DNA of 64,000 nt, from assembly GCA_030248195.1 (NCBI GenBank), contig JASAND010015513.1:29458-93457 (forward strand), given 5' to 3'. The notes under the pieces are model-generated. The model had not been told where the DNA came from. It saw only the letters and a program-made list of their open reading frames with translations, and searched no databases. Of the stretch, positions 1 through 64,000 are shown piece by piece. Each line of letters begins with the position of its first letter. Position 1 is the stretch's first letter. A program made the translations under genes and the position numbers. Origin of the DNA: Trissonchulus latispiculum. Taxonomy: Eukaryota; Nematoda; Enoplea; Enoplida; Ironidae.

Positions 1-20
1 TTGAGATGACACTGAATTAA

Positions 21-1243
21 GGGGGGGTCGCGATTTTTCGACCATCTCCGATTTTTCTCATTTTCACATATTTTGTAGTCCTCATGGGTCCGCAAAACAA
101 GACTAGTGCGTTTGTTGCAAAACTTTTCCTATCATTGACAAATGACAATAGCCCTCCAAAGGTGACCCCGACATGTGTTAAACATAGGAAAATGAAAAAG
201 TTAGGAAAATGTTTCTGCTACCAAAAGTTTGAGCGCTGTGTAAGAGCAAATCGGCTACCACTCACTGTAAACCTAATTTGGACTAGCTAAAGTGCTAATA
301 TCTATACGAGGTTATTTTCGGTAGGGTCGCTGATTTTATACGAATTTTCAAAATCCGGAGAAGTAGATTTTTGCTCAAAATCGCTCTACAAATGTGTAGG
401 TCAGTGGACTTTTTGTGCTGTCCTGAACTAACCCTTTAGTGTAGAAACTTCACGTTTAGATATTAGCACAGTATGTTGCTAGAGCTTTATTTTGAATATA
501 ATCAATCCCTATCAGGCCTTTTGAGTAGCTCGCAGTTTTGGTAGCAGAAATTCCATTTTTCCTCGAAAATCGTAATTTTTCGAAACTTTCATGTTTGCTG
601 CGTCATAAGTCATTCAAATCTTAAGGTATCTCAATAAAATTTGGGATGCTAAAATGCTGACATATAACCTACGTCCATGTAAAGTTTCATGCCAATAGCC
701 TGTGTTTTCCTCTGGTGACATATAACATGGCGGACAGCTATGGGCAAAAAATGTCAAATTTTGAACTTTTTCAAATATAGCCATATTTTATATCAAATTG
801 AAGCTCTCGATGTCCTGAACATTTTCTCTTGTTGCAACAGGTCTCTACAAAGCAGTATAGGAAAGTTAGAGCGAGTTAAACGTTGACGCAAATGACAGTC
901 GGAAGGAGCTTGATCAAATTGTTCAAAAGCCGTTTCTCGTTTCTCGTTGCTTGGCGTATCATTGCCACTTGCACAGCAATAAATAGCCCAAGATAGAGGC
1001 TTCAATTTGATGTATTGACCATACCGTAGTCTTTTGTTATACTATGAATACACGTCTTCGAAGCCCTTAGCGAGGCATAGTGGCGTAAATACTAATTGTA
1101 GGGATTTGAACTGCAATATCTCTTAACTGGATTGACCCTGGACTCTAAAAATTTGTCTTGTTTTTGGACATATATGGGGGTATATTACAGCCAAAAAGGA
1201 GCGGAATCGGTGACTAAAAAATTTGGTACCTGGCGACCCCCCC
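21..1243 (+). mobile_element. TTAA-flanked 1.2-kb non-autonomous element, copy A
   Basis: The sequence begins right after TTAA (17-20) with a G-run and GTCGC, and ends with GCGACCCCCCC directly before TTAA (1244-1247). The G-run/C-run ends form a short terminal inverted repeat. Related copies lie at 2372-3587 (inverted), 34629-35774 and, truncated, 4530-5205. No long ORF is present, so it looks non-autonomous. TTAA target duplication is the habit of piggyBac, and also of Sola3-type transposons; the G-first termini are not typical piggyBac ends, so the superfamily is left open. Confidence 0.65.
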
Positions 1244-1263
1244 TTAACACTGGGATCTTTAAG

Positions 1264-2195
1264 TCACAGAAATCGGGTAACATCTCTGCCTGTTTCATGG
1301 GAACACACTTGAAGAAAAACCCTTCTCAATATCAGATGTGATCGAAACTGAATAGAATGGCAACGATGCAGTCCAAGATGATAGGCCGCTGAGGCGTTGT
1401 AAACGATGCGAAGTTCCATTGTCCTGCCATGAGTGATGACGGCATGATGAAGGATGTAATGCAATTTTGAAGATGCTCTTGCTGTGTCGTCAACCTTTTC
1501 GATAACACCTTTCTTCAATTTATCTTGAAGAACTTGCTTATATTGGTTGAAAACTATTGGTTCAGTCTTATATCGTGGAATTAGTGAGTTAAGTCGGCCC
1601 AGTGCTAGTTGGAAGCTTGAAGGCAACCTGAAATCCAAGGCCACGAGACATAATTGCGGACCCCAGTACTCGTGAAATTTGGTTGTCTGCCACCAAGCAG
1701 GCATCCTAGTGTAGTGTTGATCAGATGGATCCCACTGCTGAGTGAGATCTCGTCGCCCGTGAAAATGTCCCACATGCAGTCAGCCCCAATCAGAAAATCA
1801 ATTGAAACATTTTCAAACTGTGATGGGATTTTGTCGGAAATTGGAAGATCATGAAACAATTTCCGAAAGGGTGTTAAGTTGCTTAGAGCAGTTTGAATAT
1901 TGCCAGTGATGAGCGGAATGATGTTGGCTGTCAGCTGAAAGGTTTTTCCATTGCAAAGACGCACACCAGCAACTGACGATTTTGCATTAGTTGTAGTCGA
2001 TGTTGTGGTCCGGAATGTGAAAACAGACAGATTTCCGGTTCGGAAAGTTTTTCATTTTAAGCTTTCCGACAGTTGTTAATGATATAGCTACGTTGACTAC
2101 CCTTATCAAATACACCTCGTGTAATAACAGTTGTACCATGGCTGGCGATAAATGTAGCGGTGACGGTTTGGAGCAGAGAGACTTCGCTCGAGGCT
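1264..2195 (-). pseudogene. BEL/Pao retrotransposon pol relic (protease to start of RT)
   Basis: Read on the minus strand, the order is: an aspartic-protease-like piece with FDKGSQRSYI (about 2135-2097), a segment with IDFLIGADCMWDIFTGDEI and LGCLLGG (about 1820-1690), which is the protease/DUF1758 to RT linker style of BEL/Pao Pol, then the start of the reverse transcriptase with KGVIEKV, HYILHHAVI and LRIVYNASA (about 1520-1390). The usual protease D-S-G is D-K-G here. Reading frames change at least twice, there is no start codon that makes sense, and the RT catalytic core is absent because homology stops at about 1264, next to the TTAA element ending at 1247. It is a dead fragment; gag, the rest of RT, integrase and LTRs are not in the window. 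Confidence 0.75.
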
Positions 2196-2371
2196 AGCAG
2201 TTGATGTTATCGGTTATGCGCTGTGCTATAACTTAGTGTTAAAACTTGCCTACGTCTCATCAATCCATTGTAGTCCTTCAGTACAATTAAGACAGAATTT
2301 TCGGGATTAGAACTAATTAGTTAATTAACTATTTTTGAATTACGTTTTTTATAAAGTTGACGCATAATTAA

Positions 2372-3587
2372 GGCGGCTTTGGGTCAAAATCGATAGTCAC
2401 GGATTTCGCTCATTTTCGCACACAATATTAGGTACATATGTTCTCAAAAACAAGACAAAACATTGAAGTTCGAAATCAAACTGTGGCAGAGATATTCAGC
2501 TATAAAGTTGGAAAACTTGAAAATCACTGTGATTTGCCCTCCAAGCTCATGTTGGGACAAAACGGCAGCTAAATTTGAGTCAACTAATATGGCAAATTAA
2601 TTCTGTGGGTTGGCTAATAGTTTAATACTAAAACGACTCCGGCATAGCCACTCAGTCGTTCACCGTACATTCTTCAATTGTGTACTGAGCCTTTTTCAAC
2701 TAACTGTACCTTCAAACTGTAACTTGCTCTAACTTTCAGATGTACATTTCAGACACATAGTTCTATTAGAAAAGTTGTTCAGCTCATCAGTAGCTATCGA
2801 ATGATACCCAATTTCCCTATATTTTGGAAATTTCACAAATTGACTTTTGTGTCCTATAAGGGTTCAAAGGAGCCGATACGACAGATAAGTTCTACCTTGA
2901 AGCATCTGCCTTTACCATTACGTCCGGCAGGCATTGAGAGTTTTGTGTGTCCATTTTGGTGACTTTCGAGTGGGTAAGGACTAACGAGTGAGAAAATACT
3001 AAAAGAACGCGAAAATTGTGCAAAATGATGATTTTTGGCAAAATTAGCACGTTTTGAGGCAAGTTCTTTTGAGAGGATTATAAATGGTAGAAATTCGCAA
3101 CTACTGTCAAAAGAATTCTGTGTATGCGTAGAGTGCAACTATCTATAGGCGAGTTCTGTAGCTTTTGCCAATCGTGCAGGAGAGGCAAAAATGTTTCGCT
3201 GGTCCTGTTTTTCGTGGTACAAAAAGCACCAATTTTACGAAATTTTGACTTTGAAAAATCGTCAAAAATCCGACACTCAACAGAATTGTACCACAAGAGT
3301 TATTTGCACTCTCTGGTATATCCTTCACATGTACAACTAGGTATCTGTACTGTATCTTGCATTCAGGGAAACATTTTTCTACCACAAACATTTTAACCTA
3401 ACTTTTTCATTTTTCTATGTTTAACACATGTCGAGGTCACTTTTGAAGGGCTCTACAGCACGATAGAAGCAATATTACGCGAAACGCTCTAGTCTTGTTT
3501 TGAGGACCTATTGGGACTACAAAATGTGTGAAAATGAGCAAAATCGGAGACGGTAGAAAAATTTGGCCAAAAAGCGACCCCACCCCC
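2372..3587 (-). mobile_element. TTAA-flanked 1.2-kb non-autonomous element, copy B (inverted)
   Basis: It is bounded by TTAA at 2368-2371 and at 3588-3591. Its right end, read in reverse, matches the left end of copies A, C and D (G-rich terminus, then TCTCCGATTTTGCTCATTTTC, then the GTAGTCCC...GGTCC block). Its left end carries the GACTATCGATTTT block also seen at the right end of copy C. It faces copy A, so the BEL/Pao relic lies between two oppositely oriented copies. No coding sequence is supported inside it. Confidence 0.65.
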
Positions 3588-3591
3588 TTAA

Positions 3592-4529
3592 GCCAGTCAG
3601 ACGCTTAAAATAGCTAAATTTCTTAAGCTAAGCTAAGCTAAGCTTAAGGTGCTGGTTCGGGTTTCTGTATTCTTGGACTTTAACATCGCAATTGTCGTTG
3701 AAATTCATTCAAAATTGCTACAATTACATCTTTTTAGCATGGATAACATTTTAGAAAAGTCGCGGCGTGAAAATTTGAGTTTTGCAAAAATTAGCTTCAG
3801 TCCGCCATAACTTGAACATTGGCCATCCCACACGGACAAACTTGTAGTCACTCGAATTCTCTCATCAAGATCTACAACTCTGCTCCTGAGGCTATTCTTC
3901 GATTCCCTACAATTTACGAGATAACAGCAAAAATTGATTTTCGAAGTTCTAAACTGACCATTTTTCGAAAAATCAAATCTTGCAAGATTTCGACAGCTTC
4001 AACAGCGCTGGTCCTTTGGTCAAGTATTGCACATATTAGTAGTCCTAAAGGACATGTTATGCCCAACGGAGGAGAGCTCTCTGCGGCATCTCTGCCTACG
4101 CGCAGCAAAGAAAATATGAAATTTTGAAAATCGCAAGCAGACACGGATTTCTCTCAACTCATGTAATCAATTAAAGAACGCGTTGCACAAGCATTTTTGA
4201 TACATTTGCCGAGGGCTATTTTTCCTGGATTTGCGTTTTGTCTTTCTGTTCGAGTGAAATAGGCGTCTAAACTTGAAAATTTTAATGAAAGTCAGAGAAA
4301 ACTTATATTTTTCTCAATATCTTAAGCTTACTTAATCATTGAAAGATTTCAAAAAAATAGCCCCAGGGAAGACATTTCTTTTAATGCCTGAACAGGTCGC
4401 TTTTCTTCAGCTTTCCTACAATTCGAGAAATCCATGTTCAAAAATTGTTTTTCATATCAGTCGAAGAGTAAAAATGAGACAGCTATACTCAACCTAGTTA
4501 TAACAAACACATTCGAAGCTTTAAAATAA
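3592..4529. other. Non-coding stretch
   Basis: No gene is supported. A small run of TAAGC repeats forms a self-complementary TTAAGCTAAGCTAAGC... patch at about 3628-3654. The rest is AT-rich with short frames in both directions that show no protein motif. Confidence 0.5.
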
Positions 4530-5205
4530 TAGGGGAGGAGTCACTTTTTCGCCGATTTTTCGACCATCTCCGATTTTGCTCATTTCTCACATTTAGCAGT
4601 GGGTCCTCATGGGTCCTCAAAACAATACAAGTGCGTTTTGCATAATTTTGCTCCTATCATTCTGTAGATCATTCTGTAGAAAGATAGCGTTACAACCTTG
4701 CACACATGTTAAGGATAGTGCAGCTATCTAGTTTGGTGCAATTCCGTTTAGTGACGGATTTTTGGTGAATTTTTAAAGTCAGAATTTGGAAAATCTGGCG
4801 TTTTTAGACCATGAAAAACAGGATCTACACTACTCTTTTGCTTGTCCTGAATGATGGACAAAAGTTACAGAAATGGCCAATAGATAGCTGCACTATACGT
4901 GTAAAAACACGTCTTATGAAGGTTTCTATCAACTGCAGTAAGCTAAAAAAACCTGCCACAACAACAGCAAATTTTGGCAAAATTGGCCATTTTTCATAAT
5001 TTTTCACATTCTTTGCTAATGTCTCACTCATTATGTGGTAAAATTAACCAAACTTGGCAGATTAATATATCCATGTCTGTCACATAATGCACCTTCGATC
5101 TTCATAGGTGAAAAATACCTATTTCTAAATTTTTCCAAATATAGACAAATTGGGTATCAATCGATAGCTAATGAAACGAGGAGCAACTTTTGTCATATAA
5201 GTTTG
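4530..5205 (+). mobile_element. Truncated copy D of the TTAA-flanked element family
   Basis: It has the family left-end block (CCGATTTTTCGACCATCTCC, GGGTCCTCA) and continues in step with copy C through the segment around CAAATTGGGTATCAATCGAT. Similarity to copies B and C stops near 5205, and neither end has a flanking TTAA, so this is a right-truncated, decayed copy. Confidence 0.6.
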
Positions 5206-6560
5206 GGTATTTGGCTTCGCGGGGTTGCCCGTTTTAGGCCATGCAAGGGTCGAAGCACTAGACTATAGGCTGATTTCATTCGTCGGTTACATTTCGGCGG
5301 TTTTGGGAGCATCCTAAGATCCACGTGCGAGCTTTTGTTATGCTCGATGTCATCCGAGCTAAGGCGCAGGTTTGTTCCACTTACCGTAAGTGGCTAGCTG
5401 CGTTGGGGATGTGACTTATTGTTAAGGCTTCCAATGATGAATATTGGGGAGGGGGGGTTCTGCAGAACTCATGTCATGATCGATCAGATGGGGCCACAAG
5501 AGTACGCGCGTTTGACGTGTTTGAATAAACCGACTCCCAACTCAGGCTCCCCATCCGAACTGGATGGGTAAGCTTCACTTGGTTTTGCGAATCGAGTTGT
5601 TTCCTGACTTGCCTCAGCAGGTATCGAACATTCTCGCAGAACGGCGTCGTCAGGAGGCCGCAGCGGTCGAGGCACGAAACGCATAGGGAGCGTTGTTGCG
5701 GCGTTGTTCGTATTGTTTGGCCCCGTATATAGTTTTTGATTTTGATTAATTTTGATAACTAATTTTTTAACTATAATTAATATTTTAACTAATTTTGATA
5801 TATACGCTTTTTAAAAATGGGTGGGGTTTCTTTTATCTTTTGGTTCGGTGCCGGAGTTATTCTCAAATTATTTCTTGTTGCTGTTCTTTTCTCTTTCTTT
5901 TCCACGAGGACCCTAGATGTCTTTTCTTTGATACACATTATTTCAAAATTTGTTTTGACTTCTGGTTTTGCACAGTCTTTACCGTGTTTTTCTAATCTCG
6001 GGCAACTCCTGCCTTTTAACGTTTAATTAGTTTAATAATTTTTGTGTGATTTGAATGGGTTCTGGGAGGATGAGTTGCTCTGTTGACCCAAAACTGGGAC
6101 ACAAAGCAAAGCGGTTCATTTTTCCTGGTTCTCCAACTTTTTTTCTGCGTAAATCCTACTTTTATTTAAATTTTCAACTTTGAGTTTTGTAGGTGTGAAT
6201 TTCTGTGGGTCGTTACCTACGACTGGGTCGTCCTTGGGCACTCACACCGGCAATTTTCTACTGTAGTTTAGGGGTCTAGTGTGTACTGTATTTGTCTGTG
6301 ATTTGTTTTTAATTGTTAAACACTTTCCTTTATTGCTGCTACTTTAGTTCTTTGTTTATGTTTAGGTGCTGGTTTTTGTCGTATCCAGTCCCCACACCCC
6401 CATTCTGTACCAGGTTGTCCGTCAGTCTGTTGTAGTTCGCAGGCGGTGAAGAGCGTTTGGCTTCATTTTTATCTTTACCTATGTCAAAATCACGTTTTAT
6501 CTGTAAACTTACTACTTGGGATCCCAACACTAATGTAACCTAGTTTTACCATTGTGTAAT
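5206..6560. other. Unassigned stretch with one coding-looking tail
   Basis: No complete gene is supported. On the plus strand a short frame ending at the TAG at 5684-5686 reads PDLPQQVSNILAERRRQEAA and beyond, with the charged/Ala-Gln composition of a real C-terminus, but nothing upstream joins it convincingly. From about 5720 the strand is T-rich and AT-rich, with weak hydrophobic frames (5795-6026) that I take as compositional artefacts. Confidence 0.35.
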
Positions 6561-6562
6561 CT

Positions 6563-6637
6563 TTGAGAATAGGAAAATATCAAACGTGGATACCCAGAAA
6601 CCTTTCTGGGTGTCCAAGTATTGATATTTTCATATTC
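6563..6637. repeat. Short foldback palindrome
   Basis: The sequence around GATACCCAGAAA / TTTCTGGGTGTCC folds back on itself, and the outer arms (GAGAAT... GAAAATATCA / TGATATTTTC...ATTCTC) also pair. It is a hairpin of about 75 bp, of the size of a tiny foldback element. Confidence 0.6.
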
Positions 6638-6709
6638 TCATTGATATCTGTGTATTCCCTGTGGATCCGTGGACTGGTGCATGTTTTGACTCTGTTCTGA
6701 GACCATTGT

Positions 6710-7440
6710 TTAATTTTTGTGCGGCACCTGAAGCAATTGCAGCGAGGGGGCCGGCGAAGGCAAGGAGGGGGTATTTTGTGGGATATTACCCATTGAATAA
6801 TCTAATGTTGAGTGCGCAACAGCGCAGCATAGAATTATAGTATGTATCCTCCATCTTGTTTCATTCAAATTATTGAATAGCAATTGACGCTCATAATGAG
6901 CAATTCGTTGAGGATTGTTTTCAACAGGATGTAATCCTGCTAACACTGACCACATAAAACATTTGAATGTTCAAAATGGCCTTCTTCGATTACAGCTTAG
7001 GAGGTAGTGGGATATAAGTTTTCCCTTTACAGGTTCATATTTAGTCATGTGAATATCTAAAAGGTATTAATGGCACTAACAACCCATCCAGATCCTCTTT
7101 CCAGATATTCTTCAACCTTCTGACTAATATATTTAAATGAGTCCAGTATTGCATCACCAATATTTTTCCGACTGCACAGTCTTTGTACTGTACTATGAAA
7201 GTAGTAGGTTATTGTTTCTGTTGGGTCAGTGGCTTTCTCGAAGGTTATTTTTATAATCAGGTCAAACTTGATGCAGTGTAAAGATTCCAAAACCCGTTCA
7301 ATACGTCTTTTCCACTTAACACTTTTATACAAACCCCAAAAATAATTCAATTCTGCAGTATTTTCTAGTTGAAAACAGGGAACGTTTGTATACTTAGCAG
7401 TCGATTTTTCAGTGAAAACTACAGTAGATTTGGTTTTGCG
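6710..7440 (-). pseudogene. Decayed ORF resembling the N-terminal region of Polinton/Maverick-type DNA polymerase proteins
   Basis: The minus strand reads from about 7400 down to 7057 as a coding-like frame with FDLIIKITFEKATDP, SFKYISQKVEEYLERGSGW and then VVSAI. A frame break follows; another frame contains LDIHMTKYEPVKGK, and a third (6955-6710) contains MWSVLAGLHPVENNPQR. This order (a GSGW motif, a short basic/hydrophobic stretch, then CFxWSVL..LHPV..NPQR) is one I associate with the region ahead of the type-B polymerase domain in Polinton/Maverick-like proteins of invertebrates. That is from memory, unverified. No polymerase catalytic motif is present. The first residues of the 7503-7057 frame lie in an unrelated repeat and are not part of it. 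Confidence 0.5.
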
Positions 7441-7855
7441 CCTTGGAACAACCCCTGGACTGAAGGTGGTGGAAGGTACCCCCCCCCCGGGATATACCAG
7501 CACTTCTGCAATGTGGTCTGCCTACCTCCTGCGAGGGAGTGCTGGGTGCAAACGAGTCATGTACTCAAAATGGATCACACAACTTTCCGGGTTTGTCTCT
7601 GATCCCACCCCATCTGCGCTTGGGGCTTGGACTGTCGAAAGATGCTGTGCTCCTCTACCTTACGTATGAGCAGTTAATGGATGTCTTACTACCGGAACCG
7701 AGAGGCCAGGAAGATGTCTGCTCCAGCTTCCCATTGTGAGACAGCATTCAGGCGACGAAGCGAGAGTCAGTCAGACTAGCTATGACTGATGGGGAGAGAC
7801 AAAGTTTAGCGCCCTCACATAGCCTCTTAGCTGAGTAGACCGGCAATAACAACAA

Positions 7856-7906
<51 letters not shown>

Positions 7907-7907
7907 C
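7441..7907 (+). repeat. Candidate retroposon 3' end with (AAC)n tail
   Basis: A moderately GC-rich block (7441-7840) ends in a run of AAC triplets at 7846-7907. Body plus simple-repeat tail is the layout of a LINE or SINE 3' end. No reverse transcriptase frame is seen. The (AAC)n run itself is certain; the retroposon reading is inference. Confidence 0.5.
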
Positions 7908-8581
7908 GCCGGTATGACACAGTGAATGTCTACTCATATCCTGACATCTCTTAAAAGTTTGCCACAAGTGGGACAGTGGTGTAGACGAATGCTACTGTGA
8001 ACTTGCCTTCTGTGAGAGTTAAGGTTGCTTTGACGAGTAAAAGATTTGCCATATATAGTACAAATCATGACTTACTGTAGATTCCAGCCAAATTCGTAGA
8101 AATAAGAAATATACTGGATAATTAGATGGAGAATAAATTCAAACAAACTGGCAATAACACTTAATAATAATAAAGGCATAATGGCATAATGGCTACTTCG
8201 GTAGTTTATAAAGATGGAGTCACTTAGTTGAAAGTTGGAGTTGTCAGTCTTGGTTGGGAGTTATTGTTAGTTGGTTGGGTGTGCGGGTCCCAATTTATTG
8301 TAGTGGCAGCTGAGACTTTATTTATAATTTTGTATGGTTTTGTTGGCTGATTTTGAATATTTGGTTACGTGATTTTATATGTTCTGATGAAAATGTTTGC
8401 TAATAATTTCGTGTAAAATTAAGATTAAAGTGTCGTGTCAATTTTAGTAGTTTAATTAGGTTTTCGAAGTTAGGCACGAGGAGGAGCCGTAGGCATACAC
8501 TACCGATTGTGAACCTGCAGAAAATTAGTCAAGTCCATTTTATTAGCACTACCTACAGGCAACAACTACATTTTTACAAAC

Positions 8582-8595
8582 TGGCGACCGTGAGA
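8582..8595 (+). promoter_or_regulatory. Primer-binding site (tRNA-Arg-like)
   Basis: TGGCGACCGTGAGA lies just after the candidate 5' LTR and 9-22 bases before the first ATG of the leader frame. A TGGCGACCGTGA-type PBS is known from gypsy-group elements of the 412/mdg1 type and is taken to pair with the tRNA-Arg 3' end. The last two bases differ from the textbook form. Confidence 0.6.
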
Positions 8596-8603
8596 TGCGG
8601 TAA

Positions 8604-10136
8604 ATGCCTATTTTTTCGCCTCCTCATACTCGTGCCAGATCAAAACAGTTAGCAGATAAAGTTCTTCTTTTTGGTAATTTGCCTGCTTTTCAGGCACCTG
8701 AAGTTGACGATAATTTTGTTATGTCTCAGTCTGTCGCTGGCCCCAGCAGTCTGGGGGTTGGGGGAGATCTCCCCCAACCAACTACGAGTATGGGGGGTGG
8801 GGGGGGCGCCGCGTCCATCGTTATCTGGGTTGGGTCGGGGCTTGCCTCGTCCCTCCCCAGTGGCCCCAACACCCAGTGCCGCTGTTGTAACTGCTCAAAA
8901 TTCTCCTAGTTCGGGGGTGGGCCGGGGGAAGTATCCCGGTTCCCACTACTCGGCTCAGTTGGGGTAGCCCTCTTCGGGGGCGGTCCCAAATTCGAATATT
9001 CAGTCTGTAGGTGCGGGGGGTTATGCTCCTATGTTGCATCAAACTTTCGGGGAGCCCATGGTTGCAGTCACAGAGCAGTCACCTATGTCGGTTGGGGGGG
9101 TTGCTCCCCCCACGGGTGTGGTTCCCCCCTCAAATTTCAGAAGGCCTTGCATCGGAGGTTCAGGCCCAGTGGGCTGGTGTTCACCTTACAACTGTTCGAA
9201 TTGTGCGTGAAACGACTGTTCAGAATATTGAGGGGGCAGGTCCCCATCTAGTTTCGCGTTATGGTGTGTCGGTCCCGTCGGTAACTCGGGTCCGTACAGT
9301 AGGAACTATTTCGGCTGAAAATCTTCAGAAACTTCTGTCCAAGCAGTAGGTCCGATCGGGTCTCAAATTGTTTCTCGTTTTGCGTTACCGGCTCCCCTAT
9401 CAGGAGGACTGTTTGGTCAGTCTGATTTTCCGGTGGGGAGGGCTCTTGCTCGGCTCGGCTTTGCCTCTCCCTCAGATAATACGGTTGTGCAGGCTGGTAC
9501 GGGGGGGAACAAAATTTGGCAGTCCCTTCTGGTCAACCCGTGACAAATGCCACTTTCCAGTCCTCCAATGAACGATTCATTGACAGTGCCTATCAGAGGG
9601 TCTTGAGTCCCAATCAAAATTTGGGGGCCCCCCAAGGAAACTTTCATGGATTGACTGGCGTCGTGACGGGTACGCACGATACGCATTTGATTCCACTGGG
9701 ATACGCTGGAGCGATCTACACGCAGTCTGTCCCATTGAATCAGCCCGTGGGTGGCTCAGTTCCACAGGAAAATTTCTCTGAATATGCCTCCCCCCAGTCC
9801 CAAATTCCAGTGCCGACTCCCATCCCTGTGACGTCTGGTCCCCGAATCAACCCAAGTTTAATCATGATCCGATCAGATTCACAGGACTGTATTCCAGTGC
9901 CGCCGTGTTCGCATGACGCAGTCGGTATCCCGGGACCCTACCCGCCGAAATCTCCTGATGAAATCTATCCTGTTGCACCGGATCCAGCCACCTTAAATCC
10001 GCCTGTGATGTCTCCTGAATTTTATGCCCGTGATACTACGCAGGGGGGCCCCACCTACCTGACCCTGCGGCCGAATACGTATGGCTACCATCTGTATCAG
10101 GGGGCGTGTATGGCTGGCCCTCAGCCCGGGTTGTAG
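8604..10136 (+). pseudogene. Gag leader region, Pro/Gln/Gly-rich, frame-broken
   Basis: The first ATG after the PBS opens a frame (8604-8909) beginning MPIFSPPHTRARSKQLADKV, with an acidic PEVDDNFVMSQ segment. It runs into G- and C-runs where the frame is lost. Further coding-looking blocks follow at 9011-9349 and, clearly open, at 9516-10136 (206 codons rich in P, Q, N and V, with NQPVGGSVPQENFSEY). I recognise no domain. Position and composition suggest an N-terminal extension of Gag. Homopolymer-associated shifts account for most frame changes. Confidence 0.5.
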
Positions 10137-10663
10137 CGCCACATGCCCTAAGTCCGACATATTCCTGACCCGTCGTGCGAAAAAGTAGACCAGTATGCTC
10201 TGAAGCTGCCCAAGACATTTCAATATGATGTTTTAGAGAGACAAGTTCATGAGAATTCTACTGTTCATGAATTGGAAGGTTCGGGCATGTGGACTCCAAC
10301 CCGGAAGATTTACAGGGACCAATACCGAATCCGTATATGCCTGGGCCGCCGCCCCCTGATCCAGATGCTGACGCCTACTATTTGGCCGCAGAAACGGTAG
10401 CCCATACATACTTGTGATTTTGTGGCCCAACATCAGGTGGTCACCCCTGGCCCTCGGCCCCTGTGCGGCCCCAAAACTTGGTTTGGATCCCGGTTGCGGG
10501 TGCAGGCCAGGGGTTGGGAGGGCCCCCCAGGGGAATGCCCGGCCACTGGTCCACCATATGGGTAAAAATGTGGGGGTTTGCGCAGAATCCTGTGGTTCAG
10601 CCGGCGAGGTTTGTTTACCCTCAACAACGACCTGCGTGACAACCTCGGATTCCTCAAGCCCAG

Positions 10664-11629
10664 ATGATAAATCCTCCACCTCCACCACCTGTTCAATTGG
10701 TCCCCAGACACCCGGTCCCTCGTCTGACGGCTGCTCCGGGAGCCAATCCTCCAAAACCCCCACCTCCTCCACCTCCAGGCGTGCGACCTCCCTTGTTGAG
10801 AGCGGTTCTTCCGGCTTCTACGCCAAAGGTCGCCCAACACCCTGTCTTGGCGACTCAAACGTACGTATCGCATCCCAATCTTCCGACAATGCAAGCCACG
10901 GATTCCTCAGTGGCCAAACATGATGCTTCCCTCTACAGGATGTATATCGACATTTTACGTGATATTCCTCGATTTGACCCCGATAGGATGTACTTGGAGG
11001 ATTGGCTCCCCAACTTCAAATCTGCTGCGACTATTCACAAGATTCCATCAGAACAGTGGGCACGGTTGTTGTTCAACAAGTTAACTGGGAAAGCCTTGAT
11101 CTGCGCCTCCCGATGTGGACCTGATGTTGCAGATACGTTTGAAGGATTCGTCAATCTGCTGAAATCGCAATTTCGTCGACCACAACTGTCAATCAGGGAC
11201 AGATACGTTTCCTTTGCTAGAAGGGTCCAGCGTCATGGGGAGTCGGTACGTAGATATATCTCGGAGTTGCAGGCCCAAGCCATTTCCATCTGGCCGGACG
11301 ATGCCTTGGAACGTGAACAGCAATGTGTCCAGCAACTTTTTGCTGGAATCACGGATAAAACCTACATCAGTCCCTTGGCTCCACTTTTTATCGACCACGC
11401 CCCCACTATGGATCAAATTCTACGTATTATTGATAAGTTAGATTCCCGGAACTCAAGACCCTCCGAGGAGGATAGCCTGTGTTATTCCATGCCTTTATAT
11501 CAGGTATCTGCGGACAATATGGTTCAAAGTGACTCCAATCCAAATTCTAAGCCTGCCGTGGAAAAACCCAAGGATTTGGCGGGTGGAATCCGCATGGAGC
11601 TACGGCAAATGCGCGATTGGGTGGAGTAG
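10664..11629 (+). pseudogene. Gag: proline-rich segment plus retrotransposon capsid domain
   Basis: The frame starts with a poly-proline stretch and continues from about residue 85 into a capsid-like domain: DIPRFDPDRMYLEDWLPNF, WARLLFNKLTGKAL, FEGFVNLLKSQFRRPQLS, RDRYVSFARRVQRHGESVRR and YISELQAQA. This is the retrotrans_gag layout of Ty3/gypsy elements, which forms the virus-like particle shell. The frame ends at a TAG (11627-11629) after QMRDWVE. The sequence continues to the zinc knuckle in another frame, so Gag is broken by a stop plus a shift. Confidence 0.8.
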
Positions 11630-11688
11630 CAGATCCGGGACCGGTTCAATCAGATTTAGAAGAACGAAAAAGGAGGTTGGGCCCTGTC

Positions 11689-11730
11689 TGTAAGTTTTGT
11701 AAGAGGAAGGGGCACCCCCCAGAAAAGTGT
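11689..11730 (+). other. Nucleocapsid zinc knuckle
   Basis: CKFCKRKGHPPEKC fits the CX2CX4HX4C knuckle that binds retroelement RNA in nucleocapsid. It is in a different frame from the capsid ORF that stops at 11629. Downstream, a G-run at 11790-11801 marks another likely shift, after which a Gln/Pro-rich stretch follows. Confidence 0.8.
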
Positions 11731-12070
11731 TGGGACAAATATCCTGAATTAGCCCCCCCACCCAGATTATAAGGTTCGCCCTCCACCTCGGGGGGGGGGG
11801 GGTCAACTACGTGGGGGATGGGGCGTACGTGTACCCCCAATAGTACCAGCTTGCACAAGGGTATTATCAGCCGCCCGTTCAGGCGACCTATTATGAACAG
11901 CCTACATAAGTATATACTCAGGCTCAGGCTGCTCCTCAGGTGGTTCAGCAAGCCTCTCAACCGGCGATGGTCCCAGTCCAGCAGCCAATGCAGTATCAAT
12001 ATCAGGTTCCGGTGGCCCAGCAGGCGCCCCCACAGGCTCCTGCCCCGCTCGGGCGCAGGCACCTGCGGTT

Positions 12071-12958
12071 GTGGTTTGCGCGGGGACACCGGTTCCACTG
12101 TCGCAACAGTCGACTGTTCAGGTTGCGGCGATTCAGGCGGGTCCTCCGGTTTCGTATGCGGGTTTTACACAGGGTCCCACGCAGGCCCCGACTGTTGCAA
12201 CTGTGCAAATTTCGGAACCTATTTCGGTCCAGCAAAATTCGACTCCGGTTCAGGCTCAGGTCTCAACACAAAATATACCATCTCAAGATCAGGTCATGCA
12301 AATTGTGTCTCCTTTTCACGTTGGTATGATTGAAGCTTTTGCTGAGCCATCAGGTCCTCATGTTTTTGGAATAGACTCTTTATCGGAGTCTTCTATGGTG
12401 GAGGACAGGTTTATTCATTTGTTCAATGCGGCCACGCAAAATCTTGAAAAATTGTCATCTATTCATACCACTACGAACACCTTTATGGATTCATATTTTC
12501 GGGAAATTCAGAAACAGTTGCAACAGATGTCTCAAATTTTGTATAGGCTATATCTGGGAAAGTTAGATCCTAAAATTGCTGAAGCGTCTGCCCTCCCCCC
12601 CGAAACGTGGTGTTCGGGGGCATCTCCAATCTTAGCGGGCTTTTTCCCTTTTGAACCGGCACAGGTGGCTACTCAAACGGTAGGCACTGAGACGGAGGTT
12701 CTCCCCGAGGAGGGGAGGCCCCCGGCTCTCAAGGGTCCGGGCAAATCTTTTCATTCAGTAACTCTGGCTCCCAAAAGTCCTACTGATTGGGACTCAGAGG
12801 TGATTTTAGCCGCTGGAGACAATACTCCGGCCATAAAGGTTGAGATGGTCGGCCAGAGTTTTCTGGCAATTATTGACTCGGGGGCCTCTATATCCATTAT
12901 TGGTCCACGAGTACTGGAAAGATTTGCCCGGGCTGGTGTCACGGTCCGACTGCAGTAA
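12071..12958 (+). pseudogene. Gag-Pol linker and retroelement aspartic protease
   Basis: This is an open frame of 295 codons. Residues 1-90 are Gln/Thr/Pro-rich. A coiled-coil-like segment follows (FNAATQNLEKLSSIHTTTN to RLYLGKLD). The C-terminal part is a pepsin-like retroelement protease start: VKVEMVGQSFLAIIDSGASI, with the catalytic D-S-G at about 12875. The frame stops soon after, at VTVRLQ, before the flap and the second conserved segment. Those appear shifted into the next 250 bases (for example EILIGTDMMKHYNWDL-like coding around 13105-13150, where a stop interrupts). The protease is therefore not intact. Confidence 0.7.
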
Positions 12959-14208
12959 CTTGATCCAATTTCTGCGATAACTTCAGCAAATGCTCCACTA
13001 AAATTGACTTCAAAATTATGCGCTAAATTTGTGGTGGGAATGGGTCAGGGGCCACGGCATGTTTTGAATGGTCTTTTTATGTCGCCCCGGACTTTTACAG
13101 AGAAATTTTGATTGGCACGGACATGATGAAACATTATAACTGGGATTTGTTTTTTCTCGAAAATCACTTTATTTTCCAGATCCGACAGGTGCAGGGGTTT
13201 TTAAGCCTTTATTGTCACCTGAGGAAATCCGTGCGGAATGGTTTTCGAATCCAAAAGCACAGTTGGCGGCAGTTATAGCCATAGATACCGTCGTGCCCCC
13301 GACCTTGGAGGTATGGGCGCCTGCTCTTATCTCCTCCCAAAATTTTGCAAATTTGTATTTTTTCGAGCCTCTTGAATCTTTTGTTCAAGAAAGTAGAGTT
13401 TTACCATATGCGGGGGTAGTGGAGCGCCTATGGGCAATAAATTTCAAATTTTGGTGGCAAATTCTACCTCGACAGCGGTGCGTCTTCCGAAGGCCACAGT
13501 TGTCGGCTCAGTCGAACCTGCGGCTGATTACTGCGCCCAGGATACCCAATTCTCGGTTCCGCTGGTGGTGTCTCAAGCCCGAGCAAACTTGTATCCGTTG
13601 GGTCATGAAATGCTGTTTGCCGTGGATGTACGTATGGGGGAGCCCCCACCACGGGTGGAACTACCTTTTGATATGTACGTACGTGAAAATACGCTTGAAA
13701 ATGACATTGTTTTTCATTGTGAAGAGCCAGAAGATGTAGTTCATGATTCAGAATGAAGTGTTTTCACAAAAGAGTGAGATTGACGAAAGTGCGATTTTTT
13801 CTTCGGATCTCCAGCCTCCCCTAAAAGAGGGGGTAGGCGAGGAGGACGATGTAGAACTGGAGGAGCAGCCTCTGGAGGTGGTCTCGGGAAAAGCCGCCCT
13901 GATTAAGGGTTTTTCGTCTCCCCCTGATCGTGAAGAATGTTTAAAGGAGGAGGTGGGTCCGTCTAAAGAGGGGGTAAAACCCCCTGACCCTGAGATACCC
14001 CAGCCTTTAAAATCGTGTTTGTTCGAGGGGGGCGACCTTGCGCCTCTCCCTTCGGGTTTTTCTACTCGCCTACCGTTGGTCCCAGTGGCCTTTGCCGAAG
14101 AAGCGGGTTTTTGGGTCCAGGACATGCAGGAAGGTCAGTCCGCTCTCCTTCCAGCTAGGGTTCGGTCAGAGCCCCTGCCGGAAGTCCTTCACGGGAGACT
14201 GTCCCAAG
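12959..14208 (+). pseudogene. Pol linker region before the SINE insertion
   Basis: Coding-like blocks continue in changing frames: 13212-13430 (MSPEEIRAEWFSNPKAQLAA), 13430-13756 (FQILVANSTSTAVRLPKATV and ANLYPLGHEMLFAVDV) and 13743-14208 (Glu/Pro-rich, EEDDVELEEQPLEVVSG). The middle block resembles the protease-to-RT spacer of gypsy elements; the last is an acidic low-complexity spacer. The reading at 14199-14208 (CTGTCCCAAG) resumes across the SINE at 14586, which shows that the linker was continuous before the insertion. Confidence 0.5.
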
Positions 14209-14585
14209 TGCCGCGATGGCCGAGTGGTAAGGTGTTCGACTAAAGATCTTACGGTCCAGGTTCGAACCCCCGCTGCCACAAGACTTTCGCAAATCCCCTT
14301 GAGCAAGGGACTAAGCACATATCGATTCGCCGTGGGCTCCAGCCAACCCAGCTGTCTATCCTTAACTGGTCGGTAAATGGGTACCACTGCGGTGGGAAGG
14401 TAACAGGAGTCTGTGTTCTGGCGTGATGCCTGATGAAGGGCTGACCCCCCCTTCCACAGATGTAGTCAACATTAGAGTTGTCGCTCCTGGCTTCGGGCTG
14501 TGAATCCGGAGATAAGCACCGGCACCCTATAACCTTCTGTAGGGTGGAGTTCTCTCCAGGGGTCACTTTACCTTTACCTTTTTAC
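14209..14585 (+). mobile_element. tRNA-derived SINE inserted in the gypsy element
   Basis: The element is flanked by a perfect 10-bp target-site duplication CTGTCCCAAG (14199-14208 and 14586-14595). The head is tRNA-like: A box TGGCCGAGTGG (14217-14227) and B box GGTTCGAACCC (14259-14269), closest in feel to a serine/leucine-type tRNA. The body has the blocks GGGTACCACTGCGGTGGGAA (about 14380) and GAGATAAGCACCG (about 14510), which I recall from widely shared animal SINE bodies. The tail is TTTACCTTTACCTTTTTACC. Pol III promoter, body, short tail and TSD make this a clear SINE. It inserted after the gypsy element did. Confidence 0.88.
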
Positions 14586-15054
14586 CTGTCCCAAGGGGGA
14601 TTGGATCAGGATTCCAGTCCGTCGGCGGGTTGTCTCCCTGAAGGGCTGGTCTTCGTTGAGTCGGAAGTGGATTCAGGCTTTCCGGTAAGCCCCCAAGGAG
14701 AGACGACTGAATCGTCTGAGCAGCCGGTAGGAGCTGCCACTACTGTACCTCAAGTTCGTTCGTGGGTAAGAAAATCCTTAGTTAGGAAAATTCACCCTTG
14801 GGAGGAAGGTTATGAATGGCTGTTTGGAAAAATTTTTCTGAAAATCGCGTTCCTGAAATTGGTGAAATTGTACGTACTGATTTGGACGACCAGTTGTTAG
14901 AGCCGCTATCAGTGTTGGACATGGGTTCGACTCCCGTTTTGTCGGCTCTCCAGAAACGTGCTCTCTTGAATCAGAAAATTAAATTCAAAGATTGCTGTTT
15001 GCTGCGTAGGAATCAGAGGCGGTTGCGTCTCATGATTCTAAATTTTTCGGAAAT
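14586..15054 (+). pseudogene. Pol linker resumed after the SINE
   Basis: Coding resumes at the second copy of the target duplication and runs as an acidic Ser/Glu/Pro stretch (SEVDSGFPVSPQGETTESSE) into TTVPQVRSWVRKSLVRKIHP. It then shifts to a frame (14816-15088) with MAVWKNFSENRVPEIGEIVR and LLNQKIKFKDC. It leads directly into RT with one further frame change at about 15055. Confidence 0.5.
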
Positions 15055-16599
15055 TTGGGATGCAGCGGGGGTGGAAAAACGGACATAGACTATCATTATA
15101 TTGAGATTGAGCCGGGAAAACGCCCCATAAAAGCGCGGGCATATAAAGTCAACCCGGCTCAAAAGCAAATTATTGATGAAAAATTAAATGCTTGGTTGGA
15201 ACAAGGGCTTATACAACCCTCCCGAAGTCCGTGGGCCTCCCCTATCATTTTTGTAGCAAAAAAGGACGGGGATTGGCGCCTGTGCGTCGATTATAGAAAG
15301 CTGAATTCGGTTACGAAAAGGGATTGCTATCCAATTCCCTATATTCACGGTCTTTTTGAGTCTATTTTGGGACATTGCATTTTTTCGAAATTGGATTTGG
15401 CTTCGGGTTTCCATCAAATTCCGATTTACCCACCTGACCGGGAAAAAACTGCTTTTATTACGCATGCGGGGTTATTTGAGTTCAAAGTTATGCCCTTCGG
15501 GTTGTGCAATGCCCCTAGCACGTTCCAACGCATTATTGATCGAATTATGGAAGGATTTATTGTTTATATTGATGATGTTCTGGTAACCAGCGCTACGCAG
15601 CTAGACCATTTGACTAGATTGTTGGAAGTTTTTCTCCGATGTTCGAGAGAGCACGTCATTTTGAAACTTTCAAAATGCGAATTTGGAAAATCTTCAATGC
15701 CATTTTTGGGCCATGTTTTGTCAAAAACGGGAATTTCTACCGATCCTGAAAGAATTCGGGTTATTCAACAGTTCCCGGTGCCGCAAAATGTTAAGGACGT
15801 GCAAAGTTTTCTGGGACTGGCTGGGTATTATCGTCGCTTTGTACCAAACTTTTCGAAAATTGCTCATGCTCTTTACCGCCTTTTGCGGAAGGATGCCGAT
15901 TTTGTGTGGGACGGGGCGTGTCAAATAGCTTTTGAAACTTTGAAGCAAAAATTAGTGACGGCACCTGTTCTTGTCTACCCTGATTTTGCCAAAAAGTTCA
16001 CTTCAGCCACGAATGCCAGTTATCAGGGCATTGCCGCTGTTCTGCAGCAGCAGGATGAGGCTGAAAAATTTCACCCGGTCGCTTACGCAGCCAGGGCTTT
16101 GCAGGCACCGGAAAAGAACTATCATGTCACAGAGTTGGAAGCTCTTGCCATTTATTTCGGAATCTCATATTTTCAGCATTATCTCATTTTGAATGAATTC
16201 GATGTTATCACTGGCCATAAGGCTCTGGAGTACATGTTGGAGGACCAGGCTATCCCACGTACGGCTCAGGGGCGAATTGCCCGCTGGCGGCTTTTTCTAG
16301 CATCTTTTCGTTTTCGAGTCATCCAGCGTCCGGGAATAACAGACGGGGCCCCTGATGCATTGTCTCGAAATCCTCCATTGTGGGCAGGTTCTTTTGCTGA
16401 CCATCCTCGAATTCCAGATTTTGTGGGCTCACTAGTTGTTTTGGCTATTGAAGAACTTGATGAATCTGAGGAGTCGGAGGGGGAGGCTCCGGAAGGCGTG
16501 ATGGAAGGGGAGGGCAACCCTCCTCCACCCCAGCCCCGAAATGCCCCCAAGACATTTGGAAAGAAGCTCCGGCTGCGGATGAATTTGCTTCAGCTATGA
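15055..16599 (+). pseudogene. Reverse transcriptase and RNase H of the gypsy element
   Basis: This is the longest open frame of the window (514 codons) and has the standard Ty3/gypsy order. RT: WLEQGLIQPSRSPWASPIIF, KKDGDWRLCVDYRKLNSVT, FSKLDLASGFHQI, FKVMPFGLCNAPSTFQR and the catalytic YIDDVLV (YIDD at 15565-15576). RNase H follows: KKFTSATNASYQGIAAVLQQ, then TELEALAIYF and ITGHKAL, then a chain up to ITDGAPDALSRNP. Two RNase H positions normally occupied by aspartate look changed: TDAS is TNAS (about 16011) and TDH is TGH (about 16210). The stretch between FQRIIDRIM and YIDD is also shorter than usual. The frame is open, but the enzyme would probably not work. It runs on into an acidic, Pro-rich spacer before integrase. 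Confidence 0.92.
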
Positions 16600-17844
16600 T
16601 GAAATTTTTGGTAGACAAGACGGTGCCGCAGGATCAGAAATTGTTCAATTATATACGTAAACATTCGGGTAATTATGAAGTTGAAAATGGGCTTTTGTAC
16701 AGGTTTTTGCTTTCGCATAAGGGAGAAAAGAGGAAAAATTCACCTCGCTTAGTTTTTGTTCCTCAAGGGTGTCATCATTATGTTTTGAAGGAGTGTCACG
16801 ACGAACTTTTGGGAGGTTGTCATAATGGGAAAGCGAAAATGTTCGGGGTTGCCGCCAGAAAATACTACGGGGAAACTTTGGCTACTGATTGTGATACGTA
16901 CAGGCGTGTCCGGTATGTGCGGCTTGTAACCCGGGTCCGATGAAGCCTCAGGCTTATCTCAAAAATTTTGCCCCAGTGGAGGCACCATTTGAGAGGCTGT
17001 CCATGGATGTGATGCACGCCCCTACCACCCGGCAGGGCAATTGTAGAGTTTTGGTGATTGTTGACTTTTTCACGAGATGGGGTTGGGCATTTGCCATGAA
17101 AAATGAGCAAACTTCGACGATTGCGAAAATTTATGCCGAAAACATTGTGGCAGTACATGGGCCACCGCGTGAGATTTTGACAGATAGAGGTACCCCGTTC
17201 TGTTCGGCTCTTTTAACTGATTTGTGTCAACTTATGGGTACAAAAAGGTTCGGACGACCGCCTATCATCCCCAATCCAACGGGGCGTGCGAACGGCTTAA
17301 CGGGACTATCAAGCGTATGTTGAGAAAGTCAATGTATGGTTTTCGAAGAGGGTGGGATGAGTTGTTGCCCTGGGTTTTGTTTGCGTATCGGGCAGCCCCT
17401 CACGCCTCCACTGGGGAATCTCCATACTATCTCCTCTTTGGACGCGACCCTCGGTTGTTTTCAGACAATTTTTTGACTACTCCTGCTCCGCGAATTCGAG
17501 ATTTCAATACTGATTATGTTCAAGTCTTGCGAGATTGTTTGAAATACACAAGACAGTTAGTGACGGAGCATATGAGACAAGTTTTACAGAAAAGAAAGGA
17601 CGCGTACGATAGCAAAGTCCGAGTGGTCGAGTACAAGGTCGGGATGCTAGTATGGAAAGACGTCTCTCAAGCGAATATCCCGAAAGGTACAAGCCGCAAG
17701 TACCTGCCTGTATTTGAGGGACCCTTCCGGGTCACAAAAATTATATCTCCTACTAATTGTAAAATCCAATCGACGCTGCGTACTGATCCTCCGGCAGAAA
17801 ATATCCATGTGAACCGGCTGAAACCGTTCTACCAAGACAAATAG
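16596..17844 (+). pseudogene. Integrase of the gypsy element, in three frames
   Basis: The frame 16596-16918 carries the zinc-finger half (KECHDELLGGCHNGKAKMF); its CPVC pair is read only after a shift, in the frame from about 16905. The catalytic core in the frame 16940-17260 has MDVMHAPTTRQGNCRVLVIV (first Asp) and REILTDRGTPF (second Asp). After a shift at the A-run near 17245, the frame 17224-17844 has TTAYHPQSNGACERLNGTIK with the glutamate of the D,D-35-E triad. The C-terminal part ends with YLPVFEGPFRVTKII and HVNRLKPFYQDK, the usual gypsy integrase tail. The stop is at 17842-17844. All catalytic acidic residues are visible, but at least two frameshifts break the protein. Confidence 0.9.
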
Positions 17845-18717
17845 TTCCCCCCTCCCCCCCATCGGTTGTGTCATTCGTATATGTTGTATTTTGTGTCCCT
17901 ACCTATGTATTTATATCAAATTTGTCGTTTCTACACTCTTACTTTTATCATTGATTCTTAGGTCCTTGCTACCTATTTCCCAGACCTTTATGCCTCGAGT
18001 ATTTAAAATTTTGTCGATTTTTGTGTATCATTGGAATAAATCATAACTATAGTTCTTGAATTTTCGGGTTAAATTTTCTTCGTTACTCTCAAATTTTTAG
18101 TGATTCTAAAACTTCAAATTTTCAATGTTTGTAACATTCGTTAAGGTCATTTTTCTCACTTTTCTTTAATTTTCGTGTCCCCTTCACTATTGCCGTATCC
18201 GTATGTTGTGACTTGTTCTTTTCTTGTTTTAGCTGCCTGATCTTTTTTTATTTTAGTATCTTACATCCGTTTGTTTTTAACACTGTATACGTATATAACT
18301 TACGTGTGTGATCTCACTCCTTGTTTCGTGTTTCACTTACTTTTTATGTTTTAGGCGCGTTAATTTCTGTTGTGTCTGACTTTCCGTCTTGTGGTGTGGT
18401 GTAGCTGTGGTGAAATTCTGGTGGTCCTAGATATTGGTTGTTAGGTGCTATCAGGGAATCGGGTACCACCCGTGCTTTTGTCAGGACTTTCAAGACTGTT
18501 CCAACGATTCGGATTGGTTGCGTAAAACTTTGTACTGTAAAAGTTGTGTACTTACGTATTTGTTTCACTGTGTAGCCTTGCTTGTTGGTACGTACGTATA
18601 ACGGAAGGTCCAAGATATAGCATGAGTGACTGAGACCTTGTTGGTGATTTTTGAGAGTATTTGAAATTTTGACGTTCTAGTAGTTTTTCTGAAATTTCTG
18701 GTTGCGTTTCGTGATGA
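17845..18717. other. Spacer between pol and the third ORF
   Basis: This is T-rich sequence with no ORF on either strand worth calling. It begins with a C-run right after the integrase stop. It may hold a splice acceptor or a subgenomic promoter for the downstream ORF (CAG/TAG candidates are plentiful), but nothing specific can be supported. I see no LTR homologous to the region before the PBS. Confidence 0.4.
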
Positions 18718-21478
18718 GTGAACCAAAACGTCGTCGCAAATCTCCGAATCCGCAGAGGTCAGGACATCTTTTGGGGGGGTGTTACCTGGGATCGGGGTCC
18801 CTATACGTCGAGTTCTACGCCAGCCCAGGAGGCTCAGGAGTCTGAGCACGTCGCATCTGGTGCAGAGGGTACGCCCTCGGGGGCATCGGCGTCAAGTTCT
18901 GTGCAGATAATTTCCAGTTCTCGTTCTTCAAAGAAATCCAAAAAGCAGGAAACACAGGCGAAAACTTCGACGTATCCTCCTTATCCACTGCAACAGTTAC
19001 AGCTTCGTTTGGATACGTATCGGGTTTATACGCCCATTTTGCAAGATGAGGCCTCACGGCAAAAGTTACAACAGTATCAGTCTATGCTGGAAAATTTCTG
19101 TCATCCTGACCAGCGGTTTCCTGAAGCTATTGTGATTGTTTCAACTATGAATGATTTGTATGCGTGGATTCCAGAAATTTTTGAAATGGCAGTTTCATCC
19201 GGGTTTTGTGCATTGTCCTTTCAGAAAACGTACAGAAATTTTATGCATCACGAGTCAGATCATTCTGTCTCGGCCCTTTCTATTGCAGTTCCAGAGGATC
19301 TGCAGGCTTTCACGCACGATGGCAATTTTCCAACTTTGCCGCCAAATCATCCCAATTCCCCAATGTTAAAATTTTTGTGTTTTTGATTCATGCTATCTAC
19401 TTGGGAGCACGTCGCATCTAGTGCAGAGGGTACGCCCTCGGGGGCATCGGCGTCAAGTTCTGTGCAGATAATTTCCAGTTCTCGTTCTTCAAAGAAATCC
19501 AAAAAGCAGGAAACACAGACGAAAACTTCGACGTATCCTCCTTATCCACTGCAACAGTTACAGCTTCGTTTGGATACGTATCGGGTTTATACGCCCATTT
19601 TGCAAGATGAGGCCTCACGGCAAAAGTTACAACAGTATCAGTCTATGCTGGAAAATTTCTGTCATCCTGACCAGTGGTTTCCTGAAGCTATTGTGATTGT
19701 TTCAACTATGAATGATTTGTATGCGTGGATTCCAGAAATTTTTGAAATGGCAGTTCCATCCGGGTTTTGTGCATTGTCCTTTCAGAAAACGTACAGAAAT
19801 TTTATGCATCACGAGTCAGATCATTCTGTCTCGGCCCTTTCTATTGCAGTTCCAGAGGATCTGCAGGCTTTCACGCACGCCATTGATGGCAATTTTCCAA
19901 CTTTGCCGCCAAATCATCCCAATTCCCCAATGTTAAAATTTTTGTGTTTTTGATTCATGCTATCTACTTGGACGTCCCGTCTTGGTCACTGATTCGCTAT
20001 GCGTTTCAGCCGTTGTTGTACAATGCACCTTATCCTGTGTTTGCGGTCCAGGGACTTGAGACCACTCGCAAGGTGCTGGCGGGGGTGAGAGTTGATGCTC
20101 GAAACTGCATTGTTGATTTGTCAAAATACGTGAATTTTATGGCTGCTCGTTCCGAAAAGAAAGTTTTTCAAAATCGGGATGAAATGGCTAAAGCTGGCCC
20201 GCACCTCTGGGGCAATGCGAGTGGTCCGTGTGGTCCGCCTGCGTCGGGACGGCCAGAAAGGGGTTTCCGTGGTTTGCGGAAAATGTGTTGCGTTACCCGC
20301 CGAAATTGTTTCGTTCTTTTGAATCGACTCCAAAGGTGTTTTCGCCATTTCCGCAGCGGGACGAAATTAAGTGGGCAGCTGACGGCGCGCGAGATACGAT
20401 AGCGGTGATTCAGGTCACAAATTTGATTGATCCCCTTGAAATTTCAGATTTTCAGTTTTTGTTGAAAACCAGAGCTTATGCACAGTACGGGAATCAGAAG
20501 AGCATAGATAAGCTGTGCGAAAGTTCTTTGAATTATCGAAGTACGCTGAAATTGTGGCGTGGCGAGATCCTCCGACCACACCTCGGGGTAAAAATATTCA
20601 GATCAAATTTATGCTTGTGGCGGACGCGCAAACTCATCGGCCTGACGCGCTTCCCTCTATCGAAATTTTGTCCAAGCAAATTTTTGTTGAGGCTACTCAG
20701 CGGGTGGACCCGCCTCTGCGTGTGGCCACCACCGGTGAACCTCGTTTGCCCCCTGCGCCTCGACAACCGCCCCTGAAGATGGATCATCTTCTGGAGGCGT
20801 TCGCGGAGGGCTAGTCGGGGAGCCAATCGGAGAGTCAGTCGGAGAGTCAGGCGGAACCTCGTGAAACTACATCTCCAGATATGTGGTGGGACGATAGTCA
20901 GGACCCAGTGGAAGTGTTGGAACCGGAAGCGGCTGCTCGTGCAGTTGACGGGGTCGGGGATGTCCCCCAGACTCCTCCAACTTCACAGTCAGATCAGCAG
21001 TCGGAACCTATGGATCACGAAGTGGCTCAGCTGCCGCCGCGTTCTTCTGAACCTGAGCAGGTGGGGTCCGCCGATGCGGTTCCCGGTGAAGCGGTTCAGC
21101 CTCTGCTACAGGATCCTGCGGAGCCGGCTGTTGCTTTTCAGATGGACGTCAGTTCAGCGACTTTTTTGAGTGGGTCGGCGCCTCTAGTGATTTCGGAATC
21201 GGCCGGTTCGGGGGACGTGGCTCTTGGTGAAAGATCGGGAGTGGATCCTGGTTTGGACCCGGGAGCTACCCCCCCCGGTCGCGGCCGGTTTGGCGGAATC
21301 ACCGGCGTCGCACCTTGGGGGCCCCTCGGCCGCGTCAACTCCTGTGGTCCTGACTTTTGGCCATCTAGTTGCAAGGGACTTCATGAGCACTCCTATGGGG
21401 TATTACCCACAACCTGACATACCTCCGCCGACAACAACTCCCCCACCGAACCCTGAGTCTCGGGTGCTGGACTGGTAG
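18718..21478 (+). pseudogene. Third ORF region downstream of integrase, unknown function
   Basis: A start-like ATG at 18715 (MSEPKRRRKS) is followed by a shift into a frame with SSSRSSKKSKKQETQ (basic, Ser/Lys-rich), LQQLQLRLDTYRVYTPILQD, PEAIVIVSTMNDLYAWIPEI and SLIRYAFQPLLYNAPYPVFA. After more shifts come NIQIKFMLVADAQTHRPDAL, a long acidic Pro/Gln/Glu stretch (20881-21417) and a tail PQPDIPPPTTTPPPNP ending SRVLDW before TAG at 21476-21478. There is no signal peptide or membrane span typical of env, and no Gag, protease or integrase motif. GC content and the C/G-run-driven frameshifts match the gypsy gag and pol next door, so I read it as a roughly 900-residue accessory ORF of that element. 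A captured host gene is the alternative. Confidence 0.5.
18844..19971 (+). repeat. Tandem duplication inside the third ORF
   Basis: Unit 1 is 18844-19404 (561 bp) and unit 2 is 19405-19971 (567 bp); they differ by a handful of substitutions and one 6-bp indel (GCCATT near 19879). Both start GAGCACGTCGCATCT and end around ATGCTATCTACTTGG. The near identity points to a recent event, later than the frameshifts they share. Confidence 0.9.
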
Positions 21479-22058
21479 TTTTTGAGATTAGCTTTTGGCC
21501 TGTATCCTCAAGTTACACGAACTACGTTTTTACTGCAGTTACAACCTGGTACACACCTCATGACTAATCAAATTTTACTTAATTTAGTATCAACGAACAG
21601 CTTCCTTGCATTTAGTTACAGTTACGAACATCCACCGCATGAATCAAATGGTTGACGTTGTGAAAAGTACCGTTCAGGGTTTTTTATTCTTTATCATTTT
21701 GTGAGCACCACTAATGTACCGCAACTCAACCCCAATTACGTACTAGTGAGTCCAAACCTGTGCCTAACCATTTTCTATGTTATGTGTAATGAAGTATCTG
21801 CCACAGGCAATTGCGGCAGATTCAAGGTGTTATAAAGCGATTAAGTGAAACAAAAAGTTGTGTATTGTGCTATATTTTGTATACTCGCTGATCTTCTCAA
21901 AGAAGTTTTTCTACTAAATATAGTGACATTGGCACTGGGTCACTAAATTCCAAATTTACTCTCTTAAGGTAGCACGCGGCAGCACGATGGAGCGGATTTT
22001 AAATATAAAAAACGCTTCATTTCAGTAACCTGTAGCTGTATTTAAAGTTTCATCAACC
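21479..22058. other. Non-coding stretch before the innexin relic
   Basis: No gene is supported. Sequence composition returns to the AT-rich background. A plausible 3' splice site (CTTCATTTCAG, ending at 22025) lies 33 bases before the innexin ATG. No LTR-like match to 8200-8577 was seen. Confidence 0.4.
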
Positions 22059-22861
22059 ATGTTGTTTTCACACTCTATGCCGAGTCTACGTTGGTGGTTC
22101 ACTTGGCGCAATAGACATGCTGATTTTGGAGCTATGCTGGTGGATGGATTTACAATACCAGTCCTAGTACTAGTGGCGTCACTCATGTTAGCGGGTCAGA
22201 CTATAGGAGATTTCATGTCCTGTCAGATTCCTTCCCAGGTGACCGTACCGGTGGTAAAATATTTTCTAGATATTTGCTTTTTCAAAGCTAACCTGCCGGA
22301 CTCCTGTATCAAAATTGGGGGGAAAAATTCGATGTCCACATTTATCCTTACATGGGATTTATCGTTATGTTTCTGACCATATTACTGTATTTTCCCGGAG
22401 CCATCTGGAATTACGCTACCAAAAATGGGATGATCTGGACATGAAAGATCCCGAACAGTTAGTAAAACTGGAGTGTAAAAACGTTTATTATAAAGTTTTC
22501 GTTTCCTGCAAACTTTTTTACTGTAGCAATAATCGTTTGCGAGCTAATTTTAGTTGGTGTATCTGTTTATTCTGTATTTGTAAATACGTTTTCCTTAGAC
22601 TATAGTTTATTCCCTGTTGAAGTGAAATGCGGTGTACCAATGTACAGTTTTGAAAGTGTTAATATTCAATACATAATGTGCTTATTACCACTAAACTTTG
22701 TTATTCAAAATTTGTCGTTGTATACTTTGTTTGGTTGTGCATTTTATTATTACTCTTTTTTTACGTTGTACTATTTAATCAGACATTGTATGTTTACAGA
22801 CATTGGACTGATTTTGTACTTACAGACTTCGTTTCGAGCTACGCGTCCTGAAACTATTTAG
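22059..22861 (+). pseudogene. Innexin-family gap-junction protein, decayed
   Basis: Innexins form gap junctions and hemichannels in the plasma membrane of invertebrates. Four membrane spans in the right order can be read. TM1: FTIPVLVLVASLMLAGQTIG, followed by extracellular loop 1 with the start DFMSCQIP and a later DICFF. TM2: IYPYMGFIVMFLTILLYFPG then AIWNYA. TM3: FFTVAIIVCELILVGVSVYS. Loop 2: VKCGVPMYSF and then VNIQYIMCLLPLN, the innexin CxLPxN-type signature. TM4: LYTLFGCAFYYYSFFTLYYL. TM1 is in one frame, TM2 in a second, part of the cytoplasmic loop (DMKDPEQLVKLECKN) in a third, and TM3-TM4 back in the second. That means at least three shifts (near 22290, 22420 and 22480) plus stops. 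The cytoplasmic loop is much shorter than usual. Introns of suitable size do not fit, so this is an intronless relic, perhaps a retrocopy. Sequencing error is a weaker alternative. Confidence 0.7.
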
Positions 22862-23280
22862 TTGATTATGTACATAATATTAAGCAAATTGTTTGGCTTT
22901 TATATGTACATATTAAAACTAGCTTTTTTTGCACAAGTAGCTAAACGTCGGAAGGGGGGTGGAGGCATTGTTACTTTTCATTTAGCTACTCTTTCTGCTA
23001 CAACGAGAAATTATGCGGGCTCGTGTAGTCCCAAACTTTCGCAAAAACTTTGGAGTGTAGAATAAAGACTAGTTGCTCGCTACATAAAGACTCTACACGT
23101 AGCTCTTGTAACGACATGAAAGCAATGTGCATGGGTATTGACGTTCCAAGCAAATTAGCGAAAAGGTGTGAAGCGAAAACAAACATTTGCCTCTCAAGTT
23201 CCAGTTTCTGCTTTACCAACACGACTTACCCATAGAACTAGAAAATAACTTTTCGAAGTAAACACACTCTGCTGCAAATT
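22862..23280. other. Non-coding stretch
   Basis: No gene is supported. Weak frames on both strands (for example 22998-23222 minus) have no motif. A GGAAGGGGGGTGGAGG purine run lies at about 22950-22965, which could be mistaken for a polypurine tract. Confidence 0.4.
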
Positions 23281-24315
23281 TATTATCTTCTTTGAACTTG
23301 TCAGGCTCTGTGGCAAATGCAGCCATCGGTCATTCTAGTAATTCTGGCTCGAAATTTCCTTTTACGACAGGCATCGCTCAGCCTCATTCCAGCGGTCAAC
23401 AACCATCTCTTTCTCCAGCTGGTACTCTGCCGTTAGACACAGTTTCAGCTGGCAACTCTCTGTTTTTGCAGGAATCTGATAATGCTACGATTCTTAGCTC
23501 TCCATTGTGACCACTGACAGTTCTCCGGTATAGCCCATGTTGAATGCAAATCGCCCTGCTCTTCAAAACACAGCTACAGGATCATTTGCATCTAACGGAA
23601 GGACCGCGGTTAACGTTACTCCATTACCAGACCCGTCCACTGCATCATCATCTTCAGCTAGCACTACACTACATGCGCTGTTTGTCAGGAGTATTTTCGC
23701 CAAATGCTCAGCTCATATCGGCTTCCGAATAACACGAATGTGGTAATCGATGTAAGTTAATGCTCCTAGTTCCAGTTTGACTCATAATTTTCAGATTTTG
23801 AATGTATATGAAACATTCTTAGCAAGAAGGGCAGGCAATCAACTAAACGTTATTACTTCAAATCTACAGTTACGCATTTGAACTAATTGAAAGCAAGAAG
23901 GTGTCTACTAACTTCCTTCAAATGTAACATATTTTAGGAAGAAATTGAAACCTTATGAAACCTTATTGTTAACCTTAACCCAAGCACATTTTCTGTTTTA
24001 AGATCAAGAATTCTAGGTTGTTGTTTGAAGATTTTATGCGTTGCTATTTTGTTCCAGACTACGAATGATCAGCTATCCCTGACCAGTCAAGATTCGGCGA
24101 ATCCTTTGTTTTTGGATATCGTTCGTCATCAAGGACGTGATCTTTTCGCGCATTACGCACCAGCCTTTTTGAATGAGTGCCAGATAACTCATTAGCAGTA
24201 CTCAGGGTTTGGATATGGAATCAGTAGTGGACGGCATACTCAATTTTGGGAATACGGTAGAGGAAGAGGGCGGGGTCGTCGAGGAGGCCGCTCTGATTTA
24301 CCTTTTCACTGTTGA
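23281..24315 (+). pseudogene. Candidate spliced or decayed host gene, Ser/Gly-rich with RGG tail
   Basis: The frame 23283-23509 is open and Ser/Gly/Pro-rich (NSGSKFPFTTGIAQPHSSGQ), and so is 23537-23746 (NVTPLPDPSTASSSSAS). A third frame reads TCAVCQEYFRQMLSSYRLPN up to a good donor GTAAGT at 23752. An acceptor TTTTGTTCCAG ends at 24057. Joining 23751 to 24058 stays in frame and reads on as LTSQDSANPLFLDIVRHQGR to a stop at 24193. Beyond that stop the same frame gives an RGG-like end, YGRGRGRGRRGGRSDLP. Splice signals and composition suggest a gene, but internal frame changes and the stop suggest decay or missed introns. I do not recognise the family. Confidence 0.3.
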
Positions 24316-26265
24316 ATACAACTAACTTTTTCCTGAAGCTTTTCCTTGTTGTGCAGTGTATGTGCTCAGTTCGTGCAATCCTGTGAATATCTTCTATTAT
24401 GTTTGACTGTGCAAAACATAATATGGGACATTTCTACTATTATGCAAGGAACCATTTATTTCATGGTGTGGTACTCTGAATCGCGGGTAACTTTATGTGT
24501 TCTATTAAACGTGGCTTTTTAAAATGTTGATTTGTAAATTAATGTATCACAGCAGAAACGACTAAGTGTGATACGAGATATTCAATTTGGTTGATATTTC
24601 TTAACATAGTGCTAGGGAGCTGTAGACGATAATGCGACTACAATCCTAATACCAACATTTAACACTAATTTATTAATCCAAATTACCTCGTAGACTTATA
24701 ATGCTGCGGTTTAGTCCTGGAAACTAAATTCGAGGCGATGGATATACCCTGGCTGAATCCAAATATCCCTAGACTGAAGGACTAATTTAACCCCTATCCT
24801 AGTAAAAAGATTGGTGATCTGTGGATTAATCATTTACTTTCAGTAGCCCCACAAAGTGCTGACTATCCTTACTGTTTATCCCTACCATGGTAGGAGGGAT
24901 TAATCCCACAACCCCTAAAAATAAATCCCAATCCACCTAAAACAAATTGCAAGAGCTGGCATCTCAGCGGGGTAGATTAGGGGGATTAGTAGGATTTAGC
25001 TGAGGCTGAGGGACCAACTTTTGCAATTTCCTACTACTTGCAAAGAAATGAAAATATACCTAATGTCAATGGTTTATTTCGAGGTTACCTTTGTGTCTTC
25101 AAGAAAAGTTCAGTTCTTACGTTGGGTTAGAGTGGGCGGGCTGTGCCGGAAACTCCGTCCAAATCCTTCCGTATACTGATTGGGCTCCAATTTATATTTC
25201 GCATCTGGAAACTGTTTGGTCGATCAAAGTAATGGCCAAGTAAAGTCCATACTAAAGTTTAGTTTAGTAGAGCGCGCGTAGGTTAGGGGAGGAGTTGCAT
25301 CGCACACCGCGTACTAAACCAGCAGTCTTCCAGGCAAAGATTTACGTTTATTTCCAATCGTGCAAACTACGTACATTTCGAAATGTACAACTGGATCAAC
25401 AGCGGAAGCTGACTGGATCAACAATTGAAGCTGGATATACAAATAAACATTCCAAGTGCAAATGCAAATAAAATGTGCAGTTCAAAATACAATTTCAAGA
25501 ACATGAAACCTTATGAATTTCGGATTGCTTCAACTCAATGAGCAATAACAGACAACATATACTTCCAGTGGATTTGTCATATTTGTTACCTTTCCTTGAC
25601 ATTTTTTTTCGGCCACCTCCCCCCAGTTGGTATTCCGGTTAGGGGTAGTGTTTTCCAATTTCGTCTGGGGTGGGGGAGTGCTGACACTGAATAACTGCAT
25701 AAGCAGTTAGCCCAGGTGTTCTCCATGGCTATCAGTACGTCTATCACTTTCACTGTGATGGAAGTACCGTGATAGCTCAAGGTGGCCATCCCTTGCACAA
25801 TCTCGGTTAATCGCGTTAAAAAGGGGGATGTCTAGAGGGCTCCATGCTGGCGCCGGACTGAACAAAGATCAGAGTTGATCATTTGTTCATTTTCGGATCC
25901 TATGGATCCAAACTTTCGTGTTTGTGGGCAATGGATACATAGCTTACCTTCTCACCTATGATTGACCTGTGCTAGCGTCAGTAAGGATGTGCGAGTAAAC
26001 AGTAACAGTAACTGAGTACCTACTATTATATTTATATTAATGCAGTTCTAGGAGCTTCGTCCAAAAGGAATATTGGCTTAGATACAAGCTGCATGTTTCC
26101 ACACTTTAAACCGGTTTCACAATAATGTTGAAATCTACTAAGATTCCTATTTCAAAATGATTGGAAAAACACGTTTTAGCAGGTTTCAGAGAAACCTGTT
26201 TGTAAGCCGCTTCCAGTCTGACGAAGACCCTAAATTGCATTATATTTTATTATTAAATAACAATT
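24316..26265. other. Non-coding stretch with small inverted and dispersed repeats
   Basis: No gene is supported. CAAATTGCAAG... (about 24944) and ACTTTTGCAATTT (about 25016) form a small foldback. A segment at 25610-25697 recurs inverted at 27893-27987. A perfect small hairpin CAGGTTTC-AGA-GAAACCTG lies at about 26180-26198. Confidence 0.45.
25610..25697 (-). repeat. Short dispersed repeat, copy 1 of an inverted pair
   Basis: It matches 27893-27987 in the opposite orientation over about 90 bp (shared blocks CCAGTTGGTA, CCGGTTAG, GGTAGTG, GTCTGGG and GCTGACACTGAATAACTG). The two copies are diverged and may be the end region of an unrecognised element or the arms of a larger inverted repeat. 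Confidence 0.55.
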
Positions 26266-26352
26266 TTAACAATAAAAACAAAGGACAAACTTTTGGTTGG
26301 TGCTTACCGCTCGCCTAACCCCTGGTGAGCGAGGGGGGCTCCTACATAGGTG

Positions 26353-26457
26353 ATGTTGCTCTTGTTGCAGTTGTTGCTGTTGTTGCTGCTGTTGTTGCTG
26401 ATGTTGTTGCTGTTGTTGTTTTGTTGTTGTTTTGTTGGTGTGTTGTGGCTGTTGTTC
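26353..26457. repeat. Imperfect (TTG)n microsatellite
   Basis: A run of TTG/CTG triplets; on the minus strand it reads as poly-glutamine in one frame, which is a by-product rather than a gene. Confidence 0.85.
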
Positions 26458-26474
26458 CAGGGGAATGGTGGGGG

Positions 26475-26561
26475 GATCCTTGAAGGGGATGGCTGCAAAG
26501 ATGGTTTGAAATGATTCGAATTTGCAGAAAGACTGCAAATCTTTGCAGCCATCCCCTCCAA
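26475..26561. repeat. Foldback hairpin next to the microsatellite
   Basis: TTGAAGGGGATGGCTGCAAA near the left end is repeated in reverse complement near 26540-26561 (TTTGCAGCCATCCCCTCCAA), with about 40 bases between the arms. Stem of about 24 bp. Confidence 0.7.
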
Positions 26562-26599
26562 GCGTTAGGTGCGATCTCCTTGACAATTCGTTAAACAAT

Positions 26600-27265
26600 T
26601 CCAGTGATTAATTATTTGATAGATTCAGCAATAACTATGTTGTCTTAAGATCTTATTACTTTGTTTAATTAGCTGTAATAAATCAATAGCAATGGGAAAA
26701 TTTTAAGTTTTAATTTATGCAGTATCGCAGGCAAGCGACTCAGCGTAGTTCACTAACTTTCATATACTTTTCGTAAGAAAATACTTTGATATTTTTCAAT
26801 TTTCCATGCAGAATGGCTAAAATGTAAGAGATACAGCACTCTTGACCACAGTAGTAAATGCAGCTACAATGTAGTTTACATTTGAGTGCAAATACTTTTA
26901 TGAAGCCGGCTCCATTTTGCTACAGTATAGGTTCATTGTAGGCCCTATGTTTTCAATTTCAATAAAGAAACCACTACATTGTAATGCAAGTTACATTGTA
27001 ATGTACCCAATTACACTGTAGTTACATTACAATGCAAAATATTCTGTGAAATTGAAAACCACAGTCAATGCATGAATGTATATCATAAAGTGTACGTTTT
27101 ATGAGATAGGCCCCTGTTTCGGATAGGACTCCGTTCTTTTATGCTTACAAAGTTGTTGTAGCAATCTGCAAATTAGAATAGCGAGTCTGCCCCTGACTGC
27201 AACCCCTGTTCATATAACAGCATAAAGTCAGGGAGGAGAATTAATAGAAAGAATTAGCAGTGAGC
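26600..27265. other. Non-coding stretch with TACATTGTA-type motifs
   Basis: No gene is seen. Repeated ACATTGTAA/TTACAATG words between about 26865 and 27030 make several small palindromes, probably an old foldback element. Confidence 0.4.
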
Positions 27266-27387
27266 ATATATGTCGTAGTTCAGTATGTAATTCAGTTCAG
27301 TTCGGAACTGAACTAGTCCAGTATGTAATTACTGGACTAGTTCATTTCCGAACTGAACTGAATTACATACCAAACTACGACGTATAC
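27266..27387. repeat. Near-perfect foldback of about 120 bp
   Basis: The arms TCGTAGTTCAGTATGTAATT and the reverse complement at 27355-27381 pair through TCAGTTCAGTTCGGAACTGA to a centre near 27325. Only a few mismatches. Tiny foldback element. Confidence 0.75.
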
Positions 27388-27892
27388 ACTATACAGCTTA
27401 GCCTTAACCTTCAAAATAAAATATGTCAGTGTTTTGCCATTCCACAACCGAAATTATCAGTGTCGGTTGAAAATGGGTCCTTTTTAATCGCTTATTCATA
27501 TTTACGCCTATCCTACTTACGCATAATTGTTTTCAAAACTAAAATTCCTACTTACCCCCTAATTCCTTATGTCAAAACTCACATTCCTACTTACGCCTAA
27601 AGAAGGTTTGCGCAAAACTCGGATTCCTACTTACGCCTAAAATTACAGTGTCCACTTTCTGAATTTGTTCCAGTAGTTGTTTCAATTTTTCTTAGGACGG
27701 ATTTACGTTATATGATTTAAATAGCAAAAATTTGCGACTGAGATTTTCCAAAGCACACCTGAAATTTTTTAAATTTTATGAGTAGCTATGGGTGTATTTT
27801 TATTTGTAAGGGTATATTTTTTCAAGATGAAGCAAACAATTCGGAAGGGGAGTTCGTTTTCTTGAAGCTAACTTCAGCAAAACTTAACCAGT

Positions 27893-27987
27893 CAGTTATT
27901 CAGTGTCAGCAGCCCCACCACCCAGACAAAGTTCTAAAATCGCTGACACTACCTCTAACCGGCGTACCAACTGGGATGAGGTGGCTG
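27893..27987 (+). repeat. Short dispersed repeat, copy 2 of an inverted pair
   Basis: Reverse-complement partner of 25610-25697. Confidence 0.55.
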
Positions 27988-28009
27988 TAAAAAATTTGCT
28001 CAAATTTTG

Positions 28010-28265
28010 AATGCATGCTTTTCATCTGTTATCCGATTACTAATAAAATTTTAAATTTTTAAGTATTTAAAGTTTCCAAGGGGGACCAAGGGAAACCAAA
28101 AATTTTTCGCCATCAATCTTGCTTCAACGTCGTATCCAGGATTTTATGGATCATAGAACACGAATTCTAAATGCTTTTTTCAATTTAGCATTTAGTTCAA
28201 TATAAACTTATATCTTAAGCTTTCAACTTATAGCTTATACTGAACTATGTAAACGCTGAACCGCG
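28010..28265 (+). repeat. Diverged single arm of the palindromic family at 32133-32648
   Basis: It shares GGGGGACCAAGGGAAACCAA, the AAAATTTTTCG block and the ...ATATAAACTTATATCTTAAGC centre with the left arm of the palindrome at 32.1-32.6 kb. Only one arm is clear. Confidence 0.5.
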
Positions 28266-28541
28266 AAACTAGCTTCAAACTAGTTTTAGACGACCCAGAA
28301 AACCCATGTGTACAACATGTTAGCATGATCGATTTGTTGGTTCTCCTTGGTGTTAGTTTAAATAGCTTTAAATGAATACGAAGCTAACGAAAATTATTTA
28401 TCTAAACCTTACATCGAATTTTAAATGAAGATTTTAAAATATATTATTAATTCAATGGATTACTTACATTGTAACATTATATAAATCTATACGGTAAAGA
28501 CGTACAAGGGATTGCGGTCGAGGTTTCGTTTTAGGTGTAAG

Positions 28542-29149
28542 CAGGGGCCGGTTCCATAAAAGTTTGCGAGTACTAGACTCGACAACTAGATTCATGCTAG
28601 TTGTCGAGTCTAGCACCTCAAGTGTACCATAAAACCCTCACAGTCGAGTAGCTACTAGCACTCGACTTGCGAGTCTAGCTTCTCGCAGCTTTGAACACTA
28701 GCAAATTAATCGGGTTCCATAAAACTTTCGTCGTGCCTTACTCGTACTCTACTAGCATCCGTCTAGTTCTCTAGTCTAATTTGACTAGAGAACTGTTGGA
28801 AAAACATTATCAACTTCTTAGTTCTTCGTCAGTATGTGCACAAATTTTCACAGTTGTTTGTTAAATCATTTCTTTACTCTTCACTAAAATTATTTGTAGT
28901 TTGGTTTAATTAAGCGAGAGTTATAATTTTTTAAATATTTATGATACTATTTAATCCAACTCGCATTCGCAGCACTAGTGCTCGCACTAGCAGTGCTAGT
29001 GAGTCAAGCTGTCTTACTAGCTTAGCTAATTCTGCCGAGTCTAGCTAAAACTTTTATGGTACACTAGCACTCGCAATTAGCACTAGAACTGCAAGTTCTA
29101 GCATGCGAGTACTAGCAGACTAGCAGAACTTTTATGGAACCGGCCCCTG
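28542..29149. mobile_element. CAGGGGCCGGTTCCATAAAA-ended MITE, nested
   Basis: The terminal inverted repeats begin CAGGGGCCGGTTCCATAAAA and end TTTTATGGAACCGGCCCCTG, about 20 bp perfect. The interior is built of CTAG/GAGT-rich words (GTCGAGTCTAG, GCTAGTG) and internal partial copies of TTCCATAAAA. CAG..CTG ends hint at hAT or a related superfamily. No clear 8-bp target duplication is visible. Confidence 0.75.
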
Positions 29150-29280
29150 GAATGTGAGTTTAGTAAGGAAATATTTTGGGCGTAAGTAGGATTTTGAGTT
29201 TTGCTATCTCTAGGCGGAAACATCAAACGTTAGGCGTAAGTAGGATAGGTGTAAGTAGGATACACGTTTTAATCTCATTT

Positions 29281-29548
29281 AATACTTTATGACTGTAACA
29301 ACGACATTTCAGCAAGCACAACAACTACGCCTCCTTTATTCATAAATAACAAACGTGAGTATATGTAAAGTGTAAGTGTATGCACTGCGAATCTAAAATG
29401 TTAAGGATCCATTTTTAGGTACTTTTTGCGACATTGTAATAGTTGTACATTGTACATTGTAACTAGTTTTCTAAGGAGTAGCTTGTAGCTACGGTTGAAA
29501 ACTATTAAAATAACTAAAATATTAATTTCATTGAGATAAGATTCTCAG
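29281..29548. other. Non-coding stretch
   Basis: No gene or repeat of note apart from a TACATTGTACATTGTAA patch at about 29444-29461, which echoes the words at 26.9 kb. Confidence 0.35.
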
Positions 29549-29705
29549 AACGGGCTAGTTCGTGCATGCTAAACTAACCCAGTGTAGGTGACAACTGTTT
29601 AGTTTAGCCTTAGCTTAAAGCTATTAAAAGCACTATACAAGCTAAGGCTAGCTGACCAGTTGTCACCTACATCCGGTTAGCTTAGCATGCACGAACTAGC
29701 CCGTT
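29549..29705. mobile_element. Foldback MITE of 157 bp
   Basis: AACGGGCTAGTTCGTGCATG at the left end is exactly inverted at the right end. The second tier GTAGGTGACAACTG / CAGTTGTCACCTAC and inner TAGCCTTAGCTT / AAGCTAAGGCTA also pair, so nearly the whole unit folds. Confidence 0.8.
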
Positions 29706-30100
29706 GTGGGGTAAAGGTCTGCTTTCTGCGCAGAGAATTTTGACGTATGCAGATGGCACTGGGTTATTCGACATATGACAGATTCAGCTTTTAATACATG
29801 AAGAACGACACTGGTTTCTACGTACTTGAGATGCTGACATCAAGGAAGTGCTCTGAAACTCGGAACAATTTTATATCTATATTTTTAATAAATATTATGC
29901 AGACAGACAAGCAATAAAATAAGATTACCACTGCAGCATACTCTGATGGACATGGTTATGACAACAGTCCTCTGATCCTAGACAAAATAGCAAATTTAAT
30001 AAAGAAACATATGAATCCTTATTATAAGGGATGAAACTTTTATATCTCAAGTCAAACTAATTTAATTAACACTTTAACCCAGAGTCTTCATTAGTTCGTC
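29706..30100. other. Intergenic, 3' side of the first receptor gene
   Basis: No gene is seen. AT-rich sequence with AATAAA-type words on the minus strand that could serve as the poly(A) signal for the receptor at 30101-31045. Confidence 0.35.
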
Positions 30101-31045
30101 CTATTTGCGAGAACGACTGTTTTTAACAGTGTTAGCAGGTACAACAACTGATCCTGCAGATTTAGCAAATATATTTTGCTTTATATCCGAGCTAAAACGT
30201 ACATATATAAAAGGATTCATTCCGGTGTTAAACAAGGTTGCAGCTCCGGTAATACACTCGCAAGACATTTGGGTTAAGTAGTTCAGCTTGACAAGCAGTT
30301 CCGTTATCCAGTGTGAAATTAAAAATATCAAGAAAGTCAAAGTTACTAAACTAAACTGTAAAGCCAAAGATTTTTCCTTAGTTTTTCGCAAAGTCACCGC
30401 TGCATTTTGATGGATGTGGCTTTTCGAGTTTGACATTTTAACTTTCACAAATATAATAGTATAGAAAACAGTAACTAATACAACTACTAGGCTAGAAATG
30501 AACTTCATATAAATTTCAAAAATTTGCCCCTTTTTACTGGTTCCAAAATGCCATGCAGGTGCCAAACCGAGTTGACTATAATACGAACAGTCACAAACGT
30601 ATGCAACTGTCATACTTGCAAGCGATACAAGCATGGCTACGAATGTGATGATATTACAGGTTTTCGTAGTAAAATAGACATCATACATATTAAGAGAAAC
30701 TACTGAAACAAGACGGTTAATGCAAATTCCAAAAATATGTAAAAATGAATTCCAAAGTAGGACGCCATTTACAAATCCAATAACTTGTGATACCAAAACA
30801 GGTGTATCTCGCCTGAAGGCATCGACTGTGCCAAAGCACAGTTGAAATAACAGCAAAGAGCAATCAAATAGAGCTAATGTTCGTGCTTGGATATAAAATG
30901 GATTTGTAAATAAAGTTCTTCGGTTTCTCCAAAGTGTCCGAAATACCAGTAAATATAATATTAAACTGGCAGCAGACCACAGGCCGGCACAGACCACATA
31001 AATCAATCGAATTACGTAGGTTCCTTGTTCGCTGTTTTTGCCCAT
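30101..31045 (-). CDS. Rhodopsin-like 7TM receptor, chemoreceptor-like, intronless (copy 1)
   Basis: An intact 314-codon frame with seven hydrophobic spans at about residues 12-34, 52-76, 86-113, 131-151, 182-203, 229-252 and 262-282. TM7 ends NTGMNPFIYV, the NPxxY motif of class A receptors. The DRY site at the end of TM3 is CINRL, the kind of replacement seen in nematode serpentine receptors (Srx/Srsx-like). A basic third loop (KVKMSNSKSH to KTKEKS) fits G-protein coupling. The tail is short and ends NSRSRK. A second, similar gene lies at 42888-43769 on the same strand; the shared MGK start supports the chosen ATG. The ligand is unknown; a chemosensory or peptide role is inference. The intact frame among decayed elements suggests selection. 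Confidence 0.82.
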   Translation of the reverse strand: MGKNSEQGTYVIRLIYVVCAGLWSAASLILYLLVFRTLWRNRRTLFTNPFYIQARTLALFDCSLLLFQLCFGTVDAFRRDTPVLVSQVIGFVNGVLLWNSFLHIFGICINRLVSVVSLNMYDVYFTTKTCNIITFVAMLVSLASMTVAYVCDCSYYSQLGLAPAWHFGTSKKGQIFEIYMKFISSLVVVLVTVFYTIIFVKVKMSNSKSHIHQNAAVTLRKTKEKSLALQFSLVTLTFLIFLISHWITELLVKLNYLTQMSCECITGAATLFNTGMNPFIYVRFSSDIKQNIFAKSAGSVVVPANTVKNSRSRK

Positions 31046-31552
31046 ATTGCAAAGTCAAATAAATTTCTTTCGGTAATCAGCCAAAGCAAATCCCTAAAAT
31101 TCTTGAACTGAACTTCAGTGTTAAAATGGCGTATCCTTCTGAGAATACATGACTGCAGTTGATTCCAATGAAGGATGAAATTTTATGAAATTAGCTAAAA
31201 CTGTTTCGCTTAGCATTCTAAAACCAAGTTCAAAGTGGTGCTTAAAAATAGTCACATTTCCGTTATGGACAGCTTTCACGTGTTTCTATAGCCATAGTTA
31301 TTACTACATACCTTCGAAAGCTCTAGTTGTGCGATGCATTTCTGAAGCTCCGTTCTATCTTTCTATATCCTGAGGTAGAAACAGTTACAACAGTATAAGG
31401 CCAAAACAGGTCTATTTTGTTAAAATCGATCCAATATCTTGTTTCGTTATCTATGCAAGTAACAAGATTAAACGTTAGGTGTCAGTTTGAATACAATGCT
31501 GAGGCCAATTATGTAAAGTGCGGCCACTTTCTAGCTACGCACCCGTAGGCCA
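31046..31552. other. Upstream region of receptor copy 1
   Basis: Non-coding. The promoter of the minus-strand receptor should lie here, but no TATA or initiator stands out. The plus-strand frame at 31185-31373 has no motif. Confidence 0.35.
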
Positions 31553-32127
31553 CGTTTAAGGTGGTGATTCCTTTTGGAGACATCAACTTTAAACCATTAT
31601 TACTCAACCATTACTTGGACTAAAAAAGCCATTCTTATATCAAAATGCAGCTTAACATTTCCTCTGTTTAATAAATACAACGAACTTAACTTTAATTCTT
31701 GGAACTTATTTTACTGCATTTTCGAAGTAATTTAATTTTCCAGATTTTTTGCAGACTAAAGTAATTTTTTTCGTGAGGCGTCGGCCACATCATTCGATTT
31801 CTCTATCAAATAGCTGGGGACCCTTTTTAATTATTATGAAACCGCTCTTCGTTGTAAAGAAATTAGCTAAAATGTATGAGCAACCTGGATTTTGCCTACT
31901 TTCCCCAACTTTGTCAAGCGACCACTTTAGTTAGAAAGCAGCAATCGGGACAACAAAAAAGGGTCCCTGGGTATTTTAGTGTAAAACACGTCCAGCCAGT
32001 GGCAGCCACCTAGCTTCCATAGTAAATACTCCACAATTGCTGGAAAAAATTTGGTCGCGTTTTTGCAAAAACTACATTTTCTATGATAGCAGCGTACGGG
32101 GTAGCAGTTAGAAGATTATAATGTTAC
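31553..32127 (+). repeat. Dispersed repeat, about 570 bp (inverted partner at 56571-57166)
   Basis: Shared blocks with the reverse complement of 56571-57166 include AAGGTGGTGATTCC / GGAATCACTACCTT, CGTGAGGCGTCGGCCACATC, GGGGACCCTTTTTAATTATTA, AAATTTGGTCGCGTTTTTGC and GTTAGAAGATTATAATG. Homology stops where the palindrome begins at about 32130. No ORF is shared by the copies, so it is a non-coding transposon type. Confidence 0.75.
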
Positions 32128-32132
32128 GGATA

Positions 32133-32648
32133 CTATTTGGTAGGGGTAGGTTTTCGGACGTGCTAATTTCAAAAATGCAAGAATTTTAAAATTTAAAAAA
32201 ATTTTTAAACATTTTTAAAATTTTAGTTTGGTAAGGGGGGACCAAGAGGAACCGAAAAATGTTTTGTCTTCGATTTTGCTGAAAAGATGTATATAGGGGT
32301 TTTCCGGGACGTAGAACAAGAATCTGAAATCCGTTTTTCGATCCAGCTTTTTGTTAGCTCAATATAAGCTAAAGTTCTAAGCTTAAGATGTAAGCTTAAC
32401 CTGAGCTAACGAGAAGGTGGATCGAAAAACGGATTTCAGATTCATGTTCTACGTCCGCGAAAACCCCTATATACATCTTTTCAGCAAAATCGAAGACAAA
32501 AAATTTTTCGGTTCCTCTTGGTCCCCCCTTACCAAACTAAAATTTTGAAAATTTTTAAAAAATTTTTTAAAATTTTAAAATTTTTGCATTCTTGAAATCA
32601 GCAGGTCCGAAAACCTACCCCTACCAAATTTCAACGCAATCCGTCAAC
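32133..32648. mobile_element. Near-perfect palindromic element, about 510 bp
   Basis: Left arm ATTTGGTAGGGGTAGGTTTT is matched by AAAACCTACCCCTACCAAAT on the right. The inner blocks GGGGGGACCAAGAGGAACCG, TGTATATAGGGGTTTTCC and GATCGAAAAACGGATTTCAG pair up to a centre near 32380. Almost the entire unit folds into one hairpin. Confidence 0.8.
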
Positions 32649-33636
32649 GTGTGCATCTTCAGTACTGCTACGAAGCTATGGGGGGGATAATGGGAAAGAC
32701 CCAAAAGAAAAACTGTTTGTCTACTTGCTGTTATTTGAATGGTTTTCTACTCCATGTAATGAATGAATAACAATTGTTCAAACTGGATGTCAACTTAAAC
32801 TGAATTGTCTTTTACAGTAGACAAAAATGTTTTGCAAAGAGCTAGGTAATATGAATGCTCTAAGAGGAAATATATTGCAGGCATTATTTTCCAAGGCGAA
32901 TAACAACGTATCTAAATTTATTAGATTTCTTGTTTGAAGAGGAACTATTCCCTAAAGGGTTCTGACTACTGTCATATTTGGCTGGTTATAAAAGTATAAC
33001 TCAATAGGCAGCATTGTTAAAATAAAGCTTAAGAAAATTAGCATAAATGATGACGTAAGTGCATTACCTGAGTGCGAGGAGAGCACCAACTTGAAAAAAC
33101 GAGAGAAGAAAGAAAACGGATGAATTGTGTAAGATACTAGAATTCACACTAGAGTCGTATAGTTTCTAGTCTACAACAAGCTAGTTTAATGTATTAAAAG
33201 TCTTCGGACTTTACTTAATTCGTCCTGAAGTCACAGTATTGGAAGGATGAAAAATACACAATGATAGAAACATGGCACTGAGCACAACCTTTCCCAAAGG
33301 TTTGTTTCTCAGACGCAGTCAGGTCTTAGCTTATGTCAGTATGTACGAGTAAAGAGGACACAATACACAAGAGTGACTACTGGCATACTCTATGTATTAT
33401 TAGAATGACACGTACTGTGCACCCGAAACCTAGTGACCCACGCGGCCAACTGGTATCCACACAGTCAAAACTGGGATATGCTCACTCGCTGTATGCGAAA
33501 ATGAAACGGGAGTACGCTTGAAAACACAAGCACTGTGTGCGTATTAGTTTCGTCTCGCTTAAAGCTTTAAAATACAGGCACACCGGTTAAAATCTTTGAT
33601 TCACTACTATTCAATTTGCGGGAGTAGTGGGCCATT
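32649..33636. other. Non-coding stretch
   Basis: No gene is supported; the frame at 33333-33521 has no recognisable motif. Confidence 0.4.
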
Positions 33637-33844
33637 CAGAGTTGGAAATGGGTCGCGGGTACCCGCGGCGCGTTGACTTTTAGGTCAGTGAGTAACCGCA
33701 GAAAATATCCAAATTAAAGAAGTGGGTCAAGTGTGCCGACAAAGCCTCAGTTGGTCGCGGGTAGTGGGTCGCGGGTAACGGGTCAGAGGTCCGCGGGTCG
33801 CGGGTACCCGCGGGTCACGAAATTGCGACCCACTTCCTGCACTG
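33637..33844. mobile_element. hAT-like MITE of 208 bp
   Basis: It begins CAGAGTTGGAAATGGGTCGC and ends GCGACCCACTTCCTGCACTG, imperfect terminal inverted repeats with CAG..CTG ends. Flanks are GGGCCATT (33629-33636) and GTGCCATT (33845-33852), an 8-bp target duplication with one change. The interior has repeated GGTCGCGGGTACCCGCGG words, subterminal repeats as in hAT elements. Markedly GC-rich against its surroundings. Confidence 0.78.
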
Positions 33845-34628
33845 GTGCCATTTGTGTGGAGGGGATGTGTTTCGCTTATAATACATAATAATAATATATT
33901 TCATTTCTTACAATACATAAAGTATGCTTGTTGGGCTGCCGCGATTTTACCAAAAAACGAAACCCTTTAATTTGGGTATGTCCTTTATAATTTCCCTATG
34001 TTTCCCCCTCTATCTCCAGATTGGCTGGACCGATTTCGCTAAAACTTTGCATGTGGTGAGGGTTTGGCGGGAACTGATCCCGACAACCTGGAGAGCTTAC
34101 CCTGACTCGTTTTGCGAAAGCACTCGATACTGTGATATCGGAAATGGTCAAAATTGAAGGCAGCGGAGACCGCCCAATATCTTAAAACCGCCCAATAGAT
34201 TGAAAGCTCTCGTTAAGCAAATAAAAAGTTGTAATGGGGAAGCGCCAAAATGGAAGCAAAATTAGCTACGCAGCCTTAATGAAAACTTAATGAAATGACC
34301 TTAATGAATTAACTTATTGACCTTAATGAAACTTTCGTCTTCTGTATGTCATGTCTTGAAAGACTGGCATGTCTTCTCTAATTTTCAGTCGTTCATGTAC
34401 TATCCAAACTAATTTGCATATTAATGTTGGCAGAAAGTATATAAGGTTGGAGAAATTGTTGATCGGTGCTGTCAGTTCTACTGGCTGTCAACAGCCTCGC
34501 TGCATACTGTATACTGGAAAGCAGCGAAGGCTTACACGCAGTGCAATTGTGCGCATGCGGTTGTAGCATGATCCAGTTATACTAAGCCATGTACAATTGT
34601 GTATTTCATATACCCTGGGTGCAATTAA
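33845..34628. other. Non-coding stretch
   Basis: No gene is supported. The frame at 33924-34157 contains no domain I know. Confidence 0.4.
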
Positions 34629-35774
34629 GGGTGGGGGGGGGGTGGATTTTTCGACCATCCCAATTTTGCTCATTTTCACATAGTTTGTAGTCCCCATGGG
34701 TCCGGCAATCAAGACAAGAGCGTTTTGCAAAATATTGCTTCTATCGTTCTGTACAGGCCCTCAAAGGTGACCTCGACATGTCTTAACATAGGAAAATGAA
34801 AAAGTTACTCTAAAAAGTTTGTGGCAGAAACTTTTTTCGCTGTATAAGAGCCAGAGCTCTGAAACCTTTTCAGAACCATTAAGGACATATTGTAGAGTGC
34901 ATGCAATCTTCTCTCAAGCGATTCTGTTGAGTATTGGATTTTAGGCGAATTTTTATATTCAGAGTTTTCGAAAATCGGCCATTTTGGACCATGAAAACAG
35001 GACATACGGTACTCTTTTGCTTGTTCTGAACGATTAGCAAAAGCTACAGAAATGGCTAATAGATAGCTGCGCTTAACCACGTCTTATAAAAGTACTTGCA
35101 TGTTTCTATCATCTACAGTAAGCTCAATGAAACTTGCTACAAAAACAGCAAATTTTGCTAAAAATGGCAATGTTCATAATTTTCACATTCTTTTGATAAT
35201 TTCGCACTCATTATGTGGTAAAAAATCACCAAACTTGCAGATTGATTAATATATCCATGTCTGTCACATGCCAAAACAAATGCGTCAATAATGAACATGA
35301 CTGCTGTGGCGGCACCTTTGATCTTTATAGGTGAAAAATGACAATTTTAAAATTTTTCTAAGTATAGACAAATTGGGTATCAATCGATAGCTAATGGAAC
35401 TAGAAGCAACTTTTCTCATAGAACCATGGGTCTAAAATGTTGTCTGAGCAAGATAAAACGAGTTAAAGTTATACTGGGCAGTCCTGCAAGGTTAGGTCAG
35501 TGCACACGTCTGCACTTAAATATTACCTTAGTAAGAGCTTTAATTTGGTGTATCGGTTAACCCTGTTTTCGGTCGCGTTTGGTCTCCATCTGACCTTGGA
35601 GGGTTCATCACCGAAATTTTCAAGTTTTCCGGATTTGAACCTGAATAACTCTGTCACAGTTTGATTTCGAACGCTAACATTCTAAGTAATTTTTGAGAAC
35701 ATATGGGGGCATATAATGTGTGAAAATGAGCGAAATCCGTGACTATTGATTTTAGACCAAAGTGACCCCCCCCC
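34629..35774 (+). mobile_element. TTAA-flanked non-autonomous element, copy C
   Basis: Bounded by TTAA at 34625-34628 and 35775-35778, with a G-run start and a C-run end (GTGACCCCCCCCC). It is collinear with copy B (reversed) over most of its length and with copy D over its left half. This is the best-preserved copy for defining both ends. Confidence 0.7.
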
Positions 35775-35778
35775 TTAA

Positions 35779-35995
35779 GTCAGATTGAAATTTCAGTTAA
35801 ACCAAATTCATTGGTGTAAAAGTCGCTAATCCAGCTCATCTTTCATCTGCACGATCTTTCATATGACATTTTTTCCTTCTTGCGGGTTCTGGAGGATGAC
35901 GCTGCCATGCTGATTTTGAGGAAGGACTGGGATGACAGCGCGAACTCAATAGTTGTGCGTTCGCCCGAATTAGCCTATATCATTGAACAACACAC
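35779..35995. other. Short spacer
   Basis: Nothing recognised. Confidence 0.3.
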
Positions 35996-37147
35996 TATAG
36001 TACGACCAATAAATATGTGTACAAACTTCGACCGTTAATTGCAGATTAACCTTTGGAGTAAACCCCAACAATGTATATATTTTTAGAATCCTCAGGAACC
36101 CGAGATTTCGAAAATTCGGAAAAATCCGGAAGTCCGGGTTTCATTCACGGAAAATCTAAAATTTTTAGTTTTCACCCAATTTTTATTGCAATTAAAATTT
36201 TGTTTTACGATTAAATAGAGCTGGTCCCGCTGCATATTTTTGCTCTTAGAAATTTTTCACGAAAATGCACCGGAATTCCGGGATTTCAAAATTTCCTGAT
36301 TTTAAAAATTTTCTCCAATACCAACAAGATGGGTATCATTCGCAAGCTCTTGTCGAGCTGAACAACTATTGTAATAGAATGAACTCTTGAAAATGCACAC
36401 AATTCCCGGAATGCGAGATAACCGTATTTTCCGAATTTTAAAAATTTTCTCCAATACCCCACAATATAGATATCATTCGAAAACTCTTGATGAGCTGAAC
36501 AAATCTGTAAAAAAATCAACTCGCAGAAATAAGCCCAGTTCTCGGAATACCTTCCAAGCTAAGGTGAAATCCGGAATTCGTGAATTTCGGGAATTGGGTG
36601 CATTTTCAGACATAGTTATATTACAAGAGTTGTTCAGCTCATCACGACCTTTCGATTGATACCCAAATTGTAGGGTATTGGAGAAAATCTTTAAAATCCG
36701 GAAAATCCAGTTTTCCCGAATTCCGGGAATTGTGTGCATTTTCAAGAGTTAATTTTATTACAAAAGTTGTTCAGCTTCGATAAGAGCTTTCGAATGATAC
36801 CCATCTTGTGGGTATCGGAGAAAATTTTTAAAATCCGCAAATTTTGAAAACCCGGAATTCCGGAAATAGAGTGCATTTTCGTGAAAAATTTCTAAGACCA
36901 AAAATATGCAGCGGGACCAGCTCTATTCGATCGTAAAACAAAATTTTAATTGCGATAAAAATTGGGCGAAGAACTGAAAATTTTAGATTTTCCGTGAATG
37001 AAACCCGGAATTCCGGATTTTGCCGAATTTTCGAAATCTCGGGTTCCTGAGGTTTCTAAAAATATATACATTGTTGGGGTTTACTCCAAAGGTTAATCTG
37101 CTATTAACGGTCGAAGTTTGTACACAAATTTTTTGGTCGCACTTTAG
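35996..37147. mobile_element. Long inverted-repeat element with internal repeats
   Basis: The outer arms (about 36000-36275 and 36866-37147) are reverse complements with some divergence: GTGTACAAACTTCGACCG / CGGTCGAAGTTTGTACAC, CTTTGGAGTAAACCCCAACA, CGGGACCAGCTCTATT. The middle consists of about four diverged copies, alternately oriented, of a 90-bp word around TTCTCCAATACC...GAGCTGAACAA. Short mirror-image frames (36286-36519, 36387-36659, 36473-36745) are by-products of that symmetry. Ends are near CTATAGTACGACC and GGTCGCACTTTAG; the target duplication is unclear. Confidence 0.7.
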
Positions 37148-37541
37148 AGTTCTTTTGACTGGTACAAAGGCTGTTACTGCCGTTGTTTTTGCACTGAAGA
37201 CTTGTGCTGTGTGCTGCTTCTCGGGCTAGCCGCCAGATATAGCCGACAGAGCATGTTTCTCAAAAAAGGAGATATCATCCGTCGTGAAGTCGGCCAGGCT
37301 TTGAGACTCCTTCAGGCAACTTGGTCTGAGTTGTTTTTGACCGACCTTACAGGGCCAGTAATTCCTGGCTAAACATTTTGCACCTTCTAGTGATGATCAT
37401 CACATTGCGATGTCTAATGCAGCAAACAAACAACATTTACCTCGCAAACTGGAATACTATGCTTAAATTTCTGCTTGACTGAGCTCAGCATGCAAGGCTG
37501 GCCATTTCACAAGATAGATACATCACTTCTCTGCAGCAAAT
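37148..37541. other. Non-coding stretch
   Basis: Nothing recognised. Confidence 0.3.
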
Positions 37542-38189
37542 GTAGCCACGGCGTATTCTTTGTTGGCCCACGTCTTGTTTGGCCCACATTTTATATTGGA
37601 GAGTGTTTATCCAATGAGAATTAAGACATTCAATCACGTGACGTATAAACTGCGTCTATGTATGCACACAGGTGCAAGTGGAAAATGTGAAATGTGACGT
37701 ATGAGACTGCTAAAGTTGCATTGAGTTGTATAAAACACATGCAGCAAAATAAATGACATTAAGTAACCGCAATTAAAAGTTTGCCAAATTGTAGTTTTAA
37801 TTATTATTTTCAATTTATTTTTAGTATAATTTTTCAAATTTTAGAAGTTTGATTTAACATTTCAAGTTAAGCTAACTTCCAAAATTGGCTGTTGTACATT
37901 TTACGGGGACAGAAACCCCTGCTGTGCGTTTATTGCCTCTTCTCCACTTAAGTCAAAACTCATGGACAATAGAGGACTCAGAAGGCTAGTTCAAAGGCAA
38001 TGACCTTACTGTCTGTCCCCGTTAAATAAATAGGAAAGTAAAATCTGTCCCCGTGAAATAAATAGGAAAGTAAGACTGTGCCAGTGTATTAGATGTAATG
38101 TTAACAAAAAGATCATTAATTTTATAAATTAAAATAGTCTGGATAAGAGAAGAGATGGACTTGCTGGAGCCCTTACGTGACAAACAAGT

Positions 38190-38200
38190 ACGGTATATAA
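38190..38200 (+). promoter_or_regulatory. TATA box of the Merlin transposase
   Basis: GTATATAAAGG lies about 35 bases upstream of the transposase ATG at 38234 and inside the transposon; it is the only strong TATA-like word near a convincing start in this part of the window. Confidence 0.5.
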
Positions 38201-38233
38201 AGGCAACCGGCACAAACCTGACCAGTTGTTATT

Positions 38234-39137
38234 ATGGAGTTCGTTAAAAGCCTGCGTCAGTTAAATTCACATCTCAAAACGACTCCATTTAAACAATTTC
38301 TTTTGGAATTCCATTTGATTCCGGAACACTATGACTGTGAAGAGTGTGGAGATCCGTGCAGTATTGTCAGCAAAGGAAGAAACCGAGAACCGTGTTGGAG
38401 ATGCCGGGATTATCAGTGCCAATGGAGAACAAGCATCAGATCCAGATCAGTTTTTGCCGATTCCAAGCTTCCTATCAGTAAATGTCTCGAAGTTTTGCTG
38501 GCTTGGATTTTGCGATACCCTACTAACGTTATACTTCGTGAAACTGGTGTGTCAAGGGTTACTGTTTTAAAATTAATCAAATGTTTTCGTGAACTTGTTT
38601 TTGCTTGGTTAGAGGAAAATGGGGGTAATGTTGTGGGTGGGGATGGTCATATTGTTGAAATTGACGAAAGTGCTTTCGGTAAACGAAAGTACAATAGAGG
38701 ACGCCTGCGGCCTACTAAGTGGGTGATTGGTGGTGTTGACCGCACAACTAAGCAAAGCTTTTTCGTGCGAGTTGACAAGCGTGACAAAACCACCTGCACT
38801 GGTATTATCACTCAGTATGTGCTTCCAGGCTCCACTATATTAACTGACTGCTGGAAAGGCTATCAGCTGGACCAACTGGTTCAACAGGGAGTGTATAACA
38901 GTCATCGTACTGTTAATCAGTCACTCTTTTGTTAACCCAGCAGACAGAACAGTTCATACTCAGTCCATTGAGTCTCAGTGGTCTAAACTTAAGCGCGATC
39001 TGCGCAGGCGCATTGGTAGAATGAGCCCTCTTAATTTTGAGGACTATTTAATTGAGTATATGTGGCGTTCCAAACATGACAATGAATCCGAATTGTTCAT
39101 AGATTTTTGTAATGCTTGTCATCATTTCTATCCTTGA
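38234..39137 (+). pseudogene. Merlin (ISXO2-like) transposase, one frame change
   Basis: Cut-and-paste transposase acting on the 219-bp ends. The N-terminal part has a zinc-ribbon-like set of cysteines (CEECGDPC, then CWRCRDYQC). A helix-turn-helix-like region follows (NVILRETGVSRVTVLKLIKC). The catalytic core has VEIDESAFGKRKYNRGR (first Asp), GSTILTDCWKGY (second Asp) and, in the next frame, HTQSIESQWSKLK with the glutamate. The plus frame is open from 38234 to a stop at 38933-38935; homology carries on in another frame from about 38922 (HSFVNPADRTVHTQ) to TGA at 39135-39137. The break lies at TTAATCAGTCACTC (38913-38926) and looks like a small insertion with a net shift of one. Total length of about 300 residues is normal for the family. 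Confidence 0.88.
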
Positions 39138-40018
39138 TTTGTTATTTTCAGTGTGAATTTGAAGTAATCTGGACTGTGTTATGATTTGTACTATTGATTC
39201 TGATTTGTACTGCTTAATTGTTTGAATTGAAAAATAAACGTTTTTAAGTGTCTTTTTAAACACGTGCGTGCTTACATAATCGCCATGATTTAAAAGGCCA
39301 TTAAAAACTGTTTATAAATCAATTAATGGAAAGCGAATTTTCTAACTATCTGGAGAAGGTAAGAAATTATTAACATTGTTAACATTACATCTAATACACT
39401 GGCACAGTCTTACTTTCCTATTTATTTCACGGGGACAGATTTTACTTTCCTATTTATTTTGCGGGGACAGACAGTAAGGTCATTGCCTTTGAACTAGCCT
39501 TCTGAGTCCTCTATTGTCCATGAGTTTTGACTTAAGTGGAGAAGAGGCAATAAACGCACAGCAGGGGTTTCTGTCCCCGTAAAATGTACAACAGCCCCAA
39601 AATTTAACTCGAAACTGTGTCTTTAACTAACTTACTTACTTCCCCGAAACAAATAACAAAAGTTGAAAAGTAAGTAATATACGTAGTTTTCAAACAATTC
39701 AAAAATTGAATGCTCTAAATTTTTGAACCGAGAAACTTTTAGTGAGTATATATTAGTTGTAAAAATTATAATTGTAAAAAAGCTGTGATAAAGTAAAATT
39801 ATTTTAAGTTAAACTTTAAATCAAACTCGTGTAACCTTTGTAATGTAACCTCGTGTAATCTATCCCAGCAAATATACACGGAAAAGAAGAGACAGGCTTG
39901 AGCAGGGTATATGGTAGTTTAAGTAGGCGGAGCCTCTGATTGTCATGGAGTATTTCAGCCAATCAGCAAATGTGGGCCAAACAAGACGTGGGCCAACGAA
40001 GAATAAACCGTAGCCACG

Positions 40019-40871
40019 ATTTTCACTGGATATGAGGTATCCGTATCGCAAATGTACTTTTCGCTTATGCCAGGCTTTGAAAACCCATTAAACGTCTAAC
40101 CTGGTAGCAGGGAAAAAGTCAGTATTGAATGTGCAGTCTGAACAAGGAAAGTATTTTGGTAGGAGACCATGCAGGTGCTTAGTCTTATTTGTAGAAATGT
40201 TCTGATTGTCAATCAGTGTTTTAGCTTAATATATTAGGTTATTGTTATGCATAGTGTCTCCTTGGCGACACAAAAAATGGAGACATTCGTATTTAAGGAA
40301 ATTTCTATATTGGCTCACGCAAGAAATTTTTCAGCAGATATCATTATTATCCAAACTGAGTTAAAGCTGCTTCTGTCCTAATAAATTGGCTGGAGCTACA
40401 CTATTCTGATAATAACAACTAGTTATTTTCATGGTAATTTCTAATTTTGAGCTGTATATCGAAAAATTTTAATGAACACAACTAAAGAAACTGTCAATCG
40501 TTAGTAGATATACGCGCAGACAGAATTGCCTCAATGGCAGACTAAGGATATGTTCGTCTGATCGTTTGTTTGGCAAGAAATAAACCTGTGATTTTATTGG
40601 TCAAGTGATATTGTGTAAAACAACCAATAGCAGTTATTGGGCCAATTCAGAGTTGGGCCAAGTCATACCAAACCAATAAATTGGTTGAAGTATTATTCTG
40701 CACTATTGAAACGATAAGAAGTTAGTGTCAATGTAATCTCTAATTTTGAGCCGTTTGCAAAGACATAAAGAAACTGTCGATCGTCTTAGTATAGGTTTAC
40801 GAAAGACAGTAGTATCTCCACGTCAGATTAAGGGCATTGCTAGTCTGGTCGCTTGTTTATCAAGAAATAAT
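40019..40871. other. Non-coding stretch with a diverged direct repeat
   Basis: Segments 40430-40585 and 40722-40870 match in direct orientation with many differences (TCTAATTTTGAGC, AAAGAAACTGTC.ATCGT, TCGTTTGTTT.GCAAGAAATA-type blocks). No gene. Confidence 0.45.
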
Positions 40872-41059
40872 TTACATCACTTGCTTCTGGACTACATTAT
40901 CCGCTGCGACAGTTAAATCCAGAATAAAAAGTTTCGTAGGAGGTTTTGAAACCTTCACTAACGACGTACTTATGTGATTCTGCAAAATGTCAAATACGAG
41001 ATGAGAGCAAACTAAGGCCCGATATGTCTTTGGGACGCAACTGCCTAAAATGGGGTCCG

Positions 41060-41245
41060 AACTAGTAGTAATGGGAGGTAATTTCGTGTAGTATTGAGTG
41101 GGGGATCTTGTGGTTGTGGAGGAAAATGGGATGGGATTGTGGAGAAAAGTTGGGATGAGGTTTCTTGGGGTTGTAGAGAACAGCAGGTCGGAGGTTTTGA
41201 TGTAGTGGAGTTGGGAAGGGATTTTTGGAGTTGTCGAGGAAAGGA
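41060..41245 (+). repeat. Degenerate G-rich repeat tract
   Basis: Loose repeats of TTGTGGAGGAAAATGGGATG / TTGTAGAGAA...AGTTGGGA-type words. On the minus strand they give a Pro/Ser/Thr-rich frame (40872-41255) that I take to be a by-product. Confidence 0.4.
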
Positions 41246-42887
41246 CCGGAACCACGGTCGACCCAAAGTCAAATTTTAAAATTGACTATTTTCGTCATTG
41301 GTCATTTCAACTTTATTTAGGGAGTTGTTGAGGTCTCAGATTTCAAACAGCTTAGATTTTAGCTATAATGAAAGCACTGGGCTGTTAGTGAGCCATGACC
41401 GGAACCTCAGCTGACCATAGGTCAAATTTCAAAGTTAGCCATTTTCATCCGAAAAACGTTATCCAGGGATAATTTATTGCCGTAGAATTCCAACATAGTC
41501 TCAGATTTTAGCCCCAAAGTAAGCTCCTTGTTGTAAGTAGCCCTTCACAGGAACTACAGCTGACACAAGTTTAAAATTATCCATTTTGACTGGGAAAACG
41601 TTGAGGTTTTTAGAGTCGTAGAATTTGCAAATGACGTTAGACTTTCAATCCTATGCATGGTGCGATCGTTAGTGATCAAGCATATTTTTTGTATTTTGTG
41701 GCCACTACTGCGAAGAGATAAACCAGTGGCAAAACTAAAATAAAGATGGTGTGTTAAGCTAACTCATCTACATTCATTGTATTACACACTGCTAATAGAA
41801 CTAATGCTGCAGACAAAACTCTTAATACTGTATGAAAGAATATTTATTATTCGACCAGAACTCTGTAGTGACGAAAAATATTTTACATTACAATGTTTTT
41901 ATATTTATGAGTTATCACTCAACTAGGAAAGCTGATACTTTTGCAAATACTCATGTTTTAATTCTGTTATTTTGAAGTAGTCATATATATGGGATGCCAT
42001 GTCAAAATTCCCAGTATACGCCAGTGTGGTGAATGGTACCAACACCTTAAGGGCTATCTGCCAAAAGATGCAAATTGGAAAACTACTGAGCAAAAAGTTA
42101 AGATCCAAAATTAACAAATCTTGTTGCGAAGGCCAATCACTTAACATGAGAGATGAACGTAAGGAAAGAACAAGAACGAAGAACATAAAGATCAGGTGTA
42201 ATTTTAGTTGGACCCTTCGAAATTCACGAAAACCGAATTTATTGTGGACAACTTCAGGTCACAGACAAACAACAGACACACAGTAACAGTGGTACTTGAC
42301 ATTTTCACTAAATACTTAATTAAAATACAAGGCATTCCGTAACTAGTTAGTCACTATGAGAAAGGATATTCTTCTCTAGCACAAAGTTGGACTGTAACTG
42401 CGAAGTTCCAGCTATATGTCCAACACATCCTGCAGGGAGAATAGTTCTGCAGATTCGTGACACTCTCACCTGACCAAAACTAACAGATTAATCTCCCTCA
42501 CACACGCCTCCTATATGGATAAGGGTACTGACGGAGATCGCTCGCTTAGTATAATTACACGTTGAAACTAACAGATGCCTAATTTGGGGAGTGAAGTCTA
42601 AGCTTTAATGCTTTCCAGATTAACGTAGAAAATATTCTATGAGCGACCTCGGTTTGCGATGGCGTACCCATTTAGAGGCAATGTGAGAGGAGATCAGTTT
42701 GTGAGAGGGTTAGTGTGCAGACCTTAATTGTTGGTCTCTTTACATAAAATATGCCTGTTATCAAACTATCAATACGTATTTAACGATTTATTTTGGAATA
42801 TTTATTGGTTCACATTGTTTGCGGGAATGACTGGTTGGTACTGAGTTAGTAGGTGCAACCATAGATCCCATAGATTTAGAAAGTAGA
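41246..42887. other. Intergenic, 3' side of receptor copy 2
   Basis: No firm gene. A minus-strand frame at 41923-42186 is hydrophobic, then reads NFDMASHIYDYFKITELKHE to a stop; it could be a fragment of a membrane protein, but no family is recognised. Confidence 0.35.
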
Positions 42888-43769
42888 TTATTCCGGAGTA
42901 TTATTATTGTCGGAGCTGAAACGTACATAAACGAAAGGATTCATTCCACTGTTAAATAAAGTTGCTGCTCCAGTAATGCACTCGCAAGACAATTGGGTTA
43001 AATAGTTCAGCTTGACAAGATGTTCGGTTATCCAGTGTGAAATCAGAAATATCAAGAAAGTCAAAGTTACTAGGCTGAACTGCAAAGCCAAAGACTTTTC
43101 CTTATTTTTTCTCTGAATCCACGCTGCAGTTTCATGGACGTGGTTTTTCGAGTTTGACATTTTCACTTTCACAAATATTATAGCATAGAAAACAGTAACT
43201 ATTACCACTACTAGGCTGGAAATTGACTTCATATAAATTTCGTACATTCTCCCCCTTTTACTGGTTCCAAAATGCCATGAAGGTGCCAAACCGAGCTGAC
43301 TATAATACGAACTGTCACAAAGGTACGCAACTATCATGCTCGCAAACGAGATTAGAATAGCTATGAATGTTATCAAGTTACAGGTCTTCTTAGTAAAGTA
43401 CACATCATACATATTAAGAGAAACTATTGAAACAAGTCGATTAATACAAATTCCAAAAATATGCAGAAAAGAGTTCCAAAGCAGGATGCCATTTATAAAC
43501 CCTATAACTTGTGACACCAGAAACGGCATATCTTTCTTGAATGCGTCCAGTGTCCCAAAGATCAGTTGAAAAATTAGCAAAGAACAATCAAACAGGGCCA
43601 ATGTTCGAGCTTGGATATAAAATGGATTCTTAAATACAGTTCTTCGATTTCTCCAAAGTGCTCGAAGTACCATTAAATATAGCGATAAGCTAGCTGCTGA
43701 CCACAAATCAGAACTGATCACATAGATTAATCTAATGACAGAAGTCTCGTTTTCCGTGTGTTTGCCCAT
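42888..43769 (-). CDS. Rhodopsin-like 7TM receptor, chemoreceptor-like, intronless (copy 2)
   Basis: By eye it is about four-fifths identical to the receptor at 30101-31045 along its whole membrane part, with the same landmarks: LWRNRRTVFKNPFYIQARTL between TM1 and TM2, CINRLVSIVSLNMYDVYF after TM3, ALQFSLVTLTFLIFLISHWI in TM6 and NSGMNPFVYVRF in TM7. The ATG at 43769 (MGKHTE) aligns with the start of copy 1; an upstream in-frame ATG (43784, MSFLN) is less likely. The frame ends early, DNNNTPE then stop. A shifted frame directly downstream encodes a tail that matches copy 1 (NNLLSKSMGSMVAPTNSV and on to SHSRKQ), so a small indel near 42900 has cut off about 30 residues of C-terminal tail. The seven-helix core is intact, so it may still work with altered tail regulation. 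Confidence 0.8.
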   Translation of the reverse strand: MGKHTENETSVIRLIYVISSDLWSAASLSLYLMVLRALWRNRRTVFKNPFYIQARTLALFDCSLLIFQLIFGTLDAFKKDMPFLVSQVIGFINGILLWNSFLHIFGICINRLVSIVSLNMYDVYFTKKTCNLITFIAILISFASMIVAYLCDSSYYSQLGLAPSWHFGTSKRGRMYEIYMKSISSLVVVIVTVFYAIIFVKVKMSNSKNHVHETAAWIQRKNKEKSLALQFSLVTLTFLIFLISHWITEHLVKLNYLTQLSCECITGAATLFNSGMNPFVYVRFSSDNNNTPE

Positions 43770-43784
43770 ATTGAGAAAAGACAC

Positions 43785-44649
43785 TCTTCAGTCGTTCTGT
43801 CAAAACAAAAAACTTAAATGTTTTGAAGTTAAGCGAACTGTATTAGCGTTTTATGCGATCACAAAAGTAAAATGTCCTTTTACTGTCGGTGCAACATATG
43901 AAAATAGACTTGGTAAAAGCGTAGGGGTGCACAAATAAAGTTTGGAACAGATATGACTTTCCATAAAAATAGCTGGATGTCTAAGTAAATTAGATTTTTA
44001 ATTAGAAGAGGAACTTTTCTCCAGGCAACATCTAGTAATTCCTAATAGTTAAGTAAAGAGTTGAGTATTAAAATGGTAAGTACCATCTCATATTACAACT
44101 AGTCATACGTGTGGTAGCAAGCAGCAATCTGAAATAAAGCATCATTAAATGGCTTTGGAGTATCGTTAAAGGTGTAATATTGAGAACAAGGTATTTTCTT
44201 GAAAATACTTTCTGCTTTATTAGTTATTAAGTATCACTCCCTTATGTGACATGTCCGGTTTGACATACGATACCATCGCCGTAGGTACATTTTATTTGAA
44301 TAGTTCTTTCAGGTGGCATGGTAAATATAGTATAAAGAGCCAAATTTGCATATGTTTTTGCCTTTTAGCGTGAACTGACTCGACGATATTGAGTGAAATC
44401 TTGTGGGTGCCTTGCTAATGTAACGGAGAGTTAAACCACAGCAATACCTCCACTACTAGAGCTAACGCCATTTAACACAAACCCTGACTGCTAGGGAGAT
44501 TTCTGTCCGGGCGGCTCTTTTTTACTGCAGGAGCCTCGCCAAGGAATGGAGGATAGAATTTTTGGGGTACGCCGGACTGCCTAGCGCCCGAGAAAACGGG
44601 GAAGTTGGACCGGACATACGCTTAGCTAGAGCTCCGGGCTAGCCCCGAA
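43785..44649. other. Upstream region of receptor copy 2, then GC-richer unassigned DNA
   Basis: No gene. From about 44485 to 44640 the sequence is GC-richer, with CTAGC/GCTAG words, but no ORF or repeat partner was found. Confidence 0.35.
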
Positions 44650-44983
44650 GTTCCTACCTAAAGTTATAAATTCACGCAAAACCTAGTTAAAATTAAATAA
44701 AGGTCAAGTTTGTCAGCTGACGATTTATTGGAAAGGCGGCATAACAATAAGGAAAGTATGAGGAGGCAAGACTGAGGAATTGGAAAAAAGGAGGGATGGA
44801 CGGAAATCGAACACAACGGACGGGGGATGTTGAGTTGTGGTTGGAAAAAAAGGAATTAAGCGTAGACATTCGGTTAAAAAATCAGAGGCGGCATGTAGAA
44901 ATCGATGGGCAGCTACAGAATAAAGTCAGAAACTAGGACACCGAATTTGATAAGGCGGCCGTTCACTACGATAGAAAACTCGT
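44650..44983 (-). repeat. Dispersed repeat, headless copy of the SINE-like family at 57535-58022
   Basis: The reverse complement matches 57642-58022 nearly end to end, from GTTCCTACCT to the CGTAGTGAACGGCC block. The tRNA-like head present at 57535-57600 is missing here, where a palindromic element begins at 44994. Confidence 0.7.
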
Positions 44984-44993
44984 TAGCAAAAAA

Positions 44994-45413
44994 CCCACTT
45001 AGCACTAATTACGTGCTTTTATATAAACGCGTGTCTGCTCGCTGATTTGCTAATTAGCTTAGGTTTACAGTAGGCATTTTATTACTAATTTTTAGTTAAT
45101 TAATTATACCCTTAATTACTTATCGTAATTAGAAAGCTAATTTGAAAACTTTGCAGCATTTTTTCTGCTCTTTCTAATGATATAAAAATTGTTGCACACT
45201 ACACTCCTACGAATTCTTGTTTTGTGCAACAATTTTTAACCATTAGAAAGAGCAGAAAAATGCTACACAGCTGTCGAATTAGTTTTTAATTACGCAAACC
45301 TAATTAAAGTCATAATTAATTAATTAAAAATTACTAATAAAAGCCTAAGGTAATTAGCGAATCAGCGAGCAGACACGCGTTTATATGAAAGCACGTAATT
45401 AGTGCTAAGTGGG
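44994..45413. mobile_element. Palindromic MITE of 420 bp
   Basis: Left end CCCACTTAGCACTAATTACG, right end its reverse complement CGTAATTAGTGCTAAGTGGG. Next tiers AAACGCGTGTCTGCTCGCTG and GCAGCATTTTTTCTGCTCTT also pair, to a centre near 45205. The arms differ by a few changes. No ORF. Confidence 0.8.
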
Positions 45414-48250
45414 CCCCCCGAAACTCTCGGAGCGGGTCCCGAGTTAACGAACCGAGCATGTCAAGCATGTTTAACACATAGTAGCGTAAGAGTTTCATAC
45501 GTTTCATATTCTATTATGTACTCTTGGCGGCACCTTATTACCGAATTTGACATCAGCTGATATCAAGAATAAAGTTGGATTCACTTTTCAGTTTTTGAAC
45601 TTACATGTAGTCTATTAAATACGATTGACTTCGAAGAGAATGGCTGAAATATTTTACTTTTTACTTAAGAATAGAGGGCGGACTAAGTAGATTGGGAAAT
45701 TTTAACCGAGATTTATTTTTATTTGTGATATCTCAATAGCTCAACAGCGGAAAAATGCCCCCTTTTAGGGGCATACGAGTTTCTGAATGCTATTAAATGT
45801 CAATTAAATGAGATTGACTTCAAAGAAAATAGCTGAAATGGCGAAAGCTAATGCTTTTTAAACATAAATGAGGAGAAATAGTCAAGCAAACCCGAACTAT
45901 ATTTAGTGAATTCGAGAGCTGAAAACGTTGTAGCATCAATATCTGGATTGCTGCTTGCTCCGATTACGTAGCCAGAAAGCACTAATTAGCCAGTCTTTTA
46001 CGGAGAAAAACAAGAAGAACTGAACGGAAGCGAAGCATATCAGACTAATAATATCTCAGCAGTTGCTTACTTACTTAACCTACTGCTTTTCTTACATCAT
46101 ATGGAATTCACCCATCTCCAAAATAGATTCTTAATTAATTTTCGGACCCTCTGGAAACAGATAATTTCCGATAAACTACAAATAACTATTATAATTGGAG
46201 TGGATTAAGTTTTCACCGTTTTTCTAGGCGTAGATTAAAATTTACTTCCGACGTTCTGCCGTTTAGCATTTTGGCAATAATTCAATCTGAAACTTGTTCA
46301 GATTCATAAATGTTTGTCGCGAGATTTTTCAGCGAGATATTTATAAATCAGCGAGATCGGACAAAGTAGAAAAATGGTCATAAAGGCACACCCCTTAAAT
46401 TGCATCCGTATTAAAAGTGCTGGTGCTGTCTCCATATGGCTATTCTACAGTTTTCTGCCATGCCGTCATAAGTACAGCACGGTACAACATACCCAGTAAC
46501 CAGCCGTTCCAATCTAAGGTCACAGACGCCAATAGCTTCGATATATTTGTGCTAAATCAGTTTAATTTTAATTTCATTTAATTTCCGTTAATGTGGACTG
46601 CTATTGTTATGCTCCTCGTTGAGAGGACACTATTGCGAGTGTCCTTTTGTTTAGGCTGTTTAGGACCACTTGTTATTTCAAATTATTTAAACAGGAAAAC
46701 ATGATGTATTTAAATAATATTATAGAGATTAGACTGAGTTGTCTCGAAATCAAATAAAAGATTGCAGGATATGTGCATGTTCGTGACTCATAATCCGAAA
46801 ACCCGTAGCAGACTACGAACAAACGAAGCTAAAAATAAGAGGTGACGCGGATTTTATTAAAAACGAAAGATCGAAACGCGTATCAAACAGCTCATTGTCA
46901 ACATAAGGTTTAATTTTACATAGCAAAATTAGATGTTGAGAGAATTTGACAAACCTGCATGGAAATCAAAGGCACAATATCGAAGAATAGTCGCAAAAAG
47001 GGGTAATAACCCGTAAACTGATCGACTCTACCAAACTGGCCTTGACAAGAACGCAAACACAACTGACTGTTGCTTTGATTTTGAATAGTGAGCTATTAGC
47101 TAACTCCGGCCTTGGACCGTACACAGTGGGACAATATTAGTTTGAACGTTTGTCAAGCTATACCTCACTTTTGAATAATTTTGAACTAGAAATCTTGAAA
47201 TATTTCCACAATACGGCTCCTTGCTGATACAAAAAAGACAATTCTTTTTAATAATAAAAAAGAGACATTTCTTTGTAATGAAGTTAGCTCAAATCATTAT
47301 TTGGGGACACTCAAGAAGAAATTTTTCAGTGAATATCATTATTCTCCAGACTAAATCAAGAGCTATTTTTTCACATAGAATGGAAGAATTCACAAATAAC
47401 ATATCTCATACAATTCGAACAATAAGAACTTGCTTATGAGCAGGATTTATTTGAACGTTTGAGTTGTTTGTGAAAGGGGTGAAAAAATTTTTCGTTTGAC
47501 TATCGTCAGTAGCTATTGTGAGACAAGAACGAACTTTAGTATTTGAAGGGTAATGCCAAAATGGGATACGTAAGCGGAATGGCGAGGAAAGGTTTTGTTT
47601 TCCCTTTTTGACACAAAGTTCTTTGCACTATGCTTGAGGAACAAATTTTGGTACTTTGCCATCCCTATTTTAATACTGATTGGGTAAATTTGTATATAGC
47701 TTGACTACAAGTATATAGCTGTTTTCATATGTTATTCTTGGTGGTCCCAGCTAGCTAATTTGTCGTGTTATATCTTACCATTGCTTTTAATCATCGATGT
47801 ACCTTTCGTCTGTGCTCTACGAATTGTACAATACCCTTTTCTTGCAACGAAAATCCAATATAACAAAACTCACTAACAACAGCTTCATAAGAGCATGTTC
47901 TAGAAGAGATTAAGGTGGATCAACTTTTGCCTATACATTGCTTTAACTTTGGGGTTCTTATTACCTGTTTTCCAGACTGAAGATTCAAGATTTTAGATTT
48001 TAATATCGACAAGGCTAGTGTATGGTAAAATTCAGGTTCGTCTTAGAAAGGTCGCAATTTTGGACTACATTTAGCTTAAGTAACATAACATTGCCAAACT
48101 GTGGCAACGCTTGTGGTAAGTAAGTAACCTTCAATTGCGATTTTGCATTTGGTATAGTTGTTATAATAATAATTAGTTATACAATAATTTATATTAGAAT
48201 ATTAATCATAACTTTGAAAAATCACGCTAACAATAATATATCGTTAACGG
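45414..48250. other. Long non-coding stretch
   Basis: No gene can be supported. Two diverged direct repeats with GATTGACTTC.AAGA.AAT.GCTGAAAT occur at about 45625 and 45810. A perfect hairpin AGGACACT-ATTGCG-AGTGTCCT followed by TTTT lies at 46624-46649. The rest is AT-rich with short frames only. Confidence 0.4.
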
Positions 48251-48286
48251 CAAAACCAGAAACCGTGATTTTTTTTGAAACAGGCT

Positions 48287-48480
48287 ATAAGTAAGAAGAT
48301 TCTTCTGATACACCCGAAAATTCTTATGATTTCCAAGCATTATCGGAGCTATCGCCAGTGGAAGAATATGGAACATTCAGCATTCAGCAACTTGCTCCCC
48401 TCACAACACCCGCACCACTGCTTGTTAGTCTTATGGAAGGAACTATCCTCCAATACGAGTTGTGTCTCTTATGATGATGC
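48287..48480 (+). pseudogene. Coding-looking fragment, unidentified
   Basis: One plus-strand frame reads SSDTPENSYDFQALSELSPV, EEYGTFSIQQLAPLTTPAPL and LVSLMEGTILQYELCLL to a stop at 48478-48480. It has no ATG of its own and sits behind a TAAGTAAG, so it would need an upstream exon. Acidic, then Pro/Thr-rich composition looks like protein, but no family is recognised and no partner exon was found. Confidence 0.25.
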
Positions 48481-48954
48481 AGCAAGCTCCTCAAGTAATA
48501 TTTGCTGGCCCTATACTACTGACGCTATCAAGCAGTTGAAGTATTTCTTTTAATTTTAACTTACAATCAAGTTACTTCAATTTTACTTTTATCAGTTAAA
48601 TCAAGAGTACACAGTATAAGTGTACAGTAGGGCGGTGATGCCCTACTGTCATATTTCGTTATTATTTAAAAAAGATTCTTCGTTCAAAATTAACTCCAGT
48701 TTATGTATCTTGTTTCTATTGAAATTGCCCCGATAGCCCATAATTTGGATTTGAAATATTGTAATTGTTAGTGTTTTTGCAAAGATAGATCATGTATTTT
48801 CCCAGTTACGCCCAGATTTCTCTCTCAAAAGTTTGTCTAAATTCTATTGGCTGGAGGCATGTCACGTGATTTCGTAATCACTATGGCTGCCTCCAGTGTT
48901 CTTTTCAACAGTTTTAGTTTTGTTTTCAACGTGGCCAGTCCGTCTAGCTCTCTA
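48481..48954. other. Non-coding stretch
   Basis: Only a small inverted repeat GGCTGGAGGCA / TGCCTCCAG at about 48849-48898. Confidence 0.35.
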
Positions 48955-48972
48955 TACTCCTTTTGAAATTTT

Positions 48973-49492
48973 ATGTTTTCGATCTACCTTGGGTGCACTT
49001 GGGGTCAATTCGTGCCTTTGAAAGTCGCGAGTAAAAGGCCTCCCAATCTGGTGATAGGTTGGGTGAGGGACACCCAAGAATTTCTATCGGGGCTTTCGGC
49101 GCCTGGAGGACCGATTTCACTCATCGGGCTGATGAGTTGGGCCAGCTTATGGACGGTAATCGGACCCATGTTGAGCGGTATGGTATCTACCGCCACGTGA
49201 GCCCACACCGGACGAAGCAGGTCCTTCGGTCACCCAGGCGGAAAAGTCAAGGATTCTTGACTTTTACCGCCAATACCGGCGGTACCCCCTACTGACGCCG
49301 GCCCAACAGAAATGGTTGAGCTTACCCACCCTACAACCTGCAGCACCCGGTGAGGATGCTGGAGTTTTGCTGGCGGCGCGCCGGCATTTAGAGGAACAAG
49401 CCTACTTCCGCCAGAGGGGTTCTTACCCTCCACCTGTATGTGCCCTGTATGTCCTATGGATTTCTCGTTGAGATGCAGTATCCGTATAGGTC
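48973..49492 (+). pseudogene. GC-rich coding remnant, unidentified
   Basis: An island that is much more GC-rich than its flanks. One plus-strand frame reads ISIGAFGAWRTDFTHRADEL, then MDGNRTHVERYGIYRHV. A net one-base shift near 49195 continues it as SVTQAEKSRILDFYRQYRRY, LTPAQQKWLSLPTLQPAAPG and LLAARRHLEEQAYFRQRGSY to a stop near 49467. The composition resembles a retroelement Gag or an old host exon. No motif allows a name, and no splice sites bound it clearly. Confidence 0.3.
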
Positions 49493-51180
49493 CGCTGTTT
49501 TGATGAAAAGAGAAACAGGAAAACTCCAACGTTATTTTGCATGGAATGGACTGATATTTCTCAAAAATAGCATAAAATTTACTAAACTTCAGCATTGGTA
49601 AGTAAATAGAACCGACATAGTTGAAAAATTTGTCAAAAGCAATCCGCTTTTCCGCTAACATTTGGCAACCGCGCATTTCGGAGAAACATCAGAAACATGA
49701 TCACCGCCAACGGTCAATAATGTTTTGCTTTTTGTGATGGTCTCCTTTGTAACCCCATGATCACTTGTAATTTCAAAAACTACTACATAACATGCATCTA
49801 ATTTGTAACATTTTATATTTTTAAGATAACATTATTACTAGTCGACGTCTTACTTCGAAAGCGAATGTTAATCCAGCGACTTCAACGACTGCTACAGAAT
49901 GAACTGACTGCTACAGACTTAAGCTTGTATTGTTTCTTTCATTTAAATTGTGACTGCCAACGTAATTGGATTTTACGTAGCTAGTATTTTGATTGTTTGG
50001 TGTTTCGTTCGTTACATTATTTGCATTGTTTGTTTGGTATTTCATTCCTTACATTATTGGCATTGTCAACTTTTAACATTTCTGGAAGTTTCACAATCCT
50101 GTTTTGAAATGGAAACCTCGGAACTTAAGACACGATGAGTGTATCAAATATTATTATACGTTTAGACAAGCTGCACTGAAATTTTTAGCCCATTCTAATT
50201 ACATAGCAGTTTCAGCCTGCAATTCGGAATCAGTTTTCTACCATTTTACAGAAATTTAACAGGTGCAAATTGATGCCTGACAAGGGTTGACCCATCATAA
50301 TTTCGAGAAACATTCATAATTGAAGCGTTCTTGCGTCCTCTAGTACGTATGTATATAAGCTCTATGCACGTGACTAGCTATCGTCATAATTAGATTATTG
50401 CTTATCGATTTCCAAAACTTTTCTTGGGTAGTTTAATTTTGAGTTAATTTAAATCTATTGTCTTACCGCCGAAACCCGTAATTTGCATTTTTGAAAATTA
50501 TATAATTTATCGTGAACTAAAAAGCATTAAATTTTATTCATATATTTCTAGTTTGATTAGAAATTTTTTTAAAAGTTGATTGTGAGTATAGAATTGAATG
50601 CCCTTTGAATCGCTCTATGTGTGTAATTTTTGGATTCCATGTCTCTATTGCTTATTCTGTTAGTTCCTTTTGTCTTTACTTTGTAAATACAGTTTGCGTT
50701 AAATTATTTGCTTAGGAGGTGTATCTTGACTGACAGGTGACAGATCATGGAAACTAAGAGTTAATAATAATAGGAAGAGTAAAACACTGACAGAGTCCTG
50801 GTGTATTAAACCTGCATTATGCTCGAAACATTAAGGTCAAAATCTCGGGGCGGCTTCTTAGTTTGCAATCGTACTATGCTGACATATTACAAAGCAATAA
50901 TTTTTATACTACAATGTTGTGGAAAACTTGCGACAACCATTATTTCCGTCGGCGTCATAGGTTGCAGAAATTCAGCAGTATAAAAAATTTCGTCGTGGTA
51001 TGTTTACTTGCTAAAAGCACCCACGAGTGCTTTTAGTGCTCTTAGTGCTTAAAACATATTGCAGGCTTAACATATTAGGAAGCACTAAGTTTGTTATCCT
51101 TCCTATTATAAACTCATGTTAACCAAACTTGCATATATGAATTCTAGTTGTTTCATTATTCCTGTATCAGTTGGGTGCTT
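49493..51180. other. Long non-coding stretch
   Basis: No gene is supported. A small hairpin AAAAGCAC-CCACGA-GTGCTTTT lies at about 51013-51034. Frames at 49230-49676 (minus) and 49950-50138 (plus) have no motif. Confidence 0.4.
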
Positions 51181-51540
51181 TCAATGGGCAATGCTGGAGA
51201 ATCCAGAAGCGAGGAGGCCAATTGGAGCAGTTTGATATCTACTGGAAATTCCAGTAGTATCTACTGGCTACTCCATTAGTTTTATTATTACTGGATACTT
51301 CCAGTAGGTCCAATTGGAGGTTCCAGTAGCGAGGAGGCCAATTGGAGCAATTTGATATCTACTGGAAATTCCAGAAGTAACTACTGGTTATTCCAGTAGT
51401 TTTATGAGTACTGGATACTTCCATTAGGTCCTACTGGAGGTTCCAGTAGCGAGGAGGCCAATTGGAACAATTTGGGATCTACTGGAAATTCCAGTAGTAA
51501 CTACTGGTTATTCCAGTAGTTTTATGACTACTGGATACTT
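51181..51540. repeat. 120-bp minisatellite, three units
   Basis: Units at 51181-51300, 51301-51420 and 51421-51540 are exactly 120 bp each, with GAGGAGGCCAATTGGA at 51211, 51331 and 51451. Each unit is itself built from inverted CTACTGGAA / TTCCAGTAG words, so single strands can form several hairpins. Degenerate words continue to about 51720. Confidence 0.92.
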
Positions 51541-51740
51541 CCATTAGGTCCTACTGGAAGTTCTGAAGACTTAAGAAACTACTAGGCCATTCTAGTAGTT
51601 CCTACTGGAAATTCTAGTAGACACTGGTTCACTCCAGTAGGGAACTACTACCCCGATAGTTAGTGCTTTATCGTTGCGGAGGACTCCAGTGGACAACTAC
51701 TAGTTTCCAGTAGAAAACTCCTGGTTCACCTTTAAGAGAG

Positions 51741-52473
51741 TGTAAATGTCACTGTTTATATGGTGAAATTAACGATAACAGTTAGGAATGTGACGGTCTG
51801 AATGTGTGATAACTGACTGTGGGCGTAGTATAAGTGGAACACCAAATTATGCCAGAATTCATGTGGTATGCAGGAAAATAACGTTAGGTAACGTAAATTT
51901 AAGTAAGTAAGCCATGTGAGCATATCTAGAAGTCTGTGAACGCATGGTTTAGGTAATCTAGGTTTAGTTCCCGAATAGCGAATATGCAAATGAGGTACGG
52001 ACCATTGGATCTAGGGTCACGGGGACCCGTATTAGGTCATTATTAGTCTGTAATGGGATATCCTCGATTCGTCCGCGTAAGTTACTCTTTGTCAAGAGTG
52101 CGGACGAATCGCATGAAAGGAATCTCTCAAATGGTCAATTTTGTGCTAAATCAATGTAATATGCTGCTAGAAAGACATAATTCTCGGACCTTCTACGCGA
52201 AAAGTACAGTGATAATACGTAAGACTAGTATTAATTGTAGTTTTTTAGTTAAAGGTACTGTCACTCTACTTCTGAAACAAGTAAAGGCATTATTGTCATT
52301 TCTAGTCCGTTCGGTCAAGTTTGATTCGTGTTTGGTCTGCAATAATGACTACTATTGTAATTATGCACTGTTTCACATTCAGTATGAGTCTTGTTTGCAA
52401 CAATCATCCGCAAATGGCAATAATGAGCATCACAAAGTCAGCAATTTCACATAAAATTATGTAATAATTAGTA
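51741..52473 (+). repeat. Direct repeat of about 735 bp, copy 1
   Basis: Pairs with 53424-54160 at high identity. It contains a hairpin GATTCGTCCGC / GCGGACGAATC (52068-52111) and a 133-codon frame (52053-52454) that is shortened in copy 2. Copies differ mostly by single bases, without an obvious pattern of protein conservation, so the frame is probably not a gene. Confidence 0.85.
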
Positions 52474-52598
52474 ATGTAGCTGAAATAATAAAGATAGCAA
52501 TTAGTTACGTATTATGTATTACGTATTATTACGTATTACTAACATTATGTCCCCCACTATCAGACTGTATTAATAAGAAATTCCTTTGTTTCAGAAAA

Positions 52599-53000
52599 AT
52601 GAATCAGCTACAGCTGCATCAAAGTGCTTTGGAGCAGCTCCGGAAGTTGTGCATCTTCCAGCTGCCCTACGTTTCTGAGAATCCCGGAGACTTTTTGTGG
52701 TTCCGGAGTGATTCCGAGACCCATAATGCCCTATCCAACTTTTCCGCCCATCCTGGGAAGGACGTGGTCAATAAGCCCATCATGATCAGACATATGACAA
52801 AGGACCGGCTGACAGCCGAACATACCTTTCATGCTCTTCTGGCAGATCTTACCGGAGCATTTAAGGTTTCCAAAGATATCGTGAAGGAAGAAGATCCCAA
52901 GGAGGTGAAGAAGAAAAGTCGAGGTTCAACACCTCAAAGGAAGAGGCCGACCAGCGAGCCATTAATGTGTCCCGCAACAGACAGTCGAATGATTATGTAA
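52599..53000 (+). CDS. Unidentified protein-coding exon
   Basis: A 133-codon frame with codon use richer in G/C at third positions than the flanks, reading MNQLQLHQSALEQLRKLCIF, VSENPGDFLWFRSDSETHNA, RHMTKDRLTAEHTFHALLAD and a Lys-rich tail KEVKKKSRGSTPQRKRP. A strong splice acceptor CCTTTGTTTCAG ends at 52594, just before the ATG, so it is likely an exon that starts translation or continues from an upstream exon. The basic tail looks like a nuclear signal. It sits between the two 735-bp direct repeats. I do not recognise the family; a host gene or an element-encoded protein are both possible. Confidence 0.45.
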   Translation: MNQLQLHQSALEQLRKLCIFQLPYVSENPGDFLWFRSDSETHNALSNFSAHPGKDVVNKPIMIRHMTKDRLTAEHTFHALLADLTGAFKVSKDIVKEEDPKEVKKKSRGSTPQRKRPTSEPLMCPATDSRMIM

Positions 53001-53423
53001 TGTTTATTAGGAATGTGTATGTTTGCGTGTATAAATGCAATAGTAATTCAGCAAAGAATAGTCACGTAATGTCAGCTAAGAAATTGTATTTTTGTTTTGT
53101 GTATGTGTGTGAATGCGAGAGTGATAATTTCTGTGATTATAATCGTGTGTGGTAACTCACGTAAACTCCTTCCGTTTGACCAGGGTTGTGAGCTCTGCCA
53201 AAATGGACAAGATTCAAATAGTAAGCAGGAATAAAGTGTACTTGTGGTTCGTGTGAGTGAATATATCCAAGGATGACATGGGTGTGCTCCAGTCTGTCTG
53301 TTGTATTCGTATAGTATAAATGGTTATCATTTAGTAGTTCAAACGTTTGTATAAATGTTGTAGGACTATTAGTTAGCTAAGAAATAGGATTACATGGTTA
53401 GGTATTAGTTAACCCAACATATG
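53001..53423. other. Spacer between exon and second direct repeat
   Basis: Non-coding; AT-rich, may include the 3' UTR or intron of the exon ending at 53000. Confidence 0.35.
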
Positions 53424-54160
53424 TGTAAATTTCACTGTTTATATGGCGAAATTAACGATAACAGTTGGGAATGTGACGGTCTAAATGTGTGATAACTGAC
53501 TGTGCGCGTAGTATAAGTGGAACGCCAAATTACGCCAGAATTCATGTGGTATGCAGGCAAATAACGTTAGGTAACGTAAATTTAAGTAAGTAAGCCATGT
53601 GAGCATATCTAGAAGTCTGTGAACGCATGGTTTAGTAGGTAATCTAGGTTTAGGTCATGAATAGCGAATATGCAAATGAGGTACGGACCATTGGATCTAG
53701 GGTCACGGGGACCCCGTATTAGGTCCTTGTTAGTCAGTAATGGGATATCCTCGATTCGTCCGCGTAAGTTACTCTTTGTCAAAAGTGCAGACGAATCGCA
53801 TGAAAGGAATCTCTCAAATGGTCAATTTTGTGCTAAATCAATGTAATATCTTGCTAGAAAGACATAATTCTCGGACCTTCTACGCGAAAAGTACAGTAAT
53901 AATACGTAAGAATAGTATTAATTGTAGTTTTTTAGTTAAAGGTACTGTCACTCTATTTCTGAAACAAGTAAAGGCATTATTGCCATTTCTAGTCCGTTCG
54001 GTCAAGTTTGATTCGTGTTTGGTCTGCAATAATGACTACAATTGTAATTAGGCACTGTTTCACATTCAGTATGAGTCTTGTTTGCAAGAATCATCCGCAA
54101 ATGGCAATAATGAGCATCACAAAATCAGCAATTTCACATAAAATTATGTAATAATTAGTA
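53424..54160 (+). repeat. Direct repeat of about 735 bp, copy 2
   Basis: Partner of 51741-52473. The hairpin arm is changed at one base here (GCAGACGAATC). Both copies start TGTAAAT and end ATAATTAGTA; neither shows TG..CA ends together with a flanking duplication, a PBS or a polypurine tract. Confidence 0.85.
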
Positions 54161-54244
54161 TTAGTAATAGTATAATCTAATAGATACGAAATTGCCAGAT
54201 TGATAAATTCAGTCACTTTCCACTTGTTTAACAGATTTCGAAAT

Positions 54245-54412
54245 GGGAAGTTGTTACCTTCCCCGCTTAGGACTCAGGAAATTGGAGGTCCTAAACCATT
54301 TATGGTGTTCTTATCAAATTTACTTCTTGGTCACCTTTTGATTAACTAATACTTGTTATAAACAGGAAGTTGTCACCTTCCTTGTTAGGATCCCGAAAGT
54401 AAAAGGTCCTAG
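54245..54412 (+). ncRNA. Two copies of a paired stem-loop motif (possible structured RNA)
   Basis: Copy 1: hairpin GGGAAG-TTGTTAC-CTTCCC (54245-54263) followed by helix TTAGGAC / GTCCTAA (54267-54273 with 54288-54294). Copy 2: hairpin AGGAAG-TTGTCAC-CTTCCT (54364-54382) followed by TAGGATC / GGTCCTA (54386-54392 with 54405-54411). The stems differ by changes that keep pairing, while the 7-base loop stays TTGTYAC. A third hairpin of the same 6-7-6 size lies at 55160. Transcription is not shown. Confidence 0.35.
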
Positions 54413-54780
54413 ATTCGATTATGTTCAACTAAATTAACTTTTTTCGTTCTAATTGAGATAATGGGTGCCTATCTGCTATTGAAAGGCCAAAAACTGTATT
54501 AATTTCACGTTGCAGATTTGAACCGTGCAGAAGCAGACTGTACAAAGCAATATCATGTTATAATTGTAAATTCATGCTGTAATCGCAATTTCTTGAATGA
54601 GAGTGCATGAAATTGCCCAAAAAGTAGTATTTCGCTCAACATTAACCTCAACTGTTGCGATTCTGTTTAAAGCCCCCAAAATATGTAACAAACTCGCTAA
54701 AATTTCAAGTTTTCGCAACAAAATCAAATTTGCGAGCTTAATTCAAGTTCAGAAAGCCAAAATGTGAGTAATGGTTGCTG

Positions 54781-54791
54781 GGTTCGAATCC
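54781..54791 (+). other. tRNA-like B box (tRNA or SINE relic)
   Basis: GGTTCGAATCC inside CTGGGTTCGAATCCCGC gives a T-arm-like fold. No A box lies at the right distance upstream, so only the 3' part of a tRNA-like sequence remains. Confidence 0.45.
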
Positions 54792-55748
54792 CGCACCTAT
54801 AACTTGTACTAATGGGTTTTAACCCATTTGATTCAGGTGCAGCTAGCGAGAACGACTGATCCTGCTCCACCTGAAGTCAGACTGTCAATTCTTTGGAATC
54901 TTGTCAGCGTTGTCTTAATTCTTGCGAAGAGTCTGGATCTAAGGACCAGATTAATTGGAACGGATTATCGAGTCAGATTTGTTGGCTAGAGCAGAGACCG
55001 TCTCAAGCGAGTACCGGATCAATTGTGGGACCTAGCACCAATTGCGAAATTTCGTAGTTTATCTCTGCTGTTGGAAAACTGAAACTTTAATTGTACTAAA
55101 TTAACTCTTATCAATTCTATTCAAAATGGGTGTTATCATTTCATATTTCGCTCTTAGCAAGGGGGTTGTCATCCCCCTGTCTCTGGTTCCAATTTGTTAG
55201 CAGTCGTGAGAAGTAGAAGATTTAAAGAAGAGATTAAAGTTAACTTTGTACTAACACCATAACCGGACCAGGCATCCCCCAACCGGACCGACCCCTGCGT
55301 TGACCCTTTGGTGACCGAATAGCATCCGAAAGTGCTGTTGTCATCCCTTTGAGGATAATTACAGCATTTCGGGCTCAATTTATAATTTAAATAATAATAA
55401 TTTAAATTGTTCAGTAGCTTTCTTTATTGGTATTATATTGTCCTTGATAAGGAGGCCGGACAACGAGTAATAATAAACACAAACACAAGCATATAGGGAC
55501 CGCACAGTAGAGTTTAGTAATAGTGTTAGTGAATTTTAGTCAGAAAGAGAAGAAGAAGAGGTAGTTGTGCATAGAGAGAGTTAGAGTAACCAAACCTTGT
55601 CCCTAAAACTAAGTAATCATCAACCAAATTGGTTTAATAATTGAGTACTGGCAACTGTGACAAACTGTTATACTGTTTGCCGATAGTCATTGAACTGTCT
55701 TGTAGGTTGCATCACCTATTGTCTGTAGCTTTATTCGTTCCCGTACAC
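54792..55748. other. Non-coding stretch with small hairpins
   Basis: Holds AATGGGT-TTTA-ACCCATT (54812-54829), an AGGTGCAG / CTGC..CACCT pair at about 54836-54875, and the third same-loop hairpin at 55160-55178. No ORF is supported. Confidence 0.4.
55160..55178 (+). ncRNA. Third stem-loop of the TTGTYAY set
   Basis: AGGGGG-TTGTCAT-CCCCCT has the same 6-bp stem and 7-base loop size as the hairpins at 54245 and 54364, with a different stem sequence. Confidence 0.35.
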
Positions 55749-55765
55749 ATTATTATTATTATTAC

Positions 55766-55808
<43 letters not shown>
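55749..55808. repeat. (ATT)n microsatellite
   Basis: About 20 ATT units with one ACT interruption near 55764. Confidence 0.92.
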
Positions 55809-56570
55809 ACTTATTCCATTCTTGTTATTAATAAACTGCAGTGCCTTGTAGACAGACTCGTGAATTAAGGCATCAGATCCTGATCAAGACGTTGGAACCG
55901 GATTCGACCCCAGATCAGGTAAGCGATCACAGCTGGACCCCTGATCTCTACAAACAAGACATTATTCCCTATTGATCTTGATTTGTCAATCAAGATCTAT
56001 CTAACTAAGTTCATTGTCACTGAACTGATCATCCTCTGGAAAGCAAGTGTCGACCCCGCTTACTGTTCTTATCAACTGGCCCCCTGCCATCTCAAACGAA
56101 CTCACGATAAGGACCCCTATCCAGGTTGGCCGAAAGGAATCCTCAATTTTGGACACACCACCTTTTGAGGATCCAGTGCCTAAGTTTACTCTTCCCAGTA
56201 AACGTGTCGACCTCCCGTGTACTCGAAGCGGTTGTCACCCAGAGTAAGAGTCTTGTCAGACCAAAGAGGAACAGAATCCAATTGGGGCGAAATTGGAGCC
56301 CGATTTTAATAGCTTCATTACAAATAGCTGCTTAGCTATGACTATAGTCATTCGACAGATCTTGTTGAGCTCTACATTATTGCGTTTTGACGTATCTTCT
56401 AGCTTTTTGCTATCGTGAGATATAGCTGATTTTCTTATTTTGGCGTTGAAATCTGGTCATTTTGTAGAAATCAAATAATCCGCCATTTCTTGAGCTATGC
56501 AAGCCGTAAAATTAAACTAAGGGTATAAATTTGAAGGTCTCATCGAGGCCAATTACCGTGCCATTATAAT
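55809..56570 (+). other. Unassigned stretch, possible retroelement start
   Basis: A plus-strand frame at 56047-56247 reads STPLTVLINWPPAISNELTI and VGRKESSILDTPPFEDPVPK, which looks coding (Gag-leader-like). It is preceded by AATAAA-type words and GGATTCGACCCC (55900-55911), but neither LTRs nor a PBS can be defined. Reported as a possibility only. Confidence 0.25.
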
Positions 56571-57166
56571 CTTCTAACTGCTACCCATATGCTGCTATCA
56601 TAAAAAACGTAGTTTTTGCAAAAACATGACCAAATTTTTTCCAGCGATTGTGGAACGTTTACTATGGAAGCTAGAGGGTTGTCACTTGCTAGACATGTTT
56701 TACACAAAAATACCCAGGGACCTTAAATTCTTAATTGCCCCGGTTGCTGCTTTCTAGCTAAGGTGGTCGCTTTCCAATGTTGGGAAAAGTAGGCAAAATC
56801 TAGGTTGCGCATTCAGTTTAGCTAATTTCTTTATACCGAAGAGCTTTTTCATAATAATTAAAAAAAGGGTCCCCAGCAATTTGATAGTGCAATCGAATGA
56901 TGTGGCCGATGCCTCACGAAAAAATTTACTTTAGTCTGCAAAAAAAAATCTGGAAAATTAAATTACTTCGAAAATGCAGTAAAACAAGTCCCAAAAACAA
57001 AAGTTTGCCTCGTTGTATTCATTAGAAACAAAATATTAAGTTTTAATTAATTTTAATTTTAATTAATTACATTTTGATAAAAATGGCTTCTTAGCTGTAA
57101 TGAATGAATGAGTAATAAGAGTTCAAAGTTGATGTCTCTAAAAGGAATCACTACCTTAAAATCCTC
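56571..57166 (-). repeat. Dispersed repeat, about 590 bp (inverted partner at 31553-32127)
   Basis: Reverse-complement match to 31553-32127 along most of its length, with indels around AT-rich runs. Confidence 0.75.
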
Positions 57167-57534
57167 CCAAAATACTTTTAAAATAATTTAAAATCGTTAA
57201 TTAATATTCAGTTACTGGAATGTCTGGTACCTGTTATGTATTTTCGGGAGCGAAAATGTGTATTTTGACATGTGGCGCTATCTTTGTGGTTAATCGTGAA
57301 AACCCAAAAATTAATTAATTTTGCAATAATCGTAAAGATAATACTACAGAGAAATGGTTGTATTTTGGCTTGTAGGAAGATAGAGCACAAAATTTTACTT
57401 ATGACGATCTGCACTGCGAAACATCCCTTCCCTATTGTAATCACTCCGCCTTCATTTGAGAATTTTTTATTGTTAATCATCAGCAACCTAGAAGGGCTGA
57501 AATCAGTGTAATAATAATCTCGTGTCGCTGTCCG

Positions 57535-58022
57535 AGGATGTGGCTTAGTGGTAGAGCGTTCTACTCTTAAACCAAAGCTTTGCAGTTCGAACCCCGCCCT
57601 GAGCACTTTTCTTTACATCTTTCAGTCCTGATTTTAACCTTTCACACTGTCGTAGTGAACGGCCGCTTTATAAAATTTGGGGTCCTATTATTTGACTTTA
57701 TTCTGGTGTTGCCCATCGATTTCTATCTGCCCCCTCTGATTATTTAACCAAATGTCTACGCTTGATTCCTTTTTCTCTAACGTCAACTTTCATCCCCTGT
57801 CGGTTGTGCTCGATTTACCATCCGTCCATCCTTCCTTTTTCCCAATTCCTCAGTCTTGTCCCCCCAACAATTCTTATTGTTTGTCGTCTATTTGTTACTT
57901 TTATTGTTGTAATTATTTTTGCATTGTTATGCCACCTTTCCAATAAATAATAAGTTGTCTAACTTGGCCTTTAATTAATTTTTAGGTAGGTTTCGCGTGA
58001 ATTTCTAATTTTAGGTAGGAAC
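57535..58022 (+). mobile_element. tRNA-headed SINE-like repeat
   Basis: A tRNA-like head with A box TGGCTTAGTGG (57541-57551) and B box AGTTCGAACCC (57584-57594) is followed by a body that recurs, inverted and headless, at 44650-44983. The T-stem and acceptor arms no longer pair, so it is not a functional tRNA gene. The right end (GGTAGGAACC) touches the palindrome arm that starts at about 58030. Confidence 0.6.
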
Positions 58023-58111
58023 CTTTTTACAATAGCTCCACTGAACCGACGGGGTTGCAGTTGAAAATAATTCGAGATTAACAGCACCTCTCATTCTTCC
58101 TCTCTTCCGCA

Positions 58112-58486
58112 TTAACAGCACGTTTCCCATACATTACAATGTTTACAATGCGCATGCTTCACACAGCTTTGACACGCTCCCGATGGTTCAGAGCACACCC
58201 TAATGCAGTCGACAAACTGCTTCACAATAGCATCATTTTTGTCCCAACGCCTTTTCAAATAGTCTACATTGGTATCCATGAAAACACCAGTCAAAGTAGT
58301 CTGCGTGGTTAGCGAAAATACATTGCCACCCAGTGCTTTCCTGGTTGCTCGGAAAGGTCGCTGTTCGCTACAGTTAAACATTGTATCTTTGTTATTTAGG
58401 GTAATAAAAAACTTGCAAATACACCAAAAACTGTAGTGTCGCAACTGCATTTTTCGGATCGTCCTTTCAATTTCAAACGTATTCAT
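58112..58486 (-). CDS. Cysteine-rich small protein, left-arm copy (open)
   Basis: A 124-codon frame, MNTFEIERTIRKMQLRHYSF, with a cysteine-rich C-terminal half (DCIRVCSEPSGACQSCVKHA and HCKHCNVWETCC). Fourteen bases overlap the end of the upstream ORF: the start ATG lies inside it and its TGA falls within ATGAATACGTTTGA. The right-arm copy has one extra A after the first dozen codons and so loses this start. I know no family; a disulfide-rich or metal-binding protein is inferred from the CxxC-like spacing. Its context is a virus-like compact cluster. Confidence 0.4.
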   Translation of the reverse strand: MNTFEIERTIRKMQLRHYSFWCICKFFITLNNKDTMFNCSEQRPFRATRKALGGNVFSLTTQTTLTGVFMDTNVDYLKRRWDKNDAIVKQFVDCIRVCSEPSGACQSCVKHAHCKHCNVWETCC

Positions 58487-58812
58487 TGTAGAGCAACAGT
58501 TGATCCCTTAGAGTTTGCAAGTCGGTATTTATCTTGAAATTGTTAAGTTTATCATGTGCTGATATTAGTCTACGGTTTTCATCGTAACTATGTTCAGAAC
58601 ATTGTTCCCATTCCACGTATGCACATTCTGTGTTGTTTCTGACAGGTTTTGCTATCACACAGAGATGCAAGCTGCAATCCGCCAACCAATGATACAAATG
58701 CTTAGCTTGCTGCTTGTCTAGGATAGCATTTTGGCTTTTATATCTGCTCATCAGTTTCGTTAACAATCAAGTAGTCAGCAGCAACAAACAGTAGCAAGAT
58801 TAGCGTCATCAT
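58473..58812 (-). pseudogene. Small secreted protein gene, left-arm copy, frame-broken
   Basis: It begins at 58812 with MMTLILLLFVAADYLI, a signal-peptide-like hydrophobic start, and reads IVNETDEQI then stop because of one extra base relative to the right arm. The remainder stays open in the neighbouring frame (RYKSQNAILDKQQAKHLYHW to LLLYNEYV, stop at 58473). Function unknown. Confidence 0.45.
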
Positions 58813-58997
58813 TTTGAGTTTGTTTGCAAATGGAGCAAGCAGCCTTTATATTGAGTAGTCCAAAATGGGTTCTGTTTTTATCTATCGAAATTAAATTATA
58901 GAATTCACCATACGCTATGATTTCGACACCTTGGGGTACGTTGCGAAGCTGAGCGGTTTTCAACAGCATATGCAGGGGTAGATCTCCTTCAATAATT
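58775..58997 (-). pseudogene. Capsid-like protein C-terminus, left-arm copy
   Basis: The same end piece as on the right arm (LLKTAQLRNVPQGVEIIAYG then EFYNLISIDKNRTHF); its N-terminal part is cut off by the palindrome junction at 58997. Confidence 0.45.
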
Positions 58998-59010
58998 TAA
59001 TAAAAACCCC

Positions 59011-59480
59011 TTGAAATTTGAACATTGCAATCTTGCTGAAATTTCTGTAAATTGTGGTGACGAATATGTAGCAAAGCGTCTTCTGAAAATGGACTGGAAA
59101 GAGTGCAGGTACATGTTCTTATTCATGTTCCTCTATGATGGATGCAATGTGGCAAATTTAGATAGAGGTTTAAATATTAATTATTCAAACTTCAGTGAAG
59201 GATATACTGTGTTTGAGTTTGATCTTACACCAGTGTAGACGGAGGTGCTATGGCGCTAATAATTGAAGGAGATCTACCCCTGCATATGCTGTTGAAAACC
59301 GCTCAGCTTCGCAACGTACCCCAAGGTATCGAAATCATAGCGTATGGTGAATTTTATAATTTAATTTCGATTGATAAAAACAGAACCCATTTTGGACTAC
59401 TCAATATAAAGGCTGCTTGCTCCATTTGCAAACAAACTCAAAATGATGACGCTAATCTTGCTACTGTTTGTTGCTGCTGA
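59011..59480 (+). pseudogene. Polinton/Maverick-type capsid protein, C-terminal part, one frame change
   Basis: The frame 59011-59238 reads LKMDWKECRYMFLFMFLYDG, LNINYSNFSEG and YTVFEFDLTPV. After a one-base shift near 59233 the neighbouring frame continues through ALIIEGDLPLHMLLKTAQ to IIAYGEFYNLISIDKNRTHF. The order GYTxFxFDLTP, then a basic/hydrophobic stretch, then YxEFxNLxxIDKNR is the C-terminal signature I know from F54H12.2-like proteins, which are encoded by Polinton/Maverick elements in animals and are considered capsid components. This is recalled and unverified. The N-terminus is missing: the 262-bp palindrome centre holds only the last part. The next ORF starts inside its 3' end, as in compact viral genomes. 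Confidence 0.55.
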
Positions 59481-60901
59481 CTACTTGATTGTTAACGAAA
59501 CTGATGACAGATATAAAAGCCAAAATGCTATCCTAGACAAGCAGCAAGCTAAGCATTTGTATCATTGGTTGGCGGATTGCAGCTTCCAGAGATTAAACCG
59601 GGTCACTATTTGCTGACCCGGTGACCCGGTCGACCCCTGACCCGGTGACCCGGTATTCTTGAAAATTCAGGTTTAAGCTTGGAAAAATTAAAAATACTTG
59701 TATTGAGGTGTGATGAGTGTTCTCTCACCTTTTTGGACATCTTGGCGTCTAAAATAAGAAGTCAGACAGTTTTCGCTTTCCTTAAAGTAGTAAAATTGAA
59801 AAGTAAATATTGTAAGTAAGCCGGAAAACATTTGCACGACATCGCACTCAATGTGATATGAAATGAAGTAAACTACATAGCTTTTTGAATCAAACAAATT
59901 CGAACAAAATATATACTTTGGCAAAGTCATTACTTCATCGAATTCTAATCATAGAGCTTAACATTAGCACTTTTGTGTTTTATCATTATTTTAGCAAAAT
60001 ATTTTATGTAGTTGTTGGTGATGTCGGCTGATGGTTTCACTCAGTGGACATTTTGGAAACATTTTGCTAATGGCTAGGATTCAGACAATATATTCTATAA
60101 ATAAAAATAATCACAACTCCATCTGTTCCTAAAGGTAGTAAGCCATAACAATTAGAAAAATGCAAAGCAAAACTCAGAATCTGTAAACCTTGTTTTGCCG
60201 AGATTTCCCTTCTTACCGGCATTTGAAACACACAGTCTGGCCCCCTCCTTCAAAAAATGATAGCAGCGGCGAAAAATCACTTACGGTAGCTGGGGCATGG
60301 AGAATTTTAGATTTTAAAATAAAAATTTCAGACTCCCAGGTAATAATTTTCATTTTCTAGTTAAGATTCAACGCAATCATTGTAGTTTCTTACCTAGATC
60401 TAAGCTCGACAGGACATTGCAAATATTATGAGGACACTACAGCGACAAACATTTAAAAAACTACACGATTAAGTTAACAATATTTCGATTGCTTGCTAGT
60501 TTTTTGAGTACTTATTGAAGTTTGCAGTTGGTAAAAACTGGTAAAAACTCTGAAAAATATGCTATAACAGTAAAAACTTCCCCCAATCAAAAATACCGGG
60601 TCAAGACCGGGTCAGAGCTCGTGACCCGGTGACCCGGTGACCCGGTCCATATAGTGACCCGAACTGACCCGGTGACCCGGTGACCCGGTTTCATCTCTGC
60701 AGCTTGCATCTCTGTGCGATAGCAAAACCTGTCAGAAACAACACAGAATGTGCATACGTGGAATGGGAACAATGTTCTGAACATAGTTACGATGAAAACC
60801 GTAGACTAATATCAGCACATGATAAACTTAACAATTTCAAGATAAATACCGACTTGCAAACTCTAAGGGATCAACTGTTACTCTACAATGAATACGTTTG
60901 A
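59443..60901 (+). pseudogene. Small secreted protein gene, right-arm copy, split by transposon
   Basis: It starts at 59443 (MMTLILLLFVAADYLI) and stays open through NETDDRYKSQNAILDKQQAK to LYHWLADC, where the hAT-like element enters at 59586. It resumes at 60706 with CVIAKPVRNNTECAYVEWEQ and runs to LLLYNEYV and TGA (60899-60901). Apart from the insertion, and one substitution-level difference or so, the frame is intact on this arm. Signal peptide, NNT and NET sequons and several cysteines suggest an extracellular glycoprotein of about 125 residues. Unknown family. Confidence 0.5.
59586..60697. mobile_element. hAT-like element of about 1.1 kb
   Basis: TGCAGCTT flanks both sides (59578-59585 and 60698-60705); the uninterrupted palindrome arm shows a single copy, proving insertion. 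The left end reads CCAGAGATTAAACCGGGTCA and the right end GACCCGGTTTCATCTC, imperfect inverted ends. Next to them are clusters of the subterminal word GTGACCCGG (59600-59655 and 60595-60690). No transposase ORF, so non-autonomous. The exact 5' boundary is uncertain by one or two bases. Confidence 0.82.
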
Positions 60902-61263
60902 AATTGAAAGGACGATCCGAAAAAATGCAGTTGCGACACTACAGTTTTTGGTGTATTTGCAAGTTTTTTATTACCCTAAGTAACAAAGATACCATGTTTA
61001 ACTGTAGCGATCAGCGACTTTTCCGAGCAACCAGGAAAGCACTGGGTGGCAATGTATTTTCGCTAACCACGCAGACTACTTTGACTGGTGTTTTCATGGA
61101 TACCAATGTAGACTATTTGAAAAGGCGTTCGGACAAAAATGATGCTATTGTGAAACAGTTTGTCGACTGCATTAGGGTGTGCTCTGAACCATCGGGAGCG
61201 TGTCAAAGCTGTGTGAAGCATGCGCATTGTAAACATTGTAATGTATGGGAAACGTGCTGTTAA
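60898..61263 (+). pseudogene. Cysteine-rich small protein, right-arm copy (start lost)
   Basis: Same protein as 58112-58486. An extra A in the A-run at about 60918-60923 separates the original ATG (60887) from the main frame, which is otherwise open to the stop at 61261-61263 and differs from the left copy at a few residues (for example CSDQRLF against CSEQRPF). Confidence 0.4.
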
Positions 61264-61287
61264 TGCGGAAGAGAGGAAGAATGAGAG

Positions 61288-61731
61288 GTGCTGTTAATCT
61301 CGAATTATTTTCAACTGCAACCCCGTCGGTTCAGTGGAGCTATTGTAAAATTACACGACTGTACTGTTCTTCAATTTGCAAATGGCAGGTTTTTGTGCAC
61401 GGGAGCTAAGCAAGAAACATCACTCAATGATTATGGTGTGTCGCTTGGGTTGACAGTACTATTCTATGAGGTGAAAAATTCTGTACTGTCTGAATCACAG
61501 GGAACTCAAATTCATTTGGAGAGGCTATATGAATTTCTGTGGACTGATTTATGATTTACGGTGTGCTATGAACCTGAACTGTTTTCTGGCATTACATGGA
61601 AGCACTACAATGTTACAGTTAGACTATTTTCTACAGGAAATTTATTTTTGATTGGTACATCTAATGTAAACCAATTGCATTTAGTTTGTAACACTGTTTG
61701 CAGTATATGTATACTTTTTAATAAAAAATAA
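61288..61731 (+). pseudogene. TBP-like (TATA-binding protein) ORF with one in-frame TGA
   Basis: Two TBP-type half-repeats can be read in one frame. First: QPRRFSGAIVKLHD, then TVLQFANGRFLCTGAKQETS, matching the xPxRFAAVIMRIR...TALIFxSGKxVxTGAKxE pattern of TBP. Second: IHLERLYEFLWTDL, then a TGA at 61552-61554, then FTVCYEPELFSGITWKHYN and VRLFSTGNLFLIGTSNVNQL, matching the YEPELFPGLIYRM...LLIFxSGKxVLTGAK pattern. The frame is continuous across the TGA to TAA at 61729-61731. An AATAAA overlaps the end. The first strand and helix of the TBP saddle, normally before the PRRF segment, are missing. It starts 25 bases behind the cysteine-rich ORF on the same strand. Either a cargo gene of a Polinton-like element or a host TBP-like fragment. 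Confidence 0.65.
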
Positions 61732-61932
61732 ATGGCAGCAGTGACAGGAAGCCTTCACGTGGCGCTGGTGATAATGCCCTATATGACTAGCAAGCTTTAT
61801 CCAGTCGTTTACTAATAAGGGTAAGCAGACACAATAACATGGTTAACATAGTCATGCACTATTTCGATGATATTTACAAGTTCGGCAGTGTCGCCTCGAA
61901 TGCCAACAGGATAGTCGAATGTTTTTCGTAAA
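61732..61932. other. Short spacer
   Basis: No gene; may contain the promoter of the next frame. Confidence 0.3.
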
Positions 61933-62466
61933 ATGAATCAGGGTTCATCAGGCGTTGGAAAATGTTCATCGGGTGAAGTCAGTTCTTTTCCCAACCAACC
62001 AGTCACAGTCGGCTTCTTTGATATAAACTTTGACGCTAGCGGAATACGGGAGTTTAGGCCATGCTTCCTCCAGTCATGTTTGCAAGTTTTAACTCGACAA
62101 AATGGAACTGTGAGAGTAAAAGACATTATATCCGAATCCAAAAGCAGCCGCGATTCAACTGGAATGAAGAACTCAACTCAATTGAAGAAACAACTGACCC
62201 AACTGGCAAGAGGGCACTTTCTTATATACTGTCAGGGTGGTGGCCGATCATCTTTTTCATACATTCATAAATATAATCTAGTCGACCTTCCTCCGTCTGC
62301 TCTATTTTCCAGACTGTCGCTCTCTCCTCTTTTTCCCCCTGCCCCCTGGTCATTACTGGCCATCTGTCACTTTAATTTAGCGTTCCTTCTCGTACTAGGC
62401 ACGCTCATGCTAATTAAATTCTGTCTGAGTGTCCCAAAACAAGCCTTTCAAATGACCTTCAAGTAA
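61933..62466 (+). CDS. Unidentified ORF, 177 codons
   Basis: Open frame starting MNQGSSGVGKCSSGEVSSFP and reading VTVGFFDINFDASGIREFRP, LTRQNGTVRVKDIISESKSS and QLARGHFLIYCQGGGRSSFS. The end is hydrophobic (SLLAICHFNLAFLLVLGTLM), possibly a membrane span. It lies on the same strand 200 bases behind the TBP-like ORF and could belong to the same element. No family recognised; a chance frame cannot be excluded. Confidence 0.3.
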   Translation: MNQGSSGVGKCSSGEVSSFPNQPVTVGFFDINFDASGIREFRPCFLQSCLQVLTRQNGTVRVKDIISESKSSRDSTGMKNSTQLKKQLTQLARGHFLIYCQGGGRSSFSYIHKYNLVDLPPSALFSRLSLSPLFPPAPWSLLAICHFNLAFLLVLGTLMLIKFCLSVPKQAFQMTFK

Positions 62467-62652
62467 ATGCCTTCCCATTTACTATTCCCTTTAAAAGCTC
62501 CCTTAAAAAGCCGGGAGATGTAGTATTGACCAAACCTTATGACTAAATTCTCTTCCCAGCATGATTCCTCTTACAACCTACTTCCCCCCTGATTGTTTAA
62601 GTGTGGACACCACACGGATGACTAAAATGATGCAATAGCGGAACAGTATACA
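62461..62652 (+). repeat. Direct repeat of about 190 bp, copy 1
   Basis: Matches 63624-63820 (CCATTTACTATTCCCTTTAA, CCTGATTGTTTAAGTG.GGA, GCAATAGCGGAACAGTATAC). Spacing between the copies is 1.16 kb. Confidence 0.8.
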
Positions 62653-63623
62653 AACAACGCACAAGCACATGTAGTAAACAAGCACGTACAGTGTTTAATA
62701 GCAAAGAGAATGCATAGTATTGCAAGTAAGGAATAAGGAGAACGGATAATTAAGGACTTCCACTAGCAGGTTTCCGAGAAGGTTAGGGCAAGAAAACGGT
62801 TGGCCAGAACGCCAATTTGGACCGAAAACATAGACACCACAGGCCTAGCCCGACGAATCCCAGCCTGATTCTCCTAAAGGCGCCCAGCCGGTATTTAGTA
62901 AGCGTTCAGAGAGGGCTGTATTTCGAAGGAATTTGGAGAAAAGAATGCCCTGCATGACATATACTTTGACATGGTCCCACCAATCGGATCGAAAATTTTG
63001 AAATGTACAGGTCGCACCTTCCTGTTTACTGGCGAACCCATTACGAGGATCCTTTGAACGTGCGGATTTTATTTGCCTTTTCAATCTTCGATAGAGAAAA
63101 CATTGAGACCACTGGTAGGCCATCTCTGTACATTCGAGAGTACACCCCATGAAAGAAAAGGAGCAAGGATACATATTTGATTAAATTGAATTTTTGCCTT
63201 TAAACAGAATTGGCCGGTTCATGGTGGATGTAATATGTCGACCAGAATGTCGTCGTGATTGAACTGGTTACTGAAAGCAGCTTATCGACCAGAACGTCGT
63301 TGTGGAAAATCTTTGTTGCGTCGGAAGCTGGGGCAGTCTAACACAAACTTGAGTTCATATCGCTCGAGTCTTTCCAAAAGTTAAAATAATGACAAAGGAC
63401 AAAGCCAGGGTAGCCTGGACAGCAGGCCGTCAATGAAAATTCTATCGAAAGATTGTGGTTCTAAGTTAGCAATCCGGTTAAAAAATCTGAGCATCTGAAT
63501 ATTGCTAAGATTCAGTGAGCAGGTAATTGATGTTAATATTACTGAGGAAGTATTGTGAATGAGAAGTTGAACAAGAACTGGCCAATGAAAGTCGTAAATT
63601 TGGTAAAAAAGCCATGTAAAGTC
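62653..63623. other. Region between the direct repeats
   Basis: A minus-strand frame at 62845-63174 reads MAYQWSQCFLYRRLKRQIKS and SKFLRNTALSERLLNTGWAP; it looks moderately coding but has no known motif. The minus-strand frame at 63381-63641 is weaker. Confidence 0.3.
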
Positions 63624-63820
63624 AAGTAAAAGCCTCCCCATTTACTATTCCCTTTAACAGCCGGGGGGGGGGGGTAGTACTGATCAAACCTTATGAGCTA
63701 AATTTTCCTCCCAGAATCGATTCCTCTTACTACCTACTTTCCCCTGATTGTTTAAGTGCGGATCCCACACGGATGACTGAAATCATGCAATAGCGGAACA
63801 GTATACAAACAACGCACATT
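63624..63820 (+). repeat. Direct repeat of about 190 bp, copy 2
   Basis: Partner of 62461-62652; contains a run of 11 G where copy 1 has GGGAGA. Confidence 0.8.
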
Positions 63821-63867
63821 GAAAATCCGTCAATTTCTATACTTGTTTGCAAAATTCTGCCTTGAAA

Positions 63868-64000
63868 TTTCTCTAAAGATCTCAATATTCGTGTCCGTTC
63901 TACACAACAGACTCTGACCAAGGTTAACAAAAGTTTGCACTATGATGCCAATGCCAAAAAACAAGCCGGCTATTGGCGCATTGTACAAATTCTCCCAATA
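63868..64000 (+). other. Coding-looking frame running off the window edge
   Basis: One plus-strand frame stays open to the last base and reads TKVNKSLHYDANAKKQAGYW then RIVQILP. Too short to identify; listed because it may be the start of a gene beyond the window. Confidence 0.2.

Follow-up and report, generated by a model that had tools for sequence, protein, structure and literature searches.

TBP is the protein that marks where cells start reading genes. In the portion of the mirusvirus report that was available, TBP was present in 59% of mirusvirus genomes and in 0% of Nucleocytoviricota (PMC10132985). Viral elements of Cymbomonas with mirusvirus-like capsid genes carry TBP sporadically and, as far as the available text goes, have no polymerase, ATPase or double jelly-roll genes (PMC10675990). 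The part of the Yellowstone Lake phycodnavirus paper at hand lists TBP, TFIIB and a YqaJ family protein (PMC4602308). It has been proposed, in the sections available, that larger eukaryotic DNA viruses descend from Maverick-like elements (PMC10328495, PMC7805220). The core gene set given for vertebrate Mavericks does not include TBP, and the words TATA and TBP are absent from the accessible text (PMC8097293), as they are from the accessible text of PMC10120064 and PMC10328495. No TBP passage was found in the available part of PMC12220804, and that of PMC7786948 mentions TBP and Polintons separately. None of the open-access matches listed described a TBP gene in Polintons. The search did not extend to Repbase or to subscription journals, and the novelty of a Polinton TBP is claimed only against the open-access papers searched.

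Here we describe a TBP-like sequence from the nematode Trissonchulus latispiculum, located in a window of 64,000 nucleotides (the whole stretch of DNA that was analyzed; contig JASAND010015513.1 of assembly GCA_030248195.1, positions 29,458 to 93,457). The sequence lies in the decayed remains of a virus-like element of Polinton (Maverick) type, from a family that encodes a TBP core of its own. We consider it probable that this TBP drives the element's genes, acting through TATA-like element promoters with host TFIIB and RNA polymerase II and bypassing TFIIA.

The preliminary description of this locus had recognized both TBP half-repeats in a single plus-strand frame, 61288-61731. Searches with the Pfam TBP profile (PF00352, cut-off 22.9 bits) bore this out, as both pieces of the frame scored above threshold (31.9 bits for piece 1 and 28.6 bits for piece 2) and the whole frame, with X at the stop, scored 59 bits. 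The frame is not the open reading frame (ORF) it had been taken for, because it is broken by an in-frame TGA at 61552-61554, between the half-repeats. Likeness to the TBP of an intact relative, L039, begins upstream of 61288, at 61264 (from L039 residue 10), and a second in-frame stop, at 61282-61284, falls inside the stretch that is alike. The window TBP and the intact 161-residue TBP of L039 were 79% identical over 156 columns.

The neighborhood of the TBP-like frame was also much as had been described, in that the frame starts 25 bases past the end of a cysteine-rich ORF (61263), this ORF overlaps a secreted-protein-like ORF, and a capsid-like gene lies upstream on the plus strand, represented by its C-terminus at 58996-59480 (Table 1). 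The cysteine-rich ORF corresponded by tblastn to residues 1-73 and 119-174 of the L039 protease, with the middle of the protein absent. The inverted duplicate at this locus was 98.2-98.6% identical by blastn to 59258-59588 and 60698-61350. No integrase, ATPase or polymerase was seen in the window copy, which consists only of remnants of the capsid protein (MCP) end, the secreted-protein gene, the protease, TBP and a small gene, and the contig ends where the window ends. Based on the TGA at 61552-61554 and the damage to the capsid end, secreted protein and protease, the window copy is a decayed remnant. A near-identical broken copy on contig C16815 (99.8% over 2944 bases) may stem from the second haplotype or from a recent duplication.

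Table 1. Coordinates of the features of the window copy and of hammerhead-like motifs in related elements. Positions without a prefix are those of the window; L numbers denote other loci.
Feature	Position	Strand	Basis
TBP-like pseudogene, both half-repeats	61264-61731	+	PF00352 on both pieces of 61288-61731; alignment to L039
Remnant of an adenain-like protease (PRO) that retains just the N- and C-terminal parts (the cysteine-rich ORF)	60892-61263	+	tblastn with PRO of L026 and L039
sec2 (secreted-protein-like gene), 3' half	60668-60901	+	49% identity to L026 sec2
sec2, 5' half, cut by insertion	59410-59616	+	ORF list; inverted copy 58473-58766 uncut there
Insert of ~1.1 kb splitting right-arm sec2	59589-60697		Gap between two inverted-duplication blocks
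Capsid protein C-terminal region, piece 1	58996-59238	+	47% identity to L026 MCP residues 328-403
Capsid protein C-terminal region, piece 2, other frame	59223-59480	+	60% identity to L026 MCP residues 405-459
Inverted duplicate of MCP end, sec2, PRO and TBP start	58025-58997	-	blastn and tblastn
Small-gene remnant (gene sits between TBP and polymerase in relatives)	61818-62129	-	62.5% identity over 104 aa to L040:602-934; neighbor order
Hammerhead-like motifs	L017:3456, 4634, 5679, 6298; L023:4704, 5779, 6394		
Hammerhead-like motifs	L013:3350, 3455; L021:3474, 5582; L009:2361; L015:6294		

Other features of the window included two related 7TM receptor ORFs on the minus strand (30104-31054 and 42891-43787), which matched Pfam Srx, a family typical of nematodes, at 35 and 37 bits. 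The plus strand held an LTR-type retroelement with reverse transcriptase (RT), RNase H and integrase frames (15010-17841), presumably Gypsy-like, and an ISXO2/IS1595-like transposase ORF (38222-38932, 28.6 bits).

To place the window TBP among its relatives, the genome (734 Mb, 21,732 contigs) was searched in two ways. The Pfam TBP profile produced 1271 candidates, the best 150 of which were scored, and all 150 were above the cut-off. Two of these rows were exons of the presumed host TBP and were dropped, and the remaining 148 rows were reduced to 138 genes by merging half-repeats; no stop was present inside the match in 146 of the 148. In the other search the query was the second half of the window TBP; the best 150 of 608 candidates were scored, but not each by Pfam, and 118 of the 150 rows had stop-free frames of at least 150 residues. 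The restriction to best-scoring candidates biases both sets towards intact copies of TBP. Together the searches identified at least 284 non-host TBP-like genes, including the window copy, on 272 contigs, and 12 of 12 relatives tested matched PF00352 at 70-128 bits. With at least 284 related non-host genes in the same genome, the TBP observation in the window is far beyond what chance would produce.

An integrase row was located within 10 kb of 51 of the 138 TBP genes, when only about 0.5 would be expected by chance (~0.3% per gene). The integrase set for this comparison was 116 listed rows (best 115 of 4217 candidates scored), 65 of which had no listed TBP within 10 kb. Among the 51 linked pairs, those on the same strand included five with a gap of 50-75 bp and 22 with one of 2.2-3.2 kb, a further 20 pairs lay ~2.9 kb apart on opposite strands, and the gaps of the remaining four were 383, 1193, 1804 and 7340 bp. 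We also read the DNA at 33 other TBP places, and element genes adjoined TBP in every one of them, with hallmark genes (capsid, protease, integrase, ATPase or polymerase) beside it in 29. These places were not a random sample: they comprised the non-host Pfam scorers ranked first to ninth and 11th, eight picked by hand (one being the 10th scorer), the seven best window-TBP matches after the window itself, and eight chosen for differing ORF lengths. Hallmark genes were found at 14 of the 18 scorers and hand-picked places, and at all seven and all eight of the latter two samples. The other four places (L029, L033, L034 and L035), on stretches of 3 kb or less, had accessory genes only, and these same genes adjoin TBP in fuller copies. 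Among the seven window-TBP matches, L038 was a near-duplicate of the window copy and L042-L044 were decayed. The proposal that TBP is carried by a Polinton-like element was supported: across the genome TBP recurs in the company of genes for capsid, protease, integrase, ATPase and a pPolB-like protein.

Several arrangements of the element genes were apparent. In group 1 (L009, L013, L015, L017, L021 and L023, some copies being incomplete) the order was polymerase, accessory ORFs, integrase, TBP, gene X, capsid and ATPase. In L012, L014, L018 and L022 the group 1 ATPase is followed by NADAR and YqaJ genes, and L017 and L023 encode an extra CARD protein. At L028:1204-2424 TBP and gene X shared a single open frame of 407 residues. 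In group 2 elements (L019, L024 and L029-L031) integrase and ATPase come before NADAR, TBP, X and capsid, and in group 3 (L026 and L033-L035) TBP and the single ORF after it are encoded on the opposite strand from the rest of the neighboring genes. Intact relatives of the window copy have capsid, secreted protein, protease and TBP in that order. In the window's group a small gene and the polymerase come next, on the other strand, and both were seen in L039, L040, L041, L043, L044 and L047. Four of the eight places chosen for ORF length (L045, L048, L050 and L051) had no secreted-protein gene between capsid and protease. One deleted copy, C20455, had repeat arrays inverted at both ends. No RNA polymerase gene was seen in the elements.

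The Pfam support for these assignments varied by gene. The L017 integrase matched rve (46.8 bits) and Chromo (40.4 bits) above their cut-offs, as did the accessory proteins of TBP-bearing Polintons: NADAR (137 bits, L018:2710-3258), YqaJ (34.5 bits, L018:3457-4233) and CARD (30.5 bits, L017:5721-6257). No report of NADAR in Polintons was found among the open-access papers searched. The packaging ATPase matched Pox_A32 at 44.8 bits in L018, above the cut-off, and at 15.0 bits in L026, below it. The L026 capsid was DJR-like at 17.4 bits, below the cut-off of 27, and the capsids of L019 and L045 had no Pfam double jelly-roll match. For the L039 protease the best match was PF00770 (16.3 bits, below the cut-off of 21.3), and the L026 protease, which no protease profile in Pfam matched, resembled S273R weakly in a PDB search (E 0.067). 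The polymerase gene had no PolB match in Pfam, a Pox_F12L match below the cut-off and no PDB match to a polymerase. We take the motifs KLxNNxxxGKT and DTDS as the basis for tentatively reading this gene as protein-primed PolB-like, and its identity rests on these motifs and on the 45-50% identity of its best segments to two IMG/VR contigs, L053 and L054, in a polymerase profile search.

A pattern script that required a core, three stems and a cleavage site identified 14 hammerhead-ribozyme-like motifs in 19 loci, and none in each of five shuffles. Thirteen of these were upstream of accessory genes in group 1 (Table 1) and one was in L010. Rfam did not report these motifs at gathering level, or in one stretch searched at E 10, perhaps due to their long stem I. 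The window itself gave no Rfam match. Hammerheads have been tied to Penelope-like elements, according to the part of that report available (PMC6431247). In addition, a recurring TTTGTGTTTCAG-like stretch lay directly 5' of several ATGs in L013, L017 and L023; it may be an initiator-like motif or else serve as a 3' splice site, perhaps for trans-splicing.

No match was obtained in IMG/VR with TBP or with integrase, and the polymerase profile identified two contigs only, L053 (15.1 kb) and L054 (17.4 kb). An integrase was located in L054 by tblastn, and capsid-like ORFs were recognized by eye in both. No TBP was present in the 11.2 of 15.1 kb and 13.2 of 17.4 kb examined, where the best TBP profile score was 6.5 bits (E 0.01), in an unrelated frame of 965 residues. 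Since these two contigs have a related polymerase and no TBP in the parts examined, TBP may not be universal among relatives. A search of the protein database with a single TBP sequence found nothing, and a profile search returned 20 TBPs, of which P0003 and P0015 were core-only and, by eye, like the element TBPs.

To assess the origin of the element TBPs, we compared them with the TBPs of the host and other organisms. The host TBP was 85% identical to human TBP. The element TBPs were 24-35% identical to host TBP, 20-36% to the cellular TBPs tabulated and, between groups, 20-39% to each other. Neither of the two outcomes that would have refuted the preliminary proposal was seen, as the Pfam match is above threshold and the window frame is highly unlikely to be an exon or retrocopy of host TBP. 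The trees for these tests had 28 and 37 rows and included 11 and nine, respectively, of the 20 TBPs from the protein profile search, with 100 N-terminal residues trimmed from P0001, P0004 and P0008. A clade of host TBP and all element TBPs was rejected in both (p-AU 0.001 with 28 rows and 0.0004 with 37 rows), as was a clade of human, host and element TBPs (p-AU 0.0002, 37 rows). The element TBPs together with only host, human and yeast TBP and human TBPL1 were also rejected (p-AU 0.009, 28 rows), in a test that left other eukaryotes outside the constrained clade. Not rejected were all element TBPs as one clade (p-AU 0.37 with 28 rows and 0.14 with 37 rows) and a grouping of eukaryotic and element TBPs with ten eukaryotic rows (p-AU 0.27, 37 rows). 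P0003 joined the element TBPs in the 28-row tree (support 51/10) and not in the 37-row tree. The window TBP, L003, L029 and L034 were outside both trees and were included in a separate identity analysis, the only one in which the window TBP was placed, on a long branch and with no firm support.

The element TBPs thus do not group with host TBP, and the idea of a TBP captured, in recent form, from the present host did not survive the tree tests; as far as the p-AU test goes, such a capture would be excluded. Because recent capture from this host was rejected, the element TBP lineage is probably either old or from elsewhere, and the long branches among element TBPs make its depth unsure.

The TBP copies showed dN/dS values of 0.07-0.35 in 26 of 27 pairs (the remaining pair was saturated, with dS undefined) and, judged by these comparisons, are under purifying selection. 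We surveyed residues in 26 element TBP rows, using yeast numbering. Of the positions that we take to be those at which TBP intercalates into and bends DNA (Phe99, Phe116, Phe190 and Phe207), Phe116 and Phe207 were kept in all 26 rows, as was Asn159, and Phe99 in all 25 rows with that column; Asn69 was kept in 23 of 24. Position 190 was Phe in 17 rows, Tyr in eight and Leu in one. Thr124, presumably a DNA contact, was replaced in 22 of 26 rows. E186/E188/L189, assumed here to be the TFIIB-contact set, was intact in 14 rows and changed in 12. No row of the 26 had basic residues at all three of positions 133, 138 and 145, which we regard as TFIIA contacts, and these contacts appear to be mostly lost in the element TBPs.

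Candidate promoters were examined upstream of 42 ORFs. TATAWAW occurred 20-120 bases before eight of them versus 3.45 ± 1.8 in shuffles (7 of 300 shuffles reached eight), and the ORFs bearing it included three of five TBP genes tested and both YqaJ genes. The corresponding figures for TATAWWW were 11 of 42 versus 5.8 ± 2.0 (4 of 300 reached this), and a random-window control for TATA boxes gave 14 of 47 versus 3.9 ± 1.9. The TATA enrichment is modest, the tested genes are not independent, and any signal of promoters here would be a weak one.

Based on these observations, we propose that intact relatives of the window copy would express a TBP of about 160-190 residues, which would bind and bend TATA-like DNA in element promoters and recruit host TFIIB and RNA polymerase II. 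TFIIA control would be bypassed by this protein, and the element genes would thereby be transcribed on the element's terms. The element TBP would on this reading be a Polinton-borne initiation factor of long standing. Promoter binding, polymerase recruitment and TFIIA independence are in this scheme predictions, and we think it fair to infer that the element TBP directs the element's own transcription. A broader proposal, that Polintons of this lineage run a start system with an ancient, selected and non-host TBP lineage that uses host RNA polymerase II without TFIIA, and in which hammerhead leaders trim transcripts in one group, is one we put forward tentatively and would not expect to hold in full.

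Other roles for the element TBP were considered. It could be a weapon against host transcription that titrates TFIIB, Mot1 or NC2 or acts as a competitor of host TBP, and would then silence host genes instead of activating those of the element, as might be suggested by its divergent surfaces, the loss of TFIIA-contact lysines and the possible host-interaction genes (CARD and NADAR) of some elements. We view this as unlikely, given that the DNA-bending Phe residues are kept and that TATA-like boxes precede TBP and YqaJ genes in several elements. It could also be an architectural factor that bends DNA at the element ends during replication, packaging or integration. The position of TBP next to capsid and protease genes, and directly behind integrase with a gap of 50-75 bp in five of the 51 linked pairs, would suit such a role, which we nevertheless rate as quite unlikely since the position of TBP varies between families and promoter TBPs have the same conserved residues.

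Two further explanations would remove the TBP from the element or from the host altogether, and we give little credence to either. Contamination, in which the contigs with TBP would come from some other organism and the link to the host would be false, is highly improbable: some TBP contigs are indeed short, but copies are present on long ones, such as C14945 (143 kb) and C18683 (107 kb), and the window contig also carries the two 7TM receptor ORFs and the retroelement. The other explanation, in which the frame is a TBP or TRF gene of the host, or a retrocopy or exon of one, carried into repeats, draws on the existence of a host TBP gene of the same fold, and we regard it as the most improbable of these explanations. 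The contrast between a host TBP that is 85% identical to its human counterpart and element TBPs at 20-36% to cellular TBPs speaks against it, as do the rejected clade of element TBPs with the host, represented by its TBP (p-AU 0.001 and 0.0004), the element genes adjoining TBP in 33 of 33 places and the purifying selection between copies.

Should the broader proposal hold, these Polintons would, to our knowledge, rank with the smallest DNA viruses of eukaryotes that encode a general initiation factor. A selected TBP in several Polinton families would make transcription control testable with one small protein, and a Polinton TBP would be a possible early step towards the transcription genes of larger viruses.

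The element TBPs resemble TBPL1/TRF2, which is used at special promoters, in having a divergent TBP core. Human TBPL1 is without Phe99, Phe190 and the Phe at 116, where it has Trp, whereas the element TBPs mostly keep Phe. A TBP encoded by the Halorubrum virus HRTV-9 (MZ334505) was 28% identical over 91% of the L024 TBP; the likeness is that of a virus-encoded TBP, and the difference is that HRTV-9 infects a halophilic archaeon. Compared by description only, and from the text available, mirusviruses are likewise eukaryotic DNA viruses with their own TBP, but are large herpesvirus-related viruses of plankton (PMC10132985). The Yellowstone Lake phycodnaviruses, also compared by description in the available part of their report, are eukaryotic dsDNA viruses that share both TBP and YqaJ with the elements, and differ in being algal, 171-178 kb in size and in having TFIIB as well (PMC4602308). 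A close correspondence is with the vertebrate Mavericks, as described in the accessible portion of that source, which share the integrase with its chromodomain and the A32-type ATPase and, less firmly, the polymerase-like gene, the candidate adenain-like protease and the capsid-like gene; inverted terminal arrays, seen here in one copy, are a further Maverick likeness (PMC8097293). Unlike the vertebrate Mavericks so described, the elements reported here add a TBP and, in some families, NADAR, YqaJ and CARD proteins (PMC8097293).
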